Source: an uncultured SAR86 cluster bacterium (GTDB taxonomy: Bacteria > Pseudomonadota > Gammaproteobacteria > Magnimaribacterales > D2472). From it: a DNA stretch of 64,000 nt. Where the stretch lies: contig CACEDQ010000005.1 of the NCBI GenBank assembly GCA_902558375.1, positions 1 to 64,000 of the forward strand. The letters run 5' to 3'. Position numbers and translations under genes: made by a program. Shown here piece by piece: positions 1 to 64,000 of the stretch (position 1 is the first letter of the stretch; the number at the start of each line of letters is the position of its first letter). The notes under the pieces are model-generated. The model searched no databases. It was not told the origin of the DNA and worked only from the letters and a program-made list of their open reading frames with translations.

Positions 1-9
1 AGTATCATA

Positions 10-696
10 ATGAATAATCCAAAACAGCTTGCTTTTCCGTGGAATAAGATAAATAAATCCTCTTTATCAGGTTTCTATACTAGTAAGGCAAATTTAGAGT
101 TAATTACTTTTTTAAGAGATAAAAATTTTTCAGACGATTTATTTATTTACGGTGCCACTAACTCTGGTAAAACATACTTGTTACAAGCAATATGTAATGA
201 ATATAGCTCTCTTGATAAAACATCATTTTATGTCCCATTAAAACATGCTATAGGTTATGGTACAGAAATTCTTGAGTCATTAGAAAATATAGATCTAATT
301 TGCATAGATGGTATTGAGGCTGTTATATCTGATGAATTATGGGAAAGGGCAATATTTAATTTGATTAATAGAGCATTTTCATCAAAGAGTAGATTAATAT
401 TAACCTCCTCATCAAGCCTCGAATCTCTTAATTTCTTGTTGCCTGATTTAGAATCTCGCATAAGAAGAATTCAAAGTTATGAACTCTACTCAATTGATGA
501 TACAGAAATATATGATGCTCTGAATCATATCTCAAATATTGCATCTATAAAACTTGGTGAAAAGGAGGCAAGATATTTAATTACGTACTCAAAAAGAGAT
601 ATCTCAAACCTTGTTGAAGTCCTTGAGAGCTTGGATAAGCTCTCGTTGGAATTAAAAAGAAAAATATCAATACCTTTAATAAAAGAACTTATCTAA
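10..696 (+). CDS. hda: DnaA regulatory inactivator Hda (DnaA-like AAA+ ATPase)
   Basis: Short DnaA-like AAA+ protein with P-loop GATNSGKT and the N-terminal QLAFPW pattern; lacks the DnaA DNA-binding domain. Confidence 0.8.
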   Translation: MNNPKQLAFPWNKINKSSLSGFYTSKANLELITFLRDKNFSDDLFIYGATNSGKTYLLQAICNEYSSLDKTSFYVPLKHAIGYGTEILESLENIDLICIDGIEAVISDELWERAIFNLINRAFSSKSRLILTSSSSLESLNFLLPDLESRIRRIQSYELYSIDDTEIYDALNHISNIASIKLGEKEARYLITYSKRDISNLVEVLESLDKLSLELKRKISIPLIKELI

Positions 697-2531
697 ATTT
701 CGCACTCGAAGCAGTACAGAAGTACATTTTTGCTCTCAGGATTAATAAGTTTAAGATGCTTATTAAGTTTTTCATTAATGAGCTTGATTCTAGGATCTAG
801 GTTTATTTCAATATTAACATTTTCAAGCAATTCATTAATAAATATATCGAATGGCTTCATGGGTTTTTTATAATTTTTTACAGCAAAATCTTCAATCCCC
901 GCTTTCTCAGCTGCTGATTCTATAGCATCTTTGAGCCCGCCTATCTTATCTATTAAGCCAAGCTCCAAGGCTTTATTTCCAGACCAAATTCTTCCACCAG
1001 CAATTGGCAGAACATCTTCATATTTCATTTTTCTATTTTCAGAAACTTTTGATACAAACATTTCATAAATATGATCGATTCCTGCTTGAATATTATTTTG
1101 GACATATTCTGGCATTTCATATCTTTCATCCCATTCACCAGCTTTAGTTGAGCTGGTTCCATCAACCTTAATTCCGGCCCAGTCATATATACCATCAAGA
1201 GTTGGAACAATACCGTATACACCTATTGATCCTGTTAGTGTGTCTTCTTCAGCATATATTTCATCCGAGAGAGTAGTGACCCAAACGCCACCAGATGCAG
1301 CAATATCACCCATTGATGTAACTATAGGCCTGTTAGTCTCTTTAAATTCTTTTAAGGCATTAGTAATTAGTTCACTTGCCCAAACGTCTCCGCCTGGACT
1401 ATTAACTCTTAATACAAGTGCTTTTACAGATTTATTTTTAGTTGCAGACCTAATATGCTCAACAATAGTATCAGAACCAGCTATTCCGTATGCAACATCA
1501 CCAGTCATTATTGCTCCTTCTATATTAATAACTGCTATTTTATTTTTGCTAGTATTCTCTACTTCTTTCTTTTCTATTGTTGATAGATATTCATATATGG
1601 TTACGCTATCTGGAAATTCATATTTATCATTATTTTGGTTTGGAAATTCTTCGAAAAGATAAGCTTTAACTCCTTCTCGAGTTACAACCATATCAACCAA
1701 ACCTAATTTCAGGGCAACATCTGCTGGCTCAGGGTTATCGGTCATCATTTCCCATGCATTATCGCCATAATTTTGTATAGTTCCTATTTCTAAATTTCTT
1801 GAAGATTCCATCATATTAGTCATCTTTTTCCACATAGGATCGGCAAATTCATTCCAAGCTAACTTATCGTTTTCCGACATAGAGTCACGAGTATAAGGCT
1901 CAGGACCTGATTTGAAGTCACCTGCTGTAAATACGTTATAGTTTAGTTTGATATTTTTATAAAAATCTTTGTAATATTCTCTTTTTCTTGAAAATCCAAA
2001 AGCAGAAACCCCGCCAAATTCATTTACAAGTACTTCATTTGCCTGAGAACTTATCAGGTAAGAAGTATTATTATATTCCTCACCATAAGCAATAACTCTT
2101 TTGCCATTATCTTTAATAGCTTTTATGGCTTCAGCTATTTTAAATGCTGAAGACCAATACATGCTTAATTCAGATACATTTACATAAACAGCTGATAGAT
2201 TATCATCATTAGATGCATGGTTAAGGATATCTAAGAGATCCTGAAGTTCATGTTGTTCTACATTTTCAACCCCTCCAAGAACGATACTATTAATATCAAA
2301 ACCTCCAGCACCACTCACAGAAGAATCAACGACCACACCAATAGGTTTAAACCAAAGAACTTTATTTTTTGTATCTATTTCATTAGTATTACTAAAAATA
2401 GAACCAAGACTACCAACTAAAGAGAAAGTAATAATAACCAACAAAAATGCTGTTAATGAGTTAAGTAATATCTTCCTTGTTTTAGTTAAAAAGCTATCTG
2501 CTTTTGACCATATTGATTGTTTTTCTGACAT
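693..2531 (-). CDS. sppA: Signal peptide peptidase SppA, 67K type
   Basis: Tandem ClpP-like domains, VNSPGGDVWASELI and GDIAASGGVWVTTLSDEIYAEEDTLTGSIGVYG motifs, N-terminal TM segment. Confidence 0.92.
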   Translation of the reverse strand: MSEKQSIWSKADSFLTKTRKILLNSLTAFLLVIITFSLVGSLGSIFSNTNEIDTKNKVLWFKPIGVVVDSSVSGAGGFDINSIVLGGVENVEQHELQDLLDILNHASNDDNLSAVYVNVSELSMYWSSAFKIAEAIKAIKDNGKRVIAYGEEYNNTSYLISSQANEVLVNEFGGVSAFGFSRKREYYKDFYKNIKLNYNVFTAGDFKSGPEPYTRDSMSENDKLAWNEFADPMWKKMTNMMESSRNLEIGTIQNYGDNAWEMMTDNPEPADVALKLGLVDMVVTREGVKAYLFEEFPNQNNDKYEFPDSVTIYEYLSTIEKKEVENTSKNKIAVINIEGAIMTGDVAYGIAGSDTIVEHIRSATKNKSVKALVLRVNSPGGDVWASELITNALKEFKETNRPIVTSMGDIAASGGVWVTTLSDEIYAEEDTLTGSIGVYGIVPTLDGIYDWAGIKVDGTSSTKAGEWDERYEMPEYVQNNIQAGIDHIYEMFVSKVSENRKMKYEDVLPIAGGRIWSGNKALELGLIDKIGGLKDAIESAAEKAGIEDFAVKNYKKPMKPFDIFINELLENVNIEINLDPRIKLINEKLNKHLKLINPESKNVLLYCFECEI

Positions 2532-2592
2532 GAATATCTCCTGTATAAGATGGATGATAATAATATAGGAGTAATTTAATGTAAAGCATACT

Positions 2593-2925
2593 TTACATGT
2601 TATTTCTAATGGATTTGGGAGCTAAGATACAGATTATAAACATTATTGTTATAAATAAAATTTCTAGTAGATCATGAAGCATTGGCGAGATACCGAAGAC
2701 TCTAAGAGATGCTGATAAAAAATATATTAAAAGAACAAAGCTGAAACTTTGATAAGATTTTATCGATAATTTATTTGCAAGGTATAAAAATATAATAAAA
2801 GGTAAAGACCAAATAATTAAAAATATAAATGTGATATATCCTTTGAGATAGCCAAATAATTTTATAAATACTAGTAAACCTGTAATTAGATTTATAGAAG
2901 TTTTAATACTTTCATTACTTAACAT
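2593..2925 (-). CDS. DUF2069-like small membrane protein
   Basis: Hydrophobic 110-aa protein, 4-bp-scale overlap with wrbA; the wrbA-DUF2069 neighbourhood is common in gammaproteobacteria. Confidence 0.55.
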   Translation of the reverse strand: MLSNESIKTSINLITGLLVFIKLFGYLKGYITFIFLIIWSLPFIIFLYLANKLSIKSYQSFSFVLLIYFLSASLRVFGISPMLHDLLEILFITIMFIICILAPKSIRNNM

Positions 2926-3514
2926 CTAACTTGTTTATAAATCTTGCAATCCTTGAACCGGTTTCTTTTGCTATTTTATATTCATCTGGAGTAAGGTTAG
3001 GGGATTCATTAAAACTTTCCACATGAGAGGGGCCATATGGACCTCCTCCAGATTTAGTTTTATTTAATTCTTTCACTGAATATGGTGTTCCCATGATAAA
3101 CATTCCCTGATGCAGCATATATGTTAGTAGATTAAATTGGGTAGTTTCTTGTCCTCCATGCATAGAACCTGTTGAAGTAAATGCTACACCTGGAATATTC
3201 TCTAAACTATTTGATGCCCATAAATCACCAGTAGAATCAAGAAAGTATTTGAGTGGTGCAGCCATTGATCCAAATCTTGTTGGTGATCCTAGGGCAAGAC
3301 CTGAGCAATTGATCAAATCTTCCTTTGTACAATATATTTCATCTTTTTTAGGTATATTTTCCTCAGCTTTTTCAGTGACTGTAGATACTTTTGGAACCGT
3401 TCTTATTTTTACACTTAAACTTTCTTCCTCAGCACCATCAGCAATGGCATGAGCAATATTTCTTACAGAGCCACCAGCTGAGTAAAAAAGAATTAATAAA
3501 TATTTATTTTCCAT
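2915..3514 (-). CDS. wrbA: NAD(P)H:quinone oxidoreductase WrbA (flavodoxin-like)
   Basis: GSPTRFGSMAAPLKYFLDSTGDLW and PGVAFTSTGSMHGGQETT motifs. Confidence 0.9.
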   Translation of the reverse strand: MENKYLLILFYSAGGSVRNIAHAIADGAEEESLSVKIRTVPKVSTVTEKAEENIPKKDEIYCTKEDLINCSGLALGSPTRFGSMAAPLKYFLDSTGDLWASNSLENIPGVAFTSTGSMHGGQETTQFNLLTYMLHQGMFIMGTPYSVKELNKTKSGGGPYGPSHVESFNESPNLTPDEYKIAKETGSRIARFINKLDVK

Positions 3515-3537
3515 AAATTTCGCCTATTATGTGTTTC

Positions 3538-3981
3538 ATGAAAGCTAAAATTATAACCTTGTTATCTATTTTCATATTAATTAGTTGCCAAAAAAATGAC
3601 ATAGATGTGTTCAATGGAAAAGATACATCTTTAGAAAAATTAAGTGGCCAATGGATTGTTGTCAACTACTGGGCAGATTGGTGTGCTCCATGCATAAAGG
3701 AGCTTCCAGAGTTATACGAATTTGCTAAAGAAAATAGTGATATATCAGTTTATGTATTTAATTTCGATGAATTAGATGAAGAAGATTTACGACCAGTAGC
3801 CAAGAGATTTGGACTTATGCTTCCTTCATTGATATCTCACCCAAGAGAAATTTGGGGTATTGAAACACCTCCTGCAGTTCCAGCCACATTTTTTATTAAT
3901 CCAGATGGCGAATTGGTTAAATCTTTGTTTAGACCCCAGACTAAAGATAGTCTTAATTCTATCTTGGCTTCAATTAAATAA
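3538..3981 (+). CDS. Thioredoxin-like (TlpA/ResA family) lipoprotein
   Basis: ILISCQK lipobox; WADWCAPCIKELPEL active site; ORF track starts at 3529 but the internal ATG at 3538 fits the signal peptide better. Confidence 0.8.
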   Translation: MKAKIITLLSIFILISCQKNDIDVFNGKDTSLEKLSGQWIVVNYWADWCAPCIKELPELYEFAKENSDISVYVFNFDELDEEDLRPVAKRFGLMLPSLISHPREIWGIETPPAVPATFFINPDGELVKSLFRPQTKDSLNSILASIK

Positions 3982-4758
3982 GTTTTCTTCAAAATTTTCA
4001 GCAAGCAAAGATTCTGGGTTTATTCTTTCTTTTGATAAGTAAATAGTCCAGTGCAAGTGTGGCCCGGTTACTCTTCCGGTGGAACCAACTTCACCAATAA
4101 TGTCACCTTGATTCAAATAGTCATTGGTTTTTACATGAACTTTTGACATATGACTGTAAGATGAGATCAGCCCAAATCCATGATCTAAGATCAAAAAATT
4201 TCCAGAATAAAAAAAATCACCAACGAGAATTACTTTTCCTGATGCTGGAGCAATAATTTTAGTTCCTTCAGCTGCTGCTATATCTAATGCAAGATGGGGT
4301 GATCTTGGCTGATCATTAATATACCTTTGTTTACCGTATCTGCTAGATATTATTCCGTTAACAGGATTAATAAATTTTAGTGATGGTTTTATATTTATTG
4401 AATAACTATTTAATGAGCTCCTAATCAGTTGAGATTCTTTGTATGCTCTTTGGGAATCTTCTGCACTGAGATTAACTTTAGATTCATCTAAAATCGTAAT
4501 TCTTGATTCACCAAAATCTTTTTTATTAATTTTAATTGGAACACAGTAGCTATCTATAAGCCTGCTATTTTTTGAAAAAGGTGAGGGTATTACAGCATAT
4601 TCAGTTTTATTGAAAGTATACAAAAATACTTTTTCTTTTTTTATTTCAGGACATGTTGATAACTTTATCGCCACCATTTCACCAGGATCTACAACTATTT
4701 CGCCTTTTAAGCCTAATGAAATAAAAAATATTAAAATAACACAGGCTTTAATGTTCAT
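3970..4758 (-). CDS. M23 family metallopeptidase (LytM/NlpD-like)
   Basis: HLALDIAAAEGTKIIAPASGKV...HGFGLISSYSHMSKV...GRVTGPHLHWTIY. Confidence 0.88.
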   Translation of the reverse strand: MNIKACVILIFFISLGLKGEIVVDPGEMVAIKLSTCPEIKKEKVFLYTFNKTEYAVIPSPFSKNSRLIDSYCVPIKINKKDFGESRITILDESKVNLSAEDSQRAYKESQLIRSSLNSYSINIKPSLKFINPVNGIISSRYGKQRYINDQPRSPHLALDIAAAEGTKIIAPASGKVILVGDFFYSGNFLILDHGFGLISSYSHMSKVHVKTNDYLNQGDIIGEVGSTGRVTGPHLHWTIYLSKERINPESLLAENFEENLFN

Positions 4759-6124
4759 CTTTCTTATTCTTAACTTCTATATCAATAAATCCTTTATTTA
4801 ATCTTGCAGTTAAACTCTCCCCAATTTTTACATCAGTATTAGACTTAATTGACTTACCTGATTGATTTTGAATAATTGAATATCCTCTATCAAGAATTGA
4901 TAACGGGTTAAGAATTTCAAGATTTTTTTCATACTCTTGAATGAAGGTAAGATTTCGATTTAGACAAGATTTAATTTCTTTTTGTAAGATATTTTTAATG
5001 TTGCCTATCTTGATACTCAGTTCCTGAATATAGGCATTTGGACTTTTTTCTTTAAATCTCATATTTAGAAGATTTAATTTTTGTTTGTTTTGATTGAAAC
5101 TAATTTTAATATTCTGCTTTAACTGAAGCTCATAATTATCAATCTTTTGATTTTGTTCTCTTAAAATCATTAGAGGGCTTTTAACCTTACTTTTAAGAAA
5201 TTCAATTATTTGTATTTTATTTTTGAATGAATTAGAAATTCCTTTTTCAAGATCAATACATAAATCATTAATTTTATCCATCACTTGAAAGTAAAACTCT
5301 GTAGCTATTTCTGCTGCAGCAGTTGGGGTAGGTGCTCTCATATCTGATACAAAATCACATATTGTAAAATCTATTTCATGACCTACGCCTGAGATTGTTG
5401 GGATTGGAAATGACGCTATTTCTCTTGCGAGGCTTTCATTATTAAAACACCATAGATCCTCAATAGATCCACCACCTCTAGATAAAAGCACTAAATCAAC
5501 TGGATTGTCTTGATTATTGTCATTAAATTTAAGAATCCTATTTAATGCATCAATAATAGTATTTGGTGCAGTGTCTCCTTGAACTACAGCTGGACTTATA
5601 GAAATTTGGGCAGATGGGGCTCTTCGTTGAATTGTGCTTAAAATATCCTGAAATGCTGCTGTAGATGGCGAGGTAATTACTCCAATATGTTTAGGTGACT
5701 GAGGAATAGATAATTTATTTGATGAATCAAATAAGCCTTCTGATTCAAGCTTATTTTTTAATTGTTCAAACTGGTGCATTAAATTTCCAGACCCAGCCTG
5801 TTCAATAGATTTAACCATAAGCTGATAACGACCTGTCGCAGGATATAAACTAACCTGTCCCTTAAGAATGCATTTATCACCATCTTCAGGGCGGAAGTTC
5901 AGCTTAGATGCTTGTGAGCGCCACATTGCACAACCTATAGCACCATCCTCATCTTTTAGCGTGAAATAAATATGACCCGAGCTAGGTCGAGACATATTTG
6001 ATATTTCGCCAACTACAGCGATGTTTGTGAATGCATCTTCTAGTAGATATTTTGCAGACCTGTTTAACTCACCAACTGAGATAATTTCTTTATTCTGCTC
6101 TACAATGTCATTTTGCATAGTCAA
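4748..6124 (-). CDS. xseA: Exodeoxyribonuclease VII large subunit
   Basis: VGEISNMSRPSSGHIYFTLKDEDGAIGCAMWR, LLSRGGGSIEDLWCFNNE, GVGHEIDFTICDFVSDMRAPTPTAAAE. Confidence 0.95.
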   Translation of the reverse strand: MTMQNDIVEQNKEIISVGELNRSAKYLLEDAFTNIAVVGEISNMSRPSSGHIYFTLKDEDGAIGCAMWRSQASKLNFRPEDGDKCILKGQVSLYPATGRYQLMVKSIEQAGSGNLMHQFEQLKNKLESEGLFDSSNKLSIPQSPKHIGVITSPSTAAFQDILSTIQRRAPSAQISISPAVVQGDTAPNTIIDALNRILKFNDNNQDNPVDLVLLSRGGGSIEDLWCFNNESLAREIASFPIPTISGVGHEIDFTICDFVSDMRAPTPTAAAEIATEFYFQVMDKINDLCIDLEKGISNSFKNKIQIIEFLKSKVKSPLMILREQNQKIDNYELQLKQNIKISFNQNKQKLNLLNMRFKEKSPNAYIQELSIKIGNIKNILQKEIKSCLNRNLTFIQEYEKNLEILNPLSILDRGYSIIQNQSGKSIKSNTDVKIGESLTARLNKGFIDIEVKNKKDEH

Positions 6125-6135
6125 AGTATAACTTC

Positions 6136-7014
6136 ATGATTAAGAATTTACAGGGAACAAATTATTTTCTTATGCTTGCATTAGGGGCGACCCTAATTGG
6201 CTTTGCACCTATATTTGTAAAGTGGAGTAATTTGTCTCCAGCTGCTATCGCTTTTTGGAGAATGTTTTTAGCGATTCCTCTTTTAATAGTCTTTAATTAT
6301 GTTGCTAATAAGAAAATATTTTTTAAGGTAAAAAATAAAAGGACCATTTTATATACTGCGATCGCATCATTAGCTTTTACGACTGACTTAGTTTTATGGC
6401 ATTACAGTATGTCTATTACATCTGTGGCTAATGCAACAATCATTGTAAATTCTGCACCAATATTTGTAGCTCTTTTGGCCTTCATTATTTTTAAAGAAAT
6501 CCCCTCAAAGGGTTTTGGAATATCATTTTTGATTACTTATGCTGGGATAATAGGCCTAATAATTTTTTCAAATAACTATGCTAATGGAAAAGTTCTTGGT
6601 GATTTTTTATGTATGGTTGCTGCACTATTTTATGCAATTTATTTATTAATAATTTCAAAGTTAGGTAAAGAAACGTCTTTAAACATTATTTTTTACACTA
6701 CATTTTTTTGTTGCTTATTTTCTGTGATACCTATGATGATTGATTCTAGGCCTTATATTCCTGCTACTAACTTTGAATGGATCAATCTTCTTCTTATGGC
6801 TTTTTTATGTCAATTTGGCGGTCAATTTCTAATTACCTTTGGTATCGGTAAGATTTCTGCATCAACTGGTTCAATAGGCTTATTAATGCAGCCATTAACA
6901 GCCACTTTGCTAGCAGCATTAATTTTTACTGAGATATTAAATTTAATGCAAATAGTGTCGGTATTTATAACGCTTGTAGGTATATATCTTGCTAGATTAA
7001 GCATTGTAAAATAA
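6136..7014 (+). CDS. EamA/DMT superfamily transporter
   Basis: About ten hydrophobic helices, two EamA-like repeats. Confidence 0.8.
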   Translation: MIKNLQGTNYFLMLALGATLIGFAPIFVKWSNLSPAAIAFWRMFLAIPLLIVFNYVANKKIFFKVKNKRTILYTAIASLAFTTDLVLWHYSMSITSVANATIIVNSAPIFVALLAFIIFKEIPSKGFGISFLITYAGIIGLIIFSNNYANGKVLGDFLCMVAALFYAIYLLIISKLGKETSLNIIFYTTFFCCLFSVIPMMIDSRPYIPATNFEWINLLLMAFLCQFGGQFLITFGIGKISASTGSIGLLMQPLTATLLAALIFTEILNLMQIVSVFITLVGIYLARLSIVK

Positions 7015-7032
7015 CTCTTAAAGGTAACGAAT

Positions 7033-7545
7033 ATGTCAAAAATCTTAAAAGAAGTAATTATTTCAAATAAAAAATATGCAAAGAACTTTAATACAAAAGG
7101 AAATTTGCAGGCTGCACCAATAAAAAAGTTTGCGATTCTTACCTGCATGGATGCAAGGCTAGATCCAGCTAAGTTTGCAGGCTTATCAGAGGGAGATGCT
7201 CACGTGATTAGAAATGCAGGGGGAAGAGTTAGTGATGACGCTATTCGTTCTTTATTAATATCCTATAAATTGTTGGGCACTGAAGAATGGTTTGTTATTC
7301 ATCACACTGATTGCGGTTTAGAAAAATTTTCTAATACAGATATTGATAAAGAATTTAATCTTGATTCAAAAAATAAAATAGATTGGCTCACATTTACAGA
7401 TAACGAAAAAAGTGTTGTTGAAGATGTTCTAAGATTAAAAAAACATCCGTTAGTGCCAAATTCAATACCGATATACGGATATATTTATGATTGTAAAACA
7501 GGAAATTTAAAAGAGGTATTTGAAGCAACCAATCTTGGCATTTAA
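7033..7545 (+). CDS. Beta-class carbonic anhydrase-like protein
   Basis: [32 protein letters not shown] zinc-site motifs. Confidence 0.85.
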
Positions 7546-7623
7546 TTTAATTCGAATTCTTATAAAACAAATAATAAAAATTTCTTTTGTATACTTTCAA
7601 TTAATCAATATAATACGCAACGT

Positions 7624-7700
7624 GGGTGATTAGCTCAGTTTGGTAGAGCATCTCGTTTACACCGAGAGGGTCGGCAGTTCGATCCTGTCATCACCCACCA
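7624..7700 (+). tRNA. tRNA-Val (TAC)
   Basis: Acceptor GGGTGAT/ATCACCC, anticodon loop TTTACAC, TTCGATC T-loop, encoded CCA. Confidence 0.95.
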
Positions 7701-7755
7701 GTAATTAACAGTTGAATTATTATTATTTAAATATATTATTCGAATGTTAATAAGT

Positions 7756-7830
7756 GGTCCGGTAGTTAAACGGTTATAATTCCGCCCTGTCACGGCGGCG
7801 TTCGGGGTTCGATTCCCCGTCGGACCGCCA
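7756..7830 (+). tRNA. tRNA-Asp (GTC)
   Basis: Acceptor GGTCCGG/TCGGACC, anticodon GTC in CCTGTCACGG, encoded CCA. Confidence 0.95.
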
Positions 7831-7837
7831 CTTAATT

Positions 7838-8245
7838 ATGAATACAGTAGTTATAAGCTTACTAATTTTATCTTACTCACTGGTGTTAGGTATTATATTT
7901 GCACAAGTGCTTATTACAGCACCTGTTGTTTTTAAGGTATTGGATGATCAGAATGCCTCAAATTTTCTAAGAAAAATTTTCCCTAGGTATTATTTATTAA
8001 TATTGCTGATAACTTTACTTGCATTATTAATAAGCTATCTTTTTTTTAAAATTGAAGATATTTATTTTGCCCTTGTTGCTGTTGGTTTAGCATTTATAGG
8101 TTTTATAATAATACCTCTTACAAATACAGCTAAAGATAGGGGTTGGGAAAGATTCTTCAAGTTCCTTCATAATTTAAGTGTATTCAATACGATAGTAATA
8201 TTTATCATTTCAATTATTCAGATTGTAAGAGTTACATACATGTAA
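7838..8245 (+). CDS. DUF4149-like membrane protein
   Basis: Four hydrophobic helices; ITAPVVFKVL and FLHNLSVFNT pattern. Confidence 0.55.
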   Translation: MNTVVISLLILSYSLVLGIIFAQVLITAPVVFKVLDDQNASNFLRKIFPRYYLLILLITLLALLISYLFFKIEDIYFALVAVGLAFIGFIIIPLTNTAKDRGWERFFKFLHNLSVFNTIVIFIISIIQIVRVTYM

Positions 8246-8309
8246 ATTCATAACTTACTTGAATTTTCCATAATTAATATTATTTAGATAGCATTAAAGA
8301 GGAGAAAAA

Positions 8310-10136
8310 ATGGCAAGATCAAAAACTAAATCATTTCAAACAGAGACCAAGCAGTTATTAAAATTGATGATCCACTCTCTTTATTCAAATAAAGAGATTT
8401 TTATTCGTGAACTTGTGTCTAATGCATCAGATGCAATTGACAAGCTTAGGTTTAAATCAGTTGAAGACAAGTCTATTGCTAAATATACAAAGGAACTCAG
8501 AATAGATGTAAAAGTAATTAAGGATGAGAATAAAATCATTATTTCTGATAATGGTATTGGAATGAATGAAGAAGAGATAGTCTCAAATATTGGAACAATT
8601 GCAAGGTCCGGAACAGCGTCATTTCTTGAAAATATAACTGGTGATAAGAAAAAAGATTCTAACTTAATAGGTCAATTTGGTGTTGGTTTTTATTCAGTCT
8701 TTATGGTTGCCGATAAAGTTCAGGTTATTTCAAAATCAGTGTTTGAGAAATCTGACTTAGCTGTTATGTGGGAAAGTACAGGCGAAGAAAAGTATAAGTT
8801 ATCTGAAGTGACAAAAGAGACAAATGGAACTGATATTATTATTTACCTAAATGATGAAAATCTAGAATTTGCTGAAGAAGGGCGGATCAGATTTTTGCTT
8901 GAGAAGTATTCGCAGTATATAAATTTTCCTTTAAATTTAATTGGTTCAGAAAATGAGTCAAAAAGAATTAATGATGCAGATGCTATATGGCTAAAGTCCA
9001 AAAGATCAATTAAAGATGATGAATATAAAGAATTCTATAAATTCATTACATTTGATCAAGATGATCCCTTGCTTTGGGCTCATAATAAAGTTGAAGGAAA
9101 AAATGAATATACAAATTTATTGTACATACCATCTAAACCGCCCTTTGATTTGTGGAATCGTGAATCACCTAGAGGTGTAAAACTATACATTCAAAGAGTT
9201 TTTATTATGGATGATGCATCTAATTTTTTACCTCTATATTTAAGGTTTGTAAGAGGCGTCATTGATACAAATGATCTCCCATTAAATGTTTCTAGAGAAA
9301 TTCTTCAAGAACATCATCTTGTTGATACCATAAAAAAAGCCGTTACAAAAAGAATGCTAGACTCACTTAAGTCTCTTAAAAAAGATTCTTTTGATAAATA
9401 CAAAGAATTTTGGAATGAGTATGGTTTGGTTTTAAAAGAAGGGCCTGCTGAAGATAGAGAAAATAAGGATTTAATTGCAAGCTTGTTACTTTTTACCTCC
9501 ACGTATGCTAACAGCAAAGAGGCCGATCAAAGTCTTGATGATTACATTGAGCGAATGAGTGATGAACAAGATAAGATATATTACTGTGTAGCAGACACAT
9601 ATGAAGCTGCAGCTAATTCTCCTCATATTGAAGGTTTAAAATCCTCAGGCACAGAAGTTCTTCTATTAACAGACAGAATAGACGAGTGGGTTATGGCTGG
9701 ATTAATGGAATATCAAGGCAAAGAGCTTGTTAATGTAGCCAAAGAAGATATAGCAGGTGATGATAAAGAAAATAAGATTTCGGAAGCAGATCAGGACATA
9801 GTTTCTAAAATTAAAAAACAATTAGATGGCAAAGTATCTGATGTAATAATAAGCAAACGTCTAACTGATTCTGCATCTTGTATTGTTTTGCCAAAACACG
9901 AACCAGGAGCACAGCTAAGAAAAATTCTTGAAGCCTCTGGACAAACTCTTGGATCGTCTAGCCCAATTTTTGAAGTTAATATGAAGCATAAGTTAGTTAA
10001 AAAGCTTAAGGAGATGAAGGGCAAGCAATTCAATTCATTTGTTGATTTTCTCTATGATTATGCTGTTATAGCAGAGGGTGGTTCGCCTCAAGACCCATCA
10101 AAATATTTAAGGCAGCTAGATAAATATCTTTCATAA
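8310..10136 (+). CDS. htpG: Molecular chaperone HtpG (Hsp90)
   Basis: SLYSNKEIFIRELVSNASDAIDKLR, IGTIARSGT, GQFGVGFYSVFMVADKV, GVIDTNDLPLNVSREILQ. Confidence 0.98.
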   Translation: MARSKTKSFQTETKQLLKLMIHSLYSNKEIFIRELVSNASDAIDKLRFKSVEDKSIAKYTKELRIDVKVIKDENKIIISDNGIGMNEEEIVSNIGTIARSGTASFLENITGDKKKDSNLIGQFGVGFYSVFMVADKVQVISKSVFEKSDLAVMWESTGEEKYKLSEVTKETNGTDIIIYLNDENLEFAEEGRIRFLLEKYSQYINFPLNLIGSENESKRINDADAIWLKSKRSIKDDEYKEFYKFITFDQDDPLLWAHNKVEGKNEYTNLLYIPSKPPFDLWNRESPRGVKLYIQRVFIMDDASNFLPLYLRFVRGVIDTNDLPLNVSREILQEHHLVDTIKKAVTKRMLDSLKSLKKDSFDKYKEFWNEYGLVLKEGPAEDRENKDLIASLLLFTSTYANSKEADQSLDDYIERMSDEQDKIYYCVADTYEAAANSPHIEGLKSSGTEVLLLTDRIDEWVMAGLMEYQGKELVNVAKEDIAGDDKENKISEADQDIVSKIKKQLDGKVSDVIISKRLTDSASCIVLPKHEPGAQLRKILEASGQTLGSSSPIFEVNMKHKLVKKLKEMKGKQFNSFVDFLYDYAVIAEGGSPQDPSKYLRQLDKYLS

Positions 10137-10138
10137 GA

Positions 10139-11158
10139 ATGATGAAATTAAAAAAAATTGCAGTTCTTGGAGGTGGTAGTTTTGGGACTGTGCTTGCCAA
10201 TATAGCAGCATCTAACGGTTTTGAAGTTTCATTATGGGTAAGGGATTCAGAACAAGCTCTTAGAATAAACTCAGAAGCAGCAAATACTACTTATCATCCG
10301 GAGCTACAATTGTCATCAAATATAGAAGCATCAGAAAATCTTGATGAAGTTATTAAAAACTCAAGCATAGTGTTGATAGCCACACCAAGTTCAATATTTG
10401 AAAATGTAGTTAAAAGAATTTCACCCTCAATTGATGAGGGAGCACATATTATTTCTTGTACAAAAGGAATTAAATTAGATCCGTTTAGATCAATGTCAGA
10501 CATTATCTTGCTAAATATTGATGCTTCTAAAAATAGTGTAGGAGTGTTGAGTGGTCCAAATCTTGCAAAAGAAATAGCAGAAAAAAAAGTCACTGGAACA
10601 GTTATAGCTAGTAATGATGATTCACTTATTAATGATGTAAAAGAAACTCTTTCTTCTGACACTTTTAAGATATATTCTTCAGATGATATTCAAGGTGTTG
10701 AGTTAGCAGGAGCTCTAAAAAATATATATGCAATTATTTGTGGAATTGCAGAATCTTTAGAGGTTGGTGAAAATGCTGTTGGGTTAATTTTAACTAGAAG
10801 CATGGCTGAAATGAGTAGATTTGCAGTAGCAAAGGGTGCAAATCCAATTACTTTTCTTGGACTTGCTGGCATGGGTGATTTGGTAGCCACATGTACATCA
10901 AACTTATCTAGAAACTTTCAACTTGGCATCAATTTAGGAGCTGGTCTAAGTTTAGAAGAGGCTAAGAACAAAGTTGGTCAAGTTGCTGAAGGTATTAGAA
11001 CATTAGAGGTTATTAAAACAGAATCTGCTAGATTGAATATCAGCATGCCTCTAGTAGATTCTTTATATGATATTGTTTATAAGAATGCATCATCTAAAAC
11101 ATTTATTGATGATCTTGTTAATAATCCACACGAAGTTGATGTAGAATTTACATATTAG
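10139..11158 (+). CDS. gpsA: NAD(P)-dependent glycerol-3-phosphate dehydrogenase
   Basis: LGGGSFGTVLANIAASNG, LSGPNLAKEIAEKKVT, GLAGMGDLVATCTSNLSRNFQLG. Confidence 0.96.
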   Translation: MMKLKKIAVLGGGSFGTVLANIAASNGFEVSLWVRDSEQALRINSEAANTTYHPELQLSSNIEASENLDEVIKNSSIVLIATPSSIFENVVKRISPSIDEGAHIISCTKGIKLDPFRSMSDIILLNIDASKNSVGVLSGPNLAKEIAEKKVTGTVIASNDDSLINDVKETLSSDTFKIYSSDDIQGVELAGALKNIYAIICGIAESLEVGENAVGLILTRSMAEMSRFAVAKGANPITFLGLAGMGDLVATCTSNLSRNFQLGINLGAGLSLEEAKNKVGQVAEGIRTLEVIKTESARLNISMPLVDSLYDIVYKNASSKTFIDDLVNNPHEVDVEFTY

Positions 11159-11169
11159 GAAAAAAAATT

Positions 11170-11535
11170 ATGGCTAATATAGAAATAGATAAAGAAGAAA
11201 TTTTAAAAGGAAGCAAATGGATAAGACTATTATTCATGGTTCTTTATGGTTTTGTAATTAATTTTGTTTTAACTATATGCATTGGATTAGCTGTTATTCA
11301 ATTTTTATTTTACCTATTCACTTCAAAACCAAACGCACCTATTGCAAATTTTAATACTCATCTTTTAGAGTTCTTTGACGACTCTTTGGCCTTTTTATTA
11401 TTTCAAACAGAAGAAAAGCCATTTCCATTTAAGGGTAATGAAAATGATGAGGCAAGCAGTGAAAGTGAAGGTGAAGTTATAGAAGGCGAAGTAAATCCTG
11501 ATATTTCTGAAGAAACAGAAGAAGTAAAGGACTGA
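11170..11535 (+). CDS. DUF4389-like membrane protein
   Basis: GSKWIRLLFMVLYGFVINFVL...LLEFFDDSLAFLLFQTEEKPFPF. Confidence 0.55.
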   Translation: MANIEIDKEEILKGSKWIRLLFMVLYGFVINFVLTICIGLAVIQFLFYLFTSKPNAPIANFNTHLLEFFDDSLAFLLFQTEEKPFPFKGNENDEASSESEGEVIEGEVNPDISEETEEVKD

Positions 11536-12378
11536 TCAGTTATTAACCAATCTTTTTGCAGACTGCATAGTATGCAATATTAATGTATTAATAGTCATTG
11601 GACCAACCCCACCTGGAACTGGTGTGTATGCAGAAGATATCTCATCCATTTGGTCCAAATCAATATCACCACATTTTTCAGGATGAAAGCCTGCATCTAT
11701 GACTATAGCGCCTTGCTTGATCCAATCTGTTTTTATAAATTTAGGTATTCCTACCGCACCAACAATAAGATCTGCATTTTTAATTATATTTTCAATATTT
11801 TGTGTTCTAGAATGACATATAGTTACAGTAGCATTTAAATTTAAAAGCATCATAGCCATTGGTTTTCCTAAAATAGGACTTCTTCCTACAACTACAGCAT
11901 TTAAACCCTGGACCTCAAGCTCATAATGTTTAATTAATCTTATAATTCCTGCAGGCGTGCATGATCCATATGCCTCAATACCCATAGACATATTTCCAAA
12001 ACCTAAACAGGTAACTCCATCCACATCTTTTTCAATATTAATTGCATCAAAACATTTTCTTTCATCAATTTGAGATGGAACCGGATGTTGTAATAAAATC
12101 CCATGGACATTGGGATTTTTATTTAAATCATCAATAGTTGATAGCAACTCTTCTGTTGTTGAGGACTCTGGTAGTTCAACAGCTATTGATTCCATGCCAA
12201 CTTTTTTACATGTGTTCCTTTTCATTCGAACATAAGTTTCTGATGCTGGATCGTTGCCAACAAGAATAGTAGCAAGAGTAGGATTTATACCCTTTGATAC
12301 AAGCTCTTTAACCTCTACTTTAATCTCTTCTTCACTTAGAGAGGCTAGTTTTTTACCATCTAAAATTTTTGCCACCAT
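11536..12378 (-). CDS. folD: Bifunctional methylenetetrahydrofolate dehydrogenase/cyclohydrolase
   Basis: [53 protein letters not shown]. Confidence 0.97.
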
Positions 12379-12457
12379 AAAAATATTATCGCATTTATGA
12401 ATATTTATTCATATGATGATTGCTTATTTTTTAGATAAACTTTAATATTTGCAACCT

Positions 12458-12534
12458 CGGGGTATAGCGCAGTCTGGTAGCGCACTCGCTTTGGGAGCGA
12501 GTGGTCGTAAGTTCGAATCTTACTACCCCGACCA
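12458..12534 (+). tRNA. tRNA-Pro (TGG)
   Basis: CGGGGTA/TACCCCG acceptor, anticodon TGG in CTTTGGGAG, encoded CCA. Confidence 0.95.
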
Positions 12535-12535
12535 C

Positions 12536-12612
<77 letters not shown>

Positions 12613-12631
12613 TTTTTTATATAATATTAAT

Positions 12632-14443
12632 ATGTATATAACTTTAAGCTTAAGCATCTTATTGCTTGTCCTTGCAAAAACATCATTTTTTGAAATAAGC
12701 AAAAGCAGAGTATTTGTAGCAATTTTTTATATTAATTTGGTATTGTTAAGCCTATATTTTTTTATAGACTATTTATCAGGTGATGGGATTAATGATGCAA
12801 TCCTATTTCATTTTAAATATGGTATTAAGGGATTTGGTATAGATGAATATATTTTTCCATCCTTTGTTTTAGTATTTATAAACATTGTATTAATAATATT
12901 AATAAAACTATTCAATAAAAATATTAATAAAAAATCTACTAACTCTAAAGCAAGCGTTTTCCCAGCTTTAATTTTGATAATATCTGTATTTTTTAATCCA
13001 TTTTACAAAGATGTTTATTTTCTTTTATCAAATGAAAGAGATAAGCAGAATTCAGTAGATAACAATCATTTTTTTCAACAAGATATTCTTTTTAAGAATA
13101 AAAAAAAGAATGTTATTTTTATTTATCTTGAGCAAGTAGAAAGAACATATCTTGATGATGATATTTTTCCTGACTTAGCTCCAAATCTAAAGAGACTTGA
13201 AAAATTATCTGTTAGTTATACAAATATTGATTCTCCAAGAGCTACAAACTGGACCATTGCTGGTATGGCAGCATCTCAATGCGGCGTTCCACTGCTTACT
13301 CCAATAGCAAGTGAAAATTCAATGTCTGGAGTAGACAAATTTATTCCATTGGCAAAATGTATGGGAGATATTCTTAATGAGGAGAACTATAATCTTCATT
13401 ATATCGGTGGCTCTGATCTTGATTTTGCCGGAAAAGGTAATTTCTATAGAACTCATGGATTTAATTCTGTAGAGGGGTGGTATGAACTAGAAGATAAATT
13501 AAATGATAAAAATTATAGATCCCCATGGGGTGTCTATGATGATGAGCTTTTTGATCTTATTTACGAAAGGATACAAAAACTTTCTGAGCAAACAAATAAT
13601 TTTGGTTTATTCTCACTTACTTTGGATACTCATCATCCTAATGGATATATATCCGCATCATGTAAAAATAAAAAATATCTTGATGGCAAAAATCCTATTT
13701 TAAATTCGCTGCACTGTATAGATTATTTAATTGGAAAATTTATGGATGAATTTCTAAATTCTGATCTATACAAAGATACAACGTTAGTTCTATTGTCAGA
13801 TCATTTAGCATTAAAAAATACTGCATCACATATGCTTGAGAAAGGTACGAGAAAAAATTTATTTATGATTTTCGATCAATCTTTGAATCCACAATTAAAT
13901 AGTAAAAAAGGTAATATTTTTGATGTGGGTCCAACAGTATTAGGTGTTATAGGGACTGACACTATTGGCTTGGGCTTGGGCAGAAATTTGGGAATCAAAA
14001 AAAGTCTCTCAAGCAATAATGATATTGACGAAGTTATTGCGCTTAATAGAAGTAAGATTATAGATTTATGGTCTTTTCCTCGTTTTCAAAATGGCTTTAG
14101 TATTTCAAAGTCAGATATGAAAATAATTTTTGGTGATAGATTTATTAAATATCCAGCATTAATAGCATTAGATGCTAATAATGAAGTAGAACAAATAATG
14201 TTTGATTTTTATTATGCAAATCCTTTAAAAAATAAAGTTAAAAGACTTGATTCACAAACAAATTTTTTATGGATAGATAAATGCCAAAAAATTGCAGAAT
14301 ACAAAAAAATTGAATCCACTTATCAAGAAAACCACTATTGCATATTACTTGAGGATAAAAAAAATATAAAATATCAATTATTAGATGTAGATTCTAAAAA
14401 TATCAATAAAGAGTTAATAAAGAAACATTTTAATGATGAATAA
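12632..14443 (+). CDS. OpgB/MdoB-like phosphoglycerol transferase (membrane sulfatase-fold protein)
   Basis: VIFIYLEQVERTYLDDDIFPDLAPNL, WTIAGMAASQCGVPLLTP, DLDFAGKGNFYRTHGF, TLDTHHPNGYIS, LLSDHLALKNTA resemble E. coli OpgB; start moved from 12578 (inside tRNA-Arg) to the ATG at 12632. Confidence 0.75.
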   Translation: MYITLSLSILLLVLAKTSFFEISKSRVFVAIFYINLVLLSLYFFIDYLSGDGINDAILFHFKYGIKGFGIDEYIFPSFVLVFINIVLIILIKLFNKNINKKSTNSKASVFPALILIISVFFNPFYKDVYFLLSNERDKQNSVDNNHFFQQDILFKNKKKNVIFIYLEQVERTYLDDDIFPDLAPNLKRLEKLSVSYTNIDSPRATNWTIAGMAASQCGVPLLTPIASENSMSGVDKFIPLAKCMGDILNEENYNLHYIGGSDLDFAGKGNFYRTHGFNSVEGWYELEDKLNDKNYRSPWGVYDDELFDLIYERIQKLSEQTNNFGLFSLTLDTHHPNGYISASCKNKKYLDGKNPILNSLHCIDYLIGKFMDEFLNSDLYKDTTLVLLSDHLALKNTASHMLEKGTRKNLFMIFDQSLNPQLNSKKGNIFDVGPTVLGVIGTDTIGLGLGRNLGIKKSLSSNNDIDEVIALNRSKIIDLWSFPRFQNGFSISKSDMKIIFGDRFIKYPALIALDANNEVEQIMFDFYYANPLKNKVKRLDSQTNFLWIDKCQKIAEYKKIESTYQENHYCILLEDKKNIKYQLLDVDSKNINKELIKKHFNDE

Positions 14444-15377
14444 AATAGTTGCTTTGTATAAATTTGTAGACATTAAAGATCCTGAATTTATTTCCGAGAA
14501 AATTAGAAATAAACTAGATGAGCTCAATATATATGGAACCATTTTAATTGGTCACGAAGGTATCAACGGAACCATTTCATCAGGCATTCATCAAAACCTA
14601 TTAAATGCTTTAAAGTTTATTGAATCAATTAATGGTTTTGATAATTTAGATTTAAAATTTTCTCAATCAGAAAAAAGACCATTCGTCAGACTTAAAGTAA
14701 AGTTAAAAAAAGAGATAGTTACTATTGGCGATACTTCTATTAACCCTAATAATCTTGTTGGTGAGTATGTTAATCCGCATGAATGGAATAAGCTTATTAC
14801 CGAAGATGACACATTGATAATTGATACAAGAAATGAATATGAATGTTCAATAGGAACATTTAAAAACTCAATTAATCCAAAGACAAATACATTTAGAGAA
14901 TTTCCCAATTGGATAAAGGCTCAAAAATTTTCTGAAGAAGACAAAAAAGAAAAGAAAATTGCAATGTTTTGCACTGGAGGCATTAGATGTGAAAAAGCAT
15001 CATCTTTGATGAAAAAAGAAGGCTTTGAGAATGTTTATCATTTAAAGGGTGGCATTCTTAAATATTTTGAATCTGTTAATGAAGATGATTCATTGTGGTC
15101 AGGGGAATGTTTTGTTTTTGATGATAGGGTATCTGTAGATCAGAATCTAAAAAAAGGGTCCTATGATATGTGTCATGGATGTAGAATGCCAATCACCAGT
15201 GAAGATAAAAAAACTGATAAATACATTAGAGGTGTAGCCTGTCCATCATGTTTCGATAAGACTACAGAGGAGCAAAAAAATAGGTATATGAGCAGACAGA
15301 AACAGGTAGATTTAGCTAAAAAAAGAAATCAAAAACATATTGGGCCAAAAAAAGAAGTTCAAAATCTCAAATCTTGA
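14433..15377 (+). CDS. trhO: tRNA uridine(34) hydroxylase (rhodanese-related, TrhO/YceA family)
   Basis: GTILIGHEGINGTISSG, VIDTRNEYEC-like, CTGGIRCEKASSLM, CHGCRMPIT. Confidence 0.92.
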   Translation: MMNKIVALYKFVDIKDPEFISEKIRNKLDELNIYGTILIGHEGINGTISSGIHQNLLNALKFIESINGFDNLDLKFSQSEKRPFVRLKVKLKKEIVTIGDTSINPNNLVGEYVNPHEWNKLITEDDTLIIDTRNEYECSIGTFKNSINPKTNTFREFPNWIKAQKFSEEDKKEKKIAMFCTGGIRCEKASSLMKKEGFENVYHLKGGILKYFESVNEDDSLWSGECFVFDDRVSVDQNLKKGSYDMCHGCRMPITSEDKKTDKYIRGVACPSCFDKTTEEQKNRYMSRQKQVDLAKKRNQKHIGPKKEVQNLKS

Positions 15378-15378
15378 T

Positions 15379-16029
15379 ATGCACGTACTTTACTCATTTA
15401 AAAGATGTCCATATGCAATGCGAGCCAGAATGGCTCTATATTTGTCAAAAATAAAAGTAGAACATCGAGAGGTTAGTTTAAAAAATAAACCCAAGGCTAT
15501 GTTAGAGCTTTCACCAAAGGGCACTGTTCCAGTTCTTTTGTTGAATGATGGAAGAGTTATCGATGAGAGTATGGACATTGTAAACTGGTGTCTGGAGCAG
15601 AATATTCATACATTTACAGATGAGCTAACTGACGAGCAAAAATCAATTACTGAGAATGAGATAAAATTATTTGACGAAAAATTTAAATATCACCTAGACA
15701 GATATAAATATGCCACAAGATATAAAGATATTGATGAGGTTGCACATAGGGACGCGTGTATAGAAATTTTAAAAAGTATTGAAAATAAAATTTATAATTC
15801 TAAATGGTTTTTTTCTAATCATATTAATAAAATTGATATATGCATATTGCCATTTATTAGACAATTTAGAATAGCCAATACTAGTTGGTTCGATTTAAAT
15901 ACAGAGATTCCTAAAACTCAAAAATGGCTTGGCAATTTCTTAGTGAGCACATTATTAAGTGAGATTATGGCTAATTATGATATTTGGGAAAAAGACAGTG
16001 CTGTAAACTTTTTCCCTAAAGACCTATAG
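15379..16029 (+). CDS. Glutathione S-transferase family protein
   Basis: YSFKRCPYAMRARMAL...LSPKGTVPVLLLNDGRVIDESMDIV. Confidence 0.85.
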   Translation: MHVLYSFKRCPYAMRARMALYLSKIKVEHREVSLKNKPKAMLELSPKGTVPVLLLNDGRVIDESMDIVNWCLEQNIHTFTDELTDEQKSITENEIKLFDEKFKYHLDRYKYATRYKDIDEVAHRDACIEILKSIENKIYNSKWFFSNHINKIDICILPFIRQFRIANTSWFDLNTEIPKTQKWLGNFLVSTLLSEIMANYDIWEKDSAVNFFPKDL

Positions 16030-17419
16030 ACTCATATGCCATTGCTATCTTTTCTATAGCAAGTAAATATGCAGCGGTTCTAAAATCAACTATTTTTTCA
16101 TTTGAAATAAAAATCTTCTTAACTTCCTGGAACCCATCTATCATCATGTCATCCAAACCAGATCTAACAAGATCAATTTCTTCTATGCCTTGCAGAAAAT
16201 TTTCTTTATATTTATTCGGCATAGTTTTTCCTGTCATTTGTTCAATCGCTTCAATCAAAGCGTTGAGCTGAAATTGATTCCTTCTTTTTTCAAGTCGACC
16301 AAATCGTATGTGTCTTATATTTTTTACCCATTCAAAGTAACTAACAGCTACTCCACCTCCATTTGCAAGAATATCTGGTATCACGAATATTTTTTTTCTA
16401 TTAAGTATTTGATTGGCTTTATAGTTTATTGGTCCATTAGCAGCTTCGACAATTAATTTTGCAGAAACATCTTCAGCATTCTTTTCAGTTATAACGTTTT
16501 CACGAGCAGCGGGTATTAAAATATCACATTTTCTTTTCAACAAAAGTGAAGAGTCTTTTATAAAAGTTGCTTCTGGGTAATTATTAAATGACTTATGTTT
16601 TATAAAATATTTTTTTGCATGTTCAACATTAATACCTTTTTCATTGTATATTCCTCCATTAAATTCTGAGATACCAATTAATTTGATCCCATCATCTTCA
16701 GTAAGAAATTTTGAAAGATGATAGCCAACATTTCCAATACCTTGGACTACCATTGATTTAGTTGTCAGATCTTGATCAAGACCTGCTATTTTAACTAAGT
16801 CAGCATTTTTAAAAAATTCTCTTACTATAAATTGCACACCTCTTCCAGTAGCCTCTTCTCTTCCCGGAAGACCATTTTTATTTGGTGGTTTACCAGTAAC
16901 ACATGCTGCACCATTAATATCGCTTGGATGCATTTTTCTATATTCATCAGCAATCCATGCCATTTCTCTTGAAGATGAACCAATATCTGGTGCAGGCACG
17001 TTCATCGATGGACTAATTAGATCTCGTTTTATAAGCTCTTGTGCAAATCTTCTAGTAATTTTTTCAAGTTCACGTTTTTCCCAATCTGCAGTATTGATTT
17101 TTAAGCCTCCCTTAGAGCCACCAAAAGGGACATTAATGATTGCGCACTTATACGACATTAATGCTGCTAATGCTTCAACTTCTTCAGAATTTGTTTGCAA
17201 ATCAAATCTTATACCTCCTTTTGTTGGCTCCATATGTTCTGAATGAACCGATCTCCAACCTTCGAATGTAAATATTTTTCCTCTAAGCCTGACTCCAAAT
17301 CTCACAATATATGTTGAGTTACAGACAATAATCTTATTTGATAAGTCTTCGGATATATCTGAAAACTTAAGCGCTTTGTTTACGTATTTCGTAGTATCAC
17401 TTAAAAAATTACTCATCAA
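16016..17419 (-). CDS. Glu/Leu/Phe/Val dehydrogenase (glutamate dehydrogenase)
   Basis: GGIRFDLQTNSEEVEALAALMSYKCAIINVPFGGSKGG, PAPDIGSSSREMAWIADEY, GRGVQF, VQGIGNVGYH. Confidence 0.93.
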   Translation of the reverse strand: MMSNFLSDTTKYVNKALKFSDISEDLSNKIIVCNSTYIVRFGVRLRGKIFTFEGWRSVHSEHMEPTKGGIRFDLQTNSEEVEALAALMSYKCAIINVPFGGSKGGLKINTADWEKRELEKITRRFAQELIKRDLISPSMNVPAPDIGSSSREMAWIADEYRKMHPSDINGAACVTGKPPNKNGLPGREEATGRGVQFIVREFFKNADLVKIAGLDQDLTTKSMVVQGIGNVGYHLSKFLTEDDGIKLIGISEFNGGIYNEKGINVEHAKKYFIKHKSFNNYPEATFIKDSSLLLKRKCDILIPAARENVITEKNAEDVSAKLIVEAANGPINYKANQILNRKKIFVIPDILANGGGVAVSYFEWVKNIRHIRFGRLEKRRNQFQLNALIEAIEQMTGKTMPNKYKENFLQGIEEIDLVRSGLDDMMIDGFQEVKKIFISNEKIVDFRTAAYLLAIEKIAMAYESIGL

Positions 17420-17521
17420 TTATCTCCCCATAATGAATGATATTATTATTGTATATCTTTTTAATTATCATAATAAAAAAATAAATAATTGTTATTTTTA
17501 ATCTATAATAGCTCGTTTCGT

Positions 17522-17599
17522 GGCGGGCGTAGCTCAGTTGGTTAGAGCGCTGGATTGTGGCTCCGGAGGCCGTGGGTTCGAACCCCATCGCTCGCCCCA
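17522..17599 (+). tRNA. tRNA-His (GTG)
   Basis: Anticodon GTG, encoded G(-1) opposite C73, GCGGGCG/CGCTCGC acceptor, encoded CCA. Confidence 0.95.
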
Positions 17600-17616
17600 A
17601 TTAATTGGATAAAATT

Positions 17617-18912
17617 ATGACTAGCAAACTAAAAAAACTTAAGGATTTAGAAAGAAAACTTACAGTTTCAATTCCAGTCGATGACTACAGATCAAAATTT
17701 CAAACTAAGCTTAACAATATAAAAGGTAAGGCTAAACTAGACGGCTTTAGAAAAGGAAAAGTCCCTAATGACGTTCTTGAACAAAGATATGGCCAATCTA
17801 TTCATTCTGAAGTAGTAAATGACTTAATTCAAAGTTCATATCCTGAAGCTTTAACTGAGAATAAAGTTCGACCTGCATCACCCCCAACAGTTACATTAGA
17901 AAGTGAAGATCCTAAACAGCCTATAACCTATTCTGCGGTATTTGAAGTTTTCCCTGAAATTAAGCCAAAGCTGAGCAGATGGACAAGTTATGAAAAAGTT
18001 TCAATTTCCATAACTGATAGTGATTTAGATCTTGCCATTTCAGATATTGTAAAAAGATATGGTGAGTGGAAAGATGTATCGAGGAAATCAAAAGTAGATG
18101 ATCAGGTAATTATTGATTTTGTTGGCAGCATCAACAATGAAGACTTTGAAGGCAATTCAGCTAAAGATTTTAAATTAATACTTGGCAGTAATTCTATGAT
18201 ACCTGGCTTTGAAGACGCTATTTTAGAAAAAGAGCCTTCAGAATTTTCCATAAAAGCCACTTTCCCTGATGATTATTTTAAAAAAGATTTAGCAGGCATA
18301 GAAGCTGAATTTAAAATTACATTAAAACAAGTTCAAGAACTTCATGAGGCAAAAATTGACAAAGATCTTTTTGATAAATTAGAAATGGATGTCAAGAATG
18401 AGGCTGAATTTAAAGATGAGATTTCAAAAAGAATGAAAAAAGAAGTTGAAATCCAAGAAAAAGATCTGACAAAAGAATCTATTTATGAAACTTTGTTAAA
18501 GACTAATTCATTTAAAGTACCTAACGTAACTGTCAAAGAGCAGGCAGAACTAATGAGAAAGGATGCTCTTATGAGGATTGGACAAACAGAAGAAAATGCT
18601 GGTGACGATTTATTTCCTATAGACACTTTTATGGAGAATGCTGAAAAAAGAGTCAAGCTCGACTTACTTTTTGCTGAATTAGTTAATCATTTTGAGCTAT
18701 CTGCAGATGCTGTAATGCTTGATACCTATATTGATAAAGAATCAGAGAAATATAAAGATCCAGAACAATTTAAACAGTGGATTAAAGGCCAGCCCCAGCA
18801 ATTAGAACAATTTAGAATGATTGCATTAGAACAACAATTGATTGAAAATTTAGAAAATGCACTTAAATCTAAAGATAAGGTGATAGAATTTTCAGAACTG
18901 GCAAATAAATAG
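17617..18912 (+). CDS. tig: Trigger factor
   Basis: FRKGKVPNDVLEQRYG ribosome-binding signature; upstream of clpP-clpX-lon; ATG at 17617 preferred over the TTG at 17605. Confidence 0.95.
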   Translation: MTSKLKKLKDLERKLTVSIPVDDYRSKFQTKLNNIKGKAKLDGFRKGKVPNDVLEQRYGQSIHSEVVNDLIQSSYPEALTENKVRPASPPTVTLESEDPKQPITYSAVFEVFPEIKPKLSRWTSYEKVSISITDSDLDLAISDIVKRYGEWKDVSRKSKVDDQVIIDFVGSINNEDFEGNSAKDFKLILGSNSMIPGFEDAILEKEPSEFSIKATFPDDYFKKDLAGIEAEFKITLKQVQELHEAKIDKDLFDKLEMDVKNEAEFKDEISKRMKKEVEIQEKDLTKESIYETLLKTNSFKVPNVTVKEQAELMRKDALMRIGQTEENAGDDLFPIDTFMENAEKRVKLDLLFAELVNHFELSADAVMLDTYIDKESEKYKDPEQFKQWIKGQPQQLEQFRMIALEQQLIENLENALKSKDKVIEFSELANK

Positions 18913-19533
18913 ATGTATATGAATGAAATAGAATCAGCATTAATACCTATGGTAATCGAGCAAACTCCTCGTGGAGAAAGGTCGTTTGATATTTATTCAA
19001 GACTGCTTAAAGAACGAGTTATTTTTCTATCAGGTCCTGTTGATGATTATATGTCTAACTTAGTAGTTGCTCAGTTATTATTCCTAGAGTCTGAAAATCC
19101 AGAAAAAGATATATCAATTTATATAAATTCACCTGGAGGCAGTATTTCATCAGGTTTGGCAATATATGACACCATGCAATTTGTTGCACCTTCTATTTCA
19201 ACGCTTTGTATCGGTCAGGCTGCAAGCATGGGTGCGATACTTTTAGCTGGAGGAGATAAAGGAAAAAGATATGCTTTGCCAAATTCAAGAATTATGATTC
19301 ATCAACCTTTAGGTGGTTTTCAAGGACAGGCATCTGATTTTGAAATTCATGCAAAAGAAATTTTACATATGAAAAAAGTTGTAAATGACATACTTGCGAA
19401 ACATACAGGTCAATCAATAAAGAAAATAGAAAAGGACACAGATAGAGATAACTTTCTAGATGCACCTGCAGCAGTTAAATATGGCATAGTAGATAATATT
19501 TTAGAACAAAGAGATTCAAAGAATGGTAAATAA
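18913..19533 (+). CDS. clpP: ATP-dependent Clp protease proteolytic subunit
   Basis: [48 protein letters not shown]. Confidence 0.98.
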
Positions 19534-20776
19534 AACATCATCAGATAAATTAAGTTGTTCATTTTGTGGCAAAAGTCAGGATGATGTAAAAAAACTTATC
19601 GCTGGTCCGAGTGTATATATTTGTAACGAGTGCGTAGATCTATGTAATGACATAATCGAAGAAGAAATTAAAAATGAAGAAGATACTTCATTAGAAGAAC
19701 TGCCATCTCCTCTAGAAATTTTTAATAAACTTGATGAGTATGTGATAGGTCAAGAAAAAGCTAAAAAAGTTCTCTCTGTGGCCGTTTATAATCATTATAA
19801 GAGGTTAAAGAAAAGTGACCTAAAAGATGAAGTCGAACTTCAAAAAAGTAATGTATTACTTCTAGGCCCTACAGGTAGTGGTAAGACTCTATTAGCTCAA
19901 ACTTTAGCAAAAATCTTAAACGTTCCCTTTACAATTGCTGATGCTACTACACTTACCGAAGCTGGATACGTAGGTGAAGATGTTGAAAACATCATACAAA
20001 AACTTTTACAAAAATCTGACTATGACCCTGAAAGAGCGCAACTAGGAATAGTATACATTGATGAAATTGATAAAATTGCAAGAAAATCTGATAACCCATC
20101 GATCACAAGAGATGTTTCTGGAGAAGGGGTTCAGCAGGCACTCCTCAAACTAATTGAAGGAACTGTAGCTTCAATTCCTCCCCAAGGCGGTAGAAAGCAC
20201 CCTCAACAAGAATTTATCCAGATAGATACCTCAAATATATTATTTATATGTGGTGGAGCTTTTTCTGGTTTAGATAAAGTTATTGATCAAAGAACTAATA
20301 ATATTGGAATTGGTTTTGGAGCTGATGTGAATACTACATCAAATGTTCAATCAATTTCATCAGATATTGATAATTTAGAACCTGAAGATTTAGTCAAATA
20401 TGGACTAATACCTGAGTTTGTTGGAAGACTTCCAGTAATATCAAACTTACATGAGCTTGATGAAACTGCACTTGTTCGAATTTTAAAAGAACCAAAAAAT
20501 GCTCTAGTAAATCAGTATAAACATTTATTTGAAATTGATGATGTTGAATTAACATTCAGGGACGAAGCGCTTGTTGAAATTGCAAAACAAGCAATTAAAA
20601 GAAAAACAGGTGCAAGAGGCCTTAGATCAATTATGGAGGATATACTAATGGAAACTATGTTTGAGCTTCCTAATGAAGATCTTGAAAAAGTTATAATTGA
20701 TGAGAACACAGTCGTCTCCAAAACAGACCCAATTAAGCTTTTAAAAACAGCTCCAAAAAAATCATCAGCTAATTGA
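19523..20776 (+). CDS. clpX: ATP-dependent Clp protease ATP-binding subunit ClpX
   Basis: N-terminal [30 protein letters not shown] zinc finger, [17 protein letters not shown]. Confidence 0.98.
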
Positions 20777-20806
20777 TATTTTATTATCTATCCCTATATT
20801 GGGTAT

Positions 20807-23215
20807 ATGAATGAAATAAAATCAGACCTACCTGTAATTCCTTTAAGAGATGTAGTTGTCTTTCCTGGAATTGTAACAACCTTATTTGTTGGCCGATCTA
20901 AGTCCATCGAAGCATTGAATGTAGCTATGTCTTCAAATAAAAAACTTGTGCTAGTTTGTCAAACTGACCCTGCAATCGACAATCCTGAGTTTAAGGATGT
21001 ATACAAAAATGCATCTATTAGCAATTTATTACAGCTAATTAAATTGCCGGATGGAACCATGAAGGTTCTTGTTGAAGGACATAAAAGATGCTCTATAGAT
21101 AAATTTATTGAAAAAAAAGGTTATGACTTAGCAAGAGTAAGTTCTATTGATGACATACCATTAAAAGAAGCTGATGCATCTAATTTAGTTAGATTTATTA
21201 AAGCTAAATTTGAAGATTATATTGGCATAACTAAAAGAATTCCTCCTGAAATAGTTTCTACTGTTGATTCTTTGGATGACCTCTCAAAGTTAATCGATAC
21301 TATTACCGGACACTTGCCAATTGAAACTGCTAGAAAGCAAGAAATTCTGGCTATAGCTGATTTAAAAGAAAGGTCTGAAAAAGTTCTAATGTTTATTGAA
21401 TCACAATTAGATGTTGTTGATGTTGAAAAGAAAATAAGAGAACGTGTAAAAAAACAGATGGAAAAATCTCAAAGAGAATATTATCTGAATGAACAAATCA
21501 AGGCTGCTCAAAAAGAGCTTGGAGAAATAGGTGATGAGGTTGACGAGCTTGATGCACTTGAGGAAAAAATTAATACAGTAGGTATGCCTAAAGATGCTTT
21601 AAAGAAAGCAAAAAGTGAATTAGCTAAATTTAAGCACATGTCTGCATCATCTGCTGAAGCATCAGTTGTAAGATCTTACTTAGATTGTTTAGTCGAAGTT
21701 CCATGGAAGAAAAAATCTAAAGTCAAAACAGATATTCAAGCATCATTAGACATTTTAGAGGAAGATCATTACGGTCTTGAAGAGGTAAAAGAAAGAATCA
21801 TTGAATACCTTGCAGTTCAAAAAAGAGTTAAATCAATGAAAGCTCCTGTTTTATGTCTTGTGGGCCCGCCTGGTGTTGGTAAAACTTCACTCGGTGAGTC
21901 AATAGCAAGAGCTACAAACAGAAAATTTGTAAGAATGTCCCTTGGCGGAGTAAGAGATGAATCTGAAATAAGAGGCCATAGACGAACTTATATAGGTTCA
22001 ATGCCTGGAAAAATTATTCAAAAACTTTCTAAGGTTGGGGTTAAAAATCCTTTATTTTTGTTAGATGAAATTGATAAAATTGGCATGGATCATAGAGGCG
22101 ATCCTGCATCTGCTCTTCTTGAGGTTTTAGATCCAGAGCAAAATAATACATTTAGCGATCATTATCTAGAGGTAGATTATGACTTATCAGAAGTTATGTT
22201 TGTCTGCACAGCAAATAGCCTAAATATTCCAACTCCGCTATTAGATAGAATGGAGATAATCAGAATTCCTGGTTATATTGAAGACGAGAAGCTAAACATA
22301 GCATCGAAATATTTGCTACCTAAACAAATGGAAAGAAATGGACTTAAAGATAAAGAGATAAATATAAATAAAGAAGTCATTCTTTCATTAATTAGATACT
22401 ATACAAGGGAAGCTGGTGTAAGAGGTTTAGAAAGACAAATTGCTAAAATCTTAAGAAAAGTTGTAAAAGAAAGACTTTTAAATAAGAAGAATCTTGATAA
22501 ACCTACATCTATAACAACCAAGAATTTAGAGAAGTTTTCAGGTGTAAAAAAATTCAAATATGGAATTGCTGAGAAAGAAAATGCAGTTGGACAAGTTACC
22601 GGACTTGCATGGACTGAGGTTGGTGGTGAGCTGCTAACTATAGAAGCATCTCATATTGATGGAAAAGGAAGAATAATCAAAACTGGATCTTTGGGTGATG
22701 TAATGCAGGAATCAATCCAGGCTGCATTCACAGTAGTTAGATCTAGAGCAGATTCATTAGGAATAAAACCCGATTTTTATGAAAAATATGATGTGCATAT
22801 TCATGTACCAGAGGGTGCTACACCTAAAGATGGCCCAAGTGCTGGAGGTGCAATGGCAATTTCCTTAATATCAATTTTTACTGGAATACCTGTAAGGTCC
22901 GATACTGCCATGACTGGTGAAATTACTCTAAGAGGACAGATCTTAAAAATTGGTGGATTGAAAGAAAAACTGCTAGCAGCTAAACGTGGTGGTATTGAGA
23001 ATGTAATTATTCCAAAAGAAAATGAGCCTGATCTTCAAGAGATACCTGAACAGATTCTTAAATCACTCAATATTATTCCAGTTGAATGGGTTGATGAAGT
23101 TATCTCTCATGCTCTGGAAAAAGAACCAACTCCAATAAACAAATCTCCATCTAGTGTAAAAACTAAAACGCAAAGAGTTAAAAAAACAAAACCTGAAAAT
23201 AAGCAAGCCCATTAA
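20807..23215 (+). CDS. lon: Lon protease
   Basis: LVGPPGVGKTSLGESIA, DEIDKIG, PKDGPSAGGAMAISL. Confidence 0.98.
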   Translation: MNEIKSDLPVIPLRDVVVFPGIVTTLFVGRSKSIEALNVAMSSNKKLVLVCQTDPAIDNPEFKDVYKNASISNLLQLIKLPDGTMKVLVEGHKRCSIDKFIEKKGYDLARVSSIDDIPLKEADASNLVRFIKAKFEDYIGITKRIPPEIVSTVDSLDDLSKLIDTITGHLPIETARKQEILAIADLKERSEKVLMFIESQLDVVDVEKKIRERVKKQMEKSQREYYLNEQIKAAQKELGEIGDEVDELDALEEKINTVGMPKDALKKAKSELAKFKHMSASSAEASVVRSYLDCLVEVPWKKKSKVKTDIQASLDILEEDHYGLEEVKERIIEYLAVQKRVKSMKAPVLCLVGPPGVGKTSLGESIARATNRKFVRMSLGGVRDESEIRGHRRTYIGSMPGKIIQKLSKVGVKNPLFLLDEIDKIGMDHRGDPASALLEVLDPEQNNTFSDHYLEVDYDLSEVMFVCTANSLNIPTPLLDRMEIIRIPGYIEDEKLNIASKYLLPKQMERNGLKDKEININKEVILSLIRYYTREAGVRGLERQIAKILRKVVKERLLNKKNLDKPTSITTKNLEKFSGVKKFKYGIAEKENAVGQVTGLAWTEVGGELLTIEASHIDGKGRIIKTGSLGDVMQESIQAAFTVVRSRADSLGIKPDFYEKYDVHIHVPEGATPKDGPSAGGAMAISLISIFTGIPVRSDTAMTGEITLRGQILKIGGLKEKLLAAKRGGIENVIIPKENEPDLQEIPEQILKSLNIIPVEWVDEVISHALEKEPTPINKSPSSVKTKTQRVKKTKPENKQAH

Positions 23216-23303
23216 AACCCTTTATTTACTTGACTTTTAGGCTTAAAAAGCTTTTCATAGAAGAGTATTTATATAAATAAATTTATACAGAGGAGTATTT
23301 AAT

Positions 23304-23582
23304 ATGAATAAATCAGATTTGATTGATGCTGTCGCAGGTGACGCAGATATTTCTAAAGCTTCAGCTGGAAGAGCGGTTGATGCAGTTCTAGGTGGAATTG
23401 GAGATGCTTTAGGTAAAGGTGATTCTGTATCACTAGTAGGTTTTGGAACATTTTCAGTAAGGCATAGAGCTGCTAGAGAGGGTAGAAATCCTCAAACTGG
23501 TGCATCAATGCATATTGCTGCTTCAAAAGTTCCTGGTTTTAAAGCTGGTAAAGGCCTTAAAGATAAGGTTAAAAACGGCTAA
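23304..23582 (+). CDS. hupB: DNA-binding protein HU
   Basis: [11 protein letters not shown]...[26 protein letters not shown]. Confidence 0.96.
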
Positions 23583-23600
23583 GTTTTATTAACTTCAAAA

Positions 23601-23627
23601 AAGGGTGCTTCCGCACCCTTTTTTTAT
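23601..23627 (+). terminator. Intrinsic terminator downstream of hupB
   Basis: AAGGGTGC-TTCC-GCACCCTT followed by T-tract. Confidence 0.9.
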
Positions 23628-23643
23628 TTATAATGTCAGCACT

Positions 23644-25518
23644 ATGATGGAAACACTTCGAAATTTTTTAACAGGACCCAGATTATTTATTGTAATTGCA
23701 GCATGTGCATTACCTTTTGTTTTTCTTGGTACAGGCTCACTTGGTTCTACATTTAACAACTCCCTGGGTACAATTAACGGTGAAAATGTAACCCAAACAG
23801 ATTTTCAAATTGCAGGTAATATGGCTTCACAAAGACTGAAAAGTATCTATGGTGATAATTTTGAATTAAATGATCTTGATGAAGAGTTTAAAAATAATCA
23901 AATAAAACAAGAATTAATTGCCCAAAAGGTTTTACTTTCAGAATCAAGAAAGCTTGGTTTTATAAATAACGTGACCCAGAACCAATCCAAAAAGGAAATT
24001 ATAGCTAACTCTTCTTTTCACACAGATGGAAGATTTGATGAAAATATTTATGAAGCCCAAGTAAATGCTAATGGTTATACAAAAGAGTCATATTTAGATG
24101 TTGTTACCAACATGCTTGCCACTGATTTATATAGACAAGCTATAGCTTCCAATAACTTTATTACCAACAAGGAACTAGTGGAACTGACATCACTGTTAGA
24201 GCAATCAGCAAATATTGATTTTTTAAAAATTGATTATCAAAAGCTCCGTAATGAAATTATTAATTCTGAAGAAGAAATTAGAGATTATTATGATGCAAAT
24301 AAAGTTAATTTTTATTCAAATGAAGCAAGATCTTTTAAGTATTTTATTATTTCGTCTGACGATTATGCTTCATCAGTGCAAATCCCAGAAGATTATGTTG
24401 AAAATGAATATGCTAACTACTTAGCACAGAATAATCAGAATAAACAAATCAGGTTTTCACATATTATGCTTGAAAAATCTAAATATGATTCACCTGAGCT
24501 AGCCCTTGAAAAAGCTTCTACAGTTTTAGACCAGCTTAAAAGTGGTGAAGACTTCTCTACATTGGCTAGTAAATACAGTGATGATATGGTGACCAAAGAT
24601 ATAGGCGGTGATTTAGAATATTTTGATGCAGATGTTTTTCCAAGTGAGTTTAATGAAGCTATTAACAAACTAGCCCTTAATGAATACAGTGATATTATAG
24701 ATTTAGACGAAACCTACCATATTATAAAAGTAACAGAACTTAGCTTAAATGAAGTGATTCCTTTAAGTGAAATGCAATCGCAGTTTATCGACAATCTTGT
24801 TAGTTCTGAATCAATAGCTTTGATGAACGATGACTATAACTTAATTGATGAGAAAATATTCAATAATGACTCATTCAAATCTATTGCTGATACTCTTTCA
24901 AAAGATATTCAAACTAGTGAAAATGTAAGTAAAGAAAGTTTTGAATTCTCGATTGATGATAGCAGGATTAAGGAGTACATATTCTCACCCGAAACAAGTA
25001 TTGGAAATTCATATGCAATTAGTATAGATAACTCTATAGTTGTATTGTCGTTGTCAAAGATAACTGAACCTGAGTTAATGGAATATGAAAAGGTTAGAGA
25101 ATTAGCTCAAGATTATTTATTATCTGATAAGGCAGTTGAAAAGTTATCACTTATAAGTCAAGAAATAACAGAAGCAAATGAGGAAGGTGACTTAAATAAA
25201 TTTATTGAGCCTTATGATTTTATTTCTCAGGAATCTTTTATTGATATAAAAAGATATTCTTCTCTTTTACCTCAAGAAGTTACATCTAAAATATTTGAGG
25301 GATCTATTGGAGATTTCCTAAAGATAAATGCTAGAAGTGGTGACATGTATCACGTAACTATAAAGAGCTTCAATAAACTAGATGATGAAAGCATTTCTGA
25401 TATTATTGAGCAATATAAAGGCTTTGCAGAAGAAAGAAGTGCAAGTACTTTGACAACAATTATTAATCAAGATTTATTCAATAATGCTCGAGTAAATCTA
25501 AATACAGTTATTTTTTAA
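23644..25518 (+). CDS. ppiD: SurA N-terminal/PpiC domain periplasmic folding chaperone (PpiD)
   Basis: N-terminal TM anchor (METLRNFLTGPRLFIVIAACALPFVFLG), parvulin-like domain IRFSHIMLEK...FSTLASKYSDD...GGDLEYF; start moved to ATG 23644. Confidence 0.88.
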   Translation: MMETLRNFLTGPRLFIVIAACALPFVFLGTGSLGSTFNNSLGTINGENVTQTDFQIAGNMASQRLKSIYGDNFELNDLDEEFKNNQIKQELIAQKVLLSESRKLGFINNVTQNQSKKEIIANSSFHTDGRFDENIYEAQVNANGYTKESYLDVVTNMLATDLYRQAIASNNFITNKELVELTSLLEQSANIDFLKIDYQKLRNEIINSEEEIRDYYDANKVNFYSNEARSFKYFIISSDDYASSVQIPEDYVENEYANYLAQNNQNKQIRFSHIMLEKSKYDSPELALEKASTVLDQLKSGEDFSTLASKYSDDMVTKDIGGDLEYFDADVFPSEFNEAINKLALNEYSDIIDLDETYHIIKVTELSLNEVIPLSEMQSQFIDNLVSSESIALMNDDYNLIDEKIFNNDSFKSIADTLSKDIQTSENVSKESFEFSIDDSRIKEYIFSPETSIGNSYAISIDNSIVVLSLSKITEPELMEYEKVRELAQDYLLSDKAVEKLSLISQEITEANEEGDLNKFIEPYDFISQESFIDIKRYSSLLPQEVTSKIFEGSIGDFLKINARSGDMYHVTIKSFNKLDDESISDIIEQYKGFAEERSASTLTTIINQDLFNNARVNLNTVIF

Positions 25519-25520
25519 TT

Positions 25521-27122
25521 ATGAAAAATCTATCTTTAATTTCTTTAATTTTCTTAATTTCTTGCTCTTCATCTCAATCTCCTGTTGATGAAGGTCTTGA
25601 AAACCAAATTTTTCATTTTGGAAATGGTTCAGAGCCACAAGGAATAGATCCACATATTGTTACTGGCGTGCCAGAACATCACATACTTATCTCTTTATGT
25701 GAAGGACTTACTATCCCCAATCCTTATGGAAATGAAAATTTACCAGGAGCAGCAGAGTCTTGGTCAATAAGTGATGATGGCAAACAGTACATATTTAAGC
25801 TAAGAAAAAATGGGAAATGGTCCAATGGCGATACCCTAACTGCAGATGATTTTGTTTGGTCATGGAAAAGAATTCTTACAGCAAGTTTAGGCTCTCAGTA
25901 TCCGGATATGCTTTATTATTTAGTAGGTGCAATGGAGTACCATACCGGAGAAACTAATGACTTTAGTAAAGTAGGAGTTAAAGCAATAGATGATTATACT
26001 CTTCAGGTAGACCTAAAAGCACCTACGCCTTTTTTCATTGGTCTTTTAAGCCATTACAGTACATGGCCTGTTCATAAAGAAACCGTCATAAAGCATGGAA
26101 CAATTGATGATAGAAATGGAGAATGGACAAGGCCTGGAAATTTTGTATGCAATGGACCTTTCAATCTAAAATCGTGGGAGTTAAATAATAAAATTGTTGT
26201 TGAGAAAAATTCAATGTATTGGGATGCCTCAACAGTTAAATTAAACCAAATTCATTATTATCCTGTATCGAATGTAATGACAGAGGATAGGATGTTTAGA
26301 GCAGGTCAGCTTCATGTCACCAGCACACTACCTTCACAAAAATGTCCTGTATATATTGAAGAAAATAATCCTGATTTAAGGATTGATCCATATATGGGAA
26401 CTTATTTTTATAGATTAAATACCACTAATCCTTATTTAAGTGATGTAAAAGTAAGAAAAGCATTAGCTTATTCTATTGATAGAAAACTTTTAGTAGAAAA
26501 GGTTACAAAATGTGGCCAGATTCCTGCCTATTCTTTCACACCACCTGGCTCAAATGGATATGAGCCAACAACCTCAATACCGTTTGATCCTGAGTTAGCA
26601 AAAAAATTGCTTGTTGAAGCTGGTTATGATTCAGAAAATAAATTTCCTAAACTTGAAATACTATTTAATACAAATGAAGATCATAGAAAAGTCGCTTTAG
26701 CCATACAACAAATGTGGCAACAAAATTTAGGAATTGAGGTCGAGTTAGTTAATCAAGATTGGAAAGTATACTTAAGTCGAGAAATGGTTGGTGATTTCCA
26801 AGTATCAAGGGCAGGCTGGATTGGTGATTATGAAGATCCTAATACATTTTTAGATCTAATGAGACCCAATAGAGGAAATAACAAAACTGGTTGGGAAGAT
26901 AAAAATTATGATGATCTAGTTGCTAAAGCTAATTCAACAAACAATCAAGACGAAAGATATCAATTATTAAATGAAGCAGAAAAAATGTTAATTGATAATA
27001 TGCCGATAATACCCTTATATACATATGTCAGATCATATCAACTCTCTCCTGATGTTAAAGGATTTAATCCACACATCCTAGATCATCACCATCCTAAGTT
27101 TATATATTTAGAAAGAGATTAG
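25521..27122 (+). CDS. Peptide ABC transporter substrate-binding lipoprotein (OppA family)
   Basis: LISCSSS lipobox; GTEPQGIDPH-like, GAAESWSISDDGKQYIFKLRKNGKWSNGDTLTADDFVWSWKR. Confidence 0.93.
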   Translation: MKNLSLISLIFLISCSSSQSPVDEGLENQIFHFGNGSEPQGIDPHIVTGVPEHHILISLCEGLTIPNPYGNENLPGAAESWSISDDGKQYIFKLRKNGKWSNGDTLTADDFVWSWKRILTASLGSQYPDMLYYLVGAMEYHTGETNDFSKVGVKAIDDYTLQVDLKAPTPFFIGLLSHYSTWPVHKETVIKHGTIDDRNGEWTRPGNFVCNGPFNLKSWELNNKIVVEKNSMYWDASTVKLNQIHYYPVSNVMTEDRMFRAGQLHVTSTLPSQKCPVYIEENNPDLRIDPYMGTYFYRLNTTNPYLSDVKVRKALAYSIDRKLLVEKVTKCGQIPAYSFTPPGSNGYEPTTSIPFDPELAKKLLVEAGYDSENKFPKLEILFNTNEDHRKVALAIQQMWQQNLGIEVELVNQDWKVYLSREMVGDFQVSRAGWIGDYEDPNTFLDLMRPNRGNNKTGWEDKNYDDLVAKANSTNNQDERYQLLNEAEKMLIDNMPIIPLYTYVRSYQLSPDVKGFNPHILDHHHPKFIYLERD

Positions 27123-27127
27123 CTTTA

Positions 27128-28048
27128 GTGTTAAGTATTTTTTTTAAAAGACTTTTGCTTGCTATTCCAGTTTTACTTGCTGTGGCAAGTCTTACTTTTT
27201 TCTTAATTAAGTTGGCGCCAGGAGGACCATTTGATGCTGATAAAGCGGTTTCACCTCAAGTCTTAAAAAATTTAAATGAAGCTTATAATTTAGATGCATC
27301 TGAGTGGGAACAATATGTTGATTATATGTCTGGAGTACTTCAGGGAGACTTTGGCCCCTCATTTAGATTCCCAGGCAGATCTGTGTCTGAAATGATTGCT
27401 ACTGGATTACCTGTAACTTTTGAACTTGCATTTTATGCAATACTAATTGCTCTTCTTATAGGTATCTCTTCTGGTGTATTAGCTGCACTTAAAAGAAATA
27501 CATTTTTAGATTTTATCCCTATGGCTATAGCTATGATTGGGATATGCGTTCCCACTTTTTTAATGGGACCTCTGTTGGTTTTAATCTTTGGTATTAATTT
27601 AGAAATACTTCCAGTTTCGGGCTGGGGACAACTTCCTGGAGATAAAATACTCCCTTCAATAACTTTGGGCTTTGCTTATGCTGCTTACATCGCAAGATTA
27701 AGCAGGGGTGGTATGTTAGAGGTCTTAAATCAAGATTTTATAAGGACAGCAAGAGCTAAGGGCTTAAAGGAGAGAAATGTTGTCATTAAACATGCAATGC
27801 AAGGTGGTTTAATTCCAGTAGTATCATTTTTAGGACCGGCAGTTGCAGGACTTTTGGCTGGATCTTTTGTAGTAGAAACTATCTTTCAAATTCCCGGACT
27901 TGGAAGATTTTATGTAGAAGCAGCTTTTAATAGAGATTACACAATGATATTAGGCACAACAATATTTTTTTCTGCAATGATAGTATTTTTTAATCTTTTA
28001 TCCGATCTTGCATCAATGTGGCTCAATCCTAGGTCAAGGGATGTCTGA
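27128..28048 (+). CDS. Oligopeptide ABC transporter permease (OppB family), GTG start
   Basis: Six TM permease; YAAYIARLSRGGMLEVLNQDFIRTARAKGLKERNVVIKHAMQGGLIPV EAA-type loop. Confidence 0.93.
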   Translation: MLSIFFKRLLLAIPVLLAVASLTFFLIKLAPGGPFDADKAVSPQVLKNLNEAYNLDASEWEQYVDYMSGVLQGDFGPSFRFPGRSVSEMIATGLPVTFELAFYAILIALLIGISSGVLAALKRNTFLDFIPMAIAMIGICVPTFLMGPLLVLIFGINLEILPVSGWGQLPGDKILPSITLGFAYAAYIARLSRGGMLEVLNQDFIRTARAKGLKERNVVIKHAMQGGLIPVVSFLGPAVAGLLAGSFVVETIFQIPGLGRFYVEAAFNRDYTMILGTTIFFSAMIVFFNLLSDLASMWLNPRSRDV

Positions 28049-28902
28049 TGAGTAAAAGTTCTACATTGTGGTCTGATGCAATTTACAGACTTACTAGAAA
28101 CAAAGCTGCTATGTTTGGAGCTTTCATATTATTTATATTAATTTTATGTGCTGCTCTTGCTCCTTGGATTGCTCCTTACTCATATTCATTTCAAAATTTA
28201 GAATTAGGAGCATCGCCTCCATCTGCTGCCCATTTACTTGGAACAGATGTTTTAGGACGTGATCTCTTAAGCAGGATATTATACGGTGCAAGAATTTCAT
28301 TACTTGTGGGTTTTGTTGCAACAGGAGTTGCATTGGTTATTGGTGTATCCTGGGGTATCGTTGCTGGTTATGCTGGTGGAAAAATAGATTCAGTAATGAT
28401 GAGGATAGTTGATATCTTATATGGACTCCCATTTATAATTTTTATTATTCTTCTTATGGTTATCTTTGGAAGAAATTTGTGGTTACTTTTTGGTGCAATA
28501 GGAGCTGTTGAATGGCTTACTATGGCAAGAATTGTTAGAGGTCAAGTCATTGGCTTAAAGAATCAAGAATTTGTTATGGCTGCAAAGGCAATGGGAGTAA
28601 GTAATTTTTCTATGTTTAGAAAACATTTACTACCAAACATATTAGGACCTATTGCTGTTTATGCAACCTTAACAATACCTCAAGTTATGCTTTTAGAAGG
28701 ATTTTTAAGTTTTTTAGGTCTGGGTATCCAGCCACCTATGAGCAGCTGGGGCACTCTTATAAAAGATGGGGTTGAATCTATGGAAGAATATAGCTGGTTA
28801 TTGATATATCCCGGCATTACTTTCACAATTACTTTGTTTGCTTTGAATTTCTTCGGCGATGGTCTAAGAGATGCTCTTGACCCTAAAACTACTGACAACT
28901 AA
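28048..28902 (+). CDS. Oligopeptide ABC transporter permease (OppC family)
   Basis: LGTDVLGRDLLSRILYGARISLLVGF; EFVMAAKAMGVSNFSMFRKHLLPNILGPI. Confidence 0.93.
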   Translation: MSKSSTLWSDAIYRLTRNKAAMFGAFILFILILCAALAPWIAPYSYSFQNLELGASPPSAAHLLGTDVLGRDLLSRILYGARISLLVGFVATGVALVIGVSWGIVAGYAGGKIDSVMMRIVDILYGLPFIIFIILLMVIFGRNLWLLFGAIGAVEWLTMARIVRGQVIGLKNQEFVMAAKAMGVSNFSMFRKHLLPNILGPIAVYATLTIPQVMLLEGFLSFLGLGIQPPMSSWGTLIKDGVESMEEYSWLLIYPGITFTITLFALNFFGDGLRDALDPKTTDN

Positions 28903-30398
28903 AAAGCTCTTATTGCAACTTTTATGATTTGACCAGGCATCAAGTCTGAAGTTTCAAAATTGTTCAATTGTTTAATACTTTCGACACTTACATCAAAAAT
29001 ATCTGATATTTTATATAAATTATCACCTTGTTTAACTGAATATAAGATTGTTCTTTTTTTTGAATCAATATTTCTATGTATATTTTTATTTCCAATTGTT
29101 AACTGTTGGCCTAATTTTAGTATTGAGTTTTTATTTAAAGAATTCATTCTGGTTATATCTGCAATATCAATGCTATATTTTCTTGAAATACTCCACAAAG
29201 TATCTCCTTCGGACACTATATGCATTTCAAATGGTATAAAGGTATTAGATTTAGAGCTACTTAGAGGTATTAAAAGCGTATCTTTTAATGACAACAAATC
29301 AGTTTCCAGATAGTTAATTTTTTTAATTATTTTAACTTCAGTGTCATATTTTTTAGCAAGTTTCCATAGACTATCACCAGAAACAACAATGTGAGAGATC
29401 CAGTTTATTTGATTTACGTTATCAAATGGGCTTTCAGGACTGTCTAAAAGATGTGTCTTTTCAATTGGAACATAAAAAACACTTTTATCTTTTGGAGCTG
29501 ATGCCCATTTTGTATAACCAGCATTAAGTTTGTAAATTAGTTCTGGTTTTATTTCTAAATACTCACTAAGAGAAAGTATTTCTACCTGTCCAGGAATTTC
29601 AATTTTCTTTACAACTGACTGAACGGGTATATATGGCAAAGTTACCCCGTATTTTTCTGAATTGAATATGATTTCTCTTATGGCAATATATTTAGGGATA
29701 TATTCACTTACCTGTTTATTTAGATTAAGTGACCAAAAATCATAAGCCATATTTTTTCTTTTATTTTTTCTAATCTGTCTATCAATATATGTTGGTCCAG
29801 CATTATAAGCAGCCAAAGCTATATAAATATCATTATCGAATCTTTCAAAGAGATATTTAAAATAGCCTATTGCTGCATGAGTTGATCTATACGGATCATG
29901 TCTATCTTCATTCCACCATGATTTTTCAAGATTAAACATTCTTCCTGTTTTCGGCATAAATTGCCACAAACCAACAGCCCCAGATGGAGAGATTGAAAAA
30001 GGATCATAATTACTCTCAATAAATGGAATTAATGCTAATTCTGGAGGAAGATCTGCTGCTTCAAGTTCTTGAATTACATAATAAATAAAATAATAAGATT
30101 TGCTCAGGAACTCATTGAATTTATCAACATCTTTGATGTGATTATTTATATAACTTTGTGTTTTTTCATCTAAATTGATATTTTGATCATAATTATTATT
30201 GAGGATCATATATTCCCATACATTTGCAGGAATCGGCTTAGTATCTTCAATTAAAGGAACAACATCCTGAATGCATTCACTTTTTGATGAATTTGTATTA
30301 CACCTGTCATCAAAATTATTAGTTATTTTTAAATTAGATTGGCAGCTTGAAATGCCAAACAAAAAAAATGCAAAAATGATTAATAATTGTCTTTCCAT
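28899..30398 (-). CDS. mltD: Membrane-bound lytic murein transglycosylase D with LysM repeats
   Basis: ELALIPFIESNYDPFSISPSGAVGLWQFMPKTGRMF, ALAAYNAGP, three C-terminal LysM-like segments. Confidence 0.93.
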   Translation of the reverse strand: MERQLLIIFAFFLFGISSCQSNLKITNNFDDRCNTNSSKSECIQDVVPLIEDTKPIPANVWEYMILNNNYDQNINLDEKTQSYINNHIKDVDKFNEFLSKSYYFIYYVIQELEAADLPPELALIPFIESNYDPFSISPSGAVGLWQFMPKTGRMFNLEKSWWNEDRHDPYRSTHAAIGYFKYLFERFDNDIYIALAAYNAGPTYIDRQIRKNKRKNMAYDFWSLNLNKQVSEYIPKYIAIREIIFNSEKYGVTLPYIPVQSVVKKIEIPGQVEILSLSEYLEIKPELIYKLNAGYTKWASAPKDKSVFYVPIEKTHLLDSPESPFDNVNQINWISHIVVSGDSLWKLAKKYDTEVKIIKKINYLETDLLSLKDTLLIPLSSSKSNTFIPFEMHIVSEGDTLWSISRKYSIDIADITRMNSLNKNSILKLGQQLTIGNKNIHRNIDSKKRTILYSVKQGDNLYKISDIFDVSVESIKQLNNFETSDLMPGQIIKVAIRAF

Positions 30399-31150
30399 TG
30401 TCTTATTGCAGTGAATATATCTTTATCATTTTTAGGGGTGTTAAACCTTTTTGAAATTTCTACTTGAACCTCTTTTATATCTGCTCTTAAAAACGGATTT
30501 GTAGCTAGCTCCAATTCAATAGTTGAGGGGAGTGTGGGTATTCCCTTTTCTCTTAATTTACAGACACGATTATATCTTGAAATTATGTTTTCATTAAGCG
30601 GTTCAACACTTTTAGCAAATTTAAGATTTGATTGAGTATATTCATGACCGCAATAAATTTTAGTGTTTAAAGGAAGTTTTTTTAAAAGAGATAAAGAATC
30701 ATGCATTTGTTCAAGAGTGCCTTCAAAAACCCTTCCGCAACCACCTGCAAACAAAGTATCACCACAGAATAAGACTGGATCACCCTGATTTTCTGAAAAG
30801 TAGGCAATGTGATCTAGTGTATGACCTGGTATTTCTATAACTTCGAATTGAATTCCTAATAGTTCAATTATTGTTCCATGTTTAACTCGGATATTGATAG
30901 TATCAATATTATTTTTAGGGCCATAGACATCAATTGATTTTTGCGAAACAATTTCGTCGATTCCACCAGTATGATCAAAGTGGTGATGAGTTATTAAAAT
31001 AGCTCTTAAATCTAGATTTCTTTGGTTTAGAATTTTTAATAAATTATTACTTTCACCTGGATCAATTACTATTGACCCTTCATTAGTTGTCACTAACCAA
31101 ATATAATTATCGTTAAATGCTTCAATAGGCTCTATATTAATCATATGCAA
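30380..31150 (-). CDS. gloB: Hydroxyacylglutathione hydrolase
   Basis: FNDNYIWLV, THHHFDHTGGI, FCGDTLFAGGCGRVFEGT, CGHEYTQSNLKFA. Confidence 0.95.
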   Translation of the reverse strand: MHMINIEPIEAFNDNYIWLVTTNEGSIVIDPGESNNLLKILNQRNLDLRAILITHHHFDHTGGIDEIVSQKSIDVYGPKNNIDTINIRVKHGTIIELLGIQFEVIEIPGHTLDHIAYFSENQGDPVLFCGDTLFAGGCGRVFEGTLEQMHDSLSLLKKLPLNTKIYCGHEYTQSNLKFAKSVEPLNENIISRYNRVCKLREKGIPTLPSTIELELATNPFLRADIKEVQVEISKRFNTPKNDKDIFTAIRQWKDNY

Positions 31151-31163
31151 ATTCTAAGTTAAT

Positions 31164-31598
31164 TTGATGAAAACAGTAAATATTTATACAGATGGTGCTT
31201 GCAGAGGAAATCCAGGTATTGGTGGTTGGGGTGTGCTTATTGAATATGGAGATACAAGAAAAGAATACTTTGGTGGAGAGCTCAATACAACTAATAATCA
31301 AATGGAACTTAAGGCTGCCATTGAGGGCTTAAGAGCATTAAAAGAACCTTGCACAGTAAACTTAACAACGGATTCTAAATATGTAATGCAAGGCATTACA
31401 TTATGGATTGATAATTGGAAACGAAATAACTGGAAAAATGCTTCAAAAAAAAATGTTAAGAATAAAGATTTATGGGTTGAATTAGATAAATATGTTCAAA
31501 TGCATAATGTAAAATGGTCATGGGTAAAGGGCCATTCTGGTCATGAACAGAATGAAATAGCCGATCAACTTGCTAATAAAGGAATAGACACTTTATAA
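31164..31598 (+). CDS. rnhA: Ribonuclease HI
   Basis: [58 protein letters not shown]. Confidence 0.97.
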
Positions 31599-31604
31599 AA
31601 AATT

Positions 31605-32321
31605 ATGGCAAAAAAATACATAATACTAGATACAGAAACTACAGGACTGGAAGTACAACAAGGTCATAGAATAATTGAAATTGGTGCAGTTTTATTAAAT
31701 GATAGAAAGAAGTCTGAGGAGCATTTTCATTCATATTTAAACCCCTCAAGGTTAATTGATGAAGAAGCCTCAAAAGTACACGGTATAATGAATGAAGATC
31801 TTATAGATAAGCCATTTTTTGAAGAAATAGCAGAAGAGTTTTTAGAATTCATAGATGGTTCAACATTAGTCATTCATAATGCAGCTTTTGATGTAGGCTT
31901 TTTAAATAACGAACTTAAATTAGCATCATCAAAATACCCCTCACTTGAGGAAATATGTGAGATAGAAGATTCTTTAGCAATTGCCAAAGATAAGTTTCCC
32001 GGCCAAAGAAATTCACTTGATGCTCTAGCAACTAGATTTGATATCTCTGGTTATGACAGAACATTTCATGGAGCTCTACTAGATGCCAACATTCTTGCTG
32101 ATGTATATATGTCCTTAACAGGTGGTCAGAGTAAATTTGAGTTTGATTCTGAAAGCACAGAAAGTGATATAACTTCATCATCATCAAAAGAAATATTGCG
32201 GAAGGATATAGAATTAATATCAATCAAAGCTAGTCAAAATGATTTAGATGAGCATGAATCTCGACTAGTTGATATAGAGCAAAGAAATTCTGTTCAAACA
32301 ATTTGGAGAAAGTTAGATTGA
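31605..32321 (+). CDS. dnaQ: DNA polymerase III epsilon subunit
   Basis: ILDTETTGLEVQQGHRIIEIGAV, VIHNAAFDVGFLN, HGALLDANILADVYM. Confidence 0.94.
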   Translation: MAKKYIILDTETTGLEVQQGHRIIEIGAVLLNDRKKSEEHFHSYLNPSRLIDEEASKVHGIMNEDLIDKPFFEEIAEEFLEFIDGSTLVIHNAAFDVGFLNNELKLASSKYPSLEEICEIEDSLAIAKDKFPGQRNSLDALATRFDISGYDRTFHGALLDANILADVYMSLTGGQSKFEFDSESTESDITSSSSKEILRKDIELISIKASQNDLDEHESRLVDIEQRNSVQTIWRKLD

Positions 32322-33718
32322 AAAAAGTTATTACTAGATTTGCTCCTAGTCCAACTGGGACGCTGCATATTGGCGGAGTAAGAACTGCTTTATTTAATTA
32401 TGTATATGCAAAAAAATATTCTGGACAGTTTTTGGTTCGTATCGAAGATACTGATAGAGAGAGATCTACTAAAGAATTTGAGAATAATATTCTTGATAGC
32501 TTGAATTCTATTGGACTGTCTCCTGATGAAAAGCCTATTAATCAATCTGAAAGAGGGGATATATATCAAGCTGCTGCTCAAAAAATTCTTGACTCTGGTC
32601 AAGCATATTATTGTAACTGTTCGATTGAAAGGTTGGATCAAATGAGGTCTGAGCAACAAGCTAATGGCAAAAAACCGCAGTATGATGGCAAGTGCAGGAA
32701 TCTTAATCTAAAGAAATCTGCTAATACCGTGCTTAGACTCAAGACACCTCTTGATGGTGAGATAGTTGTTAGAGATTATGTTCGAGGAGATATTGTTTTT
32801 AAAAATGAAGAGTTAGACGATCTAATTATTTTAAGAAGTGATGGAAGTCCAACATACCACTTATGTAATGTGGTTGATGATTACGAGCAAGGCGTTACAA
32901 CAGTTATTAGGGGTGAAGATCATATTAGCAATACTCCCAGGCAAATACATATTCAAAATGCTCTTGGATATCCTGATCTTGAGTATGCACATTTGCCTTT
33001 AGTTTTAGGAACGGATAAGAAAAGACTATCTAAAAGACATGCGGCTACAAGTCTTGAGGAATATAAAGACTTAGGATATTTAGATTCAGCTATTCTTAAT
33101 ACTCTCGCAAGACTTGGCTGGTCTAAAGGCGAAAAAGAAGTTTTTTACCTTGAAGATTTGATTAAGGATTTTGAAATCACAGAGGTACAAAAAGCTGGAG
33201 CAATTTTTGATCTAACTAAACTAGATTTCCTTAACTCACAACATATGGCAAATCTTTCACATGAAGATTTTATAAATGCGATAAATCCATTCCTTTCTGA
33301 GATTGATATCAATATTAATGGTCATCCTAAGAAAGATCTTTTAATTGAATCTATGAGAACCTCCTCTAACACTTTAAAAGGGATTGCTTTAAATCTTATC
33401 TGCTACTTTAATAATGTAGAAGAATATGATCAAAAAGCAATTGATAAGTTTATTGGTAATTCAGACAAAGTATTAATTGATTTAAAAAATAGAATTAGTG
33501 AATTAGAAATGTGGGATGAAGAATTGCTGGATAATATTTTACTAAATTATAGAGAAGAACATGCTTTGCCGATTCCAAAAGTAAATCAACCAATCCGAAT
33601 AGCCCTAACTGGCTCAACTAATTCTCCATCTTTGGGAACAACTTTGTATTTATTTGAAAAACAAGAAGCTATCAAGAGATTAGATAATCTTATAAATTTT
33701 CTTCACAAAGATAATTAA
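32318..33718 (+). CDS. gltX: Glutamate--tRNA ligase
   Basis: TRFAPSPTGTLHIGGVRTALFNYVYA, DDYEQGVTTVIRGEDHISNTPRQIHI, KKRLSKRHAA; TTG at 32318 is a likely start although the ORF track starts at 32303. Confidence 0.95.
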   Translation: MKKVITRFAPSPTGTLHIGGVRTALFNYVYAKKYSGQFLVRIEDTDRERSTKEFENNILDSLNSIGLSPDEKPINQSERGDIYQAAAQKILDSGQAYYCNCSIERLDQMRSEQQANGKKPQYDGKCRNLNLKKSANTVLRLKTPLDGEIVVRDYVRGDIVFKNEELDDLIILRSDGSPTYHLCNVVDDYEQGVTTVIRGEDHISNTPRQIHIQNALGYPDLEYAHLPLVLGTDKKRLSKRHAATSLEEYKDLGYLDSAILNTLARLGWSKGEKEVFYLEDLIKDFEITEVQKAGAIFDLTKLDFLNSQHMANLSHEDFINAINPFLSEIDININGHPKKDLLIESMRTSSNTLKGIALNLICYFNNVEEYDQKAIDKFIGNSDKVLIDLKNRISELEMWDEELLDNILLNYREEHALPIPKVNQPIRIALTGSTNSPSLGTTLYLFEKQEAIKRLDNLINFLHKDN

Positions 33719-34568
33719 AGAACTCATTACACTCATATCTAACAATATCTTTTTTGATCGCACTGATAGTATATTTAAAATCTTTGTCCATTATTTTTGT
33801 TTTTTTTACTTTTTTATAGTCTGCCTTCGAGAGAGTGCTATCATCTAATATAGAAATTGCCATTCCATCCTCAACTATTGAAAGAGCAGAACTATATGAG
33901 TCTGTTTTTACAATGGTGTTCATATTGATTCCGTTATTTTTTATGTAATTTGAAAGACTAGACTCTTCATAAAATGAAAGTAAATTTGTTATTTCTACAA
34001 AGGGATATGTTGTAATATCTTTTAAATAAATTTCATCTGGAAGTTCAAATTCTATTGGCGAGACAAGGGTAAGATTGCCTTCTTTTATTATTGCAGATCT
34101 TGAACTTGGTTGATTTTTGGTATTAAAGCATATTGTTAAATCTATATCGGGCTTATATCTGCCTTCAATTAAATCAATGCTATTGAGATTAATTAAATTA
34201 AATCTAACATCTGGATTTATTTTGTTATATTTTTTAATAATCTTTGGAATGATACCTTCTGCTAAAGAGGGTGTGGTGCCAATGTTTATATAATCAGCAG
34301 ATCTTGTTTTGTACGTATTTGCAATAGCATTAAAACTTTTTAATTGGCTATGAACTACAGAGGCATGTTCAAATAAATCATCGGCTTCATGAGTTGGAAC
34401 TAATTTTTTACCTTGTCTTAGGAATAACTTAAAGTTTAATTTTTTTTCAATGATTCTCAATGTTTTGCTTATGGATGGTTGAGATATTTCTAAACTTTCT
34501 GCAGCCGCTGTCATGGAAGTGTTTTTATAGACTTCGTAAAAAATTTCTATTTGTTTTGCTGATAACAT
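33690..34568 (-). CDS. LysR-type transcriptional regulator
   Basis: N-terminal HTH QIEIFYEVYKNTSMTAAAESLEISQPSISKTLRIIEKKLNFKLFLRQGKKLVPT. Confidence 0.9.
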   Translation of the reverse strand: MLSAKQIEIFYEVYKNTSMTAAAESLEISQPSISKTLRIIEKKLNFKLFLRQGKKLVPTHEADDLFEHASVVHSQLKSFNAIANTYKTRSADYINIGTTPSLAEGIIPKIIKKYNKINPDVRFNLINLNSIDLIEGRYKPDIDLTICFNTKNQPSSRSAIIKEGNLTLVSPIEFELPDEIYLKDITTYPFVEITNLLSFYEESSLSNYIKNNGINMNTIVKTDSYSSALSIVEDGMAISILDDSTLSKADYKKVKKTKIMDKDFKYTISAIKKDIVRYECNEFFNYLCEENL

Positions 34569-34589
34569 ATATAACTAAAAGTTATATAT
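34567..34589. promoter_or_regulatory. Candidate LysR-type operator (perfect 10-bp inverted repeat, 3-nt spacer, T-N11-A)
   Basis: ATATATAACT-AAA-AGTTATATAT between divergent LysR and TonB receptor genes. Confidence 0.55.
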
Positions 34590-34682
34590 ATCTTAATATA
34601 AATATAGTATTTTTGGTAGACAAGAAAAGTCTTACAGCTATATACTTAATGGTAATATTAATATTTATTAGGGGATTAAAAA

Positions 34683-37604
34683 ATGTTAAAAAAACTACTA
34701 TTAGTATTTCCATTGGTTATATCAGCCTTTGTTACTGCTCAAGATAACGAGGCTTCAGATGCTGATGTGGAAGAAGTTGTTACAGTTGGTTCACAGATCA
34801 AAGGGGCTAAAATCTCAGGAGCTCTTCCAGTATCTATCGTTACGGCGGAAGATATTGATGCACTAGGTGTTGAAGATGGAACCGAGCTATTAGAAAACTT
34901 AGCTGAGCAAGGACTAAATTATTTTACTGAAGCTGAATCAGATTCAGGTGGAGTGAACTCTGCTAGAGGCGATGTTGGAGCATATAACATCAGAAATATG
35001 GGTGTCGGTAACACTTTAACCTTGTTGAATGGAAGAAGGCTAGTAAATAATGCTGGATATCAAACTGAATTACTTGGAGGAGACTATGTTCCAACAATGT
35101 CAGTAAATTCAAATTTAATCCCAACAATGGGACTTGAAAGAGTTGAGTTATTAAAAGATGGAGCTTCAGCGATATATGGGGCGGATGCTGTTGCTGGTGT
35201 TGTTAATAATGTTATAGCTACAGATTTTGTTGGTTTTGATATTGCATACAGACAACAAAGCTACGATCATTTTGCGGCTGAAGATGACAGATTAACATTA
35301 AAATATGGTGTTGATCTAAATGGCGGAGCAACAAATGTATCAGTTATGTATGATTATTATGACAGGGATGCAATAGCAGCCAGTGAAGATCCAAGGTGGG
35401 GTGATTCAGATCATAGAAAATTAATTCCAGCAGGATCTTTATGGGAAAATGATAGTTCTTTTAATAATAGGTACTCTGGTAAGTGGGCTCAATTAGATAT
35501 GAGAGGAAGAACAGCTTACTCTGATAGCGCTGGGGAAATGCAAATAATTCCTATCGGTGATCCTAGATGTGCCAGAAGTGACTCAAAAGATACTGGGTAT
35601 GGTACATGTTTAGCAGTTGACACAACTTCAATGGCTAATGGTGAATATTATATAAACCCTGGTCAGTTTAGAGATTATAGAGGTGCACTAGAAAGAGATA
35701 ATCTCTTTGTGTTTGTCAATCATGAAATGTCTAATGGCAATGAGTTGTTTGCTGAAATTGGAAGATATACATCTGATTATAGAAGGCTAAAAGAACCAGC
35801 TGGAGACTTCAGTGTTGCTTTGCTTGAGCTTGGTGCTGACTACTATTATTCAAGCGTTATCGGTTTAACTGCTGATAACTCATCATCTACTAAAAACATT
35901 AGAATTGATAACTGGAGACCTGATATTGGACCAAGAGTTATCAATGTTGATAAAGAAACATATAGATATTTGATTGGTATTAGAGGTTCAACTGACTCAG
36001 GATGGGATTGGGAGTCAGCTTATTTATATTCTAAAGCTGAATCAGAAGATATGACTCAAAATAGATTATCTAACTCATTACTCCAGGCTGGTTTGAATGA
36101 CTCCACTTCAAATGCAATTAACATATTTTCATCTGATGTAAAATCAGCTCTTGCTCCGGCGATAATTGATGTTTACAGAAATGATACTAGCACCTTAAGC
36201 TCTATTGATTTTAAGGCTAGTCACCCTGAGGTTATGACATTACCTGCAGGTCCTGTTGGCATGCTTGTTGGTGTCGAGTATAGAAAAGAGACATATGAAG
36301 ATGATAGAGACCCTAGACTTGATGGAACGATGCCATTTACTTCTCTTGTAACTGGATATGGACCTCCATTCGTTTCGGATGTTTTAGGATCTAGTCCTAC
36401 AGTTGATACATATGGAAGAAGATCAACAGTATCTTTCTTTTCAGAGTTAAGTATTCCAGTAACAGAAAATATTAACTCTCAAATTGCAATTCGTCATGAA
36501 AATCCAAACGATACTGATAAATCAACTGTTGGTAAGTTTGCAGTAGGTTGGGATATTACAGATGACTTGCTTTTAAGAGCATCTGCATCCACATCATTTA
36601 GGGTTCCTAATTTGATTCAACAAAACCAAGCATTTGTTCCAAGGCAAGGCTCTAACACAGATGCTGTTGGTAAATATGTTGGTGCTAATGATCCATTGGA
36701 TGATAGCTATTCAATGCAAAGCTTTAGACAGCGTCAAGACTTAGATCCTGAGACCTCAACTAATACTTCTATTGGTTTTGTATATTCTCCATCTTATGTA
36801 AATGGATTAACACTAACCTATGATAACTGGGAGATTGAAAAAGAGGATACAGTAGTGCTTCTTGGAAGAAATAATAGATTAGTTGAAGATCTAATCTTAC
36901 GATTAGAACATGGCCCAAGCAATTGCTCAGCTTTTAATAATCCAAATGTATTAAGAGATCCTAATCCTGGATATACTGCTGAAGAGGAAGCTAAGTTTAC
37001 TGCTGCTGGCATTTGTCCAGCTGGAGAGGCTTTGATTGTGTATGATCCATATTCTAATGCTGCGACAAGAACGATAGCAGGTCATGATATCGGTGTTTAT
37101 TATGATATAGATACTGATTTTGGTAGTTTTAAGCTATCTGCTAACTATTCTAAAACTGATGAGTTTACTCAAAAACCAACTGCTGAATATACTAAACTAC
37201 AAGAAGCCCAAGATAGTGGAACTTTCCCTTTATCTATTGGCTTAAGCGGCTTTGGTGATTTAGCTAAGCAAGATGGTAATTATGTAGAAAAAACATCAAT
37301 AAAAGGTACCTATACTATTGGTGACTGGGGACTACAAGTGACTTCCTTAACAAAAGGAGATTTTTACCATTCACAGGAAACTAAATCTGACGGTACAAGG
37401 TATGTAATACCTGAAATGACAACAATGAATGTCTCAGTTTATTACAAATTCAATATTGGAGATTCAAAAGCTAGAATTAAACTAGCAGTTAAGAATATTG
37501 AAGATGAGAGAGCTCCATTAGCAGATAGATTCTACGGATTCTTTGCTGATGCTCATCAAGACTATGGTAGAAACACCTATCTTGATTTCAAAATGTCGTT
37601 TTAA
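34683..37604 (+). CDS. TonB-dependent outer-membrane receptor
   Basis: Signal peptide, plug domain (VEEVVTVGSQI...GVGNTLTLLNGRRLVNNAG...LERVELLKDGASAIYGADAVAGVVN), C-terminal beta-strand ending in F. Confidence 0.93.
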   Translation: MLKKLLLVFPLVISAFVTAQDNEASDADVEEVVTVGSQIKGAKISGALPVSIVTAEDIDALGVEDGTELLENLAEQGLNYFTEAESDSGGVNSARGDVGAYNIRNMGVGNTLTLLNGRRLVNNAGYQTELLGGDYVPTMSVNSNLIPTMGLERVELLKDGASAIYGADAVAGVVNNVIATDFVGFDIAYRQQSYDHFAAEDDRLTLKYGVDLNGGATNVSVMYDYYDRDAIAASEDPRWGDSDHRKLIPAGSLWENDSSFNNRYSGKWAQLDMRGRTAYSDSAGEMQIIPIGDPRCARSDSKDTGYGTCLAVDTTSMANGEYYINPGQFRDYRGALERDNLFVFVNHEMSNGNELFAEIGRYTSDYRRLKEPAGDFSVALLELGADYYYSSVIGLTADNSSSTKNIRIDNWRPDIGPRVINVDKETYRYLIGIRGSTDSGWDWESAYLYSKAESEDMTQNRLSNSLLQAGLNDSTSNAINIFSSDVKSALAPAIIDVYRNDTSTLSSIDFKASHPEVMTLPAGPVGMLVGVEYRKETYEDDRDPRLDGTMPFTSLVTGYGPPFVSDVLGSSPTVDTYGRRSTVSFFSELSIPVTENINSQIAIRHENPNDTDKSTVGKFAVGWDITDDLLLRASASTSFRVPNLIQQNQAFVPRQGSNTDAVGKYVGANDPLDDSYSMQSFRQRQDLDPETSTNTSIGFVYSPSYVNGLTLTYDNWEIEKEDTVVLLGRNNRLVEDLILRLEHGPSNCSAFNNPNVLRDPNPGYTAEEEAKFTAAGICPAGEALIVYDPYSNAATRTIAGHDIGVYYDIDTDFGSFKLSANYSKTDEFTQKPTAEYTKLQEAQDSGTFPLSIGLSGFGDLAKQDGNYVEKTSIKGTYTIGDWGLQVTSLTKGDFYHSQETKSDGTRYVIPEMTTMNVSVYYKFNIGDSKARIKLAVKNIEDERAPLADRFYGFFADAHQDYGRNTYLDFKMSF

Positions 37605-37620
37605 TATTTGATAAAAAACT

Positions 37621-37649
37621 AAAAAGGGAGTTTCGACTCCCTTTTTTTT
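37621..37649 (+). terminator. Intrinsic terminator downstream of TonB receptor
   Basis: AAAAAGGGAG-TTTCGA-CTCCCTTTTTTTT. Confidence 0.85.
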
Positions 37650-37678
37650 GAATAATGGATTAATCTTAATAATAATTT

Positions 37679-39115
37679 ATGAAAGCATATAAGAAAAAAG
37701 GTTTTATATTTGGACTTGTGGTTTTTATAAGCATGATAATCTTACCACCTCCATCAGGCTTAAATGCAATCGGTTGGTCAGTAGCAGCAATTGTTACGTT
37801 AATGGCTATTTGGTGGGCTACTGAAGCTATACCTGTTCCAGTAACAGCATTACTTCCTTTGGCTTTATTTCCAATCATAGGAGTTAGCTCTTTTAAAGAA
37901 GCGGCTTTGCCATATGCAAATCCCAATATATATTTATTTCTTGGTGGTTTTATGCTCGCTTTAGCAATTGAAAGATCGGGTCTTCATAAGAGAATGGCCT
38001 TACATATGATTATTGCAGCTGGTTCAAGTGGACCTAGGCTTATTGGTGGCTTCATGACTATTGCTGCATTAATAAGTATGTTTGTAATGAATACATCTAC
38101 AACATTAATGCTTTTGCCAATTGGACTTGCAGTATGCTCAGTGGTTGCAAATACAATTCCAGGACTTTCTGAAAAAGAAACTAAGTTTTTTGATACATCT
38201 TTAATGCTTGGAATCGCTTATGCGGCGACAATTGGTGGAATGTCTACACTTGTTGGCACTGCTCCAAATATAGTTTTCAGCGCATTTATGCAAGAAACAT
38301 ACGGTATAGAGATCTCTATGATTCAATGGATGACTCTTGGAGTTCCTTTAGCAATTGTAATGCTGTATTCAGCTTGGTTAATTTTGACTAAGTATGTTTT
38401 TCCAACATCTTTTATTACTTCTGATGAAACTAAATTATATTTAAGAAATATGCTTGATGAGCAAGGCCCATTATCTAAAGATGAAAAAAAGATTTCGATA
38501 ATTTTTGGTTTAACAGCTCTTGCTTGGATGTTCAGAACAGTTTTAGATAATTATGATATGTTTTCTGGTCTAACTGATGCAGGCATAGCAATAATATCTG
38601 CAATTTTATTATTTATGATTCCTTCTAGCTCTAATAAGGGTGAGCTTCTTGATTGGGGTCAATCTGATAAATTGCCATGGGGTTTATTAATTCTTTTTGG
38701 TGGTGGGCTTTCCATCGCAGCTCAAATAAATTCAAGTGGTCTAGGTGTTTGGATTGGTGAAGGGTTAAGTATATTGAGTAGTGTCCCACCAATTTTCTTA
38801 ATACTTGCAGTTGCGGCTTTAATTATTTTTTTAACTGAAGTGACTTCAAATGTAGCAACTACTTCAACATTTTTGCCAGTTTTTGGTGCAGTTGCTATTG
38901 GCATAGGTGTACTTCCGGTATCGCTTACAGTTCCAGTTTGTCTAGCTGCAAGCTGTGCTTTTATGTTACCTGTTGCAACGCCTCCAAATGCTATAGTCTA
39001 TGGATCAGGCAAATTTACAATAGCAACAATGATGAAAGCAGGCTTTCTCCTTAACATTATTGGTATATTTGTTGTAACTTTATTTGCTTATTTTATAGCT
39101 CCTCAGATTTTCTAA
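37679..39115 (+). CDS. SLC13/DASS family anion:sodium symporter
   Basis: AIWWATEAIPVPVTALLPLALFPIIGV, FVMNTSTTLMLLPI, EVTSNVATTSTFLPVFGAVA. Confidence 0.88.
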   Translation: MKAYKKKGFIFGLVVFISMIILPPPSGLNAIGWSVAAIVTLMAIWWATEAIPVPVTALLPLALFPIIGVSSFKEAALPYANPNIYLFLGGFMLALAIERSGLHKRMALHMIIAAGSSGPRLIGGFMTIAALISMFVMNTSTTLMLLPIGLAVCSVVANTIPGLSEKETKFFDTSLMLGIAYAATIGGMSTLVGTAPNIVFSAFMQETYGIEISMIQWMTLGVPLAIVMLYSAWLILTKYVFPTSFITSDETKLYLRNMLDEQGPLSKDEKKISIIFGLTALAWMFRTVLDNYDMFSGLTDAGIAIISAILLFMIPSSSNKGELLDWGQSDKLPWGLLILFGGGLSIAAQINSSGLGVWIGEGLSILSSVPPIFLILAVAALIIFLTEVTSNVATTSTFLPVFGAVAIGIGVLPVSLTVPVCLAASCAFMLPVATPPNAIVYGSGKFTIATMMKAGFLLNIIGIFVVTLFAYFIAPQIF

Positions 39116-39117
39116 AG

Positions 39118-40866
39118 ATGCAAAAAACTCTCATAACTTCCTTGTTTCTATTCGCGAGCTTAATAGACTCAAGAAGTTATATAGACTATGAATCTCCATA
39201 TCATCCTGTTGTCGGTAAACATGGAATGGTTGTTAGCCAAAATTATTTATCATCGGACATTGGAATAGAGATTTTAAACAAAGGAGGCAATGCTATAGAT
39301 GCAGCAGTTGCAGTTGGATTTTCTTTAGCCGTTACTTTACCAAGAGCCGGTAATCTTGGTGGAGGTGGATTTATGCTTGTTTATATAAAAGAAAAAGATG
39401 AAATTTTTTATATAGACTATAGAAGCAAATCTCCTTTAAATGCTAATTTAGAAAATATCTTTGATATTGTTAGTCCTGATGGAAAAAAATTTGAAGTGGT
39501 ACCGAAGAATTTTGATATCAATAAATTTGATGTTTTAGATACCGGATATAAAGCATCTGCAGTTCCAGGAACAGTTGCCGGTTTGCTTGATGCACATGCA
39601 TATTTTGGTAAATTAGAATTGAAAGAAGTTCTTGCTCCAGCTATTGCTCAAGCTGCAGCTGGAATTAATGTTACTTATGATTTGCATAAGGCAATTGAAA
39701 GCACTCCAAGACTTTATGATGACTTAGAATCAAAACGCATATATTTTAAAAACGACACTGCAATTAAAGAAAATTCTATTCTTAAATTACCTGATCTTGC
39801 TAATACTCTAAGTCTAATATCACAATATGGAAAAGATGGCTTTTATAAGGGTGAAACAGCACAAAAGATAATTAAGGCAATGAACGAAAATGGTGGCTTA
39901 ATGGACTTAGAGGATTTTAGTCAGTATAAAGCTCATATAAGATCACCAATTTCAACTGAATATAGAGGACATAAAGTTTTTACAGCTGGGCCTCCTTCTG
40001 GTGGTGGAATTACTTTGTTAACCGCTTTAAATATTCTGAGTTTTTTTGAATTAGGAAAATATAAAAGTAACTCTATTGCAACATATCATTTATTTTCTGA
40101 GGCTTTAAGAAGAGGGCATAACAATAGATCATCTGAAGTAGGTGATCCTGATTTTTACAATGTTCCTGTAGATAAGTTGCTTTCAAAAGAAAGAGCTAAA
40201 GAATTTGTCAAGTCAATAAAATACAACAAAGCTAGTAAAGCCACATCAATTAAACCCTTAAGAGTAATAAACGAAAGTAGAGATACTACACATTACTCTA
40301 TAATCGATTCAGAGGGAAATGCAGTCTCCAATACCTATACTCTTGGAGCATCATTTGGCTCTGGAGTAACAATCCCTGGCACAGGCATATTAATGAATAA
40401 CCAGATGAATAATTTAATGTATAGAAATGGGAATGTTAATGTAGAAGGAAGAAGAGTTAGTCCTGGTAATCGTTTTAGTCCTGGCAAGAGGCCAATGAGT
40501 ACCATGGCTCCAGTAATGATATTTAATCAAGATAATGAACTTTCACTTATAACAGGATCACCTGGCGGCTCTTATATACCAGGAGCTATTTTAAGGGTAG
40601 TAACCGGAGTCATCGACTTTGATTTATCTATTGGTGATGCAACAATGCTTCCAAGGGTGCACAAAGATTGGCCATATAAGGGTATTGATTATGAAAAAAC
40701 TCTGAGCTCGGATATTGTAAAAGGTTTAAAAAGCATGGGGCATAAAACATCATCAAATAAAACTATGGGAAGCACCCAAAGCATTCATATAGTTGATGGT
40801 GTAAGGTATGGGTACGCAGATCTTAGAAGACCCAATGCTTCTGCTTCATTGCAAAAAACTAATTAA
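39118..40866 (+). CDS. ggt: Gamma-glutamyltranspeptidase (exported)
   Basis: GGNAIDAAVAVGFSLAVTLPRAGNLGGGGFMLVY; DTTHYSIIDSEGNAVSNTYTLG catalytic Thr region; GSPGGSYIPGAIL. Confidence 0.94.
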   Translation: MQKTLITSLFLFASLIDSRSYIDYESPYHPVVGKHGMVVSQNYLSSDIGIEILNKGGNAIDAAVAVGFSLAVTLPRAGNLGGGGFMLVYIKEKDEIFYIDYRSKSPLNANLENIFDIVSPDGKKFEVVPKNFDINKFDVLDTGYKASAVPGTVAGLLDAHAYFGKLELKEVLAPAIAQAAAGINVTYDLHKAIESTPRLYDDLESKRIYFKNDTAIKENSILKLPDLANTLSLISQYGKDGFYKGETAQKIIKAMNENGGLMDLEDFSQYKAHIRSPISTEYRGHKVFTAGPPSGGGITLLTALNILSFFELGKYKSNSIATYHLFSEALRRGHNNRSSEVGDPDFYNVPVDKLLSKERAKEFVKSIKYNKASKATSIKPLRVINESRDTTHYSIIDSEGNAVSNTYTLGASFGSGVTIPGTGILMNNQMNNLMYRNGNVNVEGRRVSPGNRFSPGKRPMSTMAPVMIFNQDNELSLITGSPGGSYIPGAILRVVTGVIDFDLSIGDATMLPRVHKDWPYKGIDYEKTLSSDIVKGLKSMGHKTSSNKTMGSTQSIHIVDGVRYGYADLRRPNASASLQKTN

Positions 40867-42286
40867 CTCTGTAATTTAATGGTGGCTTTCTGTTACCTAA
40901 TAAGGCTTTATATTCAAAATTTTCTCCAACTCTGGTTTCTAGCTCTTTTTTGGCTTGTTGAATAACTTCAGGATTACTAAAAATTTCAACAGCAGTGGCT
41001 GATATTGTTTTAGCGGCTAATTCTGTTCCTTTTAATCCAATACTAGTACCACCTGCTGCAACAGCTTGCCACGAATGTGCTGCAGTTCCTGGAACCCATG
41101 TTGCAGTTCTTATTCCAGCAGTAGGTACAACCCAACTGACATCGCCAACGTCTGTAGAACCATAGCTATGAGAGGTTGTATATTCACTTACAAACTCTTG
41201 TGAACCTATTTCGGTTGTCGGTTCTAGAAAAGTTTTATAAAGAGTTTTCGCATAATCATTTTCTTCATCCGAATACTTTATTCCTCCAAATGAAGCTAGA
41301 TTTTTATGCATTATTTTTTGAATTACATCATTTGGTAAAAGCGAATAATTGCCATGCATCACCTCAAAAGTCATTTTGGTATCTGTTCCAATTGCTGCAC
41401 CTTCAGCAGTTTTTACAACTCTAGTAAATAATTCTTCAACCATGTGCATTTCAGGATGCCTCACATAGTAATAAACTTCAGCCAGATCTGGAACAACATT
41501 TGGTGCCAAACCTCCTTTAGTAATAACATAATGGATGCGGGATTCTTGTGGAATATGCTCTCTTAACATATTAACCATCATATTCATTGATTCAACTCCA
41601 TCTAATGCAGATCTGCCCTGTTCTGGAGCACCAGCTGCATGAGAAGAGATACCGCTAAAGGTAAATTTTGCTGATTTATTAGAATTTGATGTTCTTGAAT
41701 TTGCAGAATTAACATCATCTGGATGCCAGTGAAGAACTATATCAACATCATTAAATAATCCTTCTCTTACCATATAAACTTTTCCAGAGCCACCTTCTTC
41801 AGCAGGAGTTCCATAAAATCTTATTCTTCCCTTTACATTTTTTGACTCAAGCCATTCCTTGACCGCTACTGCTGCCCAAGCTGAAGCTGCACCAAATAAA
41901 TGATGGCCACAGGCATGACCAGCACCAGTCCCATTGTCTATGACATCTTTAAAAGGTGAGTTTGATTGAGCTAACCCAGGAAGAGCATCAAACTCTCCTA
42001 AAATAGCAATAACAGGGCCACTTGAGCCGTATTCAGCTATAAATGCTGTAGGTATACCAGCTACACTCTTAGTTATTTTAAAACCTTCTTTTTCAAGCTC
42101 AAAAGCAATCAAATTTGAGCTTTTAGTTTCTTGGTAACCCATTTCTGCATAACCCCATATTTTAAGAGCAACGTCTGAGAATTGTTTTTTATGATTAACA
42201 ATACTTTGATTAATTGATAAGGCAAACATATCTTCAGCCAAACCAAATGCAAGGACCAAAATTAAATAATTGAACTTTTTAAACAT
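40859..42286 (-). CDS. M20 family amidohydrolase, AbgB-like, with N-terminal signal-like sequence
   Basis: GEFDALPGL, GAGHACGHHLFG, TPAEEGGSGKVYMV, DVGDVSWVVPTAGIRTATWVPGTAAHSWQAVAAGGTSIG. Confidence 0.87.
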   Translation of the reverse strand: MFKKFNYLILVLAFGLAEDMFALSINQSIVNHKKQFSDVALKIWGYAEMGYQETKSSNLIAFELEKEGFKITKSVAGIPTAFIAEYGSSGPVIAILGEFDALPGLAQSNSPFKDVIDNGTGAGHACGHHLFGAASAWAAVAVKEWLESKNVKGRIRFYGTPAEEGGSGKVYMVREGLFNDVDIVLHWHPDDVNSANSRTSNSNKSAKFTFSGISSHAAGAPEQGRSALDGVESMNMMVNMLREHIPQESRIHYVITKGGLAPNVVPDLAEVYYYVRHPEMHMVEELFTRVVKTAEGAAIGTDTKMTFEVMHGNYSLLPNDVIQKIMHKNLASFGGIKYSDEENDYAKTLYKTFLEPTTEIGSQEFVSEYTTSHSYGSTDVGDVSWVVPTAGIRTATWVPGTAAHSWQAVAAGGTSIGLKGTELAAKTISATAVEIFSNPEVIQQAKKELETRVGENFEYKALLGNRKPPLNYRVN

Positions 42287-42304
42287 TATCCCCCCTAATG
42301 TTAA

Positions 42305-42922
42305 TTATTTTTTAGCCACACCCCAGTAATTGTAACCCGCAAATTTAGGTGTGCTTGGAAGATACATTTCTTCCATATTTAAAATTTTAAAACCAGATGA
42401 AGTAATTAAATTGGGAATATCTCTATTAAGATTACAGCCACCAGCTATTTTATTCCATATGGGGTTAATTCTTCTTTGCCATTTAGCAATATCCTTATCA
42501 GGTGCCAATCCATGCTCACAAAATAATAATTGTCCCTCAGTCTTCAACACTCTCATTATTTCAGAATTAGATAATTTAATATCTGGAATTGTGCACATAG
42601 TATATGTGATCAAAACTGTATCAATTGAGTTATCAGGCAAAGGAATAGCTTCTGCACCACATTGAAGAAATTCAATTTCAAACTCATTTTTTTTTGCTAC
42701 AGGTTTTGCTAATTTTATAAGTTCTTCAGATGGATCCAAGCCATACAAGTAGTCAATTTTAGATTTATTATAAAAAGGTATATTAAGCCCAGATCCAATA
42801 CCAACATCTAAAACAACTCCTTTAGCTAAAGGAACTATTTTATCTCTTTGATAATTAATTGGTTTTGAGCTACAAGCACAATTTAAAAATTTTGGAAGAA
42901 TATATTTATCATAGAAACCCAA
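42305..42922 (-). CDS. SAM-dependent class I methyltransferase
   Basis: VVLDVGIGSGLNIPFY motif I, IDTVLITYTMCTIPD. Confidence 0.82.
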   Translation of the reverse strand: MGFYDKYILPKFLNCACSSKPINYQRDKIVPLAKGVVLDVGIGSGLNIPFYNKSKIDYLYGLDPSEELIKLAKPVAKKNEFEIEFLQCGAEAIPLPDNSIDTVLITYTMCTIPDIKLSNSEIMRVLKTEGQLLFCEHGLAPDKDIAKWQRRINPIWNKIAGGCNLNRDIPNLITSSGFKILNMEEMYLPSTPKFAGYNYWGVAKK

Positions 42923-42924
42923 AA

Positions 42925-43716
42925 CTAACTATCTGAAAACTCTACAAGAGGCATAGCAGCAGTATTAAAACCAGCATCTACATATGTAATTTCACCAGTT
43001 ATACCACTGGCGTAGTCTGAACATAAAAATGCTGCAACATTTCCAACTTCTTCAATTGTTACTGTTCTTCCAAGTGGTGCTCTAGAGGAATGTTGAGAAA
43101 GCATTTTTCTAAAATTTTTAACCCCTGAAGCAGCAAGAGTTTTAATTGGTCCTGCTGAGATAGCATTGACCCTGACGTTATCAGCACCCATCGATGCTGC
43201 AAGAAATCTTGTATTTGCTTCAAGACTTGCCTTAGCTAAACCCATAACGTTGTAATTTGGCATTGTTTGTATTGCTCCCAAATACGTTAGGGTAAGAAGG
43301 GCAGAACTATCATTAAGCATTGGTTTAGAAGCTTTAGCAAGAGCTGTAAAACTATATGAACTGATATCATGTGCCACTTTAAAACCTTCTCTAGTTGTAA
43401 CATCTACAAAATTTCCTGTTAATTGATCGGCGGGAGCAAATCCTATTGAATGAACAAAACCATCAAAGGTGTTCCAACGTTTACGGAGCTCCTCAAAAGA
43501 CTTTTCTATTGAATCATCTTTAGACACATCACATTCAATTAATATTTCAGATCCATATTCTTTGGCGAGTGGCTCAAGGTTCTTTAATAATCTTTCATTT
43601 TGATAGGTAAATGCTAGCTCAGCTCCCTCTCTATGCATTGCAGCAGCAATACCTGATGCGATGGAGTACTTATTAGCTAAGCCCGTAATTAAAATTTTTT
43701 TATTTTTAAGTAACAT
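42925..43716 (-). CDS. fabI: Enoyl-[acyl-carrier-protein] reductase (NADH), FabI
   Basis: [80 protein letters not shown]. Confidence 0.95.
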
Positions 43717-43874
43717 TTTTCTCTAAGTATTTAAAATAGTTATTGTAAAAGAAAACCATATTTTAATCTCAAATAAATATGTTTAATATATTGAAATATA
43801 AGAGAAACGAATAATTAATTATAAAATATATATAAAAAAGATTATTTTTTTTTGCTTTATTAAAAAAAAGCGTT

Positions 43875-43893
43875 CACAATAGCGAATATTGTG
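43875..43893. repeat. 7-bp inverted repeat, possible operator upstream of TonB receptor
   Basis: CACAATA-GCGAA-TATTGTG in the intergenic region before 43953. Confidence 0.45.
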
Positions 43894-43952
43894 TAAAACA
43901 ATTATGTTTTATATATATATTTATTAATGATAAACATAACTAGGGGAATCGT

Positions 43953-46718
43953 ATGTTAAATAAAAAAAGCTTTTTATATACATTCTTTGCTCTTTCATTA
44001 GTTGCTTTTAATACTAATGTTTTTGCTCAGGATGATGATAACGTCGAGGAAGTTATTGTTACTGGATCTAAAATTACTAAAGATGAGTTCTCATCATCTA
44101 GCCCAATAACAATAATAACTGAAGAGGATATCTTAAGTGCTGGTAATGCTAGTGTTGATGAGTATCTTAAATATACTCCAGCATTTACAGGCTACCAGTT
44201 AGGAACATCAACCAATAATGGTGGTGATGGTTCAAGAAAAGTTGATTTGAGAGGTTTGGGTTTTAATAGAACACTCGTACTTCTCAATGGAAAAAGAACA
44301 ATCGGTGATATTGGTGGCGATGGTGCCGTAGATATCGGCGGTATACCTGAAATGATGATCAAAAGAGTTGAAGTCCTAAAAGATGGCGCTTCTACTATTT
44401 ACGGTTCTGATGCTATTTCAGGTGTTGTTAACTTTATTCTTGATGATAAATTTACTGGTCTTAAAGTCCAAGCCGGAATGGGTGAAGGTACTGAAAATGG
44501 CCAAGCTAGAGACGAAAGCGTTGGTATGATGGCAGGTATTGGAGGAGATAATGGAAACGTAGTATTCTCAGCTTCTTGGAAAAACCAAAAAGAAATGCTC
44601 CAAGCAGAACAACCATGGGCTAATGATGCTCTATACCCACAAATTCAGTCTGATGGATCATTTAAGGCTGTAGGTTCTGGTTCAAGTAATAGTAGAAAAA
44701 TTAGAGGACCTGGTGGTAACTATATTTATGACAGTTCTATTGGTGCTGCTCGACCATTTACAGCTGCTGACGTTTATAACTATGCTCCTGTTAATGCGTT
44801 AATAACACCTAATGAAAGAACTCAAATGGGTGTATTAGGTACCTTAGAAGTTACAGATAATGTTGAAATGTATTTTTCAGGTATCTATAACAGAAGATAT
44901 TCACATCAAAGATTAGCTCCTGATGCTTCATTTGCTGTAAATTCAGCAGTTGAAACACCAAATAATGGTGCTCAATATAATGATTGGGTTCCAGCTAATA
45001 ACCCATACAACCCTTTTGGTTCAGTTAACTGTTCAAATTCAGCTGGTATCTGTGATGTCGCTGTTAGAATTAACAGAAGATTTGAAGAGTCTGGTGGACG
45101 TATTTTTGAACAAACTGTTGACGCGTATAGCATTGTAACTGGTTTCAGATTTGAAGCGATGGGTTGGAATCATGACATTTCAATGACATTTGCTGAAACT
45201 GAGCAAGTTGATGAAACATTAAACTATGGTAGATTCGATAGATGGGCTATCGCTGTAGACCCTGTAGCATGTGCTGCTAATTCAGCTTGTCCAGGAGTTT
45301 TAAACCCATTTGGTGAGTTTGGAAGTATTACACCTGAGCAAATGAGCTTCTTAACTGCAGGTTCATTAAAAGATCAGTCAGGTGCTGATTTTGAGATGAT
45401 TTCATGGGTTGTATCAAATGATATGTTTGCATTCGGTGTTGAAAAGAGACAAGAATTTGGATATTTCAAACCTGATGAGTTTAGTGCTGAAGGCCTAACA
45501 ACTGGTGGTGCATCTGCTCCGCTAAGAGGTGGATTTAGTGTTACTGAAGTATTTGGTGAGTATTTAGCTAAAGTTTCAGATGAATTAACAGTTGATATGT
45601 CTGTAAGATATTCTGATTATGATACTGTTGGTGACACAACCAACTTTAAAATTGGTGCTGATTATGTATTAAGTGAAGATGTAAGATTAAGAGCTTCATA
45701 TGGTACTGGCTTCAGAGCTCCAAACGTATCAGAGCTTAATACAGATGCTTCGACAACCTTCCCAGTTATTGACTTGCCTTGTGAGCTTGGTGACAGAAGA
45801 TTGGCTGCTGGAGCTATTTCACAAACTATACATTCAAATTGTCAAGCCCTTGGTTATGACACTTCTGATGCTGGTGAATATGGTTTTGCATGGCAGTCTT
45901 ATCATGAGTATTATGCTGATGGTCAATTAGCACCTGAAGAATCAACTAACTTATCATTTGGTGCTGTTATGGATTCTGATATGCTTGGTGGCGTTCAAAT
46001 GTCTGTGGATTACTTTAATATAGAAATTGATAAAGTTATTGCATTACCAATTGCTAATCTTATTTTCTTAGATTGTTTATCACAAACAACTATGGACTTC
46101 TCAAAAGGTAGTTGTGGTCTATTTATAGATTATGGTTTGAATGATAGTTCAAGCTTTGGTCCTAATGGATTGCAATACTTTGGATATCCAGGTGATATTG
46201 AAACTCCATGGGGTAACCAAGGAACTTTCACATCTGATGGTATAGATTTTGCTTTAAGCACATCAGGTGATCTTGATATGGGAGCTGTAAGTGGTTACTC
46301 AGTTAACTTCGATGCTACATGGCACAATTCATATGAACAAGAATTCACATATGGTGGCGGTAGAGATTATGTTGGTTCAGCTGACGGTTTTGCTGTATAC
46401 CCTGAGCTTAGATATGTACTAGCTCTTGGTGTAAATGGTGACTCATGGAATGCTTCTTGGAATATTAGATTTGTAAGTGAATCTGATGACGTTTGGAGAC
46501 ATCCTTCAGTTACTGCTGACGCTGTAGCAGAGGCTACAACATATCATGACCTCACAACAAGTTATGATTTTGGTAATACTGTACTTAGATTCGGTGTTAA
46601 CAATTTAACTGATGAGAAACCGCCTTATTTCCATTCAAACTTTAACGGAAATACAGAGCCAGGTGTCTATGATGTCATTGGAAGAAGAATGTTTATGTCT
46701 GTTACTGCAACATTCTAA
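43953..46718 (+). CDS. TonB-dependent outer-membrane receptor
   Basis: VEEVIVTGSKITKDEFSSSSPITIITEEDI, DLRGLGFNRTLVLLNGKRT, KRVEVLKDGASTIYGSDAISGVVNFI, terminal aromatic residue. Confidence 0.94.
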   Translation: MLNKKSFLYTFFALSLVAFNTNVFAQDDDNVEEVIVTGSKITKDEFSSSSPITIITEEDILSAGNASVDEYLKYTPAFTGYQLGTSTNNGGDGSRKVDLRGLGFNRTLVLLNGKRTIGDIGGDGAVDIGGIPEMMIKRVEVLKDGASTIYGSDAISGVVNFILDDKFTGLKVQAGMGEGTENGQARDESVGMMAGIGGDNGNVVFSASWKNQKEMLQAEQPWANDALYPQIQSDGSFKAVGSGSSNSRKIRGPGGNYIYDSSIGAARPFTAADVYNYAPVNALITPNERTQMGVLGTLEVTDNVEMYFSGIYNRRYSHQRLAPDASFAVNSAVETPNNGAQYNDWVPANNPYNPFGSVNCSNSAGICDVAVRINRRFEESGGRIFEQTVDAYSIVTGFRFEAMGWNHDISMTFAETEQVDETLNYGRFDRWAIAVDPVACAANSACPGVLNPFGEFGSITPEQMSFLTAGSLKDQSGADFEMISWVVSNDMFAFGVEKRQEFGYFKPDEFSAEGLTTGGASAPLRGGFSVTEVFGEYLAKVSDELTVDMSVRYSDYDTVGDTTNFKIGADYVLSEDVRLRASYGTGFRAPNVSELNTDASTTFPVIDLPCELGDRRLAAGAISQTIHSNCQALGYDTSDAGEYGFAWQSYHEYYADGQLAPEESTNLSFGAVMDSDMLGGVQMSVDYFNIEIDKVIALPIANLIFLDCLSQTTMDFSKGSCGLFIDYGLNDSSSFGPNGLQYFGYPGDIETPWGNQGTFTSDGIDFALSTSGDLDMGAVSGYSVNFDATWHNSYEQEFTYGGGRDYVGSADGFAVYPELRYVLALGVNGDSWNASWNIRFVSESDDVWRHPSVTADAVAEATTYHDLTTSYDFGNTVLRFGVNNLTDEKPPYFHSNFNGNTEPGVYDVIGRRMFMSVTATF

Positions 46719-46734
46719 AACCATAAAATCTAAT

Positions 46735-46763
46735 AAAAAGGCTGCATATGCAGCCTTTTTTTT
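46735..46763 (+). terminator. Intrinsic terminator downstream of TonB receptor
   Basis: AAAAAGGCTGC-ATAT-GCAGCCTTTTTTTT. Confidence 0.88.
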
Positions 46764-46810
46764 GCATAAAATTTAGTATGATTTATTTTAATTTTTAGAA
46801 TGATTAAATA

Positions 46811-47950
46811 TTATTTAATCTTTTGTTTTTGAGTTTCATCTCTATGTTTTTTTAGATACTTCATAAACGGTGTTCCTCCAGTACCTGTAATAGTTGATCC
46901 TCCTCTTCCAAATGGGTTTTTGATTTGTGATTGTTTGTGAATATAAGTTGCAGCAAATTCAAGATGTTGTGCTCTAAATTTTCTTATCTCCTCCAAGCAT
47001 TTATTGTATTCATTTGTTAGTTTTTTGGATTGGAGAATTAAATCTTTTACGTTAGATCTTTTTTCAACTTGTTCAATCATTAGTCGATGTTCTGGAGGCA
47101 TATAATCTCGCATCTCATTTAGATAATGCCTAAGATGATCATTGGTATGATATATCCCCAGAGCTCCATCAAGAAATGGAATCATACTACTTTGAGCACC
47201 TGTTTCACCCCTAAAATATTGTGGCTTGTTATCAAATTGATTCTGATATACCAAACCTTTTTTTAAATCTGGATTATCTTTTGTACCAAATATAAAAGGC
47301 CTAACTCTATGATAGTAAACATATGGATCACATTTTTCAGGCATTCTAGAAAAAATAGAATTAACATCTCTTAAAGAAGAAATAATTTGTTTGAGATTCT
47401 TTGAATACAAAGAAGCCGAATCAGATTCTTTTAATTTAGATAATTGTGAGGCAGCATATATAGCATCTGTTGCAGCATTTTCTATACATACGTGAATTGT
47501 TACAAACCAATCCTCATCAACACCGCCAAGAAAATTATTTATTAGCCCAACATTTTCTAAACTAATTTTTTCTTTGGGGTTAATTCTATACCAGTTATCT
47601 AAACAATAACTGGCATAACTTAGTATTGGAGGCCGCCCTAAAATTTTAGATAAAGTTACCCATGGCTTTGCAAGTACTTCTGGTAAAATTTTTGATGGGC
47701 TTTTAGAGCCCCAAATGTAAGCATGTGAAATAAAACTAAAATGAGCCATAGCTAGCTTTATTTCTTTCATATCATTATTTTTTATTAAAGCATTAATTGA
47801 AAGATCATTTAATTTTAAATTATCTACTGTACTTCTAACCCTACCAGTTAGTAAAAGCTTCGGTAATTTAAATGCTATATCTGAAATTCTATCTAAGGAC
47901 TTTGCTTTAGTTTTATATTTAATTAAGGGATCTTTTTTAGGTAGAAACAT
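46811..47950 (-). CDS. Indoleamine 2,3-dioxygenase family protein
   Basis: YFRGETGAQSSMIPFLDGALGI, YLNEMRDYMPPEHRLMIEQVEK, IRKFRAQHLEFAATYI (candidate proximal heme His), GTGGTPFMKYLKKHRDET. Confidence 0.85.
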   Translation of the reverse strand: MFLPKKDPLIKYKTKAKSLDRISDIAFKLPKLLLTGRVRSTVDNLKLNDLSINALIKNNDMKEIKLAMAHFSFISHAYIWGSKSPSKILPEVLAKPWVTLSKILGRPPILSYASYCLDNWYRINPKEKISLENVGLINNFLGGVDEDWFVTIHVCIENAATDAIYAASQLSKLKESDSASLYSKNLKQIISSLRDVNSIFSRMPEKCDPYVYYHRVRPFIFGTKDNPDLKKGLVYQNQFDNKPQYFRGETGAQSSMIPFLDGALGIYHTNDHLRHYLNEMRDYMPPEHRLMIEQVEKRSNVKDLILQSKKLTNEYNKCLEEIRKFRAQHLEFAATYIHKQSQIKNPFGRGGSTITGTGGTPFMKYLKKHRDETQKQKIK

Positions 47951-48041
47951 ATAATTTTTATTTATAAATAGTAAATATATTGTATTGTTTTTATTAATTT
48001 AAAAATAGATAAAAAAATATTATTTTTTTTAAAAAAAAGTG

Positions 48042-48069
48042 TTGACATAAAATTTCAAAAGCGTATATT
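48042..48069 (+). promoter_or_regulatory. Sigma70-type promoter for putative structured RNA
   Basis: TTGACA (48042-48047), 16-nt spacer, TATATT (48064-48069). Confidence 0.75.
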
Positions 48070-48075
48070 TAATAG

Positions 48076-48296
48076 ACCAACTTGATTCCGACTAACAATC
48101 AACTGCAGACGGGAGTTAGAGAGGTCAAGAAGGAAGAGCCCATAGGGTGAAAGCGTTTGTAAGAGTCGATGATAAAAAATAGCTTACAGACCCACCAAGA
48201 GTTCAGGAGAAAGAACTCGAGGAGCCAGAGAAAATCTCACTTTGGACCCCTAAGGAACTCGAACTTAAAGAAACAGAGCTAGTCTCTGTTTTTTTT
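48076..48296 (+). ncRNA. Putative structured small RNA, family unidentified
   Basis: Promoter, no ORF in this stretch, compensatory helices (CTTGA/TCAAG with CTAAC/GTTAG; GTTTGTAAG/CTTACAGAC; GAGTTC/GAACTC), intrinsic terminator at the 3' end; boundaries approximate. Confidence 0.7.
48271..48296 (+). terminator. Intrinsic terminator of putative structured RNA
   Basis: AAACAGAG-CTAGT-CTCTGTTT plus T-tract. Confidence 0.88.
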
Positions 48297-48340
48297 CGTC
48301 TGAAATATGCTTCAAAATATTACTCATATATAATAATTTA

Positions 48341-48895
48341 ATGAAACATCTATTCACCATTGCCCTTTTTGTTTTTTCTGTATTTACTCAATCTGATATT
48401 TATCAAAACGAGTTAGGTTGTAAGACAAAGCTTTTACAAACTATGAAAGCAACCTCTTCATATTCATCAAGACAAGGCTATGGTGTTGTTAATTTTGATA
48501 TCAATAAAGATGGAACAGTATCTAATATACAAGCCATTGATTCACAATGTGCAATATCAAGAAATGAAGATGGCAGTATTTTATTTAAAAAATGTCCTTT
48601 TTTTAAAAAAAGCTCATACGCTGCTGCAAGATATTTAAAATTTACACCTCCAAAAAATGAAGAGGGAGAGTCATGCTCAATGAATAATCAAGAACGCATT
48701 TTTACACATCATAAATATAATGTTCGCTTTAAAAATAAAAAAGAATTTTTACTTGATGAGGATTTCCATAATTTTGTAGATAGATCTGAATTTAATGGTT
48801 CTCAAGAATCTCTAACAAATATTCCTGATACAGCTAATTCACAACCTCGACCATCTTTAATACCAACGCAACCAAACTTACCACCAAACAATTAA
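48341..48895 (+). CDS. Exported protein with TonB C-terminal-like domain
   Basis: Signal peptide; GYGVVNFDINKDGTVSNIQAIDSQC...SYAAARYLKFTPP resembles the TonB_C fold pattern. Confidence 0.5.
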   Translation: MKHLFTIALFVFSVFTQSDIYQNELGCKTKLLQTMKATSSYSSRQGYGVVNFDINKDGTVSNIQAIDSQCAISRNEDGSILFKKCPFFKKSSYAAARYLKFTPPKNEEGESCSMNNQERIFTHHKYNVRFKNKKEFLLDEDFHNFVDRSEFNGSQESLTNIPDTANSQPRPSLIPTQPNLPPNN

Positions 48896-48948
48896 AGAAT
48901 TTACCACCAAACAATTTGTTTTCTATTTATAATAGCTTTCTGCATTGT

Positions 48949-49024
<76 letters not shown>

Positions 49025-49025
49025 A

Positions 49026-50513
49026 TCATCTATTTTTTAAGTGGTTGTAAAATTTTAAATTTGAATCTTTAATAGAAAATATTCTTACTGCAAAAATATC
49101 TTTTAAATAATTTTGATAATTTTTCCATGGTGCTTTGTTTCCTTGTTTTGGCATCAGTTTAAGACCTCTTTCAAAGTAGCCTGATGTAAAATCAATCAAT
49201 CGGTCATCACCATAAGCATCTTTATCATCAATTGGCTCACAACAACCAACTCCTTTTTTATCCATAAGATTTATTAATCTGCAAACATATTCGCAAGTAA
49301 GGTCTGCTCTAAGTGTCCATGAAGCATTCACATAACCAAAGGACATAGCAAAATTAGGAACTCCACTAAGTAACATACCCTTGTAAGTTAATCTTTTATT
49401 CGGCTGGACTGTAACATTATCAATTGTGACATTAATGCCATTTAAAGAATTTAATTCAATACCAGTTGCCGTAACTATAATATCTGCTTTAACGTTAGCA
49501 CCTGAGTTTAGACTAATTCCGTCAGACTCAAATTCTTTGATAGTATCGGTCACCACAGATGCTTTTCTATTTTTAATTGATTCAAACAGATCACTATCAG
49601 GAACTAGGCATATTCTTTGATCCCATGGTTTATATGTGGGAGTGAAATGTTTTTCAACGTCATAATCTTCTCCTAGTTCATTTTTTACCATATCTAAAAT
49701 TCTATTTTTTGTAGCATCTGGATATTTTCTTGCAAGAAAAAATGTCCAACTTTGAAATAAGATATTTTTCCATCTAATTAAAAAATAAGTAACTCTTACT
49801 GGAAGAAATTTTCTAAGAAATTTATTTATCACATCTTCGCTGGGTCTTGATACAACATATGTTGGTGATCTTTGAATCATAACAACATGTTCAGCTTTTT
49901 TTGCAATTTCTGGGACAATGGTGACAGCAGTGGCACCACTACCTATCACAGCAATTTTTTTATTCTTATAGTCAATTTTGTCATTCCAGAATTGAGGATG
50001 GATTATTTGACCCTCAAAACTTTCTTGATTTTTAAAATAGGGCATATGTGGTTTGGTGTAACTATAATATCCTCCACATAAAAATAAAAAATTACATGTC
50101 ATGTTTTTTATTTGACCTTTTTCTTCTATCTCCAACTCCCAGAGCAATTTAGTTGAACACCAATTTGCTGAACTAACTTTATGGTTAAGAAGAATATCTT
50201 TCATTAAATTATTTTCATCTACCGTTTCTTGCAAATATTCAAGAATTGAAGGTCCATCGGCAATTGATTTATCATGAATCCATGGTTTAAATCTGTAACC
50301 AAGAGTATGCATATCTGAATCAGATCTGATACCTGGATATTTAAAAAGGTCCCATGTTCCACCGATATTATCTCTGCCCTCAAGAATAACAAAGGATTTG
50401 TTTGGACAAGATTTTCTAAAATTATATCCGGCAGCTATGCCAGATATACCAGCACCTACAACTACAATATCTTTATGAGTATCTTTAGTATTTTTCATAT
50501 CAAACTTTTTCAA
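49026..50513 (-). CDS. Flavin-containing (Baeyer-Villiger-type) monooxygenase
   Basis: VVVGAGISGIAAGYNF, GGTWDLFKYPGIRSDSDMHTLGYRF, VIGSGATAVTIVPEIAKKAEHVVMIQRSPTY. Confidence 0.88.
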   Translation of the reverse strand: MKKFDMKNTKDTHKDIVVVGAGISGIAAGYNFRKSCPNKSFVILEGRDNIGGTWDLFKYPGIRSDSDMHTLGYRFKPWIHDKSIADGPSILEYLQETVDENNLMKDILLNHKVSSANWCSTKLLWELEIEEKGQIKNMTCNFLFLCGGYYSYTKPHMPYFKNQESFEGQIIHPQFWNDKIDYKNKKIAVIGSGATAVTIVPEIAKKAEHVVMIQRSPTYVVSRPSEDVINKFLRKFLPVRVTYFLIRWKNILFQSWTFFLARKYPDATKNRILDMVKNELGEDYDVEKHFTPTYKPWDQRICLVPDSDLFESIKNRKASVVTDTIKEFESDGISLNSGANVKADIIVTATGIELNSLNGINVTIDNVTVQPNKRLTYKGMLLSGVPNFAMSFGYVNASWTLRADLTCEYVCRLINLMDKKGVGCCEPIDDKDAYGDDRLIDFTSGYFERGLKLMPKQGNKAPWKNYQNYLKDIFAVRIFSIKDSNLKFYNHLKNR

Positions 50514-50583
50514 TATATTACTATTTATTTCATTTAAAAATACTTTTTACAATATAAAACTTATGAGTTAAATTAGAACATAG

Positions 50584-53500
50584 ATGCTCAATAGATATTT
50601 AAATCAACTTTTTATAATTCCGATTTCTTTTGTTGTTTTAATTTCTTGTGGTGGCGGAGGCGGCGGAGGCGGCGGAGAACCATCAACACCATCACCTCAG
50701 CCAGTGGTATCTCTCTCAGCTGATCAAACATCTGTTTTAGTTGATTCTTCAACAAATCTTACATGGTCTTCAACAAACGCTAATTCATGTTCTGCATCGT
50801 GGACATCACAAACAACTACCTCTGGAACAGCTTCAGTAACAATCTCGACAGTCGGCAATAATAATTTTTCTATAACTTGTAGTGGAGCTGGAGGAAACGG
50901 CTCAGCATCCATTTCTATTGAAGGTTATAGAAATACCGATGGGGTTGTCGTTGATGGCTATATATCTGGTGCTGAAGTATGTATAGATGAGGATAATAGT
51001 TGGACATGTGACTCAGATGAATCTTCAACAACTTCTGATAATGATGGTAAGTTTACTATTAAATACGCCAACGGTAATTTAGTTTCTATAGGTGGTACAG
51101 ATTTAGATTCTCAAGTGCTATTGGAGAATTTTCTAATAACACATGCTTTAGATGGTCATACTGATTTTAAAGCTTTAACTCCAGTAACCTCAGTTGCAGC
51201 CTTTATGCAAGATAGCTCATTAATCAATGCAGTTCTTGGCATTGATTCATCTATTGATGTCTTCAGCTTTGACCCGGTTGAAAATAAAGGAGATGGAGAT
51301 ATAAATGATTATTTATATGAAAAAGGCAATCAATTAACAATACTAGCTCTCGCATTGCAAAATGTAGTAAATAATTCGAACTCAACTACTGACACCACTC
51401 AAGACTACTTTAAAGCTATCGCTGAAGAAATTGAAAAAGAATATGAAGAAACATCCATCAGAGTAAATATTGAATCCGAAGAATTTATTACTAAAGCTTT
51501 TAATAATATTATAGCTGCTAAAGAAACTAGCATTTCTGAAACTAATCAAGCTAACGCAATAACCGCTATTTCAGCTTATATACCAGTTATTGAAATAAAA
51601 TCATCTAATGAGCTGACGACATCAGTAATTCGTTTTGGTTTATCAACTTTTCAAACAGACATTAAAGCCATTTCTGATGGAACCGCAACCGAACAAACGG
51701 TTAATAGTTATGCTGAGAGTATATTAAATTATATTTCTGAAGATCAAAGCGTAAGTGCTGCCGATATTGCTGTTAGTGTTAATGCAGTAAGTGAGTCGGT
51801 AACTACAAATGAGGACAATGCTGTTACAGTAAATGTTTTGTTAAATGATTCCTATAACCCGGCTGAGCCATTAAGTTTAACAGTAACCAATGGGGCTAAT
51901 GGAACAACTGCTATTTCTGAGTTTACTGATAAAATTGTTTATACACCTAATCTAAATTACAACGGTAATGATGTTTTTACCTATACAATCACTCAAGGCG
52001 GTTTAACTTCAAGTGCTAATGTAAGTGTGACCATAGAGCCTGTTAATGATGCTCCATCAATAGATGCAGCATCAATTCTTGAAGCTGAAGAAAACCAAAG
52101 CTCAGTAGCTACAATAGCTGTCTCGGATGTTGATAATGATCAGCTTGAACTATCAATGAGCGGAGTTGATGCTGATAGTTTGAATTTATCAAATGACAAT
52201 GTTCTGACATTCAAAGAAGATCCTGACTATGAGACCAAATCTTCATACGAAATTACTTTGTCATTAACTGATGGAATAGAGACTGTTACTAAAGATATAA
52301 CAATTCAAATAATAGATATTAGTTATGTTTTCACAGGTAAGGTCATGGATGGATACATATCAGGTGCTGAAATATATTTTGACCAAAATTTCAATTTTAC
52401 TAAAGATGAGGGTGAGTTCTCAGCTACAACTTTGGAAGACGGGTCTTTTATTATTGATACAGGCGATAATGAAACACTGGGTGCCTGTCTTGCCAAAAGA
52501 CCAATCATTGCCGATGTCCCTGTAGGCGCTATTGATTCTACACTTGGTGAGGTAACAAGTGCATATCAAATGATCCTACCATCTATAGATGATACTGGTT
52601 TTGATGCAATTGTAATATCACCGTTTACCACACTCCTTGGCGATGCAGTTATTCAAGGCGTTAATGCTTCTGATATTGTTGATGAGCTTGATATTGATGC
52701 AGGTTGTAGTGATGTTGGAGACACTATTGCAGCTAATATATCTAATGAATTACTTCAAATTAAGAATTCAATTGAAGCAAGTCTTGAAATTTCGTTTGAT
52801 AATTTATTAGTTGACTTTATTGAAGATTCACCTAACTCAACCGTTACAGAGGCTGCTGCACAAAATATTGCAGTGTTCTTTCCATTTTTTAAAGAGTTAT
52901 CAGATGAGTTTGATGCTGAACTAACTGATATTCATCAAAAAAATATTAATACACAAGTATTAATTGAAAAAGATTCAGTTAATTCAATATTATCGTCCAC
53001 TGAAATAGAAGAGATGCCACTAAGCTTTAATGCAATTTATAAGACAGAACCTAATGATCTTGGTTGGTATATTGAAGAAAAAATAGTAGCAAATGGAGCC
53101 AATATATCTAATAGTGGTGAGATGGAGCATTTTAAATGTTTCTCTAATGATGCACAGAATTGTGTAACGAATACAAGAAGCCTCGATGCTCTTAGCAATG
53201 CCTCAAAAAGATACACCAGAACAAGTTCTTTTAAAAATGACAGCTACGACCCAACCAATTATTCATATAGATTAGTAGTTGAGGACGAGCAAAGAGTTGA
53301 TTTTGATATCGATGGCAATCCGCTATACAGAGTCTGTATAGATCAAAATTGGTTATATTTAACACCTTTAAATGAGGCTGAAAATTTTTCAACAAATGAT
53401 AGATATAACACCGGTGTTGCTCATGCAACTTCGGCTGATGATGATTGTGTTTCAGTAATAAACGCAAGAGATGAGGCTCTGTTTGTTGCTCTTGTTGAAT

Positions 53501-56500
53501 CCTTTGATGACGGCATCAATTTTGAAGAACTAGATATAAGAATCACTAATAACAAATATGCTGAATCAACATTTTTTGAAAATAAAGTAAATAATATCTA
53601 TCAAAATAGAGATACTCTTGATTTAGATCCATTAATTCAAGAAATTGGTTCAGTTCCTAGAACATTAAGAGAGATAGAAACTTTAAGAGCCAAGCTAAAT
53701 GAATCATCAACTGATCAGATTTCAATATACTGGGCAAAAAGAGACGCAGATAGTCAGCTTGTAGAAACTTCAAGAATTGATATTAACTATGATAGAAATA
53801 AAGACGTATTTGAATACGGCACCTATGAAAATTCATCTTTTGGTTCTGAATATACTCAAGTCTTAAAAACAGAAGGGCAAGAGGCAAGAAATGCTATTGT
53901 TGATACCTTGTACGAGAAGTCTGCTGTATTCAATAATTCAGACTATTTAAGTTATGCTCCAGTATTTTCTTCAGCAGCTGTGTATAGCATTGATGAAAAT
54001 GAGGTAAATGTAGGAACAGCAACTGCAACAGATGCAGATGGTGATGATGTATCCTTTACTATTACAAGTGATGATCTTGAAATTACTTCTGATGGAGTCT
54101 TAACTTTCATATCAGCTCCAGACTACGAAACTCAAACCTCTTATACAGCAACAATCACTGTAAGTGATGGTACCAATATAACCACACAAGATATAACTAT
54201 TAATGTTAATAATATCAACGACAACACACCAACTATCACGTCTGTTGATACATTTAATATCGATGAAAATCTGACTGCTATTGGAACATTAACTGGAGAT
54301 GATGCTGATGGAGATGCTATTTCATTCTCCATTTCTGGTGATGATGCTTCATCTGTTTCTGTAAATGCTGCGTCTGGAGTATTGGTATTTAATACAGCAC
54401 CAGACTTTGAATCTAAAACAGCATATTCAATAGTAGCCACCGTTGATGATGGGTTATTTAGCGCAACACAAAATATAACGATTAATATAAATAATGTTGA
54501 TGAGCCTCCTGTTTTCACTTCGTCTGACACCTTTAGTGCCGATGAAAATCAGACATCTATGGGCAGTATTGCTGCCACTGATCCAGAGGGAGCTTCTGTA
54601 TCTTATGCTATTAGCGGTAGTGATGTTGATGTATTTAGTATTTCAGATTCTGGAGTTATTACATTTGATTCTGCTCCAAATTATGAAGTAAAAAATATTT
54701 ATTCCATTACCGCTACTGCTAGCGATGGGACCATTGCTGCAACTCAAGACATAACAATCAACATTAATGATGTAAATGATGCACCGGTAGTTAGTGCTGC
54801 TAGCTATACTTTGAATTTAATGCCAAAAGATCAAACAACTAAAACTCTTACACTGGCTGCAAGTGATGAAGATGGTGATACATTAACTTATACAGTTGTA
54901 GATAATGGCTCCTATGGAACAGCATCATTCACTGCTCAGTCATCAGCCGAAACCATTGGTGTATCAGTTGAAGCTAATAATTCAGGTTCGGGCAATGTTT
55001 ATGTTATTGATGGCACGCAGAATAAAGCTATTACTTTGAATGTTGGAACTACTTATACCTTTAGTCATCCACAAGCTCACCCCTTAAGATTTTCTACTAC
55101 ATCAGACGGAACCCATGGGGGAGGAAGTGAATTTACTACAGGAGTAACTACTTCTGATGGCTCAACAGTTATCGAAGTTACATCTAGCACACCAACCACT
55201 TTATATTATTACTGTTCAATTCATGCCGGTATGGGTGCATCTGCAACAATGGTTAATTCTAATGGAGATTCATCAATAACATATAAAACCTCTGCAAGCA
55301 CTCAGGCTGCTCAATCAGAAACTTTCACATTTAAAGTGAATGATGGGACAGTGGATTCAGATAACGCGACTATATCTATTGATCTCAGAACAGATCCGTT
55401 ATATCAATATCAGTGGCACTTAAACAACACTGGCCAAACAAATTTTGCAACAAATGCTGGTACTGCAGGACAGGATTTAAATGTAGATAGTGTCATAATC
55501 GATGGAATCACTGGTAATGGAATTAAAATATCAATTGTTGATGATGGTCTTGAAATAGCACATGAAGATTTAGTAGATAACGTTATAAGCGGATCATGGA
55601 ATTTTGTGAACTCAAGCACGGATCCAACACAACCAACCTCTGATGAAGGCGGAGGTCACGGAACAAGTATTGGGGGAATTATAGCTGCTAAAGGTTGGAA
55701 CAATATTGGCGTTAGAGGTATAGCACCAAACGCGTCTATGTTTGGGTATAATTATCTGGAAAATCAAACAACTACAAACAATAATCAAGCTCACGGAATA
55801 AATCCTCCTGGAGGAGTTACTGCCGATATTTATAATATGAGTTACGGAATTGGTTATGGAAGCGGAAATACAAGATATAGCCTGCAACAATTTTTATCTA
55901 CATCAACAGAAGAGAAATTTGTAAGCGGTACAAGCAATTTAAGAGATGGCAAGGGAGCTTTATATATAAAATCATCTGGTAACGATTATGATACTCAGTC
56001 AGACTCTATTTGCGGTACAGATAAACCACTGAGTTGTACTGAGACTTCGATAGATAACAAGAATCAATCACCATACATAATTGTAGTAGGGGCTCTTGGC
56101 GCTGATGGAGAAAAAACTTCATACTCTACGCCAGGTTCATCTATTTGGGTTTCTGGTTTTGGTGGAGAGTTTGGCTATGATTCTAATGTTTACAATGTTA
56201 GTGGTGTTAGTCTTGATCCAGCAATAATGACAGTTGATAGGTCTAGTTGTAGTTTGGGATATTCAAGATCTGGTGATAATAGCAGCTATGGCAAAAATAA
56301 ATTTAATCTTGCAGGCTATAACTTTTCTGAGCAATTAAATTTAAATCCTGATTGTAATTATAATAGCCACTTTAATGGAACATCAGCTGCTGCACCAACA
56401 GTTTCAGGAGTAGTTGCACTAATGTTGGAAGCTAATCCAGACCTAACTTGGAGAGATGTTAAACATATTTTAGTAAACACTTCTGCAAAAATTGATGCAA

Positions 56501-57030
56501 CTAGATCAACTGCTGTTGATGGAGTTACACAGTATTCATGGGTTCAAAATGCTGCTGGACATGAACACCATAATTGGTATGGTTTTGGCAAGGTAGACGC
56601 ATCAGCTGCAGTTAATGTTGCTAAAGACTTTACAGCAAATAATCTTGGTTCCTTTGTTACAACTGGATTTATCAGCGAAACAGTAAATGGAGAAATACCT
56701 GATAATTCAGGCGGAAGTGTTCAGTTAGCATTAACCAAGCCAAGCGGTTCAAATGGTAAGATTGAATTTGTAAGAGTAAGCATAGACTTTGATCATACTG
56801 AACCTTGGTCTGTCGGTTTTAGACTTCAATCACCAGATGGAACTATTTTAAACATAATGCAGCCATATACTAATTTAAATAACCCTGGTGGAGGATATTA
56901 TTTTGATATTGGAGTAAGTGGTTTTTATGGTGAAAATATGGAAGGTGATTGGATATTAGAAGCTAGAGATTACTCTGAGGGCACCACAGGTGTTTTGAAG
57001 AGATGGGGAATAGAGTTGTATGGAAATTAA
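50584..57030 (+). CDS. Giant multidomain lipoprotein: cadherin-like repeats, inserted cupredoxin-like domain, S8 subtilisin/kexin protease and P/Homo B domain
   Basis: Lipobox LISC + polyglycine; cadherin-like repeats about 53950-54920; HPLRF...YYYCSIHAGM; S8 triad SIVDDGLEIAHEDL / GGGHGTSIGG / FNGTSAAAPTVSG; C-terminal IEFVRVSIDFDHTEPWSVGFRLQSPDGT...GDWILEARDYSEGTTGVLKRWGIELYG. Confidence 0.88.
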   Translation: MLNRYLNQLFIIPISFVVLISCGGGGGGGGGEPSTPSPQPVVSLSADQTSVLVDSSTNLTWSSTNANSCSASWTSQTTTSGTASVTISTVGNNNFSITCSGAGGNGSASISIEGYRNTDGVVVDGYISGAEVCIDEDNSWTCDSDESSTTSDNDGKFTIKYANGNLVSIGGTDLDSQVLLENFLITHALDGHTDFKALTPVTSVAAFMQDSSLINAVLGIDSSIDVFSFDPVENKGDGDINDYLYEKGNQLTILALALQNVVNNSNSTTDTTQDYFKAIAEEIEKEYEETSIRVNIESEEFITKAFNNIIAAKETSISETNQANAITAISAYIPVIEIKSSNELTTSVIRFGLSTFQTDIKAISDGTATEQTVNSYAESILNYISEDQSVSAADIAVSVNAVSESVTTNEDNAVTVNVLLNDSYNPAEPLSLTVTNGANGTTAISEFTDKIVYTPNLNYNGNDVFTYTITQGGLTSSANVSVTIEPVNDAPSIDAASILEAEENQSSVATIAVSDVDNDQLELSMSGVDADSLNLSNDNVLTFKEDPDYETKSSYEITLSLTDGIETVTKDITIQIIDISYVFTGKVMDGYISGAEIYFDQNFNFTKDEGEFSATTLEDGSFIIDTGDNETLGACLAKRPIIADVPVGAIDSTLGEVTSAYQMILPSIDDTGFDAIVISPFTTLLGDAVIQGVNASDIVDELDIDAGCSDVGDTIAANISNELLQIKNSIEASLEISFDNLLVDFIEDSPNSTVTEAAAQNIAVFFPFFKELSDEFDAELTDIHQKNINTQVLIEKDSVNSILSSTEIEEMPLSFNAIYKTEPNDLGWYIEEKIVANGANISNSGEMEHFKCFSNDAQNCVTNTRSLDALSNASKRYTRTSSFKNDSYDPTNYSYRLVVEDEQRVDFDIDGNPLYRVCIDQNWLYLTPLNEAENFSTNDRYNTGVAHATSADDDCVSVINARDEALFVALVESFDDGINFEELDIRITNNKYAESTFFENKVNNIYQNRDTLDLDPLIQEIGSVPRTLREIETLRAKLNESSTDQISIYWAKRDADSQLVETSRIDINYDRNKDVFEYGTYENSSFGSEYTQVLKTEGQEARNAIVDTLYEKSAVFNNSDYLSYAPVFSSAAVYSIDENEVNVGTATATDADGDDVSFTITSDDLEITSDGVLTFISAPDYETQTSYTATITVSDGTNITTQDITINVNNINDNTPTITSVDTFNIDENLTAIGTLTGDDADGDAISFSISGDDASSVSVNAASGVLVFNTAPDFESKTAYSIVATVDDGLFSATQNITININNVDEPPVFTSSDTFSADENQTSMGSIAATDPEGASVSYAISGSDVDVFSISDSGVITFDSAPNYEVKNIYSITATASDGTIAATQDITININDVNDAPVVSAASYTLNLMPKDQTTKTLTLAASDEDGDTLTYTVVDNGSYGTASFTAQSSAETIGVSVEANNSGSGNVYVIDGTQNKAITLNVGTTYTFSHPQAHPLRFSTTSDGTHGGGSEFTTGVTTSDGSTVIEVTSSTPTTLYYYCSIHAGMGASATMVNSNGDSSITYKTSASTQAAQSETFTFKVNDGTVDSDNATISIDLRTDPLYQYQWHLNNTGQTNFATNAGTAGQDLNVDSVIIDGITGNGIKISIVDDGLEIAHEDLVDNVISGSWNFVNSSTDPTQPTSDEGGGHGTSIGGIIAAKGWNNIGVRGIAPNASMFGYNYLENQTTTNNNQAHGINPPGGVTADIYNMSYGIGYGSGNTRYSLQQFLSTSTEEKFVSGTSNLRDGKGALYIKSSGNDYDTQSDSICGTDKPLSCTETSIDNKNQSPYIIVVGALGADGEKTSYSTPGSSIWVSGFGGEFGYDSNVYNVSGVSLDPAIMTVDRSSCSLGYSRSGDNSSYGKNKFNLAGYNFSEQLNLNPDCNYNSHFNGTSAAAPTVSGVVALMLEANPDLTWRDVKHILVNTSAKIDATRSTAVDGVTQYSWVQNAAGHEHHNWYGFGKVDASAAVNVAKDFTANNLGSFVTTGFISETVNGEIPDNSGGSVQLALTKPSGSNGKIEFVRVSIDFDHTEPWSVGFRLQSPDGTILNIMQPYTNLNNPGGGYYFDIGVSGFYGENMEGDWILEARDYSEGTTGVLKRWGIELYGN

Positions 57031-57550
57031 ATTTAATCATATTCAAATGCATTATTTTTTTAGCATGTTTTTAATTTTTAGTTTTTATTCAGAGCTTACC
57101 TCTGAAGAGGAATTAATTTCTAATAAATTAAAGTACAACACTGAATTTGATAGTTTCGGTAAAGATGCATATTTAAAAGAACCCTTTAAAGGAGTTGAAT
57201 TGAATTTCAAAAAGAAATTTAATATTTTGAATGAGGAAATTCAAAGTGGAAATATGTCTGATGGAATGATTTTGCAACCCCAAGAATATATTCAAATTAA
57301 AGGGGTTGATAATAGATTGTTGTTATTCAATGGACATTTTTTAATTAAATTTAAAAAACTTCCTAATTTAAATGATTATGCTGATAAGCATCAGATCACT
57401 TTTGTAACTAGTCTGAGTGATATCAATGTTGCAGTTTTTAAATCAGAGGATATTTTAGAAATTAAATCAAAAATAGATCGTATAAGTAAAGATGGCAACA
57501 TACTTTCCATTGAATTAGATATTGTTGACCCATTTTTACAGCCAAATTAA
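57020..57550 (+). CDS. Exported small protein resembling an S8 protease propeptide / external chaperone
   Basis: Overlaps the end of the protease gene; hydrophobic signal-like N-terminus; HFLIKFKKLPNLNDYADKHQITFVTSLSDINVAVFKSEDILEIKSKIDRISKDGNILSIELDIVDPFLQPN ends like an S8 propeptide junction. Confidence 0.6.
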   Translation: MEIKFNHIQMHYFFSMFLIFSFYSELTSEEELISNKLKYNTEFDSFGKDAYLKEPFKGVELNFKKKFNILNEEIQSGNMSDGMILQPQEYIQIKGVDNRLLLFNGHFLIKFKKLPNLNDYADKHQITFVTSLSDINVAVFKSEDILEIKSKIDRISKDGNILSIELDIVDPFLQPN

Positions 57551-57573
57551 ACTAATTCCCTAAAAGTTTTATT

Positions 57574-58353
57574 ATGAAATATAAGCTGCTTTCATTAACT
57601 ATACTTCCTTGTGTGTTATTTGCTCTAGATGTTGAAGTTTTTAGTTTAAAAAATAAAAACCCTGAAAAGATTTTATTTATTGGCAATAGTTATTTGTACT
57701 ATAACGATAGTCTTCACAATCACGTAAGACGAATGCTTGAAGAGTCTTATCAAAAAAAGATAAAAACTACCAACTATAAACTGGTAACAATTAGTGGTTC
57801 TAGGTCCTGGCATCATAATATTGATCATCCTTTGAAACACAAAAAGATTGGAGCAAAAAGACCTTTTGAGTTAGTAATTCTTCAAGGTGGTAGTGGGGAG
57901 ACTGATACTAAAAAAGAAAGAGACATTTTTGCAAAAGAAGTCAAAAAAAATATAACTAAAATTCAAAAATCTGGTGCTGAAGCTGCCCTATATATGATTC
58001 ATGCATATGTACCTCCGCACAAGCAGACAAATCCACAGATGATCAAGGACATTAAACAAATGTATATCGAAGCTGGTAATAAAAATAATGCTTTAGTGAT
58101 TCCAGTTGGTATAGCATTTGAAAAAGCATATAAGGCCAATCCAAAAATTGAATTACACAAATTTTTTGACGGCTCACACCCAAGTCTTTTAGGAACATAT
58201 TTAGCCTCATGTGTTGTGTATTCATCGATAACTCAACGTTCTCCAATTGGTATTAAATATGATTATTTTGGTCAAGTTGATAAAGCTGATATAGATTTCT
58301 TACAGTCTATTGCTCATGATACTGTCGAAGAGTTTTTTGGAATCTCTCTTTAG
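57574..58353 (+). CDS. Exported SGNH/GDSL-like hydrolase
   Basis: ILFIGNSYLYYNDSLHNH (nucleophile Ser block), ILQGGSGET, FFDGSHPSLLGTYLAS (Asp-x-x-His block). Confidence 0.72.
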   Translation: MKYKLLSLTILPCVLFALDVEVFSLKNKNPEKILFIGNSYLYYNDSLHNHVRRMLEESYQKKIKTTNYKLVTISGSRSWHHNIDHPLKHKKIGAKRPFELVILQGGSGETDTKKERDIFAKEVKKNITKIQKSGAEAALYMIHAYVPPHKQTNPQMIKDIKQMYIEAGNKNNALVIPVGIAFEKAYKANPKIELHKFFDGSHPSLLGTYLASCVVYSSITQRSPIGIKYDYFGQVDKADIDFLQSIAHDTVEEFFGISL

Positions 58354-58411
58354 TTTTTTATAAACAATAATTCTTAACAATTTATTAATTATAAAAGTGT
58401 ATAATTTTTAC

Positions 58412-59500
58412 ATGAAAATTGGTGTTCCAAAGGAAATAAAAAATAATGAATACAGGGTAGGTCTTACTCCTGATTCAGTTAAGCAGATTACTGATAATAA
58501 TCACGAAGTTTTTGTTCAAAAGGATGCTGGTTCTGAAATTGGATTTTTAGATTCAGACTACATTAATGCGGGTGCAACTATATTAGAAACACCAGATGAG
58601 CTTTATGCTGCTGTTGAATTGATTGTAAAAGTAAAAGAACCTGTTCCAGAAGAATTTAAATATTTAAATGAAGGACATACTGTATTTGCTTATTTGCATT
58701 TGGCAGGCGATCCTCAAACTGGTCTTGATTTGGCCTCCACTGGAGTAACTGGTATAGCCTTAGAAACAGTTACTTCTGAAGATGGCTCAATGCCATTGCT
58801 GTCTCCGATGAGTGCTATAGCAGGGCAGTTAAGCATAGTTGTTGGCTCCTATCATTTATTAAAACCAAATGGCGGTATGGGAACTTTAATTGGTTCCTTT
58901 GAGGATGTTACTCCAAGAACGGTTACTGTAATTGGTGCTGGTGTAGCTGGGAAGCAAGCTATTGAGAAGGCTATTGAAAACAAGGCTCATATTAAAATTA
59001 TTGATTTATCGGAGAAGAAGTTAAAGGAACTAGAAAGTATTTATGGTAATTCTAATATTGAATATATTCAATCTACTGAGTCCTCAATAGAAGCAGCTTT
59101 AACAGTCTCAGATTTAGTTATTGGTGCCGTATATGTAATTGGAAAACAGGCGCCTAAGGTCGTAAAAAATTCAATGCTAAAGAGCATGAGACCTGGTTCA
59201 GTTATGGTAGATATTTCAATCGATCAAGGCGGATGCTTTGAATCAAGTACACCTACTACCCACGATAACCCTACTTATAATAAAGATGGAATTATTCACT
59301 ATTGCGTAACTAATATGCCTGGAGCTGTTCCCCTAACAGCAACGCTTGCATTAAATAAAGCAACATTGCCATATGTTCTAGAGTTAGCTAATAAAGGTAT
59401 TGATCAAGCTTTAAATGACAACAAGCATTTAGCCAATGGGTTAAATATTAAAAACTCAGAGGTTGTTCATGAGGCAGTTAAAGAAGCATTATTAGCTTAA
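58412..59500 (+). CDS. ald: Alanine dehydrogenase
   Basis: MKIGVPKEIKNNEYRVGLTPDSV, DAGSEIGF, KVKEPVPEE, VIGAGVAGKQAIEKA, AVPLTATLALNKATLPYVLELANKG; start moved from 58397. Confidence 0.95.
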   Translation: MKIGVPKEIKNNEYRVGLTPDSVKQITDNNHEVFVQKDAGSEIGFLDSDYINAGATILETPDELYAAVELIVKVKEPVPEEFKYLNEGHTVFAYLHLAGDPQTGLDLASTGVTGIALETVTSEDGSMPLLSPMSAIAGQLSIVVGSYHLLKPNGGMGTLIGSFEDVTPRTVTVIGAGVAGKQAIEKAIENKAHIKIIDLSEKKLKELESIYGNSNIEYIQSTESSIEAALTVSDLVIGAVYVIGKQAPKVVKNSMLKSMRPGSVMVDISIDQGGCFESSTPTTHDNPTYNKDGIIHYCVTNMPGAVPLTATLALNKATLPYVLELANKGIDQALNDNKHLANGLNIKNSEVVHEAVKEALLA

Positions 59501-59503
59501 TCT

Positions 59504-60286
59504 ATGAAGCTGCCTATATATTATGTAGATGCTTTCACAGATCAGTTATTCTCTGGAAACCCTGCTGCTGTAGTCTTCTCGCAGATTAATGATTCAGATT
59601 TAATGCAAAAAATTGCAGCAGAAAATAATCTTTCTGAAACTGCATTTATTAGAGAAGATCAAGATGGGTATCATATAAGATGGTTTGCACCTTTATGTGA
59701 AATAGATCTATGCGGGCATGCAACCCTTGCTTCAGCTTTTATTTTTTTTAAATATATCCAGCCGCAAAAAGATGAATTTAAAGTCCAATCTTTAAAAAAC
59801 GGTGTTTTAAAAGTCACACGAAAAGATGATTTGCTTATTTTAGATTTTCCAAAAGACAACCTTAGAAAATATGATGACGTTTCGTTTGTAGAAAAAATCA
59901 TTGGCACCAAAGTAAATGACTTATATAAAGGAAGAAATGATATTTTGGCAATTGTAGAGTCTGAAGATGAGGTTAAAGATCTTAATATTGATCTTCAACT
60001 ACTTAATAACTCAGATGTAAGGGGATTAATAGTCTCAGCGCCTGGGACACATTATGATTTTGTCTCAAGATTTTTTGCTCCTTCAGCTGGAGTTAATGAA
60101 GACCCTGTTACAGGTTCTGCGCATACAACTCTTATACCGTATTGGTCGAGAAGATTAGATAAAACCTCTTTAAAAGCCAAACAATTATCTCAAAGAGGCG
60201 GGGTTTTATATTGTGAAGATATGAACGATAGAGTATTTATTGGTGGTAAAGCTGTTCAATACTTAAAGGGTGAAATAAGTATTTAA
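59504..60286 (+). CDS. PhzF family phenazine biosynthesis-like isomerase
   Basis: YYVDAFTDQLFSGNPAAVVF, NLSETAFI, IRWFAPLCEIDLCGHATLASA, EDPVTGSAHTTLIPYW. Confidence 0.93.
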   Translation: MKLPIYYVDAFTDQLFSGNPAAVVFSQINDSDLMQKIAAENNLSETAFIREDQDGYHIRWFAPLCEIDLCGHATLASAFIFFKYIQPQKDEFKVQSLKNGVLKVTRKDDLLILDFPKDNLRKYDDVSFVEKIIGTKVNDLYKGRNDILAIVESEDEVKDLNIDLQLLNNSDVRGLIVSAPGTHYDFVSRFFAPSAGVNEDPVTGSAHTTLIPYWSRRLDKTSLKAKQLSQRGGVLYCEDMNDRVFIGGKAVQYLKGEISI

Positions 60287-60864
60287 ACTAACTTAGTTAA
60301 TTCTCTGAAATGTTTACGACAAACTGGGGTGTAAATATCATTTCCACCAACAACAACCTTTGAACCTTCGGTTATAACTGAGCCATCTTTATCTCTTCTA
60401 ATAACCATTGTTGCTTTTCTTGCACACTCCGAACATATTGTTTTTAACTCTACAAGATTATCTGCCAAAGCCAATAATTCAGAACTACCATCAAATAGCT
60501 CACCTCTAAAATCTGTTCTAATTCCATAACACATTACTGGGTAATTTAACCTATCAGCAATCTCACCTAACTGTCTTACTTGTGACTTAGTTAAAAACTG
60601 AGCCTCATCAATTAATATACAGCTCAAATTAGCAGTTTTATTATCTTTTATAAATTCAATAAAGTTAAAATCTTTATCTGCAATAATAGCCTTAGCTTTT
60701 AAACCAATTCTAGAAATAATATTGCCCTCCGAATGTTCACTTGTTTCATTTGGTAAGAAAATCATTGTATCTAAGCCACTTTCTTTATAGTTATGGTTGG
60801 ATTGAAGTAATGATGTGGATTTACCAGCGTTCATTGTTGAGTAAAAGAAATGAAGTTTTGCCAT
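60283..60864 (-). CDS. tdk: Thymidine kinase
   Basis: YSTMNAGKSTSLLQSNHNY, CILIDEAQFLTKSQVRQL, CSECARKATMVIR. Confidence 0.95.
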   Translation of the reverse strand: MAKLHFFYSTMNAGKSTSLLQSNHNYKESGLDTMIFLPNETSEHSEGNIISRIGLKAKAIIADKDFNFIEFIKDNKTANLSCILIDEAQFLTKSQVRQLGEIADRLNYPVMCYGIRTDFRGELFDGSSELLALADNLVELKTICSECARKATMVIRRDKDGSVITEGSKVVVGGNDIYTPVCRKHFRELTKLV

Positions 60865-60903
60865 ATTTTTTATAATTTACTTATAACTAGGTAATAATAG
60901 AGC

Positions 60904-61137
60904 ATGAATGTTTTTCAAGAAAGGGGTATTACCCACCTAGATCTTCACGGCTTAAGACATATGGATGTTGCAGAAGAAGTATTGGATTTTGTTTTGCGAT
61001 ATCAAAAAGAGTTACCCTTAATGATAATCTGTGGAAACAGCAATCAAATGATTAAGATAGTCACTACTGAGCTAAACAAAAACTCTTTTACATATTCTTC
61101 ACCGAGGTTTGGTATTATTAGAGTAGAGGGTTTATAA
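60904..61137 (+). CDS. Small Smr-domain-like protein
   Basis: ITHLDLHGLRHMDVAEEVLDFVLRY...LMIICGNSNQMIKIV. Confidence 0.6.
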   Translation: MNVFQERGITHLDLHGLRHMDVAEEVLDFVLRYQKELPLMIICGNSNQMIKIVTTELNKNSFTYSSPRFGIIRVEGL

Positions 61138-61140
61138 AAT

Positions 61141-62295
61141 ATGATTAAAGATATCTTATTATTTGATCAACAAATATCTGAAGAAGAAAGAAGTATAAAA
61201 AATTCTGCAAGAGATTATTGTCAGTCAGAACTTATGCCAAGAATACTCGATGCCAATAGAAACGAAGTATTCGATAAGAACATATATAAAGAAATGGGTG
61301 AAATGGGTTTTCTCGGGGCGCCAATAAATGGCTATGGTTGCGCTGGTGTCAATTATGTCTCATATGGACTTATTGCAAGAGAGATCGAAAGGGTAGATTC
61401 AAGTTATAGATCTGCATATAGTGTTCAAACTTCATTAGCTATGCATGCTATATACAACTTTGGCTCTGAAGATCAAAAAAATTTCTACTTGCCTGAAATG
61501 GCAAAAGGTAATCTAATTGGCTGCTTTGGTTTAACAGAACCTGATGCAGGTTCAGATCCTGCATCTATGAAAACCCATGCAAAAAATACTGATAATGGTT
61601 TTATTTTAAATGGGTCGAAGACTTGGATTACAAATTCGCCAATTGCCGATGTATTAATCATTTGGGCTAAAGATGAACAGGGTGTTTTAAGAGGTTTTAT
61701 CGTTGATAGAGATTCAAAGGGTTTAAGCACTCCAACTCTTGAAGGAAAATTCTCACTAAGAGCATCTGTAACAGGTCAAATATTTCTTGATAATGTTTTT
61801 GTTCCTGAGGATAAAATGCTTCCAGAAGTGCAAAGTTTTAGAGGGCCATTTTCATGCCTGAATATGGCAAGATATGGTATTGCATGGGGTTCACTAGGTG
61901 CAGCAGAATTTTGTTGGGATGCTAGTTTAAATTATGCAAAAGAAAGAATTCAATTCAATAAACCTTTAGCTGCAAAACAGCTAATTCAAAAAAAACTAGC
62001 TGATATGGAGACGGAAATAACCTTAGGCCTGCAAACAGTTCTTCGTGTTGGAAGATTAATTGACGAAAAGAAATTTAAACCAGAAATGATATCTTTGGTT
62101 AAAAGAAATAATTGTCAAAAAGCTTTGGATATCGCTAGAGCAGCTAGAGATATTCATGGGGGTAATGGTATTTCTGATGAGTACCATGTGGTTAGACATT
62201 CAATGAATTTAGAAGCAGTTAATACTTATGAGGGCACGAGTGATATTCATGCCCTCATATTAGGTCAAAATCAAACTGAAATTTCTAGTTTTTAG
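61141..62295 (+). CDS. Acyl-CoA dehydrogenase, glutaryl-CoA dehydrogenase-like
   Basis: [101 protein letters not shown]. Confidence 0.9.
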
Positions 62296-64000
62296 AGGTC
62301 TTTAAATATTTTCCAAGAAACTGCTCATAGTCCTTGTATAAAGCTAAATTTGCAACTTCACTTCTAAAACCATGGCCTTCATCACCTTTTATGATGTACT
62401 CATAATATTTACCGTGTTTTTTAAGTTCAGACACCATATCTACAGTTTCTTGATACCTAACTTGAACGTCTCTTCTACCAGTTATAATTAAGACTGGATC
62501 ATCAACATTCTTAACATGGAAAATTGGACTATTTTCATATAAGTTTTTATAGTCTTCAGGCACGTCTGGGTTTCCTTTTTCGATATACTCCATTGGCATA
62601 CCAATCTTACTCCACATTAATCCTCTGAGATCTTTTGAAGTTAAATCAAAAGTTCCAACGTAAGTAATAATACATTTGAACATATTTGGATTTTTTGTTG
62701 CCGCTTGCATCGCAGCGTAACCTCCGTAACTTGCACCAGATATACATACATTATCCATATCAACATAGCCTTGTTCATTTGCCCACATCAAAGCATCATA
62801 CTTATCAGTTTGCATAGTTTTACCCATCTGATGATTAGCAAGAATCATTTCTTTTCTACCATGACCAGTAGAGCCTCTATAATTTGGTTGAATTACGCCA
62901 TATCCTCTTGATGCATAAAATTGAACTTCTGGATTGTATCCCCAATAGTCTCTCGCATTAGGTCCTCCGTGCGGATGCAATATAAAAGGTATCTTTGTAC
63001 CTTCTTTATAATTAGCTGGAAGGGTTATATAACCATGAAGCTTTAAACCATCTCTTGCTTTATAAGTAAATGGCTGCATTTTTGCCAGCTTGTAGTCTTT
63101 CATCCACGGAGCATAGTCAGCAATCAAAGACAATGATCCTTTTGAAATATCAAACATGTATGAAGCTCCAGGGTTGGTATCACTTCTTACATTTACTAAG
63201 AATCTTGTTAGATCTTGACTCCAATCTGTTAAAGCTATTCTTTCTCCAGGGAAAGCACCTTCTAGTGACTTAACAACTGATTGAAAAAAACCATCAAAAA
63301 ATATGTCAACTGGTTTATCTGCCTGATATGAGAATCCGAATAAACCATCACCGGTTTCATCAAACCAAAGATTAAGAGTGTTATCACCTTGTAAAGGGCT
63401 GGAAATATCAAAATCAGGATCATGATAAATCATTTCAACATATTCTTCTGTATCGTAATCCATTGCCCATAAGGCATTTGTATCTGTTTCATTTAATATA
63501 GTTCCATCTTTTTTGACAGCTTGGCCAACACCTAAAATAGTTTTATTATCTATATCAAATGATATTGGTGAAAAACATGCTTCCTGATGTCTACATTTAC
63601 CAACTCTTTTATGATTTCCATTTTTGTCGTATTTGTAGAATGAAGTCACAAGACCCATATCTGGGCCATCATCTGTAAATGTACTAAAACCTTTTGGATT
63701 TCCATCCCAGTCCAGCAGCCAATTAGCAACAGCTTCATTTTTAATTGTTGGTACTCTTGCAACCAATTTTGTTTGCTTGGTATTAATATCTAACCAATAT
63801 AAATCCCGAAATTCTCTATAATTACTATTTCTATTAATTGTGATTAAAATTTTATTTGGAAACTTTGGAAATATAGAATAAACAAAAGGAATTTCTAATC
63901 CAGGCTTATTTTTAAATCTTTTTGCAGCAATTAGTAATTTTGTATCTGTTCCATCTCTTTTTACAGTATAAATACTTGCAGAATCTAAACTTGCTCTTCC
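62285..64000 (-). CDS. S9 prolyl oligopeptidase family peptidase, 5' end truncated by the window edge
   Basis: [56 protein letters not shown]; reading frame read open from 63766 to 64000 ([29 protein letters not shown]...). Confidence 0.9.

What the first reader, a model, noticed from the sequence alone, without database searches (positions are those of the whole stretch)
57020..57550. Protease propeptide apparently split off and encoded in trans directly downstream of a kexin-like protease
Seen: the S8 domain of the 2148-aa protein begins ...RTDPLYQYQWHLNNTGQ with no recognisable I9-type propeptide immediately before it (a cadherin/VCBS-like region is there instead). The next gene overlaps its 3' end and encodes an exported 176-aa protein whose C-terminal half (HFLIKFKKL...INVAVFKSEDILEIKSKIDRISKDGNILSIELDIVDPFLQPN-stop) reads like the end of an S8 propeptide, where fused enzymes typically continue ...PNDPLYxxQW. 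Established: Aeromonas sobria serine protease (ASP), also kexin-like with a P-domain, lacks a propeptide and needs the downstream-encoded ORF2 external chaperone. Inference: this is an analogous protease/external-chaperone pair on a surface lipoprotein that is architecturally very different from ASP.
Basis: partly seen in the sequence, partly recalled or inferred. Interest (0 to 1): 0.8.

Follow-up and report, generated by a model that had tools for sequence, protein, structure and literature searches.

The report
Protease propeptide encoded as separate gene
In marine SAR86 bacteria, a surface protease lacks the built-in folding helper and inhibitor that such enzymes normally carry, and the gene overlapping its end encodes a separate small protein with that helper's predicted fold, an arrangement known in Aeromonas and found here in several other bacterial lineages.

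Summary

Window 50584-57030 encodes a 2148-aa lipoprotein with Ig/cadherin repeats, an S8 domain and a P-domain, and no recognisable propeptide. Its closest solved structure is Aeromonas sobria ASP (E=1e-57).

The 176-aa ORF at 57020-57550 overlaps it by 11 nt. [quoted passage not shown] The best of 350,542 PDB chains is 3wqb_B, the ORF2 chaperone bound to ASP; the next hits are S8 prodomains.

Co-occurrence is strict in both directions. All 18 relatives found by searching for the small protein sit next to an S8-P gene, and all 21 complete S8-P genes found in 203 genomes of the order have it. Neighbouring genes differ. One relative (G198) has only 30 residues between lipid anchor and protease, so it cannot hold a propeptide.

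Beyond SAR86, the module is a 3' gene, a 5' gene or an N-terminal fusion in one S8-P family. That extends the ASP/ORF2 kind rather than founding a new one. Chaperone activity, contact and inhibition are untested. The window protein falls below Pfam's ORF_2_N cut-off, so it works like ORF2 but is not filed as a member.

The parts
50584..57030 (+). 2148-aa lipoprotein protease: lipobox, Big_9/cadherin repeats, S8 domain, P-domain
   Evidence: only PF00082 match in the window's own 1.0-Mb, 72%-complete assembly
50638..50664 (+). Lipobox LISC-GGGGG (lipidated Cys22)
   Evidence: sequence; lipobox-CGG also found in most relatives that are complete at the 5' end
51784..55386 (+). Big_9/cadherin-like repeat region, ending where a propeptide would normally sit
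   Evidence: Pfam; no propeptide family detected
55387..55437 (+). Conserved start of the mature catalytic region, RTDPLYQYQWHLNNTGQ
   Evidence: the same DPLY..QW motif directly follows a 30-residue linker in G198
55513..56589 (+). Peptidase S8 domain; catalytic D, H, N and S in invariant columns
   Evidence: best PDB matches 3hjr_A and 3wqb_A, ASP
56764..57015 (+). P-domain (P_proprotein)
   Evidence: E=8.7e-11
57020..57030 (+). 11-nt overlap of protease stop and small-gene start; the same 11-nt overlap in 11 of the 19 loci measured
57020..57550 (+). 176-aa putative external propeptide (steric chaperone/inhibitor)
57020..57103 (+). Hydrophobic N-terminal helix, probable Sec signal peptide
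   Evidence: sequence; helix 7-34 in the AF2 model. No signal-peptide predictor was run
57317..57526 (+). [quoted passage not shown]
   Evidence: AF2 10-residue block pLDDT 91-97; Foldseek top hit ORF2 3wqb_B
57527..57547 (+). C-terminal tail, proposed to lie in the active site as the ORF2 C-terminus does
   Evidence: comparison with PMC5638518; inferred

Best explanation
The 176-aa protein is an external propeptide: a separately encoded, exported steric chaperone and temporary inhibitor for the S8-P lipoprotein protease encoded immediately upstream. Shown here by computation: the protease lacks a recognisable propeptide; the small protein has a predicted S8-prodomain/ORF2-like fold; the two genes overlap, are always adjacent in SAR86 and diverge in step. 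Inferred from ASP/ORF2: both proteins cross the inner membrane; the small protein's beta sheet packs on the catalytic domain to help it fold; its C-terminal tail fills the active site until it is removed or degraded, leaving an active lipid-anchored protease.
For: [quoted passage not shown] Foldseek top hit of 350,542 PDB chains is ORF2 3wqb_B, and the first 15 hits are all ORF2, S8 prodomains or S8 proenzymes. A second family member (G057) has as its five best hits the PC1/3 prodomain (three), PAM protease prodomain and ORF2. Sequence: a profile of 24 small proteins finds only two sequences in all of PDB, both ORF2 (E=0.036 and 0.046). Nine of 19 members hit ORF_2_N (best 4.8e-6) and six hit the fervidolysin prodomain; three of those pass the fervidolysin Pfam cut-off. 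Missing propeptide: G198 has 30 residues between lipid Cys17 and DPLY; no SAR86 N-terminal extension matches the module. Partner: S8-P region closest to ASP in PDB, E=1e-57 over 514 residues; the only S8 in the assembly. Linkage: 18/18 from the small-protein side, 21/21 complete genes from the S8 side, with 13 different downstream neighbour genes. Distance matrices correlate, r=0.885, n=21. A related module is fused in cis to this protease type in eight other loci.
Against: No contact was modelled and there are no functional data. Single-hit statistics are modest: Foldseek E=7e-3, window-protein Pfam E=0.17-0.19, PDB profile E=0.036. The case rests on ranking and convergence. The small protein's C-terminal residue is N, Q, E, H, D, R or Y in SAR86, unlike the Lys of ORF2, although the conserved TxD aspartate that furin uses in its S1 pocket suggests a basic P1 preference (furin role from memory); how the tail fits is unexplained. 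The distance correlation was not corrected for species phylogeny. One related clade has no detectable module nearby (L109 group), so some members may fold without it or use a distant partner.
Confidence: 0.86

Rival explanations
1. The small protein is only a periplasmic inhibitor or self-protection protein, as SUB1-ProM, TgMIC5 and fungal I9 inhibitors are for their enzymes; the protease folds by itself.
For: Stand-alone propeptide-like proteins that inhibit without chaperone activity exist (PMC6993865). Fold alone cannot separate inhibition from chaperoning.
Against: The protease has no propeptide of its own, and the closest solved homologue, ASP, needs its ORF2 to mature (PMC5638518).
Confidence: 0.1
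2. The small protein is a secretion or surface-assembly factor for the giant lipoprotein that merely resembles a prodomain.
For: The partner is a lipoprotein; many SAR86 members carry long repeat regions.
Against: The pair is kept when the repeats are absent (G198, 574 aa). Structural ranking favours S8 prodomains, and a related module is fused to the protease in other bacteria.
Confidence: 0.03
3. Unrelated neighbour gene; adjacency is hitch-hiking and the fold match is chance for a common ferredoxin-like topology.
For: Ferredoxin-like folds are common; individual E-values are modest.
Against: Two-way co-occurrence (18/18 and 21/21) in 13 different downstream contexts, distance correlation, and sequence-profile hits limited to ORF2 in PDB.
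Confidence: 0.01

Closest known systems
Aeromonas sobria serine protease ASP and its external chaperone ORF2 (PDB 3HJR, 3WQB, 2MK4; Pfam PF18492)
   Same: Propeptide-less S8 protease with P-domain; small exported protein encoded directly 3'; best sequence and structure matches for both partners
   Different: Here the protease is a lipoprotein with a long Ig/cadherin N-terminal region in many members; the small protein is below the PF18492 cut-off; C-terminal residue not Lys; [quoted passage not shown]
In-cis S8 prodomains (fervidolysin PF22148, subtilisin, PC1/3, furin type)
   Same: [quoted passage not shown] three SAR86 relatives pass the PF22148 cut-off
   Different: Encoded as a separate gene, so no autocleavage of a peptide bond is needed to separate it from the protease
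Stand-alone propeptide-like inhibitors: Plasmodium SUB1-ProM, Toxoplasma TgMIC5, fungal I9 inhibitors (PMC6993865)
   Same: Separate gene product with propeptide fold, expected to bind an S8 active site
   Different: Those are described as regulatory inhibitors independent of chaperone activity; here the cognate protease has no propeptide of its own
Lipase-specific foldase Lif (from memory)
   Same: Separately encoded periplasmic steric chaperone, typically 3' of its enzyme gene
   Different: Unrelated fold and enzyme class

Membership tests
ASP/ORF2 protease-external chaperone pair | S8 protease with P-domain closely related to ASP | tested here: met
   3hjr_A/3wqb_A best PDB hits, 1e-57 over 514 residues
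ASP/ORF2 protease-external chaperone pair | Protease lacks its own propeptide | tested here: met
   No propeptide family in the window protein; 30-residue linker in G198; none in SAR86 N-extensions
ASP/ORF2 protease-external chaperone pair | Small exported protein encoded directly 3' on the same strand | tested here: met
   21 of 21 complete SAR86 loci; export inferred from a hydrophobic N-terminus only
ASP/ORF2 protease-external chaperone pair | Small protein has the ORF2 fold | tested here: met
   3wqb_B is the Foldseek rank-1 hit and rank 5 for a second member; predicted models only
PF18492 ORF_2_N (strict family membership) | Score above Pfam gathering cut-off 29.2 bits | tested here: not met
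   Window protein 12.4 bits; best relative 27.2 bits
ASP/ORF2 protease-external chaperone pair | Chaperone required for active protease; C-terminus occupies the active site | not testable with these tools
   Needs expression, binding and structure; no multimer prediction available
PF22148 Fervidolysin N-terminal prodomain | Score above cut-off 21 bits | tested here: inconclusive
   Window protein 12.8 bits, not met; relatives G030 22.4, G081 23.6 and G057 26.6 bits pass

The most novel reading that the evidence does not exclude
In the ASP-like S8-P protease family a separately encoded propeptide is the rule, and the module has moved between 3' gene, 5' gene and N-terminal fusion several times, making this a natural series for how a folding chaperone is split from or joined to its enzyme, possibly with fusion as the derived state.
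Probability: 0.4. Interest if true: 0.7.

Novelty: new variant of a known kind. Interest (0 to 1): 0.6.

Why it matters
External propeptides of bacterial S8 proteases were reported for five genera (PMC5638518). These data put the same arrangement in SAR86, an abundant uncultured marine lineage, and in SAR92, Desulfobacteraceae, Arcobacteraceae, Oceanospirillaceae, Xanthomonas, Luteibacter and others, and show cis, 5' and 3' versions of what profile comparisons suggest is one module. It means such proteases may look inactive or misfolded when cloned alone, and it gives natural variants for testing why a propeptide would be supplied in trans, for example for lipid-anchored enzymes.

Tried and rejected
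1. A stop-read-through fusion of protease and small protein (G080, the only in-frame locus) was aligned for a pseudo-complex prediction, but MAFFT placed the small-protein rows on the protease part, so it was not folded. 3. Hits in G163, G200 and G003 were rejected as spurious: weak, partial, in ORFs of other lengths, and no S8 gene seen near the G200 hit. 4. L135 and L147 were first labelled cis, but their module is in a different frame from the protease, so they were relabelled as 5' genes. 5. PF18492 searched in 369 genomes of the class found nothing, and no control genome rang either, so this says nothing about absence. 6. Direct hhalign of SAR86 small proteins against the 5'-encoded group was weak (E=0.0085, probability 5%); the link is by intermediates. 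7. Searches for papers on SAR86 S8 proteases or other external propeptides found nothing closer than ASP/ORF2; the 2015 ASP-ORF2 paper itself was not held.

Full report
What is there. The window holds a 2148-aa ORF (50584-57030) and, overlapping it by 11 nt, a 176-aa ORF (57020-57550), both on the + strand. The large protein has a lipobox (LISC-GGGGG), Big_9/cadherin repeats, an S8 domain and a P-domain. No propeptide family is detected in it. It is the only S8 protease in the window's own assembly (1.0 Mb, 72% complete). The organism belongs to the SAR86 cluster, judging from the record titles of its closest relatives.

The protease is ASP-like. Of 177,635 distinct PDB sequences the two best for its S8-P region are ASP of Aeromonas sobria (3hjr_A, 3wqb_A; E=1e-57 over 514 residues), ahead of kexin and furin. 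Catalytic residues lie in invariant columns across SAR86.

The small protein is propeptide-like. Its only two Pfam matches at E up to 1 are the fervidolysin prodomain and ORF_2_N, both below cut-off. [quoted passage not shown] Foldseek ranks ORF2 in complex with ASP (3wqb_B) first among 350,542 chains, followed by S8 prodomains or proenzymes: PAM, EpiP, PC1/3, fervidolysin, subtilisin. A second member, 15% identical to the window protein, was folded from its own alignment. Its first five hits are PC1/3 prodomain (three), PAM protease prodomain and ORF2. E-values are modest because the domain is small; the specificity of the ranking is the argument. A profile of 24 small proteins finds only ORF2 in PDB (2mk4_A E=0.036, 3wqb_B E=0.046). 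Nine of 19 members hit ORF_2_N (best 4.8e-6) and six the fervidolysin prodomain; G030, G081 and G057 pass the latter's cut-off. Some eight to ten residues before the C-terminus all 21 SAR86 members have Asp or Asn (tails). This may correspond to the helix-capping Asp71 of the subtilisin BPN' propeptide described in PMC6993865; that equivalence is inferred from position, not modelled.

The two genes go together. Searching 203 genomes of the order with a profile of the small protein gave 18 credible relatives besides the window; each is immediately 3' of an S8-signature gene. Searching the same genomes with the S8-P region gave 22 genomes. In 21 the gene's 3' end is present and the small gene follows, including two (G046, G059) that the first profile missed; in the last (G042) the match lies at a contig end, which cuts the protease off. 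The 11-nt overlap recurs in 11 of the 19 loci measured; the others overlap by 17 nt or are 1-3 nt apart. The gene beyond the small one belongs to 13 different families across the 21 loci, so the pair is kept while its surroundings change. Distance matrices of protease and small protein correlate (r=0.885, n=21; r=0.91, n=34; Mantel p=1e-4), not corrected for species relatedness.

The protease has no room for its own propeptide in some members. In G198 the whole protein is 574 aa and only 30 residues, a Gly/Pro/Thr-rich linker, separate the lipidated cysteine from DPLYVHQWHLNN. In G061 and G056 about 90 residues that look like a single Ig-like domain fill that space. No SAR86 N-terminal extension matches the small-protein profile.

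Beyond SAR86. A scan of 85,462 species genomes with the S8-P alignment returned 79 loci. The SAR86-type profile finds the 3' gene in SAR92, a Rhodospirillaceae MAG, Arcobacteraceae, Oceanospirillaceae and Desulfobacteraceae. In Xanthomonas, Luteibacter, Herbaspirillum, Pseudomonas luteola and Comamonadaceae a more divergent small gene sits at the same place. In a large group of mostly MAGs the protease instead has a gene of about 200 aa directly 5', and in eight loci the same domain is fused at the N-terminus of the protease. Profile comparisons link the groups by intermediates: SAR86 to Desulfobacteraceae 5e-7, SAR86 to Oceanospirillaceae/Arcobacteraceae 7e-8, Desulfobacteraceae to Xanthomonas group 5e-7, Xanthomonas group to 5' group 1e-4, 5' group to cis 3e-28; reversed controls about 0.9. 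The direct SAR86 to 5' comparison is weak (E=0.0085). Ten of 15 5'-encoded proteins hit the fervidolysin prodomain, best 5e-5. On a tree of 81 proteases the states are 43 3', 17 5', 3 both, 8 cis and 10 none found. At least 5 changes are needed among the three simple arrangements. The tree is unrooted, was a quick search, and the sample was chosen by similarity to SAR86, so direction of change is not settled.

How it most likely works. By analogy with ASP, which needs ORF2 to mature and whose active site holds the ORF2 C-terminus (PMC5638518), the small protein would be exported, help the catalytic domain fold, block it in product-like fashion through its C-terminal tail and then be removed. 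Shown: architecture, absence of a recognisable cis propeptide, fold prediction, linkage. Inferred: export, contact, folding help, inhibition, order of events. The C-terminal residues (N, Q, E, H, D, R, Y) are not the Lys of ORF2, which either reflects different specificity or a weaker, temporary block; this is open.

Filing. It works like ASP/ORF2 and is probably homologous, but the window protein fails the PF18492 cut-off (12.4 against 29.2 bits), so it is not filed as a member of that Pfam family. It is called a new variant of the known external-propeptide arrangement: different architecture (lipoprotein with Ig/cadherin repeats), new lineages and a cis/5'/3' series.

Noticed in passing
window 54994-55239: Cupredoxin-like stretch (VYVIDGTQNK...HPLRFST...YYYCSIHAGMG; Pfam Copper-bind E=0.12, below cut-off) just before the S8 domain; in G008 and G146 (L025, L027) a similar stretch lies between the S8 domain and the P-domain instead.
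   Followed up: partly
L073 (SAR92 clade bacterium H231): The SAR92 protease groups inside the SAR86 proteases on the tree (SH-aLRT 87-95), with its small 3' gene, suggesting transfer of the pair.
   Followed up: partly
L099, L116, L119 (Xanthomonas): Two different small exported genes flank the protease, one 5' (about 203 aa, ending MQPM) and one 3' (194-198 aa); possibly two modules for one enzyme.
   Followed up: partly
L109, L112, L113, L115, L121, L123-L126: Related S8-P proteases with no detectable propeptide module in cis or nearby; in several the gene upstream is an ORF of about 860 aa that looks like a TonB-dependent receptor.
   Followed up: no
L131:9607-10152: A module of the 5'-encoded type found 3' of the protease, a positional switch inside that group.
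   Followed up: partly
L089:13671-14363: A second copy of the small gene about 4 kb beyond the protease-small gene pair.
   Followed up: no
SAR86 genomes: The pair is patchy: 21 to 22 of 203 genomes of the order, spread over three of its families, so it behaves as an accessory module.
   Followed up: partly
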